Under the pieces are notes generated by a model, which made no database searches, had not been told where the DNA came from, and worked only from the letters and a program-made list of their open reading frames with translations. This document shows, one piece after another, positions 1 through 50,170 of a DNA stretch of 50,170 nucleotides. The translations under genes were made by a program, and so were the position numbers. The stretch lies in contig JAMPAC010000020.1 of the NCBI GenBank assembly GCA_023667395.1, forward strand, positions 1 to 50,170, in the 5' to 3' direction. The stretch is from Blautia sp. (GTDB taxonomy: Bacteria > Bacillota > Clostridia > Lachnospirales > Lachnospiraceae). How positions within the stretch are numbered: the first letter of the stretch is position 1; every line of letters starts with the position of its first letter.

Positions 1-173
1 TCGTAGTTGGCAGTTAGTTCAGCACCGCGTTGTCCCGTCCGCACAGAACAGGACTACATGACGCCGCCGTCCCATCAGCCATAAACCGCCAAACCGCTAG
101 ACTCCATCAGGACTGAACTGTTACGCGCCAACCCACGGCCAAAAGATCAGGGAGGCTTCCGCCCCCCCTGATC
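1..173. other. Left-end non-coding stretch
   Basis: I see no convincing gene in this stretch. Its right end carries the terminator of the first minus-strand gene, listed separately. The rest has no strong ribosome site or clear promoter and may continue into whatever lies outside the window. Confidence 0.4.
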
Positions 174-174
174 T
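142..174 (-). terminator. Rho-independent terminator of the EF-hand-like gene
   Basis: Arms AGATCAGGG (144-152) and CCCTGATCT (166-174) pair perfectly. On the minus strand the stem is followed by TTTT (from the aaaa at 141-144). The hairpin starts at the stop codon of the gene at 174-1322. Confidence 0.7.
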
Positions 175-1322
175 CATGCGCCCATATCATATTTCGCCAT
201 ATCCACATGCTGGATCGTGCCCGCAAGTCCGTTCTCATACAGGAACACGCCTGTGCTGCGCACCACGCCCTGGGTCTTTCCGCCCTGTCCCTGCAGGGTG
301 AAGTCGGTGGCGGTATTCTGCAGGCAGATCGCGCCGACTCCCTTATCCGCCAGACGGTAAAGCACGTCTTTGCCGTTTTCATCCTTGCACCATATCTTCA
401 GCTTATCCCAGATGGCGTCGTTTTCATCGATCCACCCGTTTCCGTCCTCGTCATATTCCGCCAGGTCTCCGAATCCGTTCCCGCTCTTCGTTCCGAACAG
501 TTCGTTCCCGTCATTGATCACACCGTCGCCGTTCTTGTCCAGAGCCAGGTAACCGCTTCCCTTTCCCAGCTGGGAAACCTCATCCATCTCGCCGTCCGCG
601 TCAAGGTCAAAATAAAACGTCTGGTCTTTCACATCCGCCACATCGCTGTCAAGGTTGATCACCAACGGGTCGCAGAGACGGAATGTGGCAAGCTGGAGAT
701 TCTCTGAAAAACTGCTCTGGAACTCCCTGCTCATTCCCACGTTGACGTTAAAATTGATCTCCCGTCCGTCCGCCGTCTTCACTGTCCCCACTGTGGAAAA
801 AGTGGTGCTTTCACTTTCCATATGGATCGTCTCTGAACTGTAATTCAACACCCGCAGGTTGACGGATGAACTCCGGGGCTGCAATATCTTATCATTCTCA
901 TTGAAAAGGGCGCCCTGCTGCGCATGATCGGTCTCTCCGCCGGAAGAATTACCATAACCGTTCTCCTGCCTCCATGCATTCAACCTGTCTTTCCTGTAAG
1001 AAAACAACAGGTCAAAAATATACCGCACCGTCCTCTGGCGGATATTGTCCAAGGTCTGGCTTTCACTGCTCCGGAACCTGATCTTTCCCGCCGAAAACTG
1101 CATCCGTCCCTGCCACTCCTGCACAGACGCGGACTGGCTTTCCGTCTTATTCTCCCCCGTGTTCTCCGCGTCTGCCTGTGCGCCGTTATTATCCGCCGCC
1201 GTCTGTAATTCCGCCGCTTCGCTGCCGATGTACTGGGAGATCACGAACCGCCGCATGGTCACATTTGTTTCCCGATAATTTCTTGTGGATTCCATTCCAA
1301 TCGCACTGGAACCAATTCTCAA
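174..1322 (-). CDS. Acidic protein with EF-hand/dockerin-like calcium loops, function unknown
   Basis: This 382-residue protein is not assigned to a named family. Its C-terminal third holds three Asp/Asn/Gly-rich loops, DLDADGEMDE (about residues 239-248), DKNGDGVINDGNEL (262-275) and DEDGNGWIDENDAIW (291-305). They resemble the DxDxDG calcium loops of EF-hand, dockerin and thrombospondin-3-like repeats. No signal peptide or membrane segment is visible, so the protein appears cytoplasmic or exported by an unrecognised route. The start is a judgement. The frame stays open to 1451, but the best ribosome site (AAGGAG, nine bases upstream) precedes a TTG at 1322, giving MRIGSSAIGMES. A later ATG (1274) lacks such a site. 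The gene is monocistronic with its own terminator. Calcium binding is inferred from the loops only. Confidence 0.65.
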   Translation of the reverse strand: MRIGSSAIGMESTRNYRETNVTMRRFVISQYIGSEAAELQTAADNNGAQADAENTGENKTESQSASVQEWQGRMQFSAGKIRFRSSESQTLDNIRQRTVRYIFDLLFSYRKDRLNAWRQENGYGNSSGGETDHAQQGALFNENDKILQPRSSSVNLRVLNYSSETIHMESESTTFSTVGTVKTADGREINFNVNVGMSREFQSSFSENLQLATFRLCDPLVINLDSDVADVKDQTFYFDLDADGEMDEVSQLGKGSGYLALDKNGDGVINDGNELFGTKSGNGFGDLAEYDEDGNGWIDENDAIWDKLKIWCKDENGKDVLYRLADKGVGAICLQNTATDFTLQGQGGKTQGVVRSTGVFLYENGLAGTIQHVDMAKYDMGA

Positions 1323-1624
1323 ACTGTTTCTCTCCTTTATGTCCACCCATTCATGATCCCGAAAGCCGCTCACCCTCCCTGATGCTGCAGTCTCCGCAAT
1401 GACGAACTCTCCTATGATGTCCCTCCTGTCCCTCATATAAAGAAATGGCACTTACACGAGAAAATCCCTTTCTCACATAAATACCATCCGTGGTGTCCAT
1501 TCTTTACTTGGACAGCAGCCGGCCTAACTGCTGCCCTGTAATATTATTATCGGCACACTTTTTATTTAATTTAGGAACTGCCGGAAATAATTTACCGGCT
1601 TACACAGGCTCATGCCACAACGCC

Positions 1625-2146
1625 CTATTGGCGATCCGGGGGAACAGGCTGCACTCCCTGCTGCTTTGCCGCCTGCTGCCTTGCGGCCGCCACCCTGGCC
1701 GCCATGATATTGGCGATCATCTCCTTGGGCACAATGATATTGCAGCCCACCGGATTGATCACAAAACCCAGCGCCTGTGAAGTGGTTCCATCGCCGTTTT
1801 TGTGTAACAGCATGGCCGCGTAATCGTCAAATTTTAAGGCAAAAGTAGGGAGTTTCCTGGCCTTTTCCTGCCATTTTTCATACTCCGATGCATCCGTGAA
1901 CGCCATGAAAAATTTCCTGCCATCCGGTGCGGAAAGCATGGGGAACTGCACCTTGCTGTTTCCCTTGATCGTCAGCTTGCCCTCCGCGTTTTCCTCGGGC
2001 TCCGGATCGATCAGCGCGGGAGCGAGAAAACTGGCCTTGATCATCTCCGTCACGAACATATCCCGATGCTCCGGCGTATCCTCCTCCCGCAGTAATTCAA
2101 TACATCCCACCAGCATGGGGTTCGATACAGGTTTGTTGAATTCCAT
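1625..2146 (-). CDS. SseB-domain protein
   Basis: A protein of 173 residues that resembles the N-terminal domain of SseB (enhanced serine sensitivity protein B). Members of this family are small soluble proteins of mostly unknown biochemical role. Supporting features are the alternating hydrophobic pattern around FPMLSAPDGRKFFMAFTD, followed by a YEKW segment and a C-terminal GFVINPVGCNIIVPKEMI, which match how I remember the family. It ends in a Gln/Ala/Pro-rich tail. The ATG at 2146 is chosen because GAGAGG lies four bases upstream; two earlier in-frame starts lie within that leader. It follows the aconitase-family gene by 33 bases and is probably co-transcribed with it. Confidence 0.7.
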   Translation of the reverse strand: MEFNKPVSNPMLVGCIELLREEDTPEHRDMFVTEMIKASFLAPALIDPEPEENAEGKLTIKGNSKVQFPMLSAPDGRKFFMAFTDASEYEKWQEKARKLPTFALKFDDYAAMLLHKNGDGTTSQALGFVINPVGCNIIVPKEMIANIMAARVAAARQQAAKQQGVQPVPPDRQ

Positions 2147-2179
2147 AATTCCTCTCATTCCGCCGCCCAGCGACATAGA

Positions 2180-4468
2180 TTAAATGCGGTTATAATTGAT
2201 CAGGCAGCCTTTCAATATGATCTGCCTCTCCTCGTCCGTCAACTCTCCCAGCTTCAGGTTGAACTCTTTCAGGGCGCCGTCCTTCACCACATAAGCGACA
2301 ATGTTGTCATTTTTCTCTTCCACGGCTTTCTTTATGCTGGGGATGAACAGGTAATCCATATTTTGAAAAGGCAGTTCCCCCTCCTCGATCAGGAAAGGCA
2401 GCATGCCCCAGTTGATCAGATTGGAGCGGTAGCGCTTGGTTGCATACTCGTTGGCGATATTCGCCCAGCCGCCCAGCACTTTCTGGCAGGACGCCGCCTG
2501 CTCACGGGCGGAACCGTCTCCGGGCTTCACCGCAAAAATGGTGGAGCCGAAACCGGTATTGGTATGGCTTACGTCCGGGTATTTCGCCTTAATGGGGCTC
2601 ATCACGTCCCTGATGGCAGGCAGCACATGGCAGGGATGCCCGCCTTTCATGCGTTCCTCCTCCAGTGCATGGATTGCCTTGGCGCGCCCCACGTATTCGG
2701 GATCCTTGCGGCTCAACGCAAACTCCGCCAGTCCCAGGGGATTGGAACGATAGGAAGAAGTCTCCCCGGAGGGAATCAGTTCGTCCGTGGTGGTAACCGG
2801 ATCATGGATCTCACTGACCACCTGCAGCACCAGATTCTCGGGCAGTTCTCCCATGGCAGGCCAGTCCTTGATATTGGGGCCGAACTGGATCTCCGTGTCG
2901 GGATCCGCCACGCCTTTGGAATCAAACACCCGGTTGGCGTAAATATTGCTGTCAAAATGATATTGATATTTACCGATCTCGCCGTCAAAATCCGTGGCGG
3001 GAGTCAAGGCTCCCTGATTTGCCGCAGTAGCCGCAATGGAACGGGCATCCATCAGCGCCACGGAGGAAATCTGACCGTTCTGCAGCTTGCTTCCCTCACG
3101 GTTGGGAAAGTTCCTGGTGGAATGACGGATGCTGAAAGCGTTGTTTGCAGGCGTGTCCCCTGCGCCGAAGCAGGGGCCGCAGAACGCCGTCTTCATCACC
3201 GCGCCTGTCTCCATCAGCGCGGCGGCGCAGCCATTCTTCACCAGTTCCATATACACGGGCATGGAAGCGGGATATACGCTTAAGGTAAAGCCGCCGGAGC
3301 CGATATATCTCCCTTTCATGATGTCAGCCGCCGCACAGATATTTTCAAAACCGCCTCCCGCGCAGCCTGCGATAATACCCTGATCCACCATGAATTTACC
3401 GTTCTTCACTTTGTTCTTCAGATGAAATTCCACCGCGCCGTCCAGGCTCACCTGGGCGCGCTTCTCCGTCTCATCCAGGATGTCCTTGAGATTGGCGTTC
3501 AGCTCCTCAATGGTATAGGTATTGCTGGGATGGAACGGCATGGCGATCATGGGGCGCACTTTGGACAGATCCACCCGGATCATGCCGTCATAATAAGCCA
3601 CCCCGCCGGGATTCAGTTCCTGATAATCCGCCTTGCGGCCATGAATCTCATAAAACGCCTGGATCTCGCCGTCCGTCTTCCAGATGGAGGACAGGCAGGT
3701 GGTCTCCGTGGTCATCACGTCAACGCCGATCCGGAAGTCCGCGCTTAAGGAAGCCACGCCGGGACCCACGAACTCCATCACCTGATTTTTCACATAACCG
3801 TTTTTAAAGACTGCCCCGATGATGGCGAGCGCCACATCCTGGGGACCCACGCCCTTTACGGGAGCGCCGGTCAGGTACACGCCCACCACGCCGGGCATAT
3901 TGATATCATAGGTCTGGTTCAGAAGCTGCTTTACCAGTTCCGGTCCGCCCTCGCCCACAGCCATGGTTCCCAGCGCGCCGTAGCGGGTATGGGAATCGGA
4001 ACCAAGGATCATGCCGCCGCCTGTGGCAAGCATTTCCCTTGCAAACTGATGAATCACCGCCTGGTGAGGGGGCACATAGACGCCGCCGTACTTCTTTGCG
4101 CAGGTCAGGCCAAACATGTGGTCGTCCTCATTGATGGTGCCGCCCACAGCGCATAGAGAGTTATGGCAGTTGGTCAGCACATAGGGCATGGGAAACTTCT
4201 GCAGGCCTGACGCCCTGGCGGTCTGGATGATCCCCACGAAAGTAATGTCATGGCTGGTCAGCTTGTCAAATCTGATCTTCAATTTATCCATATTCCCGGA
4301 GGTATTATGGCTTTCCAGAATGCCGTAGGCAATAGTCTGCTTTGCCGCTTCCTCTTTTGTAACCTCTTTCCCGGTCATTGCCCTGACAGCCGCAGCCGCC
4401 TCTTCGTTGTCCGGTATGATCTCCGTGCCATTGATCAGATACGCGCCGCCCTGCATTAATTCTATCAT
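2180..4468 (-). CDS. Aconitase-family hydratase (YbhJ-like)
   Basis: This 762-residue protein belongs to the aconitase superfamily, which dehydrates/rehydrates hydroxy-acids at a [4Fe-4S] cluster. The three cluster cysteines are visible: Cys369 in the [10 protein letters not shown] segment, and Cys430 and Cys433 in CGPCFG. Their spacing (61, then 3) is close to that of mitochondrial aconitase. [20 protein letters not shown] is the substrate/cluster-proximal segment of the family, and a C-terminal swivel domain follows. Length and organisation recall Escherichia coli YbhJ (about 750 residues), whose substrate is unknown. A true citrate/isocitrate aconitase is therefore possible but not shown, and no citrate synthase or isocitrate dehydrogenase lies nearby. 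GAGAGG precedes the ATG. An SseB-domain gene follows in the same operon. Confidence 0.8.
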
Positions 4469-4525
4469 GTTTTCCTCTCATTCCGCCGCGCAAGCGGCAT
4501 TTTAATCTTTTATCCCATATCAATT

Positions 4526-4553
4526 GCCGCCCCAGGCATATCCCTGAGGCGGC
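4526..4553 (-). terminator. Stem-loop after glycogen phosphorylase
   Basis: GCCGCCcCAGG and CCCTGaGGCGGC form a GC-rich stem with a short loop, 16 bases past the glgP stop. The U-tract on the minus strand is poor (AATTGATATGG), so termination may be partial. A second small hairpin (GCCGC, loop, GCGGC; 4483-4497) sits just upstream of the hydratase ribosome site. Confidence 0.45.
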
Positions 4554-4568
4554 CATATCCATACGGAA

Positions 4569-7106
4569 TTATAATGTTACTTTATCCAGATGCCAGATCT
4601 CATCCACATACTGCTGGATGGTCCTGTCGGAAGTAAACTTGCCGGAGCATGCCACATTGAGGATCGCGCTTCTTGCCCAGCCCTCCGTGTTCCTGTAGGC
4701 AGCCTCCACTTTCTTCTGCGCCTCCGCGTAGGATCTGAAATCTTTTAAGGTAAAATAAGTATCCTTATTCAACAGGGCGTCATACAGCGGCCTGAACAAC
4801 TCCCTGTCGGCGGAATAGGTTCCGTCGATCAGCTGCGTCAGCACCTTCTTCACATCTGCGTCATTGTTGAAGATCTCAATGGGGTAATAACCGCCGTGGT
4901 TCTCGTAGTTGATCACCTCGTCGGAGGACATGCCGAAGATAAAGGCATTCTCCTCTCCCACTTCCTCCACGATCTCCACATTGGCACCGTCCATGGTTCC
5001 CAGGGTCAGCGCGCCGTTGAGCATGAATTTCATGTTGCCGGTACCGGACGCTTCCTTGCTGGCAGTGGAGATCTGCTCGGAAACGTCAGCCGCCGCGAAA
5101 GTGATCTCCGCGTTGGACACATTGTAATTCTCGATGAACACCACTTTCAGCTTGCCGCCGATGGACTTATCGTTATTGACCACATCCGCCACGGAATTGA
5201 TCAGTTTGATGGTAAGCTTCGCGGTCTTATAACCCGCTGCCGCCTTTGCGCCGAAGATGAAAGTCCTGGGATAGAACTCCATGGCAGGATCGGCTTTCAG
5301 CTGGTTATACAGGTACATCACATGCAGGATGTTCAAAAGCTGCCTCTTATACTCATGGAGACGCTTCACCTGCACATCGAAGATGGAATTGGGATCCACT
5401 TCAATGTCATTGTGCTCCTTGATGTATTTTGCCAGACGAAGTTTATTCTGGTACTTGATCTCCATAAACTCTTTCTGTGCCTTGGGATCGTCAGCCAGCG
5501 GCTTGATCTTCGCGATCTGGGGCAGGTCGGTGATCCAGCCGTCGCCCGCCCTGGATGTAACCCAGTCAGCCAGCAGGGGATTCCCGTGAAGCAGAAAACG
5601 CCTCTGGGTGATGCCGTTGGTCTTATTGTTGAAGCGCTCCGGGAACATCTCACAGAAGTCTTTCAGTTCTTCCTTTTTCAAAATGTCCGTATGCAGCCTT
5701 GCCACGCCATTCACGGAATATCCGGCAACGATAGCCATATGGGCCATCTTCACCTGTCCGTCATAGAGAATCGCCATCTTGCGGATCTTCTCCTGCACGT
5801 CCACGCCGTAAACATGGGCATATTTCTCCTCGATCTGCAGGATGAACCTGCGGTTGATCTCCTCCACGATCTGATAGATCCTGGGAAGCAGCTTGGAGAA
5901 CAGGTCGATAGGCCATTTTTCCAGTGCTTCCGCCATAATGGTATGGTTGGTGTAAGCGCAGGTCTTCGTGGTGACCTCCCACGCCTCGTCCCAACTCAAA
6001 TGATAGTCGTCCAGCAGGATCCGCATCAGTTCGGGAATCGCCACGGTAGGATGGGTGTCGTTCAGCTGGAAGGTAACTTTCTCATAAAAATGACGGATAT
6101 CGTCATGTTTCCTCATGTATTTCTGGACAGCCTCCTGCACGGACGCGGAGATAAAGAAATACTGCTGTTTCAGACGGAGTTCCTTGCCTGCGTAATGGTT
6201 GTCGTTGGGATAAAGGACTTCTACAATATTCCTTGCCAGGTTCTCCTGCTCCACGGCCTTACGGTAGTCGCCCTGGTCAAAGGAATCCAGTTTAAAGCCC
6301 TCCATGGGCTCGGCATCCCAGATACGCAGGGTGTTCACGATGCCATTGTTGTAGCCTACTATGGGCAGGTCAAAGGGAATGGCCCTGACAGCCTGATAGC
6401 CCTCCTGTGAAAAATGGGTGTTGCCCTCCTCGTCATTGTACATCGCCACATAGCCGCCGAACTTGACAACCTTGGCATATTCCGGCCTGCGCAGTTCAAA
6501 GGGATTGCCGTCAGCCAGCCAGTTATCGGGCACCTCCACCTGATAGCCGTCCCTGATCTCCTGCTTGAACATACCATAGCGGTAGCGGATGCCGCAGCCA
6601 TACGCAGGATAACCCAACGTCGCCAGGGAATCCATGAAACATGCCGCCAGACGCCCCAGGCCGCCGTTGCCCAGGGCTGCATCGGGCTCCTGATCCTCCA
6701 CCAGGTTCAGGTCAAAGCCCAGTTCCTCCAGAGCCTCCCTTACGGGCGCGGAAGCCTGCAGGTTGATGATATTGTTGCCCAGGGCACGCCCCATCAGAAA
6801 CTCCATGGACATATAATAAACCATCTTGGGGTCTTCCTTGTCATATGCCTTCTGGGTCTTGATCCAGTTCTCTATGATCTGATCCTTGATCGCCAGGGAA
6901 GCCGCCTGGAACACCTGCTGGGGCGTAGCGTCGGAGATATCCTTGCGGTAAAGCGTCCTCACATTATACTCCACGCTCCTCTTGAACAGATCCTTATTAA
7001 ATTTTAACTTGTTCTCCTTATTTTCCTTACTTTCCACAATCTCTTTGCTTTCCACGTTCTTCTCAGCCGAAACTGCGGAATTCTTTTTGATGATTGAATT
7101 CTTCAT
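4569..7106 (-). CDS. glgP: Glycogen/maltodextrin phosphorylase
   Basis: This enzyme releases glucose-1-phosphate from alpha-1,4-glucan ends using pyridoxal phosphate, and acts in the cytoplasm. The family signature EASGTGNMKFMLNGALTLGT is complete, with Lys693 as the expected Schiff-base lysine. The GNGGLGRLAACFMDSLATLG segment near residue 140 and the length (845 residues) are also typical. The ATG at 7106 is supported by AAGGAG seven bases upstream; an in-frame ATG at 7145 has no such site. The first 36 residues are an unusual Lys/Glu-rich, repetitive extension (VESKEIVESKENKENK) before the conserved body. With glgC and glgD about 30 kb away, this completes most of a glycogen cycle. No glgA or glgB is present here. 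Confidence 0.95.
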   Translation of the reverse strand: MKNSIIKKNSAVSAEKNVESKEIVESKENKENKLKFNKDLFKRSVEYNVRTLYRKDISDATPQQVFQAASLAIKDQIIENWIKTQKAYDKEDPKMVYYMSMEFLMGRALGNNIINLQASAPVREALEELGFDLNLVEDQEPDAALGNGGLGRLAACFMDSLATLGYPAYGCGIRYRYGMFKQEIRDGYQVEVPDNWLADGNPFELRRPEYAKVVKFGGYVAMYNDEEGNTHFSQEGYQAVRAIPFDLPIVGYNNGIVNTLRIWDAEPMEGFKLDSFDQGDYRKAVEQENLARNIVEVLYPNDNHYAGKELRLKQQYFFISASVQEAVQKYMRKHDDIRHFYEKVTFQLNDTHPTVAIPELMRILLDDYHLSWDEAWEVTTKTCAYTNHTIMAEALEKWPIDLFSKLLPRIYQIVEEINRRFILQIEEKYAHVYGVDVQEKIRKMAILYDGQVKMAHMAIVAGYSVNGVARLHTDILKKEELKDFCEMFPERFNNKTNGITQRRFLLHGNPLLADWVTSRAGDGWITDLPQIAKIKPLADDPKAQKEFMEIKYQNKLRLAKYIKEHNDIEVDPNSIFDVQVKRLHEYKRQLLNILHVMYLYNQLKADPAMEFYPRTFIFGAKAAAGYKTAKLTIKLINSVADVVNNDKSIGGKLKVVFIENYNVSNAEITFAAADVSEQISTASKEASGTGNMKFMLNGALTLGTMDGANVEIVEEVGEENAFIFGMSSDEVINYENHGGYYPIEIFNNDADVKKVLTQLIDGTYSADRELFRPLYDALLNKDTYFTLKDFRSYAEAQKKVEAAYRNTEGWARSAILNVACSGKFTSDRTIQQYVDEIWHLDKVTL

Positions 7107-7168
7107 CTCAGTTCTCCTTACTCCTTTTCCTGATTTCATACTCACCCCTGTGCACCCGGCTACTACAT

Positions 7169-7247
7169 CCCCTGCAGTATCCCAGAGAAGAATCCCCCCT
7201 GCGGTATCCGGGGAAAAATCGCCCCTGCAGTATCCCGGGAAGAATCG
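7169..7247. repeat. Three tandem 26-27 base repeats
   Basis: Units start at 7169, 7196 and 7222 with CCCCTGCAGTATCC or CCCCTGCGGTATCC and end in GAAGAATC, GAAAAATCG and GAAGAATCG. A few substitutions separate the copies. The last unit runs into the hairpin at 7240-7260. Confidence 0.7.
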
Positions 7248-7260
7248 CTACGCGATTCTT
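7240..7260. other. Perfect short hairpin
   Basis: AAGAATCGC (7240-7248) and GCGATTCTT (7252-7260) are exact reverse complements with a three-base loop. There is no U-tract on either strand, so it is not a standard intrinsic terminator. Confidence 0.6.
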
Positions 7261-7262
7261 CT

Positions 7263-7342
7263 AGGAATGATAGTTGCTCTTAGGCTGTGTCCAAAGAGGT
7301 GTGTTTCACACCCTCTTGCAGCCTTAGTGCAACTTCATTCCT
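7263..7342. repeat. 80-base self-complementary element
   Basis: Left-arm segments AGGAATGA, AGTTGC, TAGGCTG and AAGAGGTGTG pair in order with CACACCCTCTT, CAGCCTTA, GCAACT and TCATTCCT on the right arm, around a TTT loop. It lies 25 bases past the ileS stop. It could be a REP/MITE-like element or an extended 3' stem-loop of the ileS mRNA. Confidence 0.65.
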
Positions 7343-7367
7343 TATTATACCAGAAAGTGGAATTATT

Positions 7368-10300
7368 TCAAACCTTTTCTACAGCAATAGTCACCGTCTC
7401 TCCATTTACGTTCCATTCCCTGGAAAATGCATAGTCCACCACGCCGTCCGTCAGCGAATCCGCCAGAACCTTATCCGCAATCACCCTGAGATTCCTGTCC
7501 GCCAGGGCTGACAGCATTGCATTACCCATCAGGGCCACCCTGATATGATCCATCACCTCAAAGCCCGCGTCCTTACGCATGGTCTGGATCTTGCTGATGA
7601 TCTCGTAGACAAAGCCCTCCTCGATCAGTTCCTCCGTCAGGTTGGTATCCAGCACAACGGTCAGCTTATTGTTCTCCTGGGATACATAGCCAGCTTTCTG
7701 CGCCATATCGATGAGCAGGTCGTCTTTCGTCAGTTCCACGGCCACGCCGTCCACTTCAAAGGCCAGCTTGCCGTTGGCGTTCAGGTCGTCCATGGCAGCG
7801 TTCCCGTCCAGGGAAGCCAGCACTTTCTGGATCCCGCCAAGCTGTTTGCCATACCTGGGGCCTACCGTGCGAAGCTGGGGCTTGAACGTATAGGAAGTAA
7901 ATTCCCTTACGTCCTCCGTAAACACCACTTCTTTCACATTCAGTTCTTCCCGGATGATATCCGTGTAGAACGGATCCAGCGCAAAGTCCGCCTTGATATA
8001 CATGCGGCTGATGGGCTGGCGGTTCTTGATGGCCGCAGCGTTACGGCAGGCGCGTCCCATGGCCACCGCCTCCAGCACATCCTCCATGGAATCTTCCAGT
8101 TCCCTGTTGATAAAACGCTCCTCCACCACAGGGAAATCACACAGATGGATGCTCTCCGGCGCGGAAGCGTCAACGCTGCGCACCAGATTCTGGTAAATCT
8201 CCTCCGTCATAAAAGGCACCATGGGAGCCGCCGCCTTGCAGATGGTCACCAGGGCGGTATACAGGGTCATGTAGGCGTTGATCTTGTCCTGCTCCATGCC
8301 CTTCGCCCAGAAACGCTCACGGCTGCGGCGCACATACCAGTTGCTCATCTCGTCCACGAAATCCTGCAGCGCTTTTCCCGCCTCGGGGATGCGGTACTTA
8401 TCCAGGTTGTTGTCCACCTCACCCACCACTGTGTTCAGGCGGGAGAGCAGCCACTTATCCATGACGGACAGCTTCTCATATTCCAGTTGATACTTCGTCG
8501 AGTCAAAATTGTCAATATTGGCGTACAGGATAAAGAACGCATAGGTATTCCAGAGCGTGCCCATGAACTTCCTCTGCCCCTCCATCACCGCCTTGCCGGA
8601 AAACCGCTTGGGCAGCCAGGGCGCCGCGCTGGTGTAAAAATACCACCGGATGGCGTCTGCGCCGTAAGTCTTCAGCGCATCAAAGGGATCCACCGCATTC
8701 CCCTTGGACTTGGCCATCTTCTGGCCGTTCTCGTCCAGCACCAGCCCCATGACGATCACGTTCTCATAGGGCGACTTATTAAATAACAGCGTGGACTCCG
8801 CCAGCAGGGAATAAAACCATCCCCTGGTCTGATCCACCGCCTCGGAGATGAACTGGGCGGGGAACTGCTGTTCAAAGAGTTCCTTATTTTCGAAAGGATA
8901 ATGATGCTGCGCAAAAGGCATTGCCCCGGAATCGAACCAGCAGTCGATCACCTCCGGCACACGCTTCATGGCCTTGCCGCACTCAGGGCAGGGGATGGTG
9001 ATGGCGTCGATGTAGGGTCTGTGAAGTTCCACCGTCTTCGCCTCCTCATTGCCGCTCAGCTGATACAGTTCCTCCCTGCTCCCCACGGAATGCTGATGTC
9101 CGCACTCACACTCCCAGATGTTCAAGGGCGTGCCCCAATAACGGTTCCGGGAAACGGCCCAGTCCTGGATATTCTCCAGCCAGTTGCCGAAACGACCCTC
9201 GCCGATGGACTGGGGGATCCAGTTGATGGTATTGTTGTTCCGCACCAGATCGTCCTTTACCGCCGTCATCCTGATGAACCAGGATTCCCTCGCATAATAC
9301 AGAAGCGGCGTGTCGCATCTCCAGCAGAACGGATAGTCATGCTCAAACTTCGGCGCATCGTACAGCTTTCCCTCTGCGTCCAGGTCTTTCAGGATCTGCG
9401 GGTCGGCATCCTTTACAAACCTGCCTGCATAGGGCGTATCCTCCGTCATATTTCCCTTGCCGTCCACAAACTGTACGAAAGGCAGATCATATTTCCGGCC
9501 CACATTGGCATCGTCCTCGCCGAATGCCGGGGCGATGTGCACAATTCCCGTACCGTCAGTCATTGTGACATAAGTGTCACAAGTTACATAAAACCCTTTC
9601 TTCCGCTGCTTCGCAGCCGCTTCCCCGGCACAGGCGAAGAGGGGCTCATATTCCTTATATTCCAGATCCTTTCCCGTATAAGTCTCCAATACCTCATAAG
9701 CGGGCTCATTTTCCTTTGCCAGGCTTCCCAGCACCTTGTCCAGAAGTTCCTGAGCCATATAATAAGTCCTGCCGTCAGCCGCTTTCACCTTACAGTAGGT
9801 GTCCTCCGGATTCACGCAGAGCGCCACATTGGAGGGCAGCGTCCAGGGGGTGGTGGTCCATGCCAGGAAATAAGCGTCCTCGCCCACACATTGAAAACGG
9901 ACGATGGCGGAGCGCTCCTTTACCGCCTTATAGCCCTGGGCCACCTCATGGCTGGACAGGGGCGTACCGCAACGGGGGCAGTAGGGAACGATCTTGAAGC
10001 CCTTGTACAGCAGCCCCTTGTCCCAGATGGTCTTCAGCGCCCACCACTCGGACTCGATGAAATTATCGTCATAGGTAACATAAGGGTCGTCCATATCCGC
10101 CCAGAAGCCCACGGTATTGGAGAAGTCTTCCCACATACCCTTGTATTTCCAGACACTCTCCTTGCACTGATCGATAAAAGGCGCCAGGCCGTACTCCTCG
10201 ATCTGCTCCTTGCCATCCAGCCCCAGCTTCTTCTCCACCTCCAGTTCCACAGGCAGTCCATGGGTGTCCCACCCCGCCTTCCTGGGCACCATATAGCCTT

Positions 10301-10523
10301 TCATGGTGCGGTATCTGGGGATCATATCCTTGATGGTACGGGTCTCCACATGGCCGATGTGGGGCTTGCCGTTGGCGGTAGGCGGCCCGTCATAAAAAGT
10401 ATATACCGGTCCTTCTTTCCTGCTGTCGATGCTCTTCTGGAAAATATGATTGTCCGCCCAGAACTTCTCGATCGCTTTTTCCCTTTCCACAAAGTTTAAA
10501 TTGCTGTCAACCTGTTTGTACAT
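7368..10523 (-). CDS. ileS: Isoleucyl-tRNA synthetase
   Basis: This enzyme charges tRNA-Ile with isoleucine and edits misactivated valine. Class I signatures are complete: PHIGH at residues 54-58 and KMAKS at 602-606. The editing domain lies between them, and an anticodon-binding domain follows, with WYVRRSRERFW near its start. At 1051 residues it is longer than the Bacillus housekeeping enzyme. Segments such as PYCPRCGTPLSSHEVAQGY look like the eukaryote-like class (IleRS2), which is often naturally mupirocin-tolerant; that assignment is inference. AAAGGAA lies just upstream of the ATG, and the mRNA leader is a T-box with an isoleucine specifier. Confidence 0.96.
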   Translation of the reverse strand: MYKQVDSNLNFVEREKAIEKFWADNHIFQKSIDSRKEGPVYTFYDGPPTANGKPHIGHVETRTIKDMIPRYRTMKGYMVPRKAGWDTHGLPVELEVEKKLGLDGKEQIEEYGLAPFIDQCKESVWKYKGMWEDFSNTVGFWADMDDPYVTYDDNFIESEWWALKTIWDKGLLYKGFKIVPYCPRCGTPLSSHEVAQGYKAVKERSAIVRFQCVGEDAYFLAWTTTPWTLPSNVALCVNPEDTYCKVKAADGRTYYMAQELLDKVLGSLAKENEPAYEVLETYTGKDLEYKEYEPLFACAGEAAAKQRKKGFYVTCDTYVTMTDGTGIVHIAPAFGEDDANVGRKYDLPFVQFVDGKGNMTEDTPYAGRFVKDADPQILKDLDAEGKLYDAPKFEHDYPFCWRCDTPLLYYARESWFIRMTAVKDDLVRNNNTINWIPQSIGEGRFGNWLENIQDWAVSRNRYWGTPLNIWECECGHQHSVGSREELYQLSGNEEAKTVELHRPYIDAITIPCPECGKAMKRVPEVIDCWFDSGAMPFAQHHYPFENKELFEQQFPAQFISEAVDQTRGWFYSLLAESTLLFNKSPYENVIVMGLVLDENGQKMAKSKGNAVDPFDALKTYGADAIRWYFYTSAAPWLPKRFSGKAVMEGQRKFMGTLWNTYAFFILYANIDNFDSTKYQLEYEKLSVMDKWLLSRLNTVVGEVDNNLDKYRIPEAGKALQDFVDEMSNWYVRRSRERFWAKGMEQDKINAYMTLYTALVTICKAAAPMVPFMTEEIYQNLVRSVDASAPESIHLCDFPVVEERFINRELEDSMEDVLEAVAMGRACRNAAAIKNRQPISRMYIKADFALDPFYTDIIREELNVKEVVFTEDVREFTSYTFKPQLRTVGPRYGKQLGGIQKVLASLDGNAAMDDLNANGKLAFEVDGVAVELTKDDLLIDMAQKAGYVSQENNKLTVVLDTNLTEELIEEGFVYEIISKIQTMRKDAGFEVMDHIRVALMGNAMLSALADRNLRVIADKVLADSLTDGVVDYAFSREWNVNGETVTIAVEKV

Positions 10524-10550
10524 TTCCGTTATTCCTTTCTTAAGATTAAT

Positions 10551-10579
10551 AAAACCCCGTCCTGTAAAAGGACGAGGTT
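10551..10579 (-). terminator. T-box regulatory terminator
   Basis: CCCCGTCC and GGACGAGG arms surround a TGTAAAA loop. The minus strand continues into GGTTTTATT. Its 5' arm overlaps the region that would form the antiterminator with the T-box sequence. Confidence 0.85.
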
Positions 10580-10845
10580 CATGACTCCGTTACCACCCGT
10601 TACATCATACGATCCTGACGAATACCGCTTCGCGGATAAATCCATAAGGATGATATGGTATCCCTTAACGCGGGAATATCGTTCAGGACTACCGGGCCGA
10701 CTCTGTGGTCTGTTCCTTTGGTTCTGACTGCTCGGAAGTGATCTTCACCGAATCCCTACTCGCACCGGTCTTCCACCCCCACCGGCTCGCTTTGCCTTTC
10801 CGGATACTGCTACTCTCTCCGTCATCGCATTTCCTGTTTTCATAT
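10551..10845 (-). promoter_or_regulatory. T-box leader (tRNA-Ile sensing) of ileS
   Basis: On the minus strand the leader contains the T-box core GGGTGGTAACG (plus-strand 10588-10598). A classical terminator follows, CCTCGTCC pairing with GGACGGGG and then TTTTATT (10551-10579). The upstream Stem I region has the AGAGAGTA element. A likely specifier codon ATC (plus-strand 10740-10742) is followed by A in GAAGATCACTTCC, and ATC is an isoleucine codon that matches the downstream gene. Uncharged tRNA-Ile would stabilise the antiterminator and allow ileS transcription. Confidence 0.9.
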
Positions 10846-10850
10846 GAGGT

Positions 10851-10880
10851 ATTATAATATCTGCCTTTTTCACTTGTCAA
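10851..10880 (-). promoter_or_regulatory. SigA-type promoter of ileS
   Basis: TTGACA (10875-10880) and TATAAT (10851-10856) are both perfect consensus hexamers on the minus strand, separated by 18 bases. They lie immediately upstream of the T-box leader. Confidence 0.85.
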
Positions 10881-10883
10881 GTG

Positions 10884-12662
10884 CTAAGTTGATTCTTTGA
10901 TCAGCACCGCATTTATGATCCTGCACATATTCTCAAACAACTGCATTGCCAGCTTCGGGAAAGAATTCCGGTTCACACAGGCCTCCAATATGACCATCCC
11001 GCACACTTCCCCGTCTCTGTCCCGCAGCAGGAACTGCATGCAGCTGAGCACTCCCTGCTTCTGCAGGGCACTGAAAACGCGGCTCTGGGAATACTCCATA
11101 AAATTCGTGTTGGTACAGATCATCAGATCATCCTTGAACAGGCTGAGATAATCCGCGTCCTCAAAAGCCTGCTGTTCATCCTGTTCCCAGACGAAATCTT
11201 TCGGATACTGCCCCACGATCTTCCTGTCTTTTCCCCAGAATATCACAATCCTGTCAGTCATGATCGTATGCACCATCAACTCCAGGAGTTCCGGCATACA
11301 CCCGCTTCCGTTCAATACCATATCCGCCAGGTATCTGTTGATCTGTCCCATGTCTTTCTCGGAAAAGAAGCTGTCCCTGATCTCCGTCATGTCGGAGGAA
11401 ACATCCGTCATATGGAACTTTCCGTGCTTTTTCACATCGTAGATGACAAAACGGTTCCTGCCTTTCTGTTTTGCTATGTACAGCGCCTTGTCCGCGATAC
11501 GGAACAACTCGTTATAATCATTGGAATCCACGCCGCACTGAGCGGCGCCGATAGAACATGACAGCCTGTTTTCGCCCACACGATCCAGAAACAGCATGCC
11601 GATATTCGTCCTGATACCACGCAGATAGCTTCGCAGCCCGGCTTCGTCCCCGTAGTCTTTCAGGATGATCAGGAATTCATCTCCGCCGATCCGTCCTACC
11701 ATGCCGCTGCCGCCCACCACTTTTTTCATCACGTCGGAAGAGCCCTTGATGACCTCATCGCCAAAAAGGTGGCCGTAAGTATCATTGACATTTTTAAAAT
11801 AATCCAGATCCACAATGGCAACTGCCGCCTGCACACCCGGTTTCACATTTTTCAACGCATATTCCGTGATGGACTTCTTATTCAGGGTCTTGGTCAGGGA
11901 ATCCACAAAAGTCCCCTCCAGATAATCGTCCGTCTCCTCATGGGTCTTGATATTGAACACGGACCAGACTCCCAAAACCAGCTTCTTCTCCTGATATTCC
12001 CTCGGAACCATATGGATCTTATATCCGTCCATACTGTCGCCGTAAGAAAGAATCTTGCCGGAAAATAAAAATGACTGCTCGCTGTTCGCCCTGGCCAGCG
12101 TGTCACAGAAGCTTTCAAAGACGGCCACGTCCTTATCCGCCACATATTTCTGCTCAACGATCCGGCGGCGCCACTCCTGAAGAGGCTGATCGCAGATATC
12201 CACCATCTGGCTGTAATCCATCCAGAACAGATGGAACCTGTCATCCTCAGGCGAATACAGGAAATACGCCTTGCCGTTGAGAGTCAGGAGATCCTCGAAC
12301 AGAGCCAGCCGCCTTTTCAATTCCGCCGTCTTCTTCTCGTTGCCGCTGATGTTCCTCAGTTCCAGATAAATAAAGTCTTCATCCTCATATTTACGCAGGA
12401 TCACAAAGCACTTCTCGTACTCGCCCTGCTGATTCTGCAGCTGGATGCACTCGTCAAGTTCTTCATCGGGACGCAGTTTTATGCACTTCTCCACCGCAGC
12501 CTGCAGCCGCTCCAGATCCTCCTCCCTGACGATCTTATACAACGAAACAAACTGGTGCTCACCCAAAAAGCGGAACATGAGACTGTTCGCCTCATGCACA
12601 GTTAAAGAAAAGGTAAATTTCGCCGCAGGATACATTGAAGCATTAATATTCAATCCATTCAC
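10884..12662 (-). CDS. GGDEF-domain diguanylate cyclase with C-terminal GAF-like domain
   Basis: This protein probably makes cyclic-di-GMP from two GTP. The catalytic loop GRIGGDEF is intact at about residues 324-330. It is preceded by DSLTKTLNKKSITEY and followed by the RIADKALYIAKQKGRNRF end of the fold. No membrane segment is seen. The N-terminal 230 residues look like one or two PAS-type sensor domains. Residues from about 430 to the end resemble a GAF-type domain, an unusual position after GGDEF. The upstream inhibitory RxxD site expected five residues before GGDEF is not visible. A GTG at 12662 is chosen because GGAGG lies 11 bases upstream; an earlier in-frame GTG (12680) has no site. 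Confidence 0.88.
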   Translation of the reverse strand: MNGLNINASMYPAAKFTFSLTVHEANSLMFRFLGEHQFVSLYKIVREEDLERLQAAVEKCIKLRPDEELDECIQLQNQQGEYEKCFVILRKYEDEDFIYLELRNISGNEKKTAELKRRLALFEDLLTLNGKAYFLYSPEDDRFHLFWMDYSQMVDICDQPLQEWRRRIVEQKYVADKDVAVFESFCDTLARANSEQSFLFSGKILSYGDSMDGYKIHMVPREYQEKKLVLGVWSVFNIKTHEETDDYLEGTFVDSLTKTLNKKSITEYALKNVKPGVQAAVAIVDLDYFKNVNDTYGHLFGDEVIKGSSDVMKKVVGGSGMVGRIGGDEFLIILKDYGDEAGLRSYLRGIRTNIGMLFLDRVGENRLSCSIGAAQCGVDSNDYNELFRIADKALYIAKQKGRNRFVIYDVKKHGKFHMTDVSSDMTEIRDSFFSEKDMGQINRYLADMVLNGSGCMPELLELMVHTIMTDRIVIFWGKDRKIVGQYPKDFVWEQDEQQAFEDADYLSLFKDDLMICTNTNFMEYSQSRVFSALQKQGVLSCMQFLLRDRDGEVCGMVILEACVNRNSFPKLAMQLFENMCRIINAVLIKEST

Positions 12663-12766
12663 GTTCTGTCCAGCCTCCACTTTTTGAGTTTACAGTTCCA
12701 TATACATATAGCTTATCAAAAAATGTCAAAAAAGTAAAGGACAGTTGCCAAAAAAGACAGACAGAG

Positions 12767-13312
12767 CTACTGCTCCATCTGCCTTCCCAGAAACCCGGCT
12801 GCGGAGAGCAGCAGTTTCTGCTCTACCTCTCCCATCCGGCTCTTATTGTCATTTTGCAGAAGTACCACACTCCCGATCACATCGCCCTCACAGAGGATCG
12901 GCGTGATGGCCTCATGCTGGTAATCGCTGGAAGCCTCCTCGCAGATCGTGATAAAGTTCCTGTCTCCCTTGGTTGCCAGGAGCGTTTCCCGGTTGTGGAT
13001 CTTTTCATCCATCTGCTTGCTCACGGACTTATTCACCATCTGCTTATAACCGCCCGCCGCCGCAATAAACTGATCCCGGTCCGCGATCAGCGCCGCATGG
13101 CCGGACACCTGTGCCAGGCTTTCCGCGTACTGCTTCGCAAACGTGGTCATCTCCCCAATGGGGGAATATTTTTTCAGGATGACCTGCCCCTCTTTATCCG
13201 TGTAAATTTCAAGGGGATCTGATTCCCTGATGTGTAAGGTCCGGCGGATCTCTTTGGGAATGACGATTCGTCCCAGATCATCTATTCTTCTTACAATTCC
13301 TGTTGCTTTCAT
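12767..13312 (-). CDS. spoVT: Stage V sporulation protein T (AbrB family)
   Basis: A transcription factor that tunes forespore gene expression. Residues 1-50 (RRIDDLGRIVIPKEIRRTL) form the AbrB swapped-hairpin DNA-binding domain. Residues of about 60-181 form the GAF-like effector domain of SpoVT. The 181-residue length matches the family (178 in Bacillus subtilis). GGAGG precedes the ATG by seven bases. In Bacillus the order is pth, mfd, spoVT. Here the same order and strand are kept, but a sugar kinase, a 33-residue protein and an opposite-strand glycosyltransferase lie between mfd and spoVT. This gene shows the host is, or recently was, a spore former. Confidence 0.96.
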   Translation of the reverse strand: MKATGIVRRIDDLGRIVIPKEIRRTLHIRESDPLEIYTDKEGQVILKKYSPIGEMTTFAKQYAESLAQVSGHAALIADRDQFIAAAGGYKQMVNKSVSKQMDEKIHNRETLLATKGDRNFITICEEASSDYQHEAITPILCEGDVIGSVVLLQNDNKSRMGEVEQKLLLSAAGFLGRQMEQ

Positions 13313-13375
13313 AAAAACTCCTCCATTTGCAAATCTTAATATACTCTTAGGTTCCTCAAAACATCAAGGCATTGC

Positions 13376-13405
13376 TAGTATCTGTAAATGGTGAACTTTT
13401 ATACC
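13376..13405 (-). promoter_or_regulatory. Possible forespore (SigG/SigF-like) promoter of spoVT
   Basis: On the minus strand GGTATAA (13399-13405) is followed, 17 bases after its GTATA, by GATACTA (13376-13382). This is close to the SigG pattern of G(T/C)ATA and CATACTA. In Bacillus spoVT is SigG-dependent. A competing SigA-like pair (TTGATG, 18 bases, TATATT) lies nearer the gene, so the assignment is uncertain. Confidence 0.4.
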
Positions 13406-13440
13406 TGAATTGTATGTTTCCGGATCCCGTCAAAAAAAAC

Positions 13441-13469
13441 TTTAAAAAAAATACGTCATATGCTATATT
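13441..13469 (+). promoter_or_regulatory. Candidate promoter of the plus-strand glycosyltransferase
   Basis: TTTAAA (13441-13446), 17 bases, then TATATT (13464-13469) with an extended TG at 13461-13462. It lies 71 bases upstream of the gene, and a small CCCCGC/GCGGGG hairpin (13502-13519) lies in the leader. Confidence 0.4.
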
Positions 13470-13540
13470 ATGGTGGAGGTCAGTGCATTACAGCCGGGAT
13501 CCCCGCTTTTCATGCGGGGCATCCTGAGAAAGAAGAAACA

Positions 13541-15139
13541 ATGACAGATAAAAGATTCAAGAAAATTTCCTTAAGCCGGTTACTTCCTTTTCTGATACTG
13601 CTGCTGGGCGTATGTCTGAGGCTGTTCCGCCTTGGCGATGTCCCCGGCGGAATGCATCAGGACGAAAGCTTTGTCACATGGAACGCCTTTGGCATACTGC
13701 ACGAGGGCATGGATTCCGCAGGACACCGCTTTCCGGTCTATATGGCGGACTGGGGAGATGGCCACAGCGCCCTGTATGTCTGGCTGCTGATACCGCTGCT
13801 GGCGCTGAACGGAGGACACTTTACCCCTTTTCTCAGCAGGCTGCCCCAGGCAATTGTTTCCATCTTTACCCTGTGGGCCGTATACTGCCTGGTCAAATCC
13901 CTTTTTAACAGAAAACTGGCGCTGTGGAGCCTTTTCCTGCTGACTGTATGCCCCTGGCATATCATGATGTCCCGGTGGGGACTGGACGCGAACCTAGCGC
14001 CCGGATTCCTGATCTTCGGGCTGACTTTCTTTGTCAAAGGACTGGAGCAGAAGAAATATCTCCTTTTGTCGGGGCTGTTCTATGGATTAAGCCTGTACTG
14101 CTATGCCGTGATCTGGCCCGCAGTTCCGTTCATGCTGCTTTTACAGATTGTTTACTGTCTGGCCCATAAGAAACTGCGCATTGACAGATGGAGCCTCGGC
14201 GCGTCTTTAATCCTGTTTGTCATGGCAGTTCCACTCCTTTTATTTGTTCTGGTCAATTCGGAAGTAATCCCCGAGATCGCGCTTCCTTTTATCACGATCC
14301 CCAGAATGAGCGGCTACCGGGGCTCCGAGATCGCACTGACCTTTTCCGACATGTGGAGCAATCTGCGCGCCGCCCTGTCGCTCTTATGGCATCAGCGCAA
14401 CGGAAGCGCTTTTGATATTCTGCTTCCCTGGGGGCTTTTCTATGACATTGGCAGGGTTTTTATTGTCGTCGGAACAGTTGCTCTTCTGTTGCGACTGTTA
14501 CGCAGCTTTCGCGAAAGGAAATTCTGTCCTGAGTATTTTTTGTTCGTTTCGTTATTGGGGGGGGCACTTGTCTGCCTGTTGGTGACAGTCATCCTGCATC
14601 AGATCAATGCCCTTTATATTCCCCTTGTGCTCAGCGAAGCGTATGGCGCATGGACGGTAACAGAGTTGATTGCGCGTAAGCGCAATCAACTCGCGGTATG
14701 GATTTTTCGCGGCATTATTTTTCTTTACCTGCTCTGCCTTGTCTTATTCCAAAAGGATTATTACGGCGATTACCGCATCCTTGTGAGCGCCTGGTTTGGG
14801 GAGGGCGTGGAAGACTGTGTTGATTATGCCATGGAGCAATGCTCCGCCAGCCATATTGACACCATTATCGCGGAAAAGGGAACGCAGTGGCCCCGGCTGC
14901 TTTTATACACGGAGACACTGCCTTCCCAATATCTTTCCACAGTGATACATGATACCCCGCCCACTCCCGCCTGCTTTACCACTGACAGCGGAATCTGCAT
15001 CCATGTGGGCATAGATTTGGACAACATCGACCGCGAAAGTATCTATATCCTGTACTTTAATGATGTTCCCTTTTTTGAAAATGACTTTACCCTGACCAGG
15101 TTCCATGACTGGTATGTGGCCGTACCGAAAAGGGACTGA
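13541..15139 (+). CDS. GT39-like polytopic membrane glycosyltransferase
   Basis: A 532-residue integral membrane protein of the PMT/ArnT-like fold, which moves sugars from polyprenyl-phosphate donors on the outer face of the membrane. After the first transmembrane segment comes MHQDESF, matching the acidic Asp-Glu pair of the first extracellular loop in this family. About ten further hydrophobic segments and a short soluble C-terminus follow. It shares the layout and several motifs (DE in loop 1, then PVYM.DWG.G..ALY) with the gene at 45310-46857. The ATG at 13541 is chosen as the start of MTDKRFKK; the purine-rich leader is weak. A G8 tract lies inside the coding sequence at 14557-14564. The stop codon abuts the stop of the convergent kinase. 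Confidence 0.75.
   Translation: MTDKRFKKISLSRLLPFLILLLGVCLRLFRLGDVPGGMHQDESFVTWNAFGILHEGMDSAGHRFPVYMADWGDGHSALYVWLLIPLLALNGGHFTPFLSRLPQAIVSIFTLWAVYCLVKSLFNRKLALWSLFLLTVCPWHIMMSRWGLDANLAPGFLIFGLTFFVKGLEQKKYLLLSGLFYGLSLYCYAVIWPAVPFMLLLQIVYCLAHKKLRIDRWSLGASLILFVMAVPLLLFVLVNSEVIPEIALPFITIPRMSGYRGSEIALTFSDMWSNLRAALSLLWHQRNGSAFDILLPWGLFYDIGRVFIVVGTVALLLRLLRSFRERKFCPEYFLFVSLLGGALVCLLVTVILHQINALYIPLVLSEAYGAWTVTELIARKRNQLAVWIFRGIIFLYLLCLVLFQKDYYGDYRILVSAWFGEGVEDCVDYAMEQCSASHIDTIIAEKGTQWPRLLLYTETLPSQYLSTVIHDTPPTPACFTTDSGICIHVGIDLDNIDRESIYILYFNDVPFFENDFTLTRFHDWYVAVPKRD
14557..14564 (+). repeat. G8 homopolymer inside the glycosyltransferase gene
   Basis: Eight consecutive G residues encode Gly-Gly within a transmembrane region (SLLGGALV). 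A one-base slip would shift the frame and truncate the protein. The same 15-mer TGGGGGGGGCACTTG occurs at 34238-34252. Confidence 0.8.
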
Positions 15140-16162
15140 CTACCGATCCATTTCCGCAACACGTCCCGTAGACTTATGCTCCCTGATGATACCATCTATC
15201 TCTTTCAGGTCGGTGCTCAAAAGGTCGCCGGGAATGGTATTTTTCAGGGCGCTGACCGCATTGCCATACTCCAGGGCGCGCTGGTACTCGCCCTCATGGG
15301 AAAGCAGCCCGTACAGCACGCCGGAAATATACGCGTCGCCGCTTCCGATCCGGTCCACCACCTCGATATCCGCATAGGGAGCCTCCTCATAATACGTGTC
15401 ATCTTTCGCGCTGTAAATGATGGAGCCGAACGTATGCCGCTTGGGACTGTGGACGATACGCTGGGTGGATGCCACGATGGAAATGGGGAAATCCTTTGTA
15501 AAACTCTTCATGATGCTCTTTGCATCCCCCTCTTTCAGGAACGTCAGACGCGCCGTCTCCTCGGAGCAGAAGAAAATATCCACATAGGGCAGGATGGATT
15601 CCACACATTCCTTTGCCTCAGGGCCGCTCCAGAGATTCCCCCGGAAGTTCACGTCAAAGGAAATGATTGTCCCATGCTCCTTGAACCTGTGGATCATCTC
15701 GATTGCGACAGCGCGGAGTTCCGGGCTCAGTGCCAGTGTGATGCCGCTGGTGTGGAAGCATCTGGCGGAACTGTAGATATTCTCGTCAAAATCATTGACG
15801 GACAGCTTGTTGATGGACGTATTTTTCCTGTCATATACGATGCGGGGCTTACGGGGATAAGCGCCGCTTTCATAGTAATACACGCCCAGCCGGGCATCCT
15901 TGCTCTCGTCATACACTAGATAGTCGTCGCTGACCCCGCAGAGGCGGACCCGATTCTTGATATACATGCCCAGGTCGTTTGCTGGCAGCTTGGAAATGAT
16001 GCCGCAGCGCAGTCCCAGCATGGCGGCGCCGGTAGCGGAGTTCAGTTCCGCGCCTCCCGCCTGTTTGCTGAAAGTGTCCCCCCTGGTCATGCGCTCGTTG
16101 GATGGCGGCGACAGGCGGAGCATGATCTCACCCAGTGACAACAGATCGAATTCTTTCTTCAT
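15140..16162 (-). CDS. PfkB-family sugar kinase, 2-keto-3-deoxygluconate kinase-like
   Basis: A 340-residue ribokinase-fold enzyme. The N-terminal AGGAELNSATGAAMLG segment matches PfkB signature 1. The ATP/catalytic loop DRIGSGDAY (residues 270-278) holds the expected catalytic Asp276. FDVNFRGNLW (169-178) resembles the substrate region of KDG kinases. KDG kinase would phosphorylate the product of galacturonate breakdown, which suits the pectin genes from 20.8 kb, although it is in a separate transcription unit. Fructose or another keto-sugar is an alternative substrate. GAGGG lies eight bases before the ATG. The stop codon (15140-15142) directly abuts the opposite-strand stop at 15137-15139. 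Confidence 0.8.
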   Translation of the reverse strand: MKKEFDLLSLGEIMLRLSPPSNERMTRGDTFSKQAGGAELNSATGAAMLGLRCGIISKLPANDLGMYIKNRVRLCGVSDDYLVYDESKDARLGVYYYESGAYPRKPRIVYDRKNTSINKLSVNDFDENIYSSARCFHTSGITLALSPELRAVAIEMIHRFKEHGTIISFDVNFRGNLWSGPEAKECVESILPYVDIFFCSEETARLTFLKEGDAKSIMKSFTKDFPISIVASTQRIVHSPKRHTFGSIIYSAKDDTYYEEAPYADIEVVDRIGSGDAYISGVLYGLLSHEGEYQRALEYGNAVSALKNTIPGDLLSTDLKEIDGIIREHKSTGRVAEMDR

Positions 16163-16295
16163 GTGCTATACCCTCTCTTTTCTTGGTTTATGCGTGTACT
16201 CGTTCCACACCGTAATTATTTTCTGATCATTATTTTATCATACTTTGAACGTACAGAAAAGAGCGCAAATCACACAATTAATCCATATTCATTTT

Positions 16296-16397
16296 CTACT
16301 CCTCCATATATTCCCTGTACTCCTCCTCGCTTGCAAACAGGATGTAACTGCCATCCACCAGTCCCATGTATCCGCTCTGCGTATGATAACCTTTCAT
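16296..16397 (-). CDS. 33-residue conserved-looking small protein
   Basis: This short gene reads MKGYHTQSGYMGLVDG, continues SYILFASEEEYREYMEE and stops. AGGAGG lies eight bases upstream of the ATG, an ideal site. The composition (Gly/Tyr-rich start, acidic Tyr/Glu tail) is not what a random frame would give, and I recall similar small Lachnospiraceae proteins starting MKGY with a later VDG and LFxSE; the function is unknown. It lies 52 bases after the mfd stop and 133 before the kinase start, so it may be carried on the mfd transcript. A perfect hairpin sits against its ribosome site. Confidence 0.75.
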   Translation of the reverse strand: MKGYHTQSGYMGLVDGSYILFASEEEYREYMEE

Positions 16398-16409
16398 GTA
16401 AAATACCTC

Positions 16410-16438
16410 CTATTCAGAATCTTTTTTGTTCTGAATAG
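16410..16438 (-). promoter_or_regulatory. Perfect 10-bp hairpin abutting the ribosome site of the small protein
   Basis: CTATTCAGAA (16410-16419) and TTCTGAATAG (16429-16438) are exact reverse complements with a nine-base loop. The AGGAGG site (plus-strand 16406-16411) overlaps the stem by two bases. It starts 11 bases past the mfd stop and has no U-tract, so it fits an mRNA-stability or translation element better than a terminator. Confidence 0.6.
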
Positions 16439-16449
16439 AAGATATCACT

Positions 16450-19400
16450 TTACAAGGGTAATAAAACTCCCTTAAACTCCTCCAGAAGTTCTTCCGTCTT
16501 ATTCAATAACAGTTCCGCGTCCGTCTCCACCAGCCCCGTCTTTTTATATTTATAGGTGAAAAACGGATTTCCATATGCCGTAAAGGCAAGGCTCTGCCCG
16601 TATTTTCTCAGCAGTCCCGGAATCCCCGCCGGATCGATGGCAGCGTCCGGCCTGAACGTAAAAGCAATCCTCTCGTTCTTTCCCTTGATCTCCGTCATGT
16701 AAAGCCCGTGGGCCGCCACGCGGATCAGCGCGATCCTCAGCAGATTGTCCACTGCCCCCGGAATCTCGCCGAAACGATCCAGCAGTTCGTCTTTCATATC
16801 GTCCCGCTCCTTACTGTTCTCAATGCCCGCAATCCGCTTATAAATATCCAGCTTCTGCACTTCATTGACAATGTAGGTATCGGGGATATAGGCATCCACA
16901 TCCAGGTCGATCAGGGTGGCGAAATCCGCCGCCACGGTAACGCCTTTCAACGTCTGCACCGCCTCATTCAGCATCTTACAGTACAGGTCGTATCCCACCG
17001 CCTCCATGTGGCCGTGCTGACGCACACCCAGCAGGTTCCCCGCTCCCCGGATCTCCAGGTCGCGCATGGCGATCTTAAAGCCGCTGCCCAGATCCGTAAA
17101 TTCCCGGATGGCCTCCAGCCGCTTCTCCGCCACCTCCTTTAGCATCTTGTCCCGCTTATACATGAGGAAAGCATAGGCGGTGCGGTTGGAACGTCCCACA
17201 CGCCCCCTTAACTGATACAGCTGAGCCAGCCCCATATTGTCCGAATCGTGGATGATCATGGTATTCACATTGGAAATGTCCATGCCCGTCTCTATGATGG
17301 TGGTGGACACCAGCACATCGATCTCCCCATTGATAAAGTCGAACATGATCCGCTCCAGTTCCCGCTCTTTCATCTGGCCATGGGCGAAAGCCACCGTGGC
17401 CTCCGGCACCAGGGCGGCAATCTTCGCCGCGATATCCGCAATGTTATTGACCCTGTTATAGACATAATAAACCTGTCCATCCCGCGCCAGTTCCCGGGAA
17501 ATTGCCTCCCGCACCATTTCCTCGTTATATTCGCAGACAAAGGTCTGGATGGGCAGACGGTCTTCCGGTGCCTCCTCCAGCACGCTCATATCGCGGATAC
17601 CGACCAGGCTCATGTGAAGCGTCCGGGGAATGGGTGTGGCGGTCAGGGTCAGCACATCCACATTTTCTTTCAGTTTCTTGATCTTCTCCTTATGGGTCAC
17701 CCCGAAACGCTGCTCCTCGTCGATGACAAGAAGCCCCAGGTCCTTGAATTTCACATCGTCGGACAAAACCCGGTGGGTGCCAATGACAATATCCACCATG
17801 CCTTTCTGCAATTCTGAAATGGTCTTTTTGATCTCCGCAGGCGTACGGAACCGACTCATCAGCTGGATATTTACCGGGAAATGGCTCATTCTCTGGACAA
17901 AGGTATTGTAATGCTGCTGTGCCAGGATGGTGGTGGGCACCAGGTACACCACCTGCTTTCCCTCCTGCACCGCCTTGAAAGCGGCGCGAATGGCGATCTC
18001 CGTCTTGCCGTAGCCCACATCGCCGCAGATCAGGCGATCCATGATCTTAGCGCTCTCCATATCCGCCTTGGTGTCGGCGATGGCCGCCAGCTGATCTTCC
18101 GTCTCCTCAAAGGGGAACATCTCCTCGAACTCCCGCTGCCATACCGTATCCTTACCGTACATATAACCCTGGCCCTGCTGCCTTATGGCATACAGTTCCA
18201 CCAGGTCTTTCGCCACCTCGTTGACCGCGCTCCGAACCTTTGTCTTGGTCTTTTCCCATTCTTTGGAGCCCAGCTTGTTCAGCTTGGGCTTCTTCGCGTC
18301 AGCAGACGCGTATTTCTGGATTACGTCCAGGCCCGTGGCAAGGACATAGAGATTGCCGCCGTCACGGTACTCGATCTTGATATAGTCCTTGACGACGTTC
18401 TCCATCTCCACTTTCTCGATACCCTGATAGATGCCAAGGCCATGGGTCTCATGGACCACATAATCCCCCACCTTCAGTTCGTTGAAGTCCTTGATCTTCT
18501 GTCCCTGATACAGTTTCCTGGACTTCTTCTTTTTCTTCTCGGAACCGAAAATATCGGTCTCTGAGAGCACCACAAATTTCAGGAAAGGATACTCAAATCC
18601 CTTTCCCACGTGCCCATAATAGGTCAGAACCTCCCCCGGCTGTACCGTGCGGAAAGGGTCTTCCGTGTACACAGCGGTCAGTTCCCTGTCCCGCAGATCC
18701 TCCGCCAGGCGCTTTGCCCTGGTCCTGGAGCCGGACAGCAGGAGCACCCTGTATCCTTTCTTCCGGTACATTGTCAGGTCTTTCACCAGGGCTTCAAAGC
18801 TGTTATTGTAGGACGCAATACTGCGGGACGCCACATCCAGCTTTCGCTCCGGCTTAAAATATCCCGTCCTGCCCTCCATGGTGGCCACCGTCACCACGCT
18901 CCCGCCGCTTAAGGATGCCGCCGCCTGCTCCCCGCTGTAGAGAATGTCCATCTGCCCCGGCAGGATGTATCCCTTTTCCACACGCTGGGTCATACTCTCT
19001 CGGAATTCCAGTTCCACCGCGTCCGCCTGTTCCTTGATGCGGGCGGGCTCCTCCAGGAAAAACGCCGTCTCCCCCATGGTTCTCAACAGTTCCGGCAGCG
19101 TCACCATATCTTCATAAAAATAGCGGATATAGCTTTCCAGATTGACCTTGCTGTGGAACTCCAGAAGCTGTTCCCGCAGTTCCCTGATCTGAACCGCAAT
19201 CCTGTGCGCCTCCTCAGGACAGTGGCGGTCCCGGAACAGCTTTTCCTGCTTCGCCGCCTCCTGTTCCAGCTTTTTCAGGCCAGCCCGTATCCTGTCCTCA
19301 TCCAACACAAATTCCGTTGCCGGGAAGATGGAAATGCTCTCCAGCTTCTCAATGGAGCGCTGGCTTAAAATATCAAAGCTGCGGATGGAATCCACCTCAT

Positions 19401-19983
19401 CCCCCCACAATTCGATACGGAAAGGATTTTCCTCCGTCAGGTCGAAGATGTCAACAATGCCGCCCCGGACGGAAAACTGCCCCGGGCTCTCCACCTGATA
19501 GCACTTCTCATACCCCATGGACACCAGCCTCCGGGCCAGTTCTTTCTCCTCCAGGACGCCTCCCCTTTCCACGTCTATGACATCCTTTTCACGATCCCAC
19601 AGAGCCTGGGGCGTCATCAGCGCCGCATAGGTGGTGACAATGGTGACGGGCTTTCTCTCCATCAGCCTGCGGAGCGTCTTGACGCGTTCCTTTACCAGCT
19701 GGTTTCCGTGAATATCCGCCTGGAAAAAGATCAGGTCTTTTGCCGGATACAGCATGACATTCCTGTCATAAAATTTGTATTCCTCAAATATTTCCTTCGC
19801 TTTTATGTCACTGTAAGTAACGATGACCTTGCACTTCAAGCCATCGCTGATCCCATAAATCATATGAAGTTTCTGGGAGTCCACGCAGCCGGTCAGGGCA
19901 ATGGACGCGTGTCCTCCCGCCACCGCTTTCCGAATACTGTCAAACTCTGCCAGTTCTTTAAGAGGCGCCAATAATGCCTGCAT
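16450..19983 (-). CDS. mfd: Transcription-repair coupling factor
   Basis: Mfd is an ATP-driven DNA translocase that removes stalled RNA polymerase and recruits UvrA. The 1177-residue length is typical. The N-terminal UvrB-like domain is followed by the RNA-polymerase interaction domain (DFNELKVGDYVVHETHGLGI). The helicase core carries Walker A GDVGYGKTE near residue 652 and DEEQRFGV near 753, with the TRG motif region (GRVGRSNRTAYAF) and the C-terminal inhibitory domain after it. It starts 71 bases after pth on the same strand, as in many Firmicutes. Confidence 0.97.
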   Translation of the reverse strand: MQALLAPLKELAEFDSIRKAVAGGHASIALTGCVDSQKLHMIYGISDGLKCKVIVTYSDIKAKEIFEEYKFYDRNVMLYPAKDLIFFQADIHGNQLVKERVKTLRRLMERKPVTIVTTYAALMTPQALWDREKDVIDVERGGVLEEKELARRLVSMGYEKCYQVESPGQFSVRGGIVDIFDLTEENPFRIELWGDEVDSIRSFDILSQRSIEKLESISIFPATEFVLDEDRIRAGLKKLEQEAAKQEKLFRDRHCPEEAHRIAVQIRELREQLLEFHSKVNLESYIRYFYEDMVTLPELLRTMGETAFFLEEPARIKEQADAVELEFRESMTQRVEKGYILPGQMDILYSGEQAAASLSGGSVVTVATMEGRTGYFKPERKLDVASRSIASYNNSFEALVKDLTMYRKKGYRVLLLSGSRTRAKRLAEDLRDRELTAVYTEDPFRTVQPGEVLTYYGHVGKGFEYPFLKFVVLSETDIFGSEKKKKKSRKLYQGQKIKDFNELKVGDYVVHETHGLGIYQGIEKVEMENVVKDYIKIEYRDGGNLYVLATGLDVIQKYASADAKKPKLNKLGSKEWEKTKTKVRSAVNEVAKDLVELYAIRQQGQGYMYGKDTVWQREFEEMFPFEETEDQLAAIADTKADMESAKIMDRLICGDVGYGKTEIAIRAAFKAVQEGKQVVYLVPTTILAQQHYNTFVQRMSHFPVNIQLMSRFRTPAEIKKTISELQKGMVDIVIGTHRVLSDDVKFKDLGLLVIDEEQRFGVTHKEKIKKLKENVDVLTLTATPIPRTLHMSLVGIRDMSVLEEAPEDRLPIQTFVCEYNEEMVREAISRELARDGQVYYVYNRVNNIADIAAKIAALVPEATVAFAHGQMKERELERIMFDFINGEIDVLVSTTIIETGMDISNVNTMIIHDSDNMGLAQLYQLRGRVGRSNRTAYAFLMYKRDKMLKEVAEKRLEAIREFTDLGSGFKIAMRDLEIRGAGNLLGVRQHGHMEAVGYDLYCKMLNEAVQTLKGVTVAADFATLIDLDVDAYIPDTYIVNEVQKLDIYKRIAGIENSKERDDMKDELLDRFGEIPGAVDNLLRIALIRVAAHGLYMTEIKGKNERIAFTFRPDAAIDPAGIPGLLRKYGQSLAFTAYGNPFFTYKYKKTGLVETDAELLLNKTEELLEEFKGVLLPL

Positions 19984-20054
19984 CGTTATACCTTTCTGAT
20001 ATCATCCCCGTCCACATCCGGGTCATTTGCAAAACTGTGCCTGCGGTATGCGCG

Positions 20055-20636
20055 TCAGTCTGACGTGTGAACCGTGGCGTTATACTCATTCATTGCCTTG
20101 TCCGCATCTTCCGCGATGATCATGCGGATGGCATCCGCCGCGCGTTTTGCGGCTTCGTCCATGACTTCCCGCTCCTGAGTAGAAAAATGCCCCAGCACAT
20201 AATCCGCCAGATCCCAGCCCCTGGGCTTTTCTCCCACGCCCATCTTCACACGTATGAAAGTGTCGTGCCCCAGGTGGGCAATGATGTTCTTTAATCCGTT
20301 ATGCCCACCTGCGCTGCCCTTTTTGCGGATCCGGATCTTGCCCGCATCCAGGCTGACGTCATCGGAAATCACGATCAGATTCGTTGTCTCGTCCGCCTTA
20401 TAATAATCCAGCAGCGCGCGCACGCTCTCGCCGCTGAGGTTCATAAAGGTCTGGGGTTTGGCAAGGACGCATTTTTCTCCCGCGATCACACCTTTTCCGA
20501 TCACGGCCTTATGCTTCTTTTCCAGCACGCCGATGTTTTCCTGATCCGACAGCCTGTCAATCACGTCAAAACCGATATTATGCCTGGTATTTTCATAATT
20601 CCGTCCGGGATTTCCCAGACCTACGATAATGTACAT
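20055..20636 (-). CDS. pth: Peptidyl-tRNA hydrolase
   Basis: Frees peptidyl-tRNAs that drop off ribosomes. All family landmarks are present in 193 residues: MYIIVGLGNPGRNYENTRHN with the catalytic His in TRHNIGFDVID, KPQTFMNLSGESV, then DDVSLDAGKIRIR and GSAGGHNGLKNI. The ATG at 20636 begins the conserved first strand; AAAGG lies ten bases upstream, while the earlier in-frame GTG would overlap it. It leads a pth-mfd pair. Upstream, on the same strand, is the end of the pectin operon and a 130-base repeat. Confidence 0.96.
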   Translation of the reverse strand: MYIIVGLGNPGRNYENTRHNIGFDVIDRLSDQENIGVLEKKHKAVIGKGVIAGEKCVLAKPQTFMNLSGESVRALLDYYKADETTNLIVISDDVSLDAGKIRIRKKGSAGGHNGLKNIIAHLGHDTFIRVKMGVGEKPRGWDLADYVLGHFSTQEREVMDEAAKRAADAIRMIIAEDADKAMNEYNATVHTSD

Positions 20637-20702
20637 ATCAACAACCACGCCTTTCTGCGACCTGGGACAATCGCCACACTATGCGCTCCGCCAGACAACC
20701 GA

Positions 20703-20849
20703 TTACTCTATCAGTAACTGTTCAGAACTCTGTTCCGCACAGTTACATTGATGCATACGCCCGCTGTCTCGGTTTTCTGTGACTTTCGCTAACGCTTCAC
20801 TCACAAAAAACACCTCGCGGATGCATCTGCTGAACAGTTTACTCTATCA
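20703..20849. repeat. Inverted/direct repeat island downstream of the GH28 gene
   Basis: AACTGTTCAG (20716-20725) pairs with CTGAACAGTT (20830-20839), and inside that GATGCAT (20750-20756) pairs with ATGCATC (20821-20827). TTACTCTATCA occurs directly repeated at 20703-20713 and 20839-20849. The right arm runs into the stop codon of the GH28 gene. This looks like a degenerate mobile or palindromic unit or a large 3' stem-loop. Confidence 0.5.
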
Positions 20850-22209
20850 CAACGTTGTTCAGCATAATATTTTCCGCGTAACTCTCCGTATAACCGATCT
20901 CTGCCCTGAAATAGGAATCTTCCACCAGCAGGTCGTGGATGGGCAGCTGCTTTAAGCCTTCGATCTTAATGGCCTGCTTCGCTCCCATGCAGTTAATGTT
21001 GCGCATCCTCACATTCTTAAATTCAGGCACATCCTCCCGGGGCGCCTCCTCCGGATTCTCGTCCACGGAGCCGTCGGAATTGGACAACACATATCCCATG
21101 GTAAAGATGATCGCCTCATTTACGATATCGGTCATATAAATATCGTTGATGTCGATATCCTCCACCACGCCGCCTCTGCCCAGGGCGCTCTTAAAACGGA
21201 TCCCAACATCCGTTCCCACAAAGGTACAGTTCTCCACGGTAACCCTGCGTACACCCCTGGACATCTCGCTGCCCACCACGAATCCTCCGTGACCATGGTA
21301 GACCACGCAATCATGGATATACACGTCCTCGGTGGGCACGGGAATCTTCCTTGCCACGGCATTCTTGCCCGACTTCATGCAGATGGCATCGTCGCCCACG
21401 TCAAACTGCACATCATGGATATGCACCCTGCTGCAGGATTCCAGATCCAGCCCGTCGCCGTTCTGGGCATAATAGGGATTCCTGATGCTGGCGTTGCGGA
21501 TGGTCAGGTTGGTGGTAAACAGGGGATGTACGTTCCACGCAGGGGAGTTCTGGAGGGTCACGCCCTCAATGAGCGCCCTGTCGCACTTTACCAGGCTCAC
21601 CATCACGGGACGGAAATAATCATAATATTCCGCCGCCATGCGCAAGGCTGCTTCCAAATCCGCGCCGGGGGAGAGCACATCCGGTTCCCCCTCCGTGGCT
21701 CCTCTGTAAATCGACTCAGTGGGCATCCAGATGCCGCCTTCTTTGCCCTCCACCACGCAGGGGCACTTTTTCAGGCATTGCTGCCACTGCTTTGCGGTCA
21801 CTTTCATTTCTTTTAAAGGACGCCAGAGTTGTCCGTTTCCGTCAAAGATCCCATATCCGGTAATGGCGATATTCTCCGCTTCCCTTGCATGGATGGGGGA
21901 TACGGTGCGGATGCGGGGCTGTCCCTCGTAATCCGCCAGAAAGACGGGATATTCTTCCGGATTTTTGTCAAAATAGACCAGCGCGCCTTTCTCTGTATGC
22001 AGGTTGATATTGGATTTTAATTCAATGGGGCCGGTGAGCCAGACACCCGCAGGAATCACCACCGTGCCGCCGCCCGCCTGGGAAGCCGCCTCAATGGCGG
22101 CGGCAATGGCTTTCGTGTTGGACGCCCTGCCGTTAGGCACAGCGCCATATTCTGTGATCACAAAACGTCTCTCCGGGATCTCCGGCAATTTTACATCCAC
22201 TGTTTTCAT
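20839..22209 (-). CDS. GH28 polygalacturonase/pectin hydrolase, intracellular
   Basis: This 456-residue parallel beta-helix enzyme hydrolyses alpha-1,4-galacturonan or rhamnogalacturonan oligomers. GH28 active-site elements are visible in order: NGDGLD (Asn250, Asp252), VGDDAI (Asp273, Asp274), HGHGG (His307) and RFK (Arg338, Lys340). No signal peptide is present, so it should act in the cytoplasm on imported oligogalacturonides, probably as an exo-enzyme. The ATG at 22209 has AGGAGG nine bases upstream; the longer frame to 22314 runs into intergenic repeats. It is the last gene of a minus-strand series behind a six-hairpin glycosidase and a beta-propeller protein. Confidence 0.92.
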   Translation of the reverse strand: MKTVDVKLPEIPERRFVITEYGAVPNGRASNTKAIAAAIEAASQAGGGTVVIPAGVWLTGPIELKSNINLHTEKGALVYFDKNPEEYPVFLADYEGQPRIRTVSPIHAREAENIAITGYGIFDGNGQLWRPLKEMKVTAKQWQQCLKKCPCVVEGKEGGIWMPTESIYRGATEGEPDVLSPGADLEAALRMAAEYYDYFRPVMVSLVKCDRALIEGVTLQNSPAWNVHPLFTTNLTIRNASIRNPYYAQNGDGLDLESCSRVHIHDVQFDVGDDAICMKSGKNAVARKIPVPTEDVYIHDCVVYHGHGGFVVGSEMSRGVRRVTVENCTFVGTDVGIRFKSALGRGGVVEDIDINDIYMTDIVNEAIIFTMGYVLSNSDGSVDENPEEAPREDVPEFKNVRMRNINCMGAKQAIKIEGLKQLPIHDLLVEDSYFRAEIGYTESYAENIMLNNVVIE

Positions 22210-22222
22210 AAGCAATAACCTC

Positions 22223-22424
22223 CTATTCCAGTTCCGCCTCTCCACTCCAATGCCCATTGCGGGGGAAGAAATTTTCACCTGCAAAAAACGCAGTTGAAAA
22301 TTCCTTCCGGGCATTTCCGTTCCGAGGCTGTTTTTTTATTCCAGTTCCCGCTTGCGGGAACTTGGTCCCACCTGTGGGAACTTGGTCCGCCTCTCCACTC
22401 CAATGCCCACTGCGTTCTCTTCTC
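22223..22424. repeat. Intercistronic repeat and stem-loop cluster
   Basis: A 29-base direct repeat (22233-22261 and 22386-22414, one difference) flanks several hairpins. These are an imperfect stem of about 19 bp with an AAAAAA loop (22264-22306), GTTCCCG/CGGGAAC (22344-22361), and TCCCAC/GTGGGA (22366-22379) with TTGGT between. It separates the glycosidase from the GH28 gene and may tune their relative expression by RNA processing. Confidence 0.6.
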
Positions 22425-24551
22425 TTACGGAAGTCTCTGTATATTCTCAAACTCCACTGTCCAGTTTCCGTCCTTGGGGAAGCCGGGCAGTTCTCTGTCG
22501 CAGCCTTCGTAGCCTGCGGTCATGATCGCAGCCGCCAGAAGCAGGGAACCGTTTCCGGGCAGGTACAGGGGCAGGTCTTTTCTGCTGATCTGCATGTTGT
22601 TCCCGCTGGCAAGGTAGCAGTTTTTCAGCGTATCTTTCAACAACAGCCGAATGGCCAGTTCCGGCTCATCCAGGCGGACGGCCGTCATTGCCATAAGTGC
22701 GAAGTCCCAGCCCCAGAGCGTGGGATACTCCCAGCACTTTTCCACCAGGTGCAGGGTATCCGCCATGATCCCCGTATCGATCCGGTCGCTTCCGATCAGT
22801 CCGTATGCGCCCAGCATGGAAGGGTGATCTTTATTATACACCGTGTAAGTGTCATGGCATTTCTCATGCGCCAGATATACGCCGTCCTCCACCGTCAGGC
22901 CTGCCATATGGTCGGCCACCTCCTGCCACCTGGCATCCGGGACTTTATCCAGCCGCTTCGCCCATTCCGCCGCCATGCGCAACGTGACCCTCCAGTACTC
23001 CACCTCAAATGCAGGATTCACCGTGTCGGTCTCCTTATGGCACTCCTGCACGGGAATCACCGGGGCGGGAATATCGTAACAGCCGTGCTCCTCATTCCAT
23101 ACCACGAAATCTGTCATGAACTGCGCCGTTTCCTCCACCACCTGCCAGTATTCCTCCAGGAATGCCCGGCTCTTTTGATTTTGGTACCGCATTTCCATCA
23201 TGTAAATGATGTGCGGCTGCTGCCATACCAGGAGCGTTGCTATGGGAGATGGCGCATCTATCCCCTCCGCTGCGATCATCTTTGGCCAGCGCGCGCCCTG
23301 ATAGCCGTTCCTGCGGGCATTCTCCCTGGCTGCAGGCAGGTGTTCTTTATACCATTTCAGACTGCGTTCCAGCAGATCGCAGTGGTTCCAGAGCGGCAGC
23401 CATGCGCAATGCCAGAGGTACATCTCCAAGTGCATCTTTCCATACCAGCTGTTGCAGATCAGTCCCGTCTCCTGGGGCGGAGTGGAACCGCTGGAATTGA
23501 CCGCCATCAGGTACTGGGACAGGATGATCCTGCGTTCCAGTTCCCAGGCTCTCTTATCCTTGCTTTGGTTCAGCCGGATGATACCGCCCTTTTCCCAGAA
23601 ATCTTTCCAGCCCTGGCGGCTTGCCTCCATGATTGCAGAGACGGATTCCACCCATTTCTCCATTGCCGTGCCTGCGTTGTCTTTTTTTATGGTCTCGCTG
23701 TCATCGACATATTTCCCGATCATACTGTCCCAGGCATAAAATGCCGCATAAAATGCTGCCGACAACTCCAGGACACTGCCCTTTGCCTCCACGGTCAAAG
23801 TGTGTTTCGCAAGCTGTTCCCCAATCACGCCGTCAGACGATATTGCCACAAAATAACAATCCCTGTCCAGCTGCCTTTTCAACAGAATACTCTGCTCCGC
23901 CCGGCTCACTGCCTCCGTGGTATGCAGGTCTTCCGCGTTCCAGTCGGACGCGGTAATGTCAGGGGAGCCGTAAGGGAAACGGATTTCCACCGTCAGGCTT
24001 CCGTCCGCCAGCGCCGGGCTCTCCACCCGGAAAGCCAGCTGGTCTTTTCCCTGGTTATGACACGCCGTCCGCACGCTGCATGGGATACCATCCAGCAGAA
24101 AACGGCTCTCCAGGATGCCCTCATACAGCTTCAGTTCCTGATGGATGCAGGTCAGCTGCTCCGACCGGATCCTCTGTCCCTGATACAGGAAACCGATCCT
24201 TGCCAGGTTCAGCCGGTGGGGATTCATCCTGAGCCACTGATAGACATCTTCGTTGCCGGGAAATTTCTTTTTGGCATACCTTACATGCCTGCCATCGCAG
24301 ACGTCATATTCTGTCATCACCAGGTCGTTTAAAGTATAGTCGTACCTGTCATCGCTTACGGGCTTCGTGTGCCATCCCCACTGGGACATGGTGCACAGGG
24401 GCAGTACGTCATATTCCTCATACAGCGTCTGCATACCCGTGACATCCGCCGTGAATGCAAACTCGCCGTTTCCCACCGTAAGGGCGGATTCCCTGTCCAT
24501 CTCTTCCAGCACCGGATCATGGCTGCTTATCAATTCCTTTCGGTCGATCAT
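22425..24551 (-). CDS. Six-hairpin (alpha/alpha)6-barrel glycosidase, GH65/GH95-like
   Basis: A 708-residue protein with an N-terminal beta-sandwich region and a C-terminal alpha/alpha-barrel, as in clan GH-L enzymes. The segment GLICNSWYGKMHLEMYLWH followed by NGYQGARWPKM parallels the WDTE...GY.GA.FPWE region of GH65. The exact family and substrate are not clear. Its neighbours suggest a role in trimming pectin side chains. No signal peptide is seen, so it should be cytoplasmic. It lies 76 bases after the beta-propeller gene on the same strand. Confidence 0.65.
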   Translation of the reverse strand: MIDRKELISSHDPVLEEMDRESALTVGNGEFAFTADVTGMQTLYEEYDVLPLCTMSQWGWHTKPVSDDRYDYTLNDLVMTEYDVCDGRHVRYAKKKFPGNEDVYQWLRMNPHRLNLARIGFLYQGQRIRSEQLTCIHQELKLYEGILESRFLLDGIPCSVRTACHNQGKDQLAFRVESPALADGSLTVEIRFPYGSPDITASDWNAEDLHTTEAVSRAEQSILLKRQLDRDCYFVAISSDGVIGEQLAKHTLTVEAKGSVLELSAAFYAAFYAWDSMIGKYVDDSETIKKDNAGTAMEKWVESVSAIMEASRQGWKDFWEKGGIIRLNQSKDKRAWELERRIILSQYLMAVNSSGSTPPQETGLICNSWYGKMHLEMYLWHCAWLPLWNHCDLLERSLKWYKEHLPAARENARRNGYQGARWPKMIAAEGIDAPSPIATLLVWQQPHIIYMMEMRYQNQKSRAFLEEYWQVVEETAQFMTDFVVWNEEHGCYDIPAPVIPVQECHKETDTVNPAFEVEYWRVTLRMAAEWAKRLDKVPDARWQEVADHMAGLTVEDGVYLAHEKCHDTYTVYNKDHPSMLGAYGLIGSDRIDTGIMADTLHLVEKCWEYPTLWGWDFALMAMTAVRLDEPELAIRLLLKDTLKNCYLASGNNMQISRKDLPLYLPGNGSLLLAAAIMTAGYEGCDRELPGFPKDGNWTVEFENIQRLP

Positions 24552-24627
24552 GCTTGTACCTCCAAAGTCTTTACCTGCGCTTAATCATATCACCAAAAAT
24601 GCAAAATATCAATTAATTTATACCGTT

Positions 24628-26652
24628 TTATGAAAAATCCAGGTAACTTCCATCGGGATACGCGTACTCGCCCCGGTAGTTCGATGCGTTATAATGGGGG
24701 AATTTCACGGGATGATATGTCTGGGACGCAGGGTTGTCCTCCTGGGTGTATATGTACATGCTGTGATAGTCCCAGCACACCAACTCCTCCCTCTCGTCGC
24801 CGAACAAATCCATAGCTTCACAGCAAAGCGTGGGATGCCCGTCGTCCGGAAACGCAACTGCCCGCACGCCGTCTCCGTTCAGTAGACCGCCTTTTTCCGC
24901 ATCCGCGTTGGTAAGGATCAGTTCCACACCGCTGCCATCCCAGTTTACGGGAGTCACCAGATTGCCATTCATCTCATTTTCCATCTCCCAGATCTGCTTC
25001 CCATCCGAGTCATAGAGATAGATCACCCCCTGATGCCCCCAAAAATTGGTCACTGCGATCTGGAACCCCTCCCGGTCTTTGCAATAATGCGCCACACTGA
25101 CCCTCTGGGCGTGTCCTATAAGATCCCTTGCCACAATATTTCCCGCAAAATCGCCTATGAAAAATCCCTGTGTCCCTGACACACAGGCAAAATATCCCTT
25201 ACCGTCCCCCCTGAATTTTCCCATGACAATCTCGTCCGTGTGATCTTTGGCAATGGGATAACTCCATAATTTCTCTCCCTCCGCGCTGAGCATGTTGTAG
25301 CCCACCAACACCTCATCCCTGCCGTCGCCGTCGATATCCACAGGCAGGGGGCAATGTCCCGTATTCTTGTCGCTGCGGTATTTCCAGAGCAGGTTCAGAT
25401 CCTCGTCCAGCGCGTAAACCCTGCAATACCGATCCTTGATCAGGATATCCGCCGGTCTGTCTTTCCCCCTGAAATTACAGATCCGGATGCCGTCCGGATT
25501 GATCCGCTCAAAGGCATATGTGCCAAAAGGCACGCCGATCAGGGTACTGTCGTCGTCATCGGAATAAGGCGTCTTTACCGACTTTTTCACCTTTCCGGTG
25601 GCGCCCTCCAGGATCTGGATCTCAAAATTTCTCCCCACTATGACCTCATCCGCACCGTCTCCGTCAATATCATACACCTGCAGGGGCATATCGGCGGATA
25701 CCCTGCCATGCCTGCAGCTGTCAGGGGACGGCTCTCCCGACTGCCATAAAATACTGCCGTCCAGGTCAATGGCCGTAAGGCAGCTGATAAATCCATAGGC
25801 ATCCCTGCTGACACGCTTCTGCATCTGCGCCAGAACCACATACCACTGTTCTGTGCCTGTCAGATGTCCGAAACGGATCTGCCGTGAAGTGCCAAAATTT
25901 TTTAAATCAATCTTCTTCCAGAGTTTCATCCGGGGATGATATGACATTTCTGTCATTTCCTGTTCCCGCTTTTTTCCCTGCCTGGTCAAGAGCGCTAATG
26001 CTTCCTCCCCGGATACCATGGCCGTCACACCTGCAAACCGGGTGGGGCAATCCGCCGTAATGCCGATCTTGCCGCCCCTTGCCGCCAGTTCACTTTCCGC
26101 CTGGAGCAGTAATTTTCCGTCCACACAGCAGGCGATCTGTTCCCCATTACAGTCCACGCTTAATGTGTACAGGGTATCACAGTCATGTACAAATTCGCAC
26201 TCCGCCAGCAGGGTCAGTTCCTCCTTGTGGCGGTAGGAAAGTTCCGCCCTGTCCTTATCACGCAGGGAAAAGACCAGCGTGTCGATACTGTTGTTCATGC
26301 AAAACGCAAGTCCCGCCATCCCCTTTTGGGACAGCCTCTGCATCTTTACGGAAACCACATAATCCCGCCAGAGCCCGTCCCCTGTCTCCAGGGTGGGAAA
26401 CATGCGGTGAGGACGGTTTTTCTCGATCCGCATGGATTCCATGTAATGAACGCCGTCCAGTTCCGTGACAATCCAGCTGGGACCCGTTCCGTTGTATGTG
26501 TAATTGCATACCTGATCCACCCAATTGCCGGAATAGCCTTTCTCTACAATATAATGATACTCTCCCGTGGCCGTATGTTCCGGGTCAAAGGGAAACTCCC
26601 CTATGGCAAAATCCTGAAAATCCTCTTTACATAACACATGGTCTTTTTTCAT
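24628..26652 (-). CDS. LamG-like plus FG-GAP beta-propeller protein, rhamnogalacturonan-lyase-like
   Basis: A 674-residue protein. Residues of about 20-215 look like a concanavalin/LamG-type sandwich. The rest is a beta-propeller with calcium loops DIDGDGADEV (328-337) and DIDGDGRDEV (439-448), as in FG-GAP proteins and the PL11-type rhamnogalacturonan lyases. The catalytic role is therefore plausible but unproved; a binding function is the alternative. There is no signal peptide. It heads the enzyme operon with its own promoter (26679-26707), and the ABC transporter operon on the same strand ends just beyond the nuclease island. Confidence 0.6.
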   Translation of the reverse strand: MKKDHVLCKEDFQDFAIGEFPFDPEHTATGEYHYIVEKGYSGNWVDQVCNYTYNGTGPSWIVTELDGVHYMESMRIEKNRPHRMFPTLETGDGLWRDYVVSVKMQRLSQKGMAGLAFCMNNSIDTLVFSLRDKDRAELSYRHKEELTLLAECEFVHDCDTLYTLSVDCNGEQIACCVDGKLLLQAESELAARGGKIGITADCPTRFAGVTAMVSGEEALALLTRQGKKREQEMTEMSYHPRMKLWKKIDLKNFGTSRQIRFGHLTGTEQWYVVLAQMQKRVSRDAYGFISCLTAIDLDGSILWQSGEPSPDSCRHGRVSADMPLQVYDIDGDGADEVIVGRNFEIQILEGATGKVKKSVKTPYSDDDDSTLIGVPFGTYAFERINPDGIRICNFRGKDRPADILIKDRYCRVYALDEDLNLLWKYRSDKNTGHCPLPVDIDGDGRDEVLVGYNMLSAEGEKLWSYPIAKDHTDEIVMGKFRGDGKGYFACVSGTQGFFIGDFAGNIVARDLIGHAQRVSVAHYCKDREGFQIAVTNFWGHQGVIYLYDSDGKQIWEMENEMNGNLVTPVNWDGSGVELILTNADAEKGGLLNGDGVRAVAFPDDGHPTLCCEAMDLFGDEREELVCWDYHSMYIYTQEDNPASQTYHPVKFPHYNASNYRGEYAYPDGSYLDFS

Positions 26653-26678
26653 GGCGGTATCCTTTCTTCTTTTTCTAC

Positions 26679-26707
26679 AGTATAGCCTTTTCTGTGGAAT
26701 ATGGCAA
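26679..26707 (-). promoter_or_regulatory. Promoter of the pectin-enzyme operon
   Basis: TTGCCA (26702-26707), 17 bases, TATACT (26679-26684), reading leftwards into the beta-propeller gene. The same sequence is copied at 29278-29306 and, with one -35 change, near 28064-28092. Confidence 0.65.
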
Positions 26708-26721
26708 TGAGGAAGTTTTTA

Positions 26722-26750
26722 TTGACAAAATCCTATTGATATGTTATTGT
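26722..26750 (+). promoter_or_regulatory. Promoter of nuclease copy 1
   Basis: TTGACA (26722-26727), 17 bases, TATTGT (26745-26750), 99 bases upstream of the ATG. An ATGCCAT/ATGGCAT hairpin (26764-26780) lies in the leader. Confidence 0.6.
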
Positions 26751-26849
26751 CCTATTATCTTATATGCCATTTGATGGCATCTTGCAGGGTCTTCGGTGTT
26801 TCACCAGATATCCCTCATTTATTTATACTGAATACAAAGGAGATATTTT

Positions 26850-27887
26850 ATGCATGATTATGACAATGCGTCACTGATCTTTCCGATAGTGCAACCGCTC
26901 CCGCAGGTACTTGGTGAACCCAGACTTAAAACGGAGATTCTGCGTCAGATCCAAAGCGACTCCGGCGCACATGCCGCTTTTCAGGCTCTCTCTGAGGAGG
27001 AGCGGGATGCTTTCCTAGGGTTCTGCATGGGCAACAGGGGCTTGAAGATCACTTACGACCCTTTTTTTCTCCATCTGTTTGACCCCGCCATTCACCCGGA
27101 CAGGTTGAACCGGCTGTTATCCTGCATTTTAAACCAGAAAGTTACGGTCCTGGAAGTTCTTCCGAGGGAACGACGCCGCATTTCGGAGGACAGTTCGCTT
27201 ATCATTATGGATATTCTGGTCCAGCTTTCCGACAACCGCCTGGTCAATGTGGAAATGCAGCGGATGGGATATGATTTCCCCATAGAAAGGGGATTCTGTT
27301 ATGGCGCGGACCTGCTGGTACGCCAATATGATATGGTTCGGAAAGAATACAAAGATAATAACCAAAATTTCTCGTACAGTCACATTGAACCTGTGTATAT
27401 TATTGTTTTTATGGAACAAAGTCCCCCTATTTTCCACAAATATCCTGACAAATACATGCATCGATCGCAGTTTGGTTTCGACAGCGGGCTGAAAACCAGA
27501 CAATTGGAAAACTTTATCTATATTCCACTTGATATTTTCCGGCAGATGGTTCATAATGAACTTACGGAACTGGATGCATGGATGTACTTTCTGGGGTCTG
27601 ACCATCCGGAAGACATACTGCGGATCATGAAACGATATCCGTTCTTCCAGGAACTATATTATGACATTGTTAAATTTCGCTACCAGCCAAAGGAGTTGAT
27701 TACTATGTTTTCTGAAGCACTATACATCATGGATCGGAATACAGTTCGATATATGGTCGACGAACTGAAAGCGGAATTATCCAAAAAAAATCTCGAGTTA
27801 TCCCAAAAGGATTCCGAGTTATCCCAAAAAGATTCCGAAATTAAGCGGCTGCGCGCCCGATTAGCGCAATATGAAAAAGGCACCTGA
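26850..27887 (+). CDS. Rpn-family PD-(D/E)XK nuclease/putative transposase, copy 1
   Basis: A 345-residue member of the Rpn/PDDEXK_2 family (recombination-promoting nuclease, often annotated as transposase). GLKITYDPFFLHLF opens the nuclease domain. Asp121 (MDILVQL) and Glu135-Met-Gln137 (NVEMQR) are the expected metal-binding residues. From about residue 310 it has a coiled-coil of heptads built on ELSQKDS/ELSQKNS. AAGGAG is near the ATG. The first 313 or so residues are identical to the copy at 29449-30507, while the coiled-coil has three heptads here and four there. Members promote recombination rather than classical transposition in the cases studied. Confidence 0.85.
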   Translation: MHDYDNASLIFPIVQPLPQVLGEPRLKTEILRQIQSDSGAHAAFQALSEEERDAFLGFCMGNRGLKITYDPFFLHLFDPAIHPDRLNRLLSCILNQKVTVLEVLPRERRRISEDSSLIIMDILVQLSDNRLVNVEMQRMGYDFPIERGFCYGADLLVRQYDMVRKEYKDNNQNFSYSHIEPVYIIVFMEQSPPIFHKYPDKYMHRSQFGFDSGLKTRQLENFIYIPLDIFRQMVHNELTELDAWMYFLGSDHPEDILRIMKRYPFFQELYYDIVKFRYQPKELITMFSEALYIMDRNTVRYMVDELKAELSKKNLELSQKDSELSQKDSEIKRLRARLAQYEKGT

Positions 27888-27901
27888 ACCTCTCAGGTGT
27901 C
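27879..27901 (+). terminator. Terminator of nuclease copy 1
   Basis: GGCACCTGA (27879-27887) and TCAGGTGTC (27893-27901) form a stem with one G-T pair, followed by TTTCC. The stop codon is inside the stem. Confidence 0.65.
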
Positions 27902-27920
27902 TTTCCATTTATAATCCTTA

Positions 27921-28050
27921 AAACACAATCCCTGAACTTTTCACAGCGCTGCCCATATCCGTCAGGATCAGTATACGCCTCAGCACGATCTGCAAAGGTT
28001 GCATCGTCTTACCCTTAGCACCGTCCTCCAGATAGATGAATGCCGGGAAA
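27921..28050 (-). pseudogene. Permease 3'-end fragment A
   Basis: This stretch matches the end of the full permease gene (30541-30800), with about 130 bases missing after the AGCGC(C/T)G segment and several substitutions. It stops at ATGAATGCCGGGAA, exactly where fragment B stops. It is a non-coding by-product of the tandem duplication. Confidence 0.8.
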
Positions 28051-28100
28051 GTTCTTTTCCTACAGTATAGCCTTTTCTGTGGAATATGGAAATGAGGAAG

Positions 28101-28162
28101 AAAACTTTATCTATACTTCACTTGATATTCTCCGGCGGATGGTTCATAATCAATTTACAGAG
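28101..28162 (+). pseudogene. Remnant of a third Rpn-family nuclease gene
   Basis: AAAACTTTATCTATA and the following bases align with 27507-27568 of copy 1, with about eight substitutions. The 5' half and the 3' end are absent. It is joined directly to the copied promoter region. Confidence 0.75.
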
Positions 28163-28196
28163 TTTTTTGAATTCTAATGAGTGAAAGGAGACCTTT

Positions 28197-29201
28197 GTGG
28201 ATCAGAATTTTTACAATGAAATAAGAAATATTTTGCTTTCTGCAAGAACCAAAGTTTACCAGACCGCTAATTTTGCAATGGTTGAAGCATACTGGAATAT
28301 CGGAAAGTCTATTATAGAAGAACAGGGCGGAAACGAAAAAGCCGAATATGGTACGGGACTGTTAAAGGAACTCTCAAAGCAGATGACGCATGATTTTGGA
28401 AAAGGATTCACGGTTGCAAATTTAAAAAATATGCGTCAGTTCTATTTAACATTTCCAAATGGCTACGCGCTGCGTAGCGAATTGAGTTGGACTCATTACC
28501 GTCTTTTAATGCGTGTGGAAAATAATCATGCACGGGAGTTTTATATGCAGGAAGCTGTGAAATCAGGGTGGAGTACCAGACAGCTTGAACGCCAGATAAA
28601 TACATTCTTTTATGAAAGACTGCTTTCCAGTCAAAATAAGGAAAAGGTTGCTGCTGAAATTCAGACATTGGAGGCAGCCAAAATGCCCGAAGATATTATT
28701 CGTGACCCTTATGTACTTGAATTCCTCGGATTAAATCCAAATGATGATTTCTATGAGAGTGATTTGGAACAGGCATTGATTACTCATCTGCAGAAGTTTC
28801 TGTTAGAATTGGGCAGGGGATTTTCTTTTGTTGCCAGGCAAAAGAGGATCACCTTTGACGGACGACATTTTTGGATTGATCTTGTGTTCTACAATTATAT
28901 CCTGAAATGTTTTGTGCTGATTGATTTGAAGGTTGGCGATTTGACGCATCAGGATTTGGGGCAAATGCAGATGTATGTCCACTATTATGAGCGTGAGTTG
29001 ATGAATGAGGGAGATAATCCGCCGATTGGGATTGTTTTATGTGCGGACAAAAGTGAATCAGTGGTTAGATTTACCTTGCCGGAGAATGAGACACAGATTT
29101 TCGCTTCTAAATATAAATTATATTTGCCGAGCGAGGAAGAATTGCTACAGGAATTAAGACGGGAATATCGGGCGTTAGAGCATGAAAAGTTTACAGACTG
29201 A
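28197..29201 (+). CDS. DUF1016/YhcG-type PD-(D/E)XK nuclease
   Basis: A 334-residue protein with the DUF1016 N-terminal helical domain (YWNIGKSIIEEQGG, LKELSKQMTHDFGKGF) and the C-terminal YhcG nuclease domain. The active site reads Asp228 (WIDLVFYN), then Asp243-Leu-Lys245 (LIDLKVGDL), with Gln256 after it. The usual Glu of E-x-K is Asp here, a permitted family variant. Start is GTG at 28197, with AAAGGAG six bases upstream. Such proteins are linked to restriction systems and mobile elements, but no methylase or restriction partner is present. The gene sits inside a degraded Rpn unit, and its base composition is more AT-rich than its neighbours, suggesting transfer. Confidence 0.85.
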   Translation: MDQNFYNEIRNILLSARTKVYQTANFAMVEAYWNIGKSIIEEQGGNEKAEYGTGLLKELSKQMTHDFGKGFTVANLKNMRQFYLTFPNGYALRSELSWTHYRLLMRVENNHAREFYMQEAVKSGWSTRQLERQINTFFYERLLSSQNKEKVAAEIQTLEAAKMPEDIIRDPYVLEFLGLNPNDDFYESDLEQALITHLQKFLLELGRGFSFVARQKRITFDGRHFWIDLVFYNYILKCFVLIDLKVGDLTHQDLGQMQMYVHYYERELMNEGDNPPIGIVLCADKSESVVRFTLPENETQIFASKYKLYLPSEEELLQELRREYRALEHEKFTD

Positions 29202-29209
29202 TTTAGAAA

Positions 29210-29263
29210 AGGCTGCATCGTCTTACCCTTTGCATCGTCATCCAGATAGATGAATGACGGGCA
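29210..29263 (-). pseudogene. Permease 3'-end fragment B
   Basis: About 54 bases match the full permease gene at roughly 30747-30800 and stop at the same junction as fragment A (ATGAATG followed by CGGG). It lies between the DUF1016 gene and tandem unit 3. Confidence 0.75.
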
Positions 29264-29277
29264 AGTTCTTTTTCTAC

Positions 29278-29306
29278 AGTATAGCCTTTTCTGTGGAATA
29301 TGGCAA
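29278..29306 (-). promoter_or_regulatory. Copied pectin-operon promoter, now facing the DUF1016 gene
   Basis: The TTGCCA, 17, TATACT promoter of 26679-26707 is duplicated here unchanged. It would transcribe leftwards, antisense through permease fragment B and the DUF1016 gene. Confidence 0.55.
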
Positions 29307-29320
29307 TGAGGAAGTTTTTA

Positions 29321-29349
29321 TTGACAAAATCCTATTGATATGTTATTGT
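29321..29349 (+). promoter_or_regulatory. Promoter of nuclease copy 2
   Basis: TTGACA, 17 bases, TATTGT, identical to the promoter of copy 1 and offset by 2599 bases. Confidence 0.6.
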
Positions 29350-29448
29350 CCTATTATCTTATATGCCATTTGATGGCATCTTGCAGGGTCTTCGGTGTTT
29401 CACCAGATATCCCTCATTTATTTATACTGAATACAAAGGAGATATTTT

Positions 29449-30507
29449 ATGCATGATTATGACAATGCGTCACTGATCTTTCCGATAGTGCAACCGCTCC
29501 CGCAGGTACTTGGTGAACCCAGACTTAAAACGGAGATTCTGCGTCAGATCCAAAGCGACTCCGGCGCACATGCCGCTTTTCAGGCTCTCTCTGAGGAGGA
29601 GCGGGATGCTTTCCTAGGGTTCTGCATGGGCAACAGGGGCTTGAAGATCACTTACGACCCTTTTTTTCTCCATCTGTTTGACCCCGCCATTCACCCGGAC
29701 AGGTTGAACCGGCTGTTATCCTGCATTTTAAACCAGAAAGTTACGGTCCTGGAAGTTCTTCCGAGGGAACGACGCCGCATTTCGGAGGACAGTTCGCTTA
29801 TCATTATGGATATTCTGGTCCAGCTTTCCGACAACCGCCTGGTCAATGTGGAAATGCAGCGGATGGGATATGATTTCCCCATAGAAAGGGGATTCTGTTA
29901 TGGCGCGGACCTGCTGGTACGCCAATATGATATGGTTCGGAAAGAATACAAAGATAATAACCAAAATTTCTCGTACAGTCACATTGAACCTGTGTATATT
30001 ATTGTTTTTATGGAACAAAGTCCCCCTATTTTCCACAAATATCCTGACAAATACATGCATCGATCGCAGTTTGGTTTCGACAGCGGGCTGAAAACCAGAC
30101 AATTGGAAAACTTTATCTATATTCCACTTGATATTTTCCGGCAGATGGTTCATAATGAACTTACGGAACTGGATGCATGGATGTACTTTCTGGGGTCTGA
30201 CCATCCGGAAGACATACTGCGGATCATGAAACGATATCCGTTCTTCCAGGAACTATATTATGACATTGTTAAATTTCGCTACCAGCCAAAGGAGTTGATT
30301 ACTATGTTTTCTGAAGCACTATACATCATGGATCGGAATACAGTTCGGTATATGGTCGACGAATTGAAAGCGGAGTTATCCCAAAAAAATCTCGAGTTAT
30401 CCCAAAAGAATTCCGAGTTATCCCAAAAAGAGTCCGAGTTATCCCAAAAAGAGTCCGAAATCGAACGACTGCGCGCCCGATTAGCGCAATATGAAAAAGA
30501 CACCTGA
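29449..30507 (+). CDS. Rpn-family PD-(D/E)XK nuclease/putative transposase, copy 2
   Basis: A 352-residue near-duplicate of the gene at 26850. Residues 1 to about 313 are the same, including the Asp121 and Glu135-x-Gln137 active-site positions. The C-terminal coiled-coil has one more seven-residue repeat and reads ELSQKNS, ELSQKES, ELSQKES before EIERLRARL. The 21-base length difference is thus one heptad unit. It has the same upstream promoter and the same ribosome site as copy 1. The gene points towards the permease gene on the other strand, and the two share a terminator. Confidence 0.85.
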   Translation: MHDYDNASLIFPIVQPLPQVLGEPRLKTEILRQIQSDSGAHAAFQALSEEERDAFLGFCMGNRGLKITYDPFFLHLFDPAIHPDRLNRLLSCILNQKVTVLEVLPRERRRISEDSSLIIMDILVQLSDNRLVNVEMQRMGYDFPIERGFCYGADLLVRQYDMVRKEYKDNNQNFSYSHIEPVYIIVFMEQSPPIFHKYPDKYMHRSQFGFDSGLKTRQLENFIYIPLDIFRQMVHNELTELDAWMYFLGSDHPEDILRIMKRYPFFQELYYDIVKFRYQPKELITMFSEALYIMDRNTVRYMVDELKAELSQKNLELSQKNSELSQKESELSQKESEIERLRARLAQYEKDT

Positions 30508-30524
30508 ATCTCTCAGGTGTCTTT
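30496..30524. terminator. Bidirectional terminator between nuclease copy 2 and the permease
   Basis: GACACCTGA (30499-30507) and TCAGGTGTC (30513-30521) pair perfectly. TTT follows on the plus strand and TTTTT on the minus strand. It can end both the nuclease transcript and the ABC transporter transcript. Confidence 0.8.
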
Positions 30525-30552
30525 CCATTTATAATCCTTAAAACACAATCCC

Positions 30553-31473
30553 TTAACCCTTCACAGCGCCGACCATAACGCCCTTTGTAAAATACTTCTG
30601 CAGGAAAGGATACAGACACAAAATAGGCACTGTGGAAACGATGATGGTCGCGTACTTGATGGTCTCGGCGATCTGGGCTGCATCATCGGCGCCGCCCGTA
30701 TCCGTCATATCCGTCAGGATCAGGATACGCCTCAGTACAATCTGCAAGGGCTGCATGGTCTTACCCTTTGCATCGTCATCCAGATAGATGAATGCCGGGA
30801 ACCAGGAATTCCAGTGCGCAACGCCGTAGTACAATACCAGCACGGCAATGGTTGCCTTACACAGGGGAACCAATATCTTCCACAAAATGGTCATATGCCC
30901 CGCGCCGTCCAACATGGCGGATTCTGTCAGGGCATCGTCGATACCCGACATGGCGGTCCTCATGATGATCAGGTTGTAAGTACTCAGGGCGCCGTGAAGC
31001 AGGAGCACCCAACGCGTATTGTACAGGTGCAGATCCTGGATATTCAGGTATCCGGGGATCATACCGCCTGAGAAATACATGGTAAACATAATAAAAATGG
31101 TAAAGAACGTCTTGCCGGGCAGGTTCTTTCTGGAAAGGAAGTAAGCTGCCAGCAGGGTCATGAAAATATTGATGGCGGTACCGGCCACCACATAGAAGAT
31201 CGTATTTCCATAACCGGTCCAGATCGCTTTCGTGTTAAATACATACTCATATGCCTTTGTGCTCCATCCCAGAGGCAGCATCAACGCTTCCGGATGGGAC
31301 ATCAACAGGTTTGACTCACTGAACGACGCCACTATAACATACCAGAAAGGATAAAGGCAGGCTATCGTGAACAAGGACAGTATGATAATATTGCACACAT
31401 TAAAGATGTTTTCACCACGGCTGTGCTTTACCTTGGGGCTGGAGTCCATCATATCTCTATCTTTTTTTGCCAT
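30553..31473 (-). CDS. Sugar ABC transporter permease, YtcP/LplC type
   Basis: A 306-residue inner-membrane protein with six hydrophobic segments. The EAA loop that docks the ATPase is visible (SAMLDGAGHMTILWKILVPL). It belongs to the carbohydrate-uptake-1 permease group, and the MesH-like C-terminus FTKGVMVGAVKG is typical. GGAGG lies nine bases before the ATG. It is the third gene of a binding protein, permease, permease operon. No ATPase gene is present, and such systems often borrow a shared MsmK-type ATPase. Fragments of its 3' end are duplicated at 27921-28050 and 29210-29263. Confidence 0.92.
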   Translation of the reverse strand: MAKKDRDMMDSSPKVKHSRGENIFNVCNIIILSLFTIACLYPFWYVIVASFSESNLLMSHPEALMLPLGWSTKAYEYVFNTKAIWTGYGNTIFYVVAGTAINIFMTLLAAYFLSRKNLPGKTFFTIFIMFTMYFSGGMIPGYLNIQDLHLYNTRWVLLLHGALSTYNLIIMRTAMSGIDDALTESAMLDGAGHMTILWKILVPLCKATIAVLVLYYGVAHWNSWFPAFIYLDDDAKGKTMQPLQIVLRRILILTDMTDTGGADDAAQIAETIKYATIIVSTVPILCLYPFLQKYFTKGVMVGAVKG

Positions 31474-31488
31474 ATTCTCACGCCTCCC

Positions 31489-32442
31489 TTACCACAAGCT
31501 TGTTTCCGTAGTCTTCTTACTGATCTGGTTCGCAATGATGACCAGAATAAAGTTGACTACCGAGTTAAACAGACCTACTGCCGTTGAGAAAGAGAACTGC
31601 CTGTTCAGCAGACCCATTCTATATACATAGGTTGAAATGATATCAGCCACATCATAAATTCCTTCGTTATACAGCAAGAGTGTCTTCTCATATCCGATAC
31701 CCATGATCTGACCCACACGCATGATCAGCATGATGATGATGGTGGGAAGGATGCTGGGGATCGTAACATGCAGCGTCTGTTTCCAGCGGTTCGCGCCGTC
31801 CACCCTGGCTGCGTCATACAATTCGGAATCGATGCTGGTCAGAGCCGCCAGATATACAATGGAACCCCAGCCTGCACCCTGCCAGATATTGGAAATAACA
31901 TAGATCGGAATCCAGTATTTCCCGTTGGCCAGCAGGTTGCCTCCCTCATATCCGAAAAGCGACATAAATGCCGTAATAAAACCGTTTCCGCCTACAAACT
32001 GACGAACCATTGCACACAATACCACCATGGATACGAAGTGGGGCATATAAGTGATACTCTGTACAATCTTGGAAAATTTCTTGCTGCGCAGTTCATTGAT
32101 CAGCAGCGCCAGAATAATGGGAATAGGGAAACCGATCAACAAAGTCGCAAAACTCAGCTTCAAGGTATTTGCGAGCAGACGCCCGAAATAATAGCCCGTG
32201 AAGAAATCCTTGAAGTGCTGTAAACCCACCCAGTCATTAAAGTCTATGCCTCTTCTGGGATTGTAGTCCATAAAGGCAATGATGACACCGTACATAGGCT
32301 TATAGTGGAATAATACATAATAGAGAATAACGGGAAGAAGCATAAAATAAACCGCTTTGTTTTTCCTTATGATCTTCCATGACCTCGCCCAATTCGCTTT
32401 CCGATTAACCTTAGCCGGTGCAGAAACCTTGTCTTTTCCCAT
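31489..32442 (-). CDS. Sugar ABC transporter permease, YteP/LplB type
   Basis: A 317-residue permease with about six membrane segments; the partner of the gene at 30553. It has the family opening RSWKIIRKNKAVYFMLLPV and LFHYKPMYGVIIAF, and the EAA loop AARVDGANRWKQTLHVTIPS. The ATG at 32442 is preceded by AGGAGG with seven bases spacing; the frame extends upstream, but that part lies in a terminator-like hairpin. Relatives (LplB, YteP) import pectin or alginate-like oligosaccharides, which fits the downstream enzymes. Confidence 0.93.
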   Translation of the reverse strand: MGKDKVSAPAKVNRKANWARSWKIIRKNKAVYFMLLPVILYYVLFHYKPMYGVIIAFMDYNPRRGIDFNDWVGLQHFKDFFTGYYFGRLLANTLKLSFATLLIGFPIPIILALLINELRSKKFSKIVQSITYMPHFVSMVVLCAMVRQFVGGNGFITAFMSLFGYEGGNLLANGKYWIPIYVISNIWQGAGWGSIVYLAALTSIDSELYDAARVDGANRWKQTLHVTIPSILPTIIIMLIMRVGQIMGIGYEKTLLLYNEGIYDVADIISTYVYRMGLLNRQFSFSTAVGLFNSVVNFILVIIANQISKKTTETSLW

Positions 32443-32474
32443 GCACAATCCTCCTATCGAGATGATAAGGACAG

Positions 32475-32506
32475 AAAAGCCAGCTGCTGCATCAGCAGCA
32501 GCCGGC
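32475..32506 (-). terminator. Attenuator-like hairpin between binding-protein and permease genes
   Basis: GCTGCTGC (32483-32490) and GCAGCAGC (32495-32502), extended by GCC/GGC, form a strong stem followed by TTTTCT on the minus strand. Partial termination here would give more binding protein than permease, a common arrangement in such operons. Confidence 0.65.
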
Positions 32507-32546
32507 CTGTCTAATCTCCACATCTTACTATTTATTTTCTGCGGAC

Positions 32547-34343
32547 TTATCTTGCATTGTAACGGTCAAGCGCTGCCTGTTGGAGTTCGATCATCCTGTC
32601 AACGCCCTGATCCTTGATCTGAGCAACGTATGCATCCCACTCAGCCATCACATCGGAAGAACCGTTCAGAACTTTACCACGGAACTCTGTTACAGCGGTA
32701 TCTACTACAGCATTCAGCTTAGCGTACTCATCTGATTCGTCAGGAGTCATGGTTACAGGAGGCATGATCGTACCACTTACATCATTGGTAGCCCAGAGGG
32801 AAACTGCTGCCTTCTGCTGCTCGGTTGCGTAGTAACCAAGGATATATGCAGGATCCTGAATGAAAGCGCCTGACATGTTCGCACGACCATGATGAGCCAT
32901 CTCTACTGCGATATTATCAGCATTCATAATGGAATCAGCATATTTAGCTGCGGTACCGTAAGAAGTCTCCTCAAATCCGTTGTATGCAACGCCTTCTTCA
33001 CCAAAATTGATCTCATTGTGTCCAGCCTCGGTATAGCAGAAGTTCAGGAATGCTGCTGCAACCTCAGGATTCTTGCAGTCTGCGGTAATAGCCGCATGTG
33101 CCTTGGAACCTGTAGCATAATCGGTGGAACCGCCGCTGTACTGAACAGCCTGACCTGCGGTCAATACGGGGAAGTTCACGCCAACCAGTTCGAAATTCTC
33201 ACCATAAGTAGCGGGCTCTGCCCATGCTGCGGTATTCCAGGAACCCATTCTGGAACCAAGTGCACCGTAGCTGATCGCGGAATCACCGTTCATGATATCC
33301 GCCTTGGTGTTAGCACTGGTCCACTCTGCGGAATCAGGATCAACCAGGCCTGCATCCATCCATGCCTTAACCTGTGCCAGCATGTCCCTGTAGCCCTCTT
33401 CCATGGGACCATAGTGAACCTTGCCGTCCTCAGCGGATACATACATACCGCTTCTGAAACTCCATGCACCGGGCATCAGGTTCATCATGTAGCCTGTGCT
33501 CTCGAAAGAAAGAGGATGCTCAACGCCGTTCTCTTTCATGGCGGTCATAACTTCTGTCCACTTGTCGATGGTGGTCAGGTCTTCTACCTTATAGCCGGCC
33601 GCCTCTACCAGATCCTTACGAACGATCGGTCCGGATGTGGTGCACAGTAACGCACTGCCGCGGGTAAACGGGAAGCAATAGTAATGGCCGTCGTCAGTCT
33701 TGATAGCGGTATCCAGGGAAGGATTATCCTGCAGGTACTGCCAAAGGTCTGCCGCGGGGCCGTCAGGTGTGATCAGGTCATCCAGCCAAATCACAACGCC
33801 ATCCGCCTCTGCCTGGGAAGGTCCACCGGGATATCCGGCTGTCCACTCCCACTCAATAATGTCGGGAAGGGTGCTGCCTGTGGTCATCAGGTTGAATGCG
33901 GTAGTAACCTCATCACTCTTTGTGGTAGCAGGTCCCTGGAACTCTACTTCGATACCTGTCAGTTCCTGCCAACGCTGAGCCCACAGAGTCATCTGAACGG
34001 AATCAGGTGTTTCCGCATGGTTCATTACGTTGCTGGAAACGCTCATCCAGTATGTAAGCTTCACGCCTGCGCCGTCTGCGTAGGGATACTGTACATAGCT
34101 GCTTCGGGGCGTTGTCAATGCGCCGGGCTTACCCTGTTCTGCATCGCTCAGTGCGGGAAGCAGTTCTGCGCCTGAATCTGCAGCTGCACTGCTTGCATCT
34201 GCAGCGGTACTGCCCGCCGCCTGGCTGCTGGAGTCACTGGGGGGGGCACTTGATGCGTTGCTGTCATCGCCACCGCCGCAGCCTGCCAGCATGGAGACTG
34301 CCAGTACGGAAGCTGTCGCAACAGACAAAAATTTCTTCTTCAT
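32547..34343 (-). CDS. Extracellular sugar-binding lipoprotein, LplA/YtcQ type
   Basis: A 598-residue solute-binding protein. The lipobox LAGC places the lipid anchor at Cys22, and a Ser/Ala-rich linker follows to about residue 60. The rest is a family-1 binding-protein fold. It would capture the oligosaccharide outside the membrane and pass it to the two permeases downstream. AGGAGG precedes the ATG. A C8 tract (plus-strand G8 at 34239-34246) lies in the linker, where a slip would frameshift the protein. The ligand is inferred to be pectin-derived from the enzymes in the same region. Confidence 0.93.
   Translation of the reverse strand: MKKKFLSVATASVLAVSMLAGCGGGDDSNASSAPPSDSSSQAAGSTAADASSAAADSGAELLPALSDAEQGKPGALTTPRSSYVQYPYADGAGVKLTYWMSVSSNVMNHAETPDSVQMTLWAQRWQELTGIEVEFQGPATTKSDEVTTAFNLMTTGSTLPDIIEWEWTAGYPGGPSQAEADGVVIWLDDLITPDGPAADLWQYLQDNPSLDTAIKTDDGHYYCFPFTRGSALLCTTSGPIVRKDLVEAAGYKVEDLTTIDKWTEVMTAMKENGVEHPLSFESTGYMMNLMPGAWSFRSGMYVSAEDGKVHYGPMEEGYRDMLAQVKAWMDAGLVDPDSAEWTSANTKADIMNGDSAISYGALGSRMGSWNTAAWAEPATYGENFELVGVNFPVLTAGQAVQYSGGSTDYATGSKAHAAITADCKNPEVAAAFLNFCYTEAGHNEINFGEEGVAYNGFEETSYGTAAKYADSIMNADNIAVEMAHHGRANMSGAFIQDPAYILGYYATEQQKAAVSLWATNDVSGTIMPPVTMTPDESDEYAKLNAVVDTAVTEFRGKVLNGSSDVMAEWDAYVAQIKDQGVDRMIELQQAALDRYNAR
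34239..34246 (-). repeat. C8 homopolymer in the lipoprotein linker
   Basis: Eight C residues in the coding strand, encoding Pro-Pro within SSAPPSDSS just after the lipobox. The surrounding plus-strand 15-mer (34238-34252) is the same as at the G8 tract of the glycosyltransferase. Confidence 0.8.
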
Positions 34344-34421
34344 TTTTTTTCCTCCTGTTTTCGCTCATAAAAGCTTGTTGTTGTACACATTATGATATCA
34401 TCAAAATGTAAGTACTTTCAC

Positions 34422-34450
34422 AGTATATAACATATGCACATAAAAAGCAA
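34422..34450 (-). promoter_or_regulatory. Promoter of the sugar ABC transporter operon
   Basis: TTGCTT (34445-34450), 17 bases, TATACT (34422-34427). A short palindrome AAGTACTT (34410-34417) overlaps the expected start of transcription and could be an operator. The 5' leader is about 70 bases. Confidence 0.6.
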
Positions 34451-34544
34451 TATTTTTTATTAATTTTTTTATATTTTTTTAACTTTTCCACAACTCCTTG
34501 TTAATTTTTAGTCAAATTGCCTCTAAAATCCATTCCCTTTTTTG

Positions 34545-34829
34545 TCACATTTGCTCTATTCCCTCATCCGGAATCTCAAGCGCCCTCTCATAATTGTATA
34601 ATATCGTCCTCTGGATACTATCCCTTGTGGTGGAATTGATGGGATGGGCGATATCGCGGTACTCGCCGTCGTTGGCTTTCTTGCTGGGCATGGCGATGAA
34701 AAGCCCCTTGTCACCCTCTATGACCTTGATGTCATGCACCACGAATTCGTCGTCCAGCGTAATGGAAACGATCGCTTTCATTTTTCCCTCTTTTGTGATT
34801 TTTCTCACTCGTACATCTGTGATCTGCAT
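34545..34829 (-). CDS. spoVG: Septation/stage V regulator SpoVG
   Basis: A 94-residue RNA/DNA-binding regulator. [11 protein letters not shown] and IAMPSKK...YRDIAHPIN are signatures of the family, and the length is typical. AGGAGG precedes the ATG. A GCCCG/CGGGC hairpin (34845-34860) sits just upstream of the ribosome site. In Bacillus spoVG neighbours glmU, prs, pth, mfd and spoVT. Here it sits after glgC-glgD, and pth lies 14 kb away beyond the pectin genes. Confidence 0.96.
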
Positions 34830-34913
34830 AATTATACCCTCCTGCCCGCTTCAACGGGCGTTAAATCAATATTTGGAAGTGTGCTTCTTCCAAAATTTTA
34901 CCCCTTTGGTTCC

Positions 34914-36035
34914 TTACATTACATATCTGTCGTTGCGTTCCACCACGATGCGGATCCTGCCCGGCTCCTCGATATAAGTCGAATTCGCGCGGATCGTATC
35001 CCGGCTTTCCACAATACAATTCTCGATGCGGGTGTTGTCCCCTATATACACGTCATTCAGTATAATGGAATTCCTGATCACACAGTTATTTCCAATGTAG
35101 CATTTCTTGAATATGACGGAATTCTCCACAACACCGTTTATGATGCAGCCGCTGGCCATCAGGCTGTTTTTGACCTGGGAACCCACATTGTATTTCGCAG
35201 GCGGCAGGTCGTCCACCTTGGAATAAATATCGGGATACTGCTTAAAGAAGTAATCCCTGACGTCAGGCTTCAGGAAATCCATATTGGCTCCGTAATAATC
35301 TTCCACCGACGCGATATTCCTCCAATACTCTTTCATCTTGTAGCCGTAGATCCGCTTCACGTCCTTATAGCGGATCAGGATATCCCTGACGAAATCGTAT
35401 CTGTCCTCCTCCGCGCATTTCTCGATCATCTCGATCAGCTGGCGGCGGCGCAGAACATAAATCCCGCAGGAAACCGTGCGGCTCTTTGCCAGCAGCGGCT
35501 TCTCCTCAAATTCCTCAATCCGGCTCTCCTCGTTCATGCGGATGGTGCCGAACCGCTCTATGTTCGTCTCCGGATCCATATCCCGGCATACCACGGTGAT
35601 GTCCGCTTTCTTTTCAATATGGTACTCCAGGACCTTATTGAAATCCATCTTGTAGATGCCGTCCCCCGAGGCGATCACCACATAGGGCTCGTGGCTGCTC
35701 TTTAAAAACGAAAGGTTCTGGTATATGGCGTCCGCAGTTCCCCTGTACCAGTTGGCGTTCTCCGCCGTCACCGCCGGGGTGAACACGAACAGCCCTCCCT
35801 GCTTCCGCCCGAAATCCCACCATTTGGATGAACTCAGGTGCTCGTTCAGGCTCCTGGCGTTATACTGCGTGAACACCGCCACTTTCTGTATGTGGGAGTT
35901 CGACATGTTGCTCAATGTAAAGTCTATGCTGCGGTAACTTCCGGCTATGGGCATGGCACAGATGGCTCTCTTCTGCGACAGTTCTTTCATCCTGTGATTG
36001 TTGCCGCCCGCTAAAATAATCCCTATTGCTCTCAC
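34914..36035 (-). CDS. glgD: Glucose-1-phosphate adenylyltransferase, regulatory GlgD subunit
   Basis: A 373-residue nucleotidyltransferase-fold protein that pairs with GlgC. The start MRAIGIILAGGNNHRMKEL lacks the intact G-x-G-x-R-L loop seen in GlgC, as expected for the non-catalytic subunit. A left-handed beta-helix repeat region forms the C-terminus. GTG is the start; its G overlaps the last base of the glgC stop (TAG-TG), so the two are translationally coupled. Together they make ADP-glucose for glycogen synthesis. Confidence 0.92.
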   Translation of the reverse strand: MRAIGIILAGGNNHRMKELSQKRAICAMPIAGSYRSIDFTLSNMSNSHIQKVAVFTQYNARSLNEHLSSSKWWDFGRKQGGLFVFTPAVTAENANWYRGTADAIYQNLSFLKSSHEPYVVIASGDGIYKMDFNKVLEYHIEKKADITVVCRDMDPETNIERFGTIRMNEESRIEEFEEKPLLAKSRTVSCGIYVLRRRQLIEMIEKCAEEDRYDFVRDILIRYKDVKRIYGYKMKEYWRNIASVEDYYGANMDFLKPDVRDYFFKQYPDIYSKVDDLPPAKYNVGSQVKNSLMASGCIINGVVENSVIFKKCYIGNNCVIRNSIILNDVYIGDNTRIENCIVESRDTIRANSTYIEEPGRIRIVVERNDRYVM

Positions 36036-37306
36036 TACTGTTCACCTGCCTTAATCAATGTTTTGCCGCTCGCAAGAGCCGTGTCCGGATAATCAGCCGC
36101 CGTCGTCACGCCGAAGATCACGGAATTCTTACCCACCGAAACGCCGCCAGGGATCACGCTCCTCTCGCCGATGGTGACGATGCCGTGGTTGTAGATGTGG
36201 GGCGCGGTCTCATTTTCCGCCTCATCCCCCACGCCCAGCCTTACATTGCCGCCGATTTCCACATCCTCCGCGATAATGGCCTTGTTCAGTTCGCAGTTGT
36301 CGCCGATCTGGGTCCGGTTCATGATGATGGAATCCCGGACCACCGTGCCTTTTCCGATGGTGACGCCGCATCCGATCACGGAATTGTACACCTGTCCGAA
36401 GATATTGGTGCCCTCCCCGATGATGCTGCGTTCCACCACGCTGTCCCAGGCCAGATACTGGGGCGGCTGGATCTCGCTGCTGGTGTAGATCTTCCAGTAC
36501 TCCTCGTAGAGGTTGAATTCCGGGACAATGTCGATCAGCTCCATATTGGCTTCCCAGTAGGAGTTCAGGGTTCCCACATCTTTCCAGTAACCGGTGAACT
36601 CATAGGCATACAGGGGCGCCCCCTGCCTGTGGCAGTAGGGGATCACGTGTTTCCCGAAATCCAGCGCGGGCTGGTCCGCCATGGCAATCAGCGCGTCCTT
36701 CAGGGTCTTCCAGTTAAAGATATAGATGCCCATACTGGCCAGATTGCTCCGGGGATGTTCCGGCTTCTCCTCAAACTCCGTGATCTTCCTGTTTTCATCG
36801 GCGATCATGATGCCGAACCTGCTGGCTTCCTCCATGGGAACCGGCATGACGGCAATGGTCACGTCCGCGCCGTTGGCCTTGTGGAAATCCAGCATGATCT
36901 CATAATCCATCTTGTAGATATGGTCGCCGGAGAGGATCAGGACATAATCGGGATGAAAACTCTCCATGTATTCCATGTTCTGGTAAATGGCATTGGCCGT
37001 ACCGGTATACCATTCGCTGTTGCTGCTCTTTTCATAGGGGGGAAGCACGGTGACGCCGCCGATGTTGCGGTCCAGATCCCAGGGAATACCGATTCCGATA
37101 TGTGTGTTAAGCCTGAGAGGCTGATACTGTGTCAAGACCCCCACCGTATCCACTCCCGAATTAATGCAGTTGGAAAGAGGAAAATCAATGATGCGGTATT
37201 TTCCTCCGAAAGCCACGGCAGGCTTTGCTACCTTGGAAGTCAGCACTCCCAGCCGGCTGCCCTGTCCGCCTGCCAGCAACATGGCAATCATTTCTTTTTT
37301 AATCAT
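36035..37306 (-). CDS. glgC: Glucose-1-phosphate adenylyltransferase, catalytic subunit
   Basis: A 423-residue enzyme making ADP-glucose. The catalytic/substrate loop is intact ([20 protein letters not shown]), with [15 protein letters not shown] after it and [11 protein letters not shown] for the metal site. A C-terminal beta-helix of hexapeptide repeats is present. It is divergent from murC, and overlaps glgD by one base. The pair is characteristic of Firmicutes, where GlgD tunes GlgC activity. Confidence 0.96.
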
Positions 37307-37573
37307 GTCATCACCTCTGTCTAGCCTTTTCCCTAAGTTGAATTTTAGGTATACAAATTATAGCACATCATACTGTAAAATGGAATATTTATTCCACAAA
37401 AAAGGCATAATTTCCGAATTTGTCAGATAGTTTTTGTTCATTTCCACCAATTATTTTGAATTTGTATTCATTTTCTGCTGTCACATTTTATATTTCGCAT
37501 TTTTATTTGTTTTTTACGTCCCATGTGCTTATAATATAGGTATAAAAATGAATGACAAGGAAGTGCGCAGATT
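37307..37573. other. Divergent promoter region between glgC and murC
   Basis: AT-rich and without a gene. The glgC side has ATTATA (37357-37362, the complement of a TATAAT -10) with a weak TTCCAT -35. The murC side has TTGTTT (37508-37513), 16 bases, TATAAT (37530-37535). Nothing else was recognised. Confidence 0.5.
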
Positions 37574-38953
37574 ATGTATCAGATAAACTTTTCACAGCCT
37601 TCTTCCATTTACTTCGTGGGGATCGGCGGCGTCAGCATGAGCGGGCTGGCAGAAATCCTGGCGGACGCAGGCTTTACCGTCTCCGGCTCCGACCGTTCCC
37701 GCAGCGCCCTCACCGATATGCTGGAGGCAAAGGGGATCACTGTATTTTATGGACAAAGAGCTGAAAATATGACGGGAAATATTGACTGTGTGGTCTTTAC
37801 CAGCGCCATCGGAAAGGATAATCCCGAATATATCGCCGCCCATGAGCGGAACATCCCCTGTCTCACCAGGGCGGAGCTTTTAGGGCAGATCATGAAAAAT
37901 TACAATATGCCCATCGCCGTCAGCGGCACCCACGGCAAGACTACCACCACCTCCATGCTCAGCGAGATCCTGCTTCAGGCGGATAGGGATCCCACCCTCT
38001 CCATCGGCGGCATCTTAAAGACCATCGGCGGAAACATCCGGGTTGGGAAATCGGAATATTTTGTCACGGAAGCCTGTGAATATACCAACAGTTTCCTCAG
38101 CTTTTTCCCTAAGATCGGGCTCATACTTAACATAGAGGAAGACCACCTGGATTTCTTCAAAGACCTGACAGATATCCGCAGTTCTTTCCGCAGGTTCGCC
38201 CAGCTGCTGCCTGAGGACGGCTGCCTCATAATTAACGCGGGGATTCCCGACTGGCAGGAGATTGCCCGGGGGCTCCCCTGCAGGGTGGTGACATTCGGCG
38301 CGGACGCGGAGGCGGACTGTTACCCCACGGATATTTCCTATGACGGGAAAGGAAACCCCCGCTTCACCCTGCATCACGCGGACGGCTCCCTTACGGAGAT
38401 CGCCCTTCAGGTTCCCGGGGACCATAATATTTTAAATGCCGCTGCCGCCGCTGCCACGGCCGACCTGCTGTCCGTTGACAGGGACTGCATCGCGCGGGCG
38501 CTCCACGGTTTTACCGGGACGGACCGGCGGTTTGAGTACAAGGGAACCATCGGCGGGGTCACAGTGATCGACGATTATTCCCATCACCCCACGGAGATCG
38601 CCGCCGCCCTGAACGCCGCCGCCCGCTATCCCCACAGGACGCTCTGGTGCGTGTTCCAGCCCCATACCTACAGCCGGACCAGGGCATTCCTGAAAGAGTT
38701 TGCCCAGGCGCTGACACTGGCAGACAAGGTGGTGCTGGCGGACATCTACGCCGCCCGGGAGACGGACACCCTGGGGATCAGTTCGGAAATTCTGCAGCAG
38801 GAGGTGCAGGCCCTGGGAAAAGAATGTTATTATTTTCCCTCATTTGATGAGATTGAAAATTTTTTACTGGAAAATTGCCTAAAGGGTGATCTGTTGATAA
38901 CTATGGGGGCGGGCGACGTGGTGAAAATCGGCGAAACCATCCTTGGAATATAA
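37574..38953 (+). CDS. murC: UDP-N-acetylmuramate--L-alanine ligase
   Basis: Adds L-alanine to UDP-MurNAc in peptidoglycan precursor synthesis. Present in order are the MurC-type N-terminal FVGIGGVSMSGLAEIL, the ATP loop GTHGKTTTT (residues 118-126), the EACEYTNSFL segment, and DDYSHHPTEI with the C-terminal domain. The 459-residue length is typical. AAGGAAG lies about 11 bases before the ATG. A plus-strand operon of DNA-replication genes follows after a 261-base gap. Confidence 0.96.
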   Translation: MYQINFSQPSSIYFVGIGGVSMSGLAEILADAGFTVSGSDRSRSALTDMLEAKGITVFYGQRAENMTGNIDCVVFTSAIGKDNPEYIAAHERNIPCLTRAELLGQIMKNYNMPIAVSGTHGKTTTTSMLSEILLQADRDPTLSIGGILKTIGGNIRVGKSEYFVTEACEYTNSFLSFFPKIGLILNIEEDHLDFFKDLTDIRSSFRRFAQLLPEDGCLIINAGIPDWQEIARGLPCRVVTFGADAEADCYPTDISYDGKGNPRFTLHHADGSLTEIALQVPGDHNILNAAAAAATADLLSVDRDCIARALHGFTGTDRRFEYKGTIGGVTVIDDYSHHPTEIAAALNAAARYPHRTLWCVFQPHTYSRTRAFLKEFAQALTLADKVVLADIYAARETDTLGISSEILQQEVQALGKECYYFPSFDEIENFLLENCLKGDLLITMGAGDVVKIGETILGI

Positions 38954-39103
38954 TTTTCCACAATATCCACAAAGCCGACGACGAAACTCCCGTTCCGGCT
39001 CTGTGGATATTTTGTATTTTAATGTGGATAATTTCCCCGCCGGATTTCCGGCATATTCAGGCGCTTTCTTTCCTGTTTGTCCACATTTTCCACATTGTCC
39101 ACA
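38954..39103 (+). promoter_or_regulatory. Cluster of seven DnaA-box-like 9-mers upstream of dnaD
   Basis: Seven sites match TTATCCACA with no more than one mismatch: 38954-38962, 38963-38971, 39002-39010 (reverse), 39023-39031 (reverse, perfect), 39077-39085, 39086-39094 and 39095-39103. The last three are directly adjacent. The sites at 38963 and 39002 also form the arms of a terminator-like stem, so they have a competing explanation. DnaA binding is inferred. Confidence 0.5.
38962..39020 (+). terminator. Possible murC terminator
   Basis: AATATCCACA (38962-38971) with AGCCG downstream can pair with CGGCT and TGTGGATATT (39002-39011), followed by TTTGTATTTT. The loop is large. Confidence 0.45.
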
Positions 39104-39170
39104 TTTTCTTGCAATTCCAGCGCCCGTAGGGCTTTCCGGCAAAATTACTATTTCTTTTTCAAAAAGCTTA

Positions 39171-39179
39171 TGCTATACT
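39171..39179 (+). promoter_or_regulatory. Extended -10 promoter of the dnaD operon
   Basis: TG, one base, TATACT. No clear -35 is seen at the standard spacing, which an extended -10 can compensate for. The DnaA-like sites lie 70-220 bases upstream. Confidence 0.4.
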
Positions 39180-39214
39180 TTGACTACTTTGAAATGGAAA
39201 GAGGGATAACCGCC

Positions 39215-40339
39215 ATGGCGCCTTTAACGATCTACAAGGACAGCGATATCAATTCCACTGTCGTACCCAACCTTTTTATTGATGAATACATGGGAGCGGC
39301 CAACGACGCGCAACTGAAGATCTATCTTTATCTTCTGCGCATGATGAATGCGCAGCTGGCTACCAGCGTGTCCGATATTGCGGATAAGTTCAACCATACC
39401 GAAAAGGATGTGGTGCGCGCCCTGAAATACTGGGAGAAGCAGGGGCTTCTGGATTTGGATTATGACGAGGACAAGACCCTTGTGGGCATCCATATCAGGG
39501 AACTCTCCGCGGAAAAAGTGTCTCTCAGGAAATCGAAACCTGCAGCCACTTTCATCCCCATGCCCACGGTGTCCTCCGCGGAACCCTCCGTCCACGGCTT
39601 TGCCATGGAACCATGTTCCACGGAACCGGAGGCTCAGGCGGAAAATGCGCCCCTCTACGAAAAGCCCGCATATTCCGCAGATCAGCTGAGGGAATTCCGA
39701 AACCGCCAGAGTACCGCGCAGCTGCTGTTCATCGCGGAAACCTACATCGGAAAACCCCTGACGCCATCGGAAGTGAAGTCCATCCTTTTCTTTACGGATA
39801 CGCTCCATTTTTCCGAAGACCTGATCGACTATCTGCTCCAGTACTGCGTGGAGCGTGGCAAAAAGAGTTTCCGGTATATTGAGAAAGTCGCCATAAGCTG
39901 GGCGGAGGAGGGCATTACCACGCCCGAGCAGGCACAGTCCGTCTCCGCCGGTTATGATAAAAAGGTTTATTCCATCATGAAGGCGCTGGGCAAAAACAGC
40001 GCTCCCACGGACACGGAACTGAGCTTCATCAACCGCTGGACCGTGGATTACGCTTTCAATCCCGATATCATTTTCGAGGCCTGCCAGCGCACGGTGCTCA
40101 ATACCGACAAGAACCGTTTCCAGTACGCCGACAGAATGCTCTCCGCATGGAAAGAGCAGAATGTCCGGAGCACTGCGGATATCATCAAGCTGGACGAAGC
40201 ATACCGCAGGAACAAGAGGGGCAGCGGCCGCCCGGCGGATACGGACGCCGCATCCCGCAAACCGGTGAACCGCTTTAACCAGTTTCCGCAGAACACTTAT
40301 GATTTTGAGGCGCTGGAGAAAAAGCTGTTAAGCAATTAA
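39215..40339 (+). CDS. DnaD-domain primosome protein
   Basis: A 374-residue protein with an N-terminal winged-helix (DIADKFNHTEKDVVRALKYWEKQGL) and two DnaD-type C-terminal domains, LTPSEVKSILFFTDTLHF and a second around residues 250-330. DnaD-like proteins help load the replicative helicase. A linker of about 60 residues rich in Pro and Glu separates the parts. The ATG at 39215 has GAGGG nine bases upstream; the frame stays open further left, but those starts lack a site. The helicase-loader gene follows after 18 bases. Confidence 0.9.
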   Translation: MAPLTIYKDSDINSTVVPNLFIDEYMGAANDAQLKIYLYLLRMMNAQLATSVSDIADKFNHTEKDVVRALKYWEKQGLLDLDYDEDKTLVGIHIRELSAEKVSLRKSKPAATFIPMPTVSSAEPSVHGFAMEPCSTEPEAQAENAPLYEKPAYSADQLREFRNRQSTAQLLFIAETYIGKPLTPSEVKSILFFTDTLHFSEDLIDYLLQYCVERGKKSFRYIEKVAISWAEEGITTPEQAQSVSAGYDKKVYSIMKALGKNSAPTDTELSFINRWTVDYAFNPDIIFEACQRTVLNTDKNRFQYADRMLSAWKEQNVRSTADIIKLDEAYRRNKRGSGRPADTDAASRKPVNRFNQFPQNTYDFEALEKKLLSN

Positions 40340-40357
40340 AACAGGAGAGGACTACCC

Positions 40358-41329
40358 ATGGCATTGACCAATTCCCAGTATGAAGCAATTATGAGGGACT
40401 ACGAGCGCCGACGCGACATCAACCGGTCCCTGCTGGCATCCAGGCAGAAAAAGGTATTCAGCGAAATACCCGGTTATGAAGAACTGGCGGATTCCGTCAG
40501 CACCCTTTCCGTAGATGCCGCAAAAATGGCTCTGTCAGGGGATGATCAGGCTTTACCCCGTCTGCATGAATCCCTGAAGGAAATCTCGCGCAGACAGAAG
40601 CAGCTACTTCAGGACGCCGGTTATCCCGCGGATTATCTGGAACTGGTCTACGACTGCCCCGACTGCCAGGATACCGGTTATATCAGCGGCGCAGGCGGTG
40701 GGAAAGAAAAATGCCATTGTTTCCGCCAGCAGGAGGTCTCAATCTTGTATGACCAGTCCAATATCCGGGAAATGATCTCGCGGGAGAATTTCTCAACGCT
40801 CTCCTACGATCATTTCCAGGGCGAGGATCTGCTCCATTTCAAGGCTGCTGTTTCCGTCAGCCTGAATTTTGTACAAAACTTCAAAGAGGACTACCATAAT
40901 CTCTTCTTTTATGGTACAGTAGGAACTGGAAAAAGCTTTTTGTCGGGCTGCATCGCCAACGAACTGATCAGGCGCGGACACTCCGTCATTTATTTCAGTG
41001 CCTTAAACCTTTTTGAGTGTCTGGCGTATTACAGTTTTGATTCCAAAGAGAAAGCGAAACTTCACAGCTTTTATGAGGATATCTATGGCTGCGACCTGTT
41101 GGTCATCGACGACCTGGGCACGGAGACCACGAATGCTTTTATCAATTCCCAGCTGTTTGCCTGTCTCAACGAGCGTCAGCTGAGACGGAACTCTACCGTG
41201 ATCTCCACCAACCTGAATCTGGAGGAACTGCAGGCACGCTATTCCGACAGGATTTTTTCACGCCTTACCAGCGGCTTTACGTTTTGTAAACTGACTGGGG
41301 CGGACATTCGTATTTCCAGGCGACTGTAA
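40358..41329 (+). CDS. DnaI/DnaC-like helicase loader ATPase
   Basis: A 323-residue AAA+ protein. Cys100, Cys103, Cys119 and Cys121 form a probable zinc-finger. Walker A GTVGTGKS (186-193), Walker B LLVIDDLG (247-254) and a sensor-like VISTNLNLEEL follow. It would load the replicative DNA helicase with the DnaD-like protein encoded immediately upstream. GGAGAGG precedes the ATG. Transposon-encoded IstB helpers share this ATPase core, but the zinc-finger and context favour DnaI/DnaC. Confidence 0.92.
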   Translation: MALTNSQYEAIMRDYERRRDINRSLLASRQKKVFSEIPGYEELADSVSTLSVDAAKMALSGDDQALPRLHESLKEISRRQKQLLQDAGYPADYLELVYDCPDCQDTGYISGAGGGKEKCHCFRQQEVSILYDQSNIREMISRENFSTLSYDHFQGEDLLHFKAAVSVSLNFVQNFKEDYHNLFFYGTVGTGKSFLSGCIANELIRRGHSVIYFSALNLFECLAYYSFDSKEKAKLHSFYEDIYGCDLLVIDDLGTETTNAFINSQLFACLNERQLRRNSTVISTNLNLEELQARYSDRIFSRLTSGFTFCKLTGADIRISRRL

Positions 41330-41368
41330 CAATCGACACCACTTACCAGAAAGCGAGGACAATTTTTC

Positions 41369-42553
41369 ATGGGCAACCGAGAAGAAAAAAGGAACTTGGA
41401 AACTATTCCCGTTGGTTCTCTTGGAATCATCTCACTGGAGGGCTGCAGGCCCCTGGGAGAAAAAGTTGACAAATTTCTTGTAAAATGGCGGGCGGAAAGG
41501 GAAAGCGAGCATAAGGATTCCCTGGCTTTCTCAGGATATCAGAGAGATTCCTACCTGCTGAACGCCAAAGTTCCCCGTTTTGGTTCCGGCGAAGCAAAGG
41601 GAATGATCCTGGAATCCGTGCGTGGAACCGACCTTTACCTGCTAGTAGATGTCTGCAATTATTCCCTGACCTACTCGCTCTGCGGGCACGAGAACCATAT
41701 GTCCCCGGACGACCATTATCAGGATCTGAAGCGGATCATTGCCGCCGTGGGCGGTAAGGCCCGCCGTATCACCGTGATCATGCCTTTCCTATATGAAAGC
41801 CGCCAACATAAAAGGACTTCACGGGAGTCCCTGGACTGCGCCCTGGCGCTGCAGGAACTGGTAAGGATGGGCGTGGACAACATCATCACCTTTGACGCCC
41901 ACGATCCACGCGTGCAGAACGCGATCCCCCTGCACGGCTTTGAGACGGTGCAGCCCGCTTATCAGTTTATCAAGGGACTGCTCCGCCATGTAAAGGATCT
42001 GGAACTGGATTCGAGCCACATGATGGTAATCAGCCCTGACGAGGGCGGCATGAGCCGCGCCATCTACATTGCCAACGTGCTGGGACTGGACATGGGCATG
42101 TTCTATAAACGGCGCGATTATACCAAGATCGTCCACGGTCACAATCCCATTGTGGCGCATGAGTTCCTGGGCACCAGCGTGGAGGGGAAGGATATGATCA
42201 TCATCGACGATATGATCTCCTCCGGCGAAAGCGTCCTGGAGGTTGCCGCCGCGTTAAAGGCGCGCAAGGCACGCAAGATTTTTGTCTTTGCCACTTTCGG
42301 CCTGTTCACCAATGGCCTGGACAAATTTGACGAGGCCTATGAGTCCGGCATCCTGAACAGAGTACTGACCACCAACCTGATCTACCAGACGCCCGAACTG
42401 CTGGAACGCGAGTGGTACATAAACTGCGATTTGAGCAAATACATTGCATATATCATCGACACCCTGAACCACGATTCCTCGATCAGCGACCTGCTGAATC
42501 CCAATGAGAGAATCCAGAATATTGTTGCAAAATATAAAAACGGTGAGCTGTAG
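41369..42553 (+). CDS. prs: Ribose-phosphate pyrophosphokinase
   Basis: Makes PRPP from ribose-5-phosphate and ATP for nucleotide synthesis. The ATP loop RQHKRTSRES (145-154), the FDAHDPRVQNAI segment (175-186), SPDEGG (222-227) and the PRPP-binding loop DDMISSGES (280-288) are all present. At 394 residues it is longer than the usual 310-320; the extra sequence is mainly an N-terminal addition, as in a clostridial subgroup. It ends in an intrinsic terminator shared with the convergent hydrolase. Confidence 0.93.
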   Translation: MGNREEKRNLETIPVGSLGIISLEGCRPLGEKVDKFLVKWRAERESEHKDSLAFSGYQRDSYLLNAKVPRFGSGEAKGMILESVRGTDLYLLVDVCNYSLTYSLCGHENHMSPDDHYQDLKRIIAAVGGKARRITVIMPFLYESRQHKRTSRESLDCALALQELVRMGVDNIITFDAHDPRVQNAIPLHGFETVQPAYQFIKGLLRHVKDLELDSSHMMVISPDEGGMSRAIYIANVLGLDMGMFYKRRDYTKIVHGHNPIVAHEFLGTSVEGKDMIIIDDMISSGESVLEVAAALKARKARKIFVFATFGLFTNGLDKFDEAYESGILNRVLTTNLIYQTPELLEREWYINCDLSKYIAYIIDTLNHDSSISDLLNPNERIQNIVAKYKNGEL

Positions 42554-42567
42554 GCTCACCGTTTTTT
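42536..42567. terminator. Bidirectional terminator between prs and the DUF4038 gene
   Basis: CGGTGAGC (42541-42548) and GCTCACCG (42554-42561) pair perfectly. T6 follows on the plus strand and the preceding AAAAA gives T5 on the minus strand. The prs stop codon is in the loop. Confidence 0.9.
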
Positions 42568-42585
42568 GATGACAGGCGTCCGCCA

Positions 42586-43881
42586 TTATCCCGCTTTCAG
42601 TACCAGAACCCAATCGTTTGCCCCGCCTTTTCTCGCCAGCGGGCTTGCCAACCATTTCCCCACGCCCTGAAGCGTTGTGATATAGCTGTATGTGCCGTCC
42701 TGGGGATTCATCCAGTACGCATCCATGGGGCGATCCTGATAACGGCCGAGGTCCAGCAGGAACTGATCGCCGCTGTAATCATAGCAGAGCACATAATCCT
42801 CTCCCGCAAAGACCGCGACCCTGTGGTACCGCTCTTTCTGTCCATATAACAACATCTTGTCGTCCGGTTTCCCATTTACAAAGTCCACGCTCTCCATCAG
42901 TTCTTTCAGATACCGCATCTGTGCGGCTCCGGGCTGATGCATGGCGTCCTGCCAGTTTTCCCGGACTCCGTAAGCGCCTTTTCCCTCCGTCTCCGTATAA
43001 AACTGCATGATGGCATTGCTGCCATAGGTATGTCCCGCCGCGCCCGCAAACACGGCCCAATAGGCATACCTGCGCACATCCCACTCCTCCCAGTAGGGAT
43101 TATGGGGATTATGCAGCCCCTGGGGGATCCCCTCGTAAGAGGGCTCCGCGTCCAAGGTGGGCTTCATCACGTCATAACCGTGATCCCGCGCCACATATTT
43201 CCAGTTATCCTCCCCAAAGAATGTTTCTTTTCCCGCGTTGTCATCCCACTCGCCCAGGGACGCCTGGTCATACCTCCTGTGTCCCGACTGGAACATATTG
43301 AAATCAAGCCAGTCCTCCCCATGGAACCAGAGCGAGGAAGATGTCCTGCCAAAGGGATGGTAGGTGACCAGCCTCTCCGGGTTATACCGTTTCAGGATCC
43401 CGGCCTCCAACGGGTACACATCCTTTCCGTCGTCCCCCCTGACATCGCCGCCCAGGATCCAGATGATATTGGAGTATTTCTGGAAACGCCTGCCCAGGAA
43501 CTCCGCATACTCCGTAATATTACCCCTGTTCAGGATGCCATCCTTTACCAATGAGCCCCAGGAGGGCAGCAGTCCCAGGTAGAGCCCCATTTCCTCCGCC
43601 ATATCCAGCGCTGCGTCCACGAACTTCCAGTAATCCGCTTCCGTCACATCTTTCAGGCCGGGCGCAAGGGAGCAGCCGCTTTCCGACACGCCGGGCAGGG
43701 TATGTACCAGCACGGTCTGGATCACGTTGTAACCTTTTTCCCTGCGGTTTCGCAAATAAGTACGCATCTCCTCTTCGTCCAGCTTTTGCAGCATCAGCCA
43801 CGCCGTGTCTGCCAGCCAGAAGAACGGCTTGTCCCCCTGCAGCAGGTATTTTTTATTTTCACTGATATGAAGTCTTTCCAT
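42586..43881 (-). CDS. DUF4038 apiosidase-like glycoside hydrolase
   Basis: A 431-residue protein with the DUF4038 TIM-barrel (PFFWLADTAWLML near residue 20, then NVIQTVLVH) and a C-terminal beta-sandwich. The family includes GH140 apiosidases of rhamnogalacturonan II, so a pectin side-chain activity is plausible; other DUF4038 members have other substrates. No signal peptide is seen. GGGAGG lies six bases before the ATG. It stands alone, convergent with prs. Confidence 0.85.
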   Translation of the reverse strand: MERLHISENKKYLLQGDKPFFWLADTAWLMLQKLDEEEMRTYLRNRREKGYNVIQTVLVHTLPGVSESGCSLAPGLKDVTEADYWKFVDAALDMAEEMGLYLGLLPSWGSLVKDGILNRGNITEYAEFLGRRFQKYSNIIWILGGDVRGDDGKDVYPLEAGILKRYNPERLVTYHPFGRTSSSLWFHGEDWLDFNMFQSGHRRYDQASLGEWDDNAGKETFFGEDNWKYVARDHGYDVMKPTLDAEPSYEGIPQGLHNPHNPYWEEWDVRRYAYWAVFAGAAGHTYGSNAIMQFYTETEGKGAYGVRENWQDAMHQPGAAQMRYLKELMESVDFVNGKPDDKMLLYGQKERYHRVAVFAGEDYVLCYDYSGDQFLLDLGRYQDRPMDAYWMNPQDGTYSYITTLQGVGKWLASPLARKGGANDWVLVLKAG

Positions 43882-44018
43882 TTTGCGCCTCCCTGTATTA
43901 TTGATACTGTTGTTTTTATCTTATGCTAAACTGGGGGGAATGGCAACTGTTTTATGGAAAGGCAAAAGTGAAAAGCAGGAATGATCACAAGGGTTCGTCA
44001 ACTATATTTACATTTTGG

Positions 44019-44047
44019 TTGACAATCCAGCAAGGGCAGCGTATATT
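44019..44047 (+). promoter_or_regulatory. SigA promoter of bioY
   Basis: TTGACA (44019-44024), 17 bases, TATATT (44042-44047). An inverted repeat GTCAAC/GTTGAC brackets the -35 (43996-44023). Confidence 0.75.
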
Positions 44048-44050
44048 TAT

Positions 44051-44082
44051 ATTGTAAACCGCTCATTTGTACGGTTTACAAT
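44051..44082 (+). promoter_or_regulatory. BirA-type biotin operator
   Basis: ATTGTAAACC and GGTTTACAAT are perfect inverted half-sites 12 bases apart, overlapping the expected transcription start of bioY. The half-sites match the BirA consensus TTGTAAACC, although 14-16 base spacing is more common. Biotin-loaded BirA would repress bioY. Confidence 0.8.
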
Positions 44083-44105
44083 TTGTATATGATGAGGTGT
44101 TTATT

Positions 44106-44648
44106 ATGAAATTCAATGTAAAGCAATTGGCGCTGGCCGGACTGATGGCGGCCGTGATCTGTGTCCTGGGTCCCTGGGCCCTGGCCATTCCCGTGAGCCC
44201 CGTAGCCATTTCCCTGGGAACACTGGCTATTTATTTTGTTATTTCGGTGTTGGGGATGAAGCTGGGAACGATCAGCGTGGTAATCTATATTCTTTTGGGA
44301 TTGGCAGGGCTCCCTGTGTTCACGAATTTTACAGGCGGTCCCGGAAAGCTGTTCGGACCGTCAGGCGGGTATATCATCGGTTATATTTTTCTCGCGCTGA
44401 TTGCCGGATTCTTTGTGGATAAGTTTGGGACGAATCCGTTCATGCATTTTGCGGGCATGGTTCTGGGCACCGCAGCGCTTTATTTCTTTGGCACTGTCTG
44501 GATGGCATATCAGATGGACTTTACTTTTACCCAGGCGTTGATGGCCGGTGTGGCGCCTTATATTCCGGGCGATCTCATCAAGCTGGCCATTGCCATGGCT
44601 GTGGGAATCCAGATCCGTAAACGGCTGGTAAAGGCAGGGCTGATCTGA
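44106..44648 (+). CDS. bioY: Biotin transporter substrate-binding component
   Basis: A 180-residue, six-segment membrane protein of the BioY/ECF-transporter S-component family. Typical features are the start MKFNVKQLALAGLMAA, a central GGPGKLFGPSGGYIIG and the end PGDLIKLAIAMAVG. It would bring in biotin with the shared ECF energising module, which is not encoded here. GAGGTG precedes the ATG. The BirA-type operator fixes its regulation. No biotin synthesis gene is present, which suggests reliance on uptake. Confidence 0.93.
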   Translation: MKFNVKQLALAGLMAAVICVLGPWALAIPVSPVAISLGTLAIYFVISVLGMKLGTISVVIYILLGLAGLPVFTNFTGGPGKLFGPSGGYIIGYIFLALIAGFFVDKFGTNPFMHFAGMVLGTAALYFFGTVWMAYQMDFTFTQALMAGVAPYIPGDLIKLAIAMAVGIQIRKRLVKAGLI

Positions 44649-44663
44649 AACCCACACCGTCAA

Positions 44664-44705
44664 AAAGCTGCCACGGCGTCGAACCATGGCAGCTTTCATT
44701 CTTTT
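44664..44705. terminator. Bidirectional terminator after bioY
   Basis: AAAGCTGCCA (44664-44673) and TGGCAGCTTT (44687-44696), with GG/CC inside, form a long stem. CATTCTTTTT follows on the plus strand, and AAAAA before it gives T5 on the minus strand for the gene at 44720. Confidence 0.85.
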
Positions 44706-44719
44706 TATGAACTTGTCCA

Positions 44720-45241
44720 TCACCTGTATGTATCGTACAACGATACTATGTCTCCCAGGGAATTATACATGGTGATCTCCCCGCTGTTAATAGGAACCAC
44801 TACCACAAAAGGCTTCACCGGATCTATCTCCATGGTCTTCTCCGTCACGCCGTTGTCCACTTCAATCTTACAAACCTTATCTTCATTCATGGAGAGAAGC
44901 GCAATCCCTTTATCATCAAAGACCATGCCCCGCACGCCCTCGCCGATATAGGCATCCTTACCGCCATGGCTGAAAAAGTAGCCGTATGCGGTCCCCTCTT
45001 TTTTCATATAAATGGAATAAGTGTAATCCCTTGTCTCCTCGTCATAGAAAAGCATCGCACACAGATCGTCATTCATTGCCTGCGCCATTTCCCAATCGCC
45101 TGCGATATTCTGCTCTTCCCTGGCATCTTTCTCCAGACTTCCTGCCGCAACCCCAATAATATTGGCATTCCAGACAATGACAAATGCCAGCAGGATGATC
45201 ACCAGGAACCCGAGAAATCCACATATTTTTTCTATTTTCAC
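44720..45241 (-). CDS. Single-span membrane protein of unknown function
   Basis: A 173-residue protein with one strong transmembrane segment near the N-terminus (ICGFLGFLVIILLAFVIVW) and an extracytoplasmic remainder. I do not recognise the family. The GTG at 45241 is chosen because GGAGG lies eight bases upstream; the longer frame has no site. It is the last gene of the gmd, fcl, glycosyltransferase series, 68 bases after the glycosyltransferase stop, and may help in surface polysaccharide display. Confidence 0.6.
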   Translation of the reverse strand: MKIEKICGFLGFLVIILLAFVIVWNANIIGVAAGSLEKDAREEQNIAGDWEMAQAMNDDLCAMLFYDEETRDYTYSIYMKKEGTAYGYFFSHGGKDAYIGEGVRGMVFDDKGIALLSMNEDKVCKIEVDNGVTEKTMEIDPVKPFVVVVPINSGEITMYNSLGDIVSLYDTYR

Positions 45242-45309
45242 CAAAATGCCCTCCAATGTGATTTTACATTCCTGCTCAGTATAACACAAATTATGGCATT
45301 TGTCATTCG

Positions 45310-46857
45310 TTATTCCATAAAAAACAGCGAATAGTCCCCAAAATCAATTTCCTGAAATCCCATCTGGCGCAGTTCCTCCATATACTCTGTAAAAGTGTGG
45401 CGCACAATATAATTACAATCCTCATATATTAACCCAAGCTGACCCCAGACATAATTACCGTATCTATTGTCTTTCCGCTCGCCTATCCGCAGTTCATAAG
45501 GTGATATCCTGCTGCCCAGGGCATGATAAATTCCCTGTTCAGCCATGTATGTCACCCTCTCCCCCAGCTGCGGATGCGCTTCAATATAGTCCGTTCCCTC
45601 CTCAACCGTCACGTCAAAGTACATCATATCCGGGTTGTCCAACGCATACGCGCCGCTGTAGTAATACTGCCCAAATCGCAGAAATCCCCATGCATAAATA
45701 AGGACCCACAGACAGCATATCCCCCTGGCGATCCATCCCCTGGCCTGCCAGAGCACCCATATTCCCTCAATTGCAATCAATATGACGGAACAGAAAATAC
45801 CATTGATCCTGTTAACATTGCTGTCAATGTGGGCGCAGAGACCGAAAACACTTAAAAACCAGAACAGCACAAGACAGGAGGGAAGCCATTTTCTGTCCTT
45901 CACGGAAATGACCGTTTTCGCCACAATACAGACCAGCCCCAGGATAAACAGCATGGGGGTCTTTCCATATAAATTAGGTATGCCGGGGATTGAGTTATAG
46001 ATCAGGTGGTCGCCATTAAAAATACTGTTCCATGCCTTTACAAAATAGTCCCATCGGAAACGGCCTATCTCACTGGCGCGGTATACTTCCAATTTGGTGA
46101 TGGTGAAAATCCCCCATGTCATTTCCGGCAGGTCAAACATATTGACGATCTGAACCGCGATCAGCGGCGCTGCCAGGATCGCCAGGGGCACTGCCATCAC
46201 AAACCATTTTTTCCACTCCAGTTTCCTGACCCTGATGCAATAGAACAGGCTCAACAGCAGGAAAAGCGGAAGGATGATATAAGTAAGCGCATAGGTATAC
46301 AGCACAAGTCCTCCCGTAATCCCTGCCAATATGTAGTTTACATACTTTCCATTTTCCAATGCCTTCAGGAAAAAATAAAGAAATACCGTTGACATTCCCA
46401 GCATCAGATAACTTTCCAGTCCAAATCGCCCTGAAAGGATAAAACAGGGGCATATCACTATAAGCGCACCGGCTGCATAGGGCAGATAACTGTCTTTTGA
46501 GTAGATTTCACATGCGATCTTCACCCCGAATATCAAGGTCAGCAGGGAAAACAAAACCGCAGGAACCCTGATTAAAAAGGGATTCCATCCGAATATTTTA
46601 AATAAGAAAGCGCACAGAAACGTATATAGCGCATTTTGCCCGCCGCCAAAATTTATCAAATACACTGGCCACGACTTCAGATAACGGTCCACCCCATATT
46701 GTGCAAGGCACCATGCGTCATAAGCCATTCCTGCCTCGTCAATATGGTAGCCCGCAGGTAACTCCATCAGGTAAAGCAGCCTGGTCACCCCGAAAGCGGC
46801 CAACAGCCCGCCCCACAATACAATCGCTGTAATCTTTTTCTTTCTGCTCTCTGTCAT
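45310..46857 (-). CDS. GT39-like polytopic membrane glycosyltransferase
   Basis: A 515-residue protein with about ten membrane segments. GYHIDEAGMAYDAW holds the Asp-Glu pair of the first external loop of PMT/ArnT-type transferases. It shares this layout with the gene at 13541-15139. The ATG at 46857 has AGGAG ten bases upstream; the longer frame starts with a GTG without a site. It follows fcl by 25 bases, so it may handle a GDP-fucose-derived surface glycan. The actual donor is expected to be a lipid-linked sugar. Confidence 0.75.
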   Translation of the reverse strand: MTESRKKKITAIVLWGGLLAAFGVTRLLYLMELPAGYHIDEAGMAYDAWCLAQYGVDRYLKSWPVYLINFGGGQNALYTFLCAFLFKIFGWNPFLIRVPAVLFSLLTLIFGVKIACEIYSKDSYLPYAAGALIVICPCFILSGRFGLESYLMLGMSTVFLYFFLKALENGKYVNYILAGITGGLVLYTYALTYIILPLFLLLSLFYCIRVRKLEWKKWFVMAVPLAILAAPLIAVQIVNMFDLPEMTWGIFTITKLEVYRASEIGRFRWDYFVKAWNSIFNGDHLIYNSIPGIPNLYGKTPMLFILGLVCIVAKTVISVKDRKWLPSCLVLFWFLSVFGLCAHIDSNVNRINGIFCSVILIAIEGIWVLWQARGWIARGICCLWVLIYAWGFLRFGQYYYSGAYALDNPDMMYFDVTVEEGTDYIEAHPQLGERVTYMAEQGIYHALGSRISPYELRIGERKDNRYGNYVWGQLGLIYEDCNYIVRHTFTEYMEELRQMGFQEIDFGDYSLFFME

Positions 46858-46882
46858 GCCTCGTATGCTCCTCACTGGAAAA

Positions 46883-47827
46883 CTATCGCTCCGCCCTCAT
46901 TGGATTGTTCAGGAAATCCTCATAGCTGAGACGTATGCCGTCTTCCAGTTCCGTCTTATATGTCCAGCCCAGGCTTGTGGCCTTGGACACATCCAACAGC
47001 TTCCGGGGTGTCCCGTTGGGCTTGCTGGTATCCCACCTGATCCCACCCTGATAGCCGACCACTTTTGCCACCAGTTCCGTAAGTTCCCTGATGGACAACT
47101 CCTTTCCCGTTCCGGCGTTGACCGTCTCGTCACCGCTGTAATGGTTCATAAGGAACACGCACAGATCCGCCAGATCGTCCACATACAGAAATTCCCTCAG
47201 GGGCGAGCCGTCTCCCCAGCAGACCACTTCTTCTGCCCCGCTCTCTTTCGCCTCATGGAACCGGCGGATCAGCGCCGGAAGCACATGGCTGTGGGTTGGG
47301 TGGTAATTATCGTTAGGACCGTAAAGGTTCGTAGGCATCACAGAGATATAATCCGTCCCGTACTGCTTATTCAGGAATTCACAATATTTCAGCCCCGAAA
47401 TTTTGGCCAGGGCGTACGCCTCATTGGTCTTCTCCAGTTCCGAGGTCAACAGGCAGGACTCCGGCATGGGCTGGGGCGCCATCCTTGGATAAATACAGGA
47501 ACTTCCCAGAAACTCCAGCTTCTTACAGCCATTTTCCCATGCGGAATGGATCACGTTCATTTCCAGCGTCATGTTATCATACATGAAATCCGCAAGGGCT
47601 TCCTGATTTGCCACGATCCCGCCGACCTTTGCCGCCGCCAGGAACACATACTCCGGCTTCTCTTCCGCGAAAAATTTTTCCACGGCATCCTGCCTGCGAA
47701 GATCCAGTTCCCCATGGGTACGGGTAATGATATTGGCATACCCCTGCCTTTCCAACTCCCTCACGATTGCGGATCCCACCATTCCACGGTGTCCCGCCAC
47801 ATAAATCTTAGCATTTTTCTCCATCAT
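46883..47827 (-). CDS. fcl: GDP-L-fucose synthase
   Basis: A 314-residue NADPH-dependent epimerase/reductase making GDP-L-fucose from GDP-4-keto-6-deoxymannose. The Rossmann loop [11 protein letters not shown], the YALAK catalytic Tyr/Lys pair and [19 protein letters not shown] are typical. Two ATG codons (47827 and 47824) are possible starts. The gene is one base from the gmd stop and is translationally coupled. Confidence 0.95.
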
Positions 47828-47828
47828 C

Positions 47829-48920
47829 CTACTTTACGACACCTTTCTCCAGATACTCTTCCAGGTTCATCCTGATGTGCTCTTCCGCCCTCTCCACCGC
47901 GACTTTCTCCATGTCGTGATCCACCATGAGTTTTACCAATTCCTCAAAGCTTGTCTTCGTGGGATTCCATCCCAGTTCTGTCCTGGCTTTCGTGGGATCC
48001 CCCCAGAGATTCACCACATCGGTGGGACGGTAGAAATCGGGACTTACCTCCACCAGCACCCGGCCTGTGGCCCTGTCGATGCCCTGCTCCGCCATGCCCT
48101 CGCCCTGCCATTCCAGTTCGATGCCTGCATAATGGAACGCAAGCGTTGCAAACTCCCGGACGGAGTGCTGCTCGCCGGTTGCTATCACGAAATCCTCCGG
48201 CCTGTCATTCTGCAGGATCAGCCACATACATTCCACATAATCCTTTGCATAACCCCAGTCGCGGAGCGAGGACAGATTGCCCAGATAAAGCTTGTCCTGC
48301 TTTCCCTGCGCGATGCGGGCTGCCGCAAGGGTAATCTTCCTGGTGACAAAGGTCTCCCCCCGGCGCTCGCTTTCATGATTAAATAAAATACCGGAACAGC
48401 AGAACATATTGTACGCTTCCCTGTATTCCTTTACAATCCAGAATCCATACTGCTTCGCCACCGCATAAGGGCTGTAGGGATGGAACGGGGTGGTCTCTTT
48501 CTGGGGAACCTCCTCCACCTTGCCGTAAAGTTCGGAAGTGCTGGCCTGATAAATGCGACAGGTCTTTGCCAGACCGCAGAGCCTGACTGCCTCCAACACC
48601 CTTAACACGCCGGTAGCCACCACATCCGCCGTATACTCCGGCACATCGAAACTCACCTGCACATGGCTCTGAGCCGCCAGATTATAAATCTCGTCAGGCC
48701 GCACCGTTCCGATGACCTGCATCAGGCTCATGGAATCACTTAAGTCCCCGTAATGCAGATGAAAATCCGGATTTCCCTCCAGGTGGGCGATCCGCTCCCT
48801 GTAATCCACGGATGAACGGCGGATCATTCCGTGAACCTCATATCCCTTTTCCAGTAAAAATTCCGATAAATAGGAACCGTCCTGCCCTGTAACTCCGGTG
48901 ATCAACGCTTTCTTTACCAT
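47829..48920 (-). CDS. gmd: GDP-mannose 4,6-dehydratase
   Basis: The first step from GDP-mannose to GDP-fucose. NADP loop [25 protein letters not shown] with the catalytic Tyr/Lys, and [11 protein letters not shown] are characteristic. The ATG at 48920 has GGAGGG seven bases upstream, leaving a 363-residue enzyme of normal length; the earlier frame has no site. It leads the fucose/glycosyltransferase operon and is divergent from the AraC regulator. Confidence 0.96.
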
Positions 48921-48997
48921 TTTGTTTCCCTCCGTTGGTTTTGTCAATATCTTATCCAATTTTTATCTTTTATAAAATAAACAATGTTGATGACTAT

Positions 48998-49026
48998 TTG
49001 CATTATATTGACTTTTGTAATATACT
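48998..49026 (+). promoter_or_regulatory. Promoter of the AraC-type regulator
   Basis: TTGCAT (48998-49003), 17 bases, TATACT (49021-49026). The gene starts 46 bases later, after an AAAGGCG site. Confidence 0.55.
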
Positions 49027-49071
49027 GTATCAGGATCAGGCAGATACATCTAACAGAAAGGCGCCACATTT

Positions 49072-49932
49072 ATGAACAACCATTTATTCCAGGGCGAATC
49101 CGTCAACTCAAACCGCATACTTTATACCCCCTCGGAATTTGCCCGGACAAACCTTTTTTACCTGCAGGAGATTGGCAGCCTCCAGGCCATAAAGCCCCAT
49201 ATCAGCAGCCGCAGGAACCTGATGTCTTATCTGTTCTTTTATATCAATTCCGGCAGCGGCATCCTGAATTATGACGGAAAAGATTACGCCGCCGCCGCCG
49301 GGGACTGTGTGTTCATCAACTGCCAGACGCCCTATTTCCATCAGAGTTCCGAAGATCTGTGGTCCCTCAACTGGATCCATTTCTATGGCCCCACCATCCA
49401 TGCCATTTACCTGAAATATGTGGAGCGGGGAGGCCAACCCGTATTCCAACCGGGCGATCTCGCCAAATTCAGCTGCCTATGGGATGATTTGTATCATCTT
49501 GCCTCCTCCAATGATTATATCAAAGATATGAAAATAAATGAAAACCTGTTTTCCATCCTCACCCTGATCATGGATGAAAGCTGGAACCCGGATGCCAGAA
49601 CACTCTCCAGCAAACAGCGGTCCCTGATCGATGTAAAAGAATATCTGGACAGTCACTACACCGAAAAAATATCCCTGGATGATCTGTCTGGAAAATTTCT
49701 GATCAATAAATACTATCTCGAACGTATTTTCAAGGAACAATTCGGGACTACCATTATAAGCCATCTGTTGAATGTAAGGATCACACACGCAAAGCAGCTG
49801 CTCCGCTTTACGGATAAATCCGTAGAACAGGTCGGTGTGGAATGCGGCATTTATCCGCTGTATTATTTTTCGAGAATATTCAAACAGACGGAAGGTGTCA
49901 GCCCGGTGGAGTATCGGAGGAGGTGGGGGTAG
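49072..49932 (+). CDS. AraC-family transcriptional regulator
   Basis: A 286-residue regulator with an N-terminal cupin-like sensing domain (residues of about 30-120, SGSGILNYDGKDYAAAAGDC) and two C-terminal AraC helix-turn-helix motifs (SLDDLSGKFLINKYYLERIFK and SVEQVGVECGIYPLYYFSRIFK, from about residue 195). Such regulators usually sense a sugar and control transport or hydrolase genes. It is divergent from gmd, so it may control that operon, or pectin or other sugar genes elsewhere. Confidence 0.92.
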   Translation: MNNHLFQGESVNSNRILYTPSEFARTNLFYLQEIGSLQAIKPHISSRRNLMSYLFFYINSGSGILNYDGKDYAAAAGDCVFINCQTPYFHQSSEDLWSLNWIHFYGPTIHAIYLKYVERGGQPVFQPGDLAKFSCLWDDLYHLASSNDYIKDMKINENLFSILTLIMDESWNPDARTLSSKQRSLIDVKEYLDSHYTEKISLDDLSGKFLINKYYLERIFKEQFGTTIISHLLNVRITHAKQLLRFTDKSVEQVGVECGIYPLYYFSRIFKQTEGVSPVEYRRRWG

Positions 49933-50170
49933 GGGACGTGCGCCACAGATCACACATCATTCTCTTCCTCGATTCATACCAGATAAGCGCTGAGATTGTT
50001 TCAGTTCCTAAATTCCCATAATTTATAATTTTTGTATTTGCTTCCCAGACGCCACCCCCACCGTCTGGCGTGGAAACGCCTTGGGAAAATAATGCAGTTT
50101 TTATAATGTATGAAAGGATAATTGAAAGTTATCCATTGGATTTGGTTTTAAAGAATAATTCCTGATTATT
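49933..50170. other. Right-end non-coding stretch
   Basis: No gene was recognised here. CCAGACG (50045-50051) and CGTCTGG (50062-50068) form a short stem that may end the regulator transcript, without a U-tract. A weak open frame from about 50022 to 50165 lacks a start codon with a ribosome site. Confidence 0.4.

Follow-up and report, generated by a model that had tools for sequence, protein, structure and literature searches.

A small tandem array of rpn nuclease genes in the window (the whole stretch of DNA analysed, 50,170 nucleotides of a Blautia sp. contig) is real and old, and each rpn gene probably hides its own antitoxin gene within it. The locus as a whole is probably best explained by an insertion, a tandem duplication, uptake of a DUF1016 gene, gene conversion, and a gene-within-gene toxin–antitoxin (TA) organization. 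Three direct repeats, far above chance (a 300-nt stretch has 100% identity), lie between an RGL11-type rhamnogalacturonan lyase-like gene on the left (24628–26652, minus strand; of 138 genomes searched, seven others have an ortholog) and an intact ABC sugar permease gene on the right (30553–31473, minus strand; BPD_transp_1 domain match). As originally predicted, a common upstream segment opens the units at 26667, 28052, and 29266, units 1 and 2 (26667–28049 and 28052–29263, plus strand) stop at one shared point within the permease gene, of which unit 2 carries a mutated copy, ATGAATGACGGGCA, and unit 3 (29266–30507 up to the rpn stop codon, plus strand) continues into the intact permease. The original prediction also placed an Rpn nuclease in every unit; this holds for units 1 and 3, whereas unit 2 has kept 62 nt of rpn and carries a DUF1016/YhcG gene instead. 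Likewise, decay of the middle copies describes unit 2 and the permease scraps but not the two nuclease copies, which have 0/855 differences before the internal start. The original observation is thus partly confirmed; it missed the DUF1016 gene, the antitoxin predicted within rpn, and the fact that copies 1 and 3 match in a conversion-like manner.

The insertion can be read against an empty site. A comparison of related genomes, suggested with the original prediction, recovered a zero-copy allele in the sister genome G108, which has the same neighbours and is syntenic over 14 kb at 89–93%. When G108 C11 is aligned to the window with blastn, the whole insertion spans 3818 bp (26672–30489), and a single G108 base (7113 of L205) abuts both 26671 and 30490, so that, judged against this empty site, there is no target-site duplication (TSD). 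Rpn matches occur in 49 of 138 genomes, G108 not among these, and none is found at the seven RGL11 loci of other genomes (flanks of 1.5 kb or less). The terminator, which the original prediction counted as part of the unit, belongs to the permease operon: its stem is present, as seen by eye, in G108, G157, and G127, all of them zero-copy relatives, and also in G001. The native terminator (30496–30524, minus strand) is absent from the terminator-scan listing, unlike its duplicate in unit 1 (27876–27904, minus strand). The rpn stop codon sits within the terminator stem, as would follow from insertion of rpn next to the permease terminator.

At the junction of units 1 and 2 stands an AG (28050–28051) that recurs at 29264–29265 and is explained by neither present parent sequence. 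The same extra AG at both junctions fits a single illegitimate duplication in tandem, combined with unequal exchange. The originally proposed tandem duplication, with its breakpoints in the permease and at the insert's left end, is supported. Three transpositions into one hot spot by an insertion element that carries terminal repeats are hardly credible. The appeal of that reading lies in rpn orthologs found in unrelated neighbourhoods and in the equivalent intergenic spot of G001 and G159, which is filled with other DNA. The two terminator copies are the sole inverted pair of at least 25 nt in 25500–32500, so there are no terminal inverted repeats (TIRs) of that length, shorter ones having been checked by eye only. 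The lack of TSDs, the permease scraps, and the identical AG at both junctions also speak against transposition, and the empty site largely refutes it. What is present is a direct tandem duplication with neither TSD nor TIR. A 155-aa ORF at the G001 spot was considered as an rpn remnant and rejected: neither Pfam nor NCBIfam gives a hit at E ≤ 1, and it matches nothing but itself among the loci compared.

The array was probably reworked after it formed. Letter for letter, 26667–27748 (plus strand) is identical to 29266–30347: copies 1 and 3 have 0/1082 differences, and then diverge by ~6–9% through tail, terminator, and permease scrap. The tract stops 44 nt into the reading frame predicted for the antitoxin, everything from 27749 on has diverged, and the tails remain distinct. 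Judged by between-genome tail-to-core ratios, the tract should show 19 differences (highest ratio) or 41 (median). The age of the array is read from its diverged pieces. The permease scrap of unit 1 (27954–28049, minus strand; 91% identical to 30706–30801) has an adjoining internal deletion of 132 bp and differs from the intact permease at 9/96 sites, and that of unit 2 is ~54 nt (29208–29261, minus strand); for comparison, the permeases of G108 and the window differ at 68/918 sites. In unit 2, the rpn relic has 7/62 differences and the upstream piece 2/48. The identity of copies 1 and 3 probably reflects gene conversion that ended 44 nt into the tail.

Two other readings of the identical tract were weighed. 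Collapse of two diverged copies into one consensus path of a short-read assembly graph would also give 100% identity; the genome is in 206 contigs, the tract end coincides with the onset of difference, and the relative G001 has its rpn split at two contig ends. We consider this artefact improbable: a similar core/tail mosaic occurs in the two-contig genome G793 (L187), of another family (2/720 differences in the core, 3/60 in the next bin, then 58/203), several other genomes hold pairs with identical or nearly identical cores and different tails, some on separate contigs, and copy 1 keeps its own tail and scrap. Alternatively, the unit 1 tail, terminator, and permease scrap may have been imported from a sister lineage, making the tail foreign and leaving the core unconverted. 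Divergence from 27749 on resembles the between-species level, 5/6 changes private to the unit 1 scrap fall at third codon positions, in excess of the expectation for simple decay, and at scrap site 44 units 1 and 2 share the G108 base against most farther outgroups, which carry that of G000. Import is nevertheless unlikely: the shared AG junction and the unit 2 scrap agree with local descent, the searched genomes yielded no donor sequence, and the core would still need to be young. Gene conversion is the reading we retain. Tail-biased divergence as a general rule was rejected. Among 40 close pairs, assigned to within- or between-genome by contig names, the four with a truncated second copy of one gene (L030_68, which is also L020_1363) were excluded from the tail/core test; 13 of the 23 within-genome pairs, which are non-independent, exceed all 13 between-genome pairs, in 7/10 genomes. 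In the other three, G029, Sarcina, and CALWLN, every pair stays within the between-genome range. On per-genome medians, the one-sided p is 0.08.

Unit 2 retains 48 nt of the upstream segment, lacking the rpn −35/−10 and leader, besides its rpn and permease pieces. The rpn relic (28100–28161, plus strand) carries a promoter-like TTGATA-17-CATAAT at 28122–28150, 47 nt ahead of the intact DUF1016/YhcG PD-(D/E)XK nuclease gene (28197–29201, plus strand; 334 aa, GTG start). This product matches DUF1016_N and YhcG_C above the Pfam cut-offs and the PADLOC model PDLC04807 (PDC-S02) essentially over its full length (residues 3–330, E 6e-149), making it a candidate second phage-defence gene. A habitual association of DUF1016 with rpn was set aside: phmmer over 157 loci recovered only the window's own gene and DUF1016 loci of the same genome.

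Copies 1 and 3 encode putative RpnL nucleases of 345 aa (26850–27887, plus strand) and 352 aa (29449–30507, plus strand). Scanned on copy 3, PF12784 (PDDEXK_2) scores 56.4 bits against a curated cut-off of 27.4, and NCBIfam TIGR01784 scores 24.5, below its cut-off of 52.1. The acidic/ExQ core is present, with D121, E135, and Q137 invariant in 10/10 aligned sequences; these are presumably the catalytic residues. Sequence searches returned no convincing PDB relative (best E 0.11), and phage carriage was not borne out by one viral_contigs scan with two peptide patterns, which gave one relative.

The rpn tail resembles an antitoxin gene nested within rpn, here rpnS, predicted at 27705–27887 in copy 1 (60 aa) and 30304–30507 in copy 3 (67 aa), both plus strand. 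Three features of the 104 unique rpn ORFs (from 120; the first motif occurs in 35 and M..D.NT in 89) point to it, with gene L030_68/L020_1363 counted twice in some Shine-Dalgarno (SD), promoter, and heptad counts; relatedness among the genes makes binomial figures too small. First, an internal SD, AAAGGAG (27689–27695 and 30288–30294, plus strand), precedes an in-frame start ahead of the variable tail. AAGGAG is used at 23/23 internal Lys-Glu (KE) sites against 18/110 KE pairs elsewhere in the same genes, and SD-like sequences precede 55/89 internal starts (34/89 lack one by the pattern used) against a mean of 21.7 and a maximum of 31 in synonymous shuffles and 56/889 upstream of other Met codons. 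Second, a promoter-like TTGATA-17-CATAAT lies within both copies (27529–27557 and 30128–30156, plus strand), and TTGAYA-17-CANAAT is nearly invariant inside rpn of relatives. At this LD..N site, assessed in 90 genes, the Leu codon is CTT in 90/90 against 687/3456 (20%), and the Asn codon is AAT in 90/90 against 665/1187. When 223 codon columns were scanned across 98 of the 104 genes, the ranking put Leu227 first (CTT in 98% of 98), Glu282 sixth (GAG 50/50), and Asn236 seventh (AAT 95/95), with three Ser columns and Val283 in between; the Ser columns probably rank high for a split-codon reason. The conserved promoter-like element probably drives rpnS. Beyond the window's clade it was not seen in 14 of 15 rpn genes from other families of the phylum, whose scores do not exceed those of synonymous shuffles; the remaining one, L186, scores 10/12, equalled by 3/100 shuffles. 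Third, the best lag is 7 or 14 in 88/89 tails, giving variable heptad repeats after the internal start, of which copy 1 has three and copy 3 four. Such tails would form a coiled coil, and, differing by one heptad, the antitoxins of copies 1 and 3 may not cross-neutralise.

Upstream of copy 1, a promoter-like TTGACA-17-TATTGT with TG (26722–26750, plus strand) was assigned by consensus match only, and the region has 17 such sites against 10.7 in shuffles. For G159, G001, and G036, the nearest relatives, homology to the unit starts at the equivalent of 29312–29321. A leader 24-mer, GGGTCTTCGGTGTTTCACCAGATA (26787–26810, plus strand), recurs with up to three mismatches at six places in 4/138 genomes, each time before an rpn of the same subfamily save for one relic without rpn; at this threshold it is absent from G026, G066, G092, G139, and G158, all of which have an rpn of that subfamily. 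A folded leader was rejected (z −1.19; 23/200 shuffles fold equally well), and the single match to a known RNA family in 24500–32800 falls far below its gathering score.

From these data we propose the following history. A single rpn with its own promoter and leader would have inserted between the permease-operon terminator and the RGL11 gene. An illegitimate tandem duplication, joining the permease breakpoint to the insert's left end with the extra AG, would have produced two units, and unequal exchange three; the middle unit would then have lost most of its rpn and gained the DUF1016 gene. Later conversion would have homogenised units 1 and 3 from the unit start to 27748, just into the tail. 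The resulting copies would each be a gene within a gene, pairing a full-length PD-(D/E)XK RpnL toxin with a separately started C-terminal coiled-coil RpnS antitoxin, translated from the conserved SD and probably transcribed from the conserved internal promoter: one common toxin core with two antitoxin tails. The original interpretation is partly supported. Self-amplification, which it suggested, would here have the nuclease cut the locus and drive the duplication, and is quite improbable. Rpn proteins are linked to RecA-independent transfer, and rpn arrays are present in several genomes. In the available text of PMC10327210, self-amplification by Rpn is discussed and called only possible. Ordinary tandem duplication and unequal exchange require no nuclease, and nothing at the locus indicates a cut site.

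More tentatively, and with greater doubt than belief, rpn arrays might generate mutually insulated TA pairs. Conversion would keep one shared nuclease core and largely spare the intragenic antitoxin, which carries a built-in promoter and SD and would drift by whole heptads; if so, each copy would come to depend on its own RpnS alone for neutralisation, and the rpnS promoter could be captured by other defence genes, such as DUF1016 in unit 2. Zhong and colleagues left open the origin of rpn repeats and duplicates, and this locus offers one case in which the empty site and the junctions are available, together with scraps that allow relative dating and a conversion-like tract that leaves out most of the antitoxin region.

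Gene conversion between tandem duplicates is a form of concerted evolution. The array shares with it a long identical tract flanked by diverged sequence, and differs in that the tract ends 44 nt within a predicted antitoxin frame and the tails are kept apart. Like DUF1016/YhcG nucleases, the unit 2 gene fits the DUF1016_N, YhcG_C, and PDC-S02 models; its position is distinct, in a decayed rpn unit behind a relic that retains the promoter-like element. A further close parallel is with E. coli RpnA–E and RpnP2, for which the available part of PMC10327210 describes a PD-(D/E)XK_2 nuclease, a variable repeat tail, and TSD- and TIR-free arrays already read as tandem duplications. That text gives the experimental basis in E. 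coli for RpnL/RpnS, the internal promoter, and repeat-number specificity, from which we would assign toxicity to RpnL and neutralisation to RpnS here; its Fig. 1A legend marks the internal promoter, and transcripts start inside all E. coli rpn genes. RpnA likewise has an internal start with an SD over a Lys-Glu pair (K240/E241, M244). The published repeats have four residues (12 nt), whereas those of the window's clade have seven (21 nt); across this clade the promoter-like element and the SD are also well defined and constrained at the codon level, and the copies within the window's array share an identical core with tails one repeat apart. Through the codon signature CTT..AAT then AAGGAG, the already familiar notion of a promoter and start inside rpn acquires a specific sequence in a second clade. 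Heptad steps in place of tetrads allow a clean distinction between register and coil length as the determinant of toxin–antitoxin specificity.

The locus reads as a tandem array of putative rpn toxin-antitoxin genes, with tails built of heptads, the codon-constrained signature of an intragenic promoter, probable homogenisation of the core alone, and a DUF1016 gene as guest. Sequence comparison bears out the head-to-tail unit starts at 26667, 28052 and 29266 and the shared end within the permease gene. The original prediction of a triplicated Rpn nuclease unit holds for units 1 and 3, which carry intact rpn genes of 345 and 352 aa, respectively, but unit 2 has only an rpn relic (62 nt, with 48 nt of upstream segment); its intact gene is DUF1016/YhcG (334 aa). 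The window is one entire contig of an assembly of 206 contigs (4.43 Mb, 94% complete). At least three further, highly divergent PF12784 genes are present in the same genome (G000:C111:338948-339592, C140:123228-123875 and C111:46113-46775).

The array lies between a rhamnogalacturonan lyase-like gene, RGL11 (24628..26652, minus strand), and an ABC sugar permease (30553..31473, minus strand). A search of 138 genomes of the genus found RGL11 orthologs in seven other genomes, and none of the seven fetched loci has an Rpn match. RGL11 and the permease are separated by a short gap in G108, G157, G127 and G153 and by different DNA in G001 and G159; the stretch fetched from G125 ends before the permease. 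The closest relative, G108, is syntenic over 14 kb at 89–93% identity, has a gap of ~80 bp, and is outside the 49 of 138 genomes with Rpn matches. It supplies the zero-copy allele sought among relatives: a single G108 base matches both 26671 and 30490, and the window therefore holds 3818 bp extra, without target-site duplication. The terminator, at first considered part of the Rpn unit, belongs to the permease operon, as its stem is also found in the G108 gap; it contains the rpn end, TATGAAAAAGACACCTGA, which is ordinary intergenic DNA in G108. At the same spot, G001 has a 155-aa ORF convergent to the permease (L069 5612-6079) without Pfam or NCBIfam match. Downstream of the orthologous permease in G012 is an ORF (L072 5748-6959) that we take to resemble an IS110-type transposase, so foreign DNA seems to enter this intergenic spot recurrently. 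The upstream segment also contains a leftward promoter-like TTGCCA-17-TATACT (26679-26707, by consensus match only); since the insert has cut RGL11 off from the permease operon, this element could drive that gene.

The two unit junctions share an identical AG accounted for by neither present parent sequence, which points to one illegitimate junction; in the order of events we infer, joining would have occurred once and unequal exchange would then have copied the junction. The permease fragment (scrap) ending unit 1 differs from the intact permease at nine sites, six changed only in the scrap and three where the scrap has the G108 base. Two of these three are clear permease changes; at site 44, the permease base occurs in most farther outgroups, and polarity is ambiguous. 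Set against the permease divergence between G108 and the window (68/918), these differences make the duplication look only slightly younger than the divergence from G108. Alternatively, the unit 1 scrap may derive from another lineage, as hinted both by the site 44 pattern and by third codon positions accounting for five of the six changes unique to the scrap. Self-amplification of rpn, raised in the original prediction, is unproven.

Despite the apparent age of the duplication, units 1 and 3 show no difference across 1082 bp (26667-27748), including promoter and leader, and diverge from 27749 onward in the C-terminal repeat tail (11/183), terminator and scrap (9/96). The remnants in unit 2 differ at 7/62 (rpn relic) and 2/48 (upstream piece), and the relic is too degraded for conversion. 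The identical tract is most simply read as the result of gene conversion between units 1 and 3, with assembly collapse as the main technical rival. The tail-to-core divergence ratio ranges from 0.3 to 3.5 in 13 between-genome pairs, and the highest still predicts 19 differences per 1082. A similar mosaic occurs in G035 and in L187, from a two-contig genome of another family (2/720, 3/60, then 58/203). The mosaic is partial in Ruminococcus turbiniformis, RGIG8589 and L189, weak in L186, mixed in L192 and absent in L185 and Sarcina, and is thus not general. In L193 it is the tail that the identical tract covers, and the intragenic differences in L188 comprise two substitutions, two 1-nt gaps and a repeat gap of 24 nt. 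Tested per genome, tail-biased divergence gives p = 0.08. After its three-gene rpn array, G035 has a partial, stop-containing extra tail copy (L194 8534-8740), a feature that resembles the downstream copies of rpnS described in E. coli.

According to PMC10327210, the rpn tail of E. coli genes, and of a gene from C. difficile cloned in that host, is also made separately from an internal start as RpnS, which in E. coli blocks the full-length toxin RpnL. Copies 1 and 3 have AAAGGAG 9 nt upstream of an in-frame ATG (27705, 30304), and all their coding differences, 11 substitutions and one 21-nt indel, are downstream of it. We compared 104 unique rpn ORFs from genome searches and one scan of genome_contigs (80 of 343 loci kept, mainly Lachnospiraceae as judged by titles). 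Within the 35 that fit the first motif, Lys-Glu pairs at the internal site are AAGGAG in 23/23, versus 18/110 elsewhere in the same genes; with a wider motif, a Shine-Dalgarno-like word occurs in 55/89 (synonymous shuffles: mean 21.7, maximum 31). Upstream of this site, Leu-Asp and His/Gln-Asn codons encode a promoter-like TTGAYA-17-CANAAT, with Asp replacing His/Gln in nine genes. Its Leu codon is CTT in 90/90 (20% elsewhere), its Asn codon AAT in 90/90 (56% elsewhere), and its -35 hexamer TTGACA or TTGATA in 86/90. Across 223 columns in 98 genes, this Leu ranks first (CTT in 98%), and the Shine-Dalgarno Glu and -10 Asn are each restricted to one codon; because of the relatedness of these genes, binomial p-values cannot be taken as probabilities. 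Of 15 rpn genes from other families, 14 did not show the element.

The DUF1016 gene is a PADLOC phage-defence candidate (PDC-S02) with close relatives (87–95%) at other sites in four genomes (G062, G107, G017, G150); the nearest shares only 28181-29192, the gene and its ribosome site. The 62-nt relic retains TTGATA-17-CATAAT (28122-28150), 47 nt upstream of the DUF1016 GTG. None of its seven changes falls within the hexamers, which has a chance probability of 0.20, so that capture of this promoter-like element by DUF1016 is offered as a suggestion only. A 24-nt leader (26787-26810, 29386-29409) is identical before rpn in this genome, G001 and G159, whose proteins are ~70% identical. It occurs at six places in 4/138 genomes, one of them (G036 C95, L200) a relic without rpn behind. 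The G001 rpn runs into a contig end whose first 40 positions (L070, C98; frame RSEEHTSELQSQ) we take to be Illumina adapter-like, hence cut by an assembly break.

At lags 7 and 14, tail identity is 0.375 and 0.382, respectively, versus 0.075–0.098 at other lags, and one of these two lags is best in 88/89 tails, giving a period of seven; copy 1 has three heptads and copy 3 four. The element, its codon constraint, the heptad tails and rpn gene conversion were not found in a literature search whose queries left heptads unnamed and whose scope mostly excluded subscription journals. Neither the tandem-array mechanism nor the internal promoter in itself is new: according to PMC10327210, rpn arrays appear to originate via tandem duplication without target duplications, so this part of our finding is already in print, and an internal promoter and transcript starts are reported within E. 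coli rpn genes. The same paper describes no cross-protection between RpnA and RpnB tails in E. coli, and loss of neutralisation when RpnC gains one repeat. The repeat step differs, being seven residues in the present tails and four in the E. coli genes as described there; some other-family arrays (e.g. L187, L188) have AEGK-type four-residue repeats.
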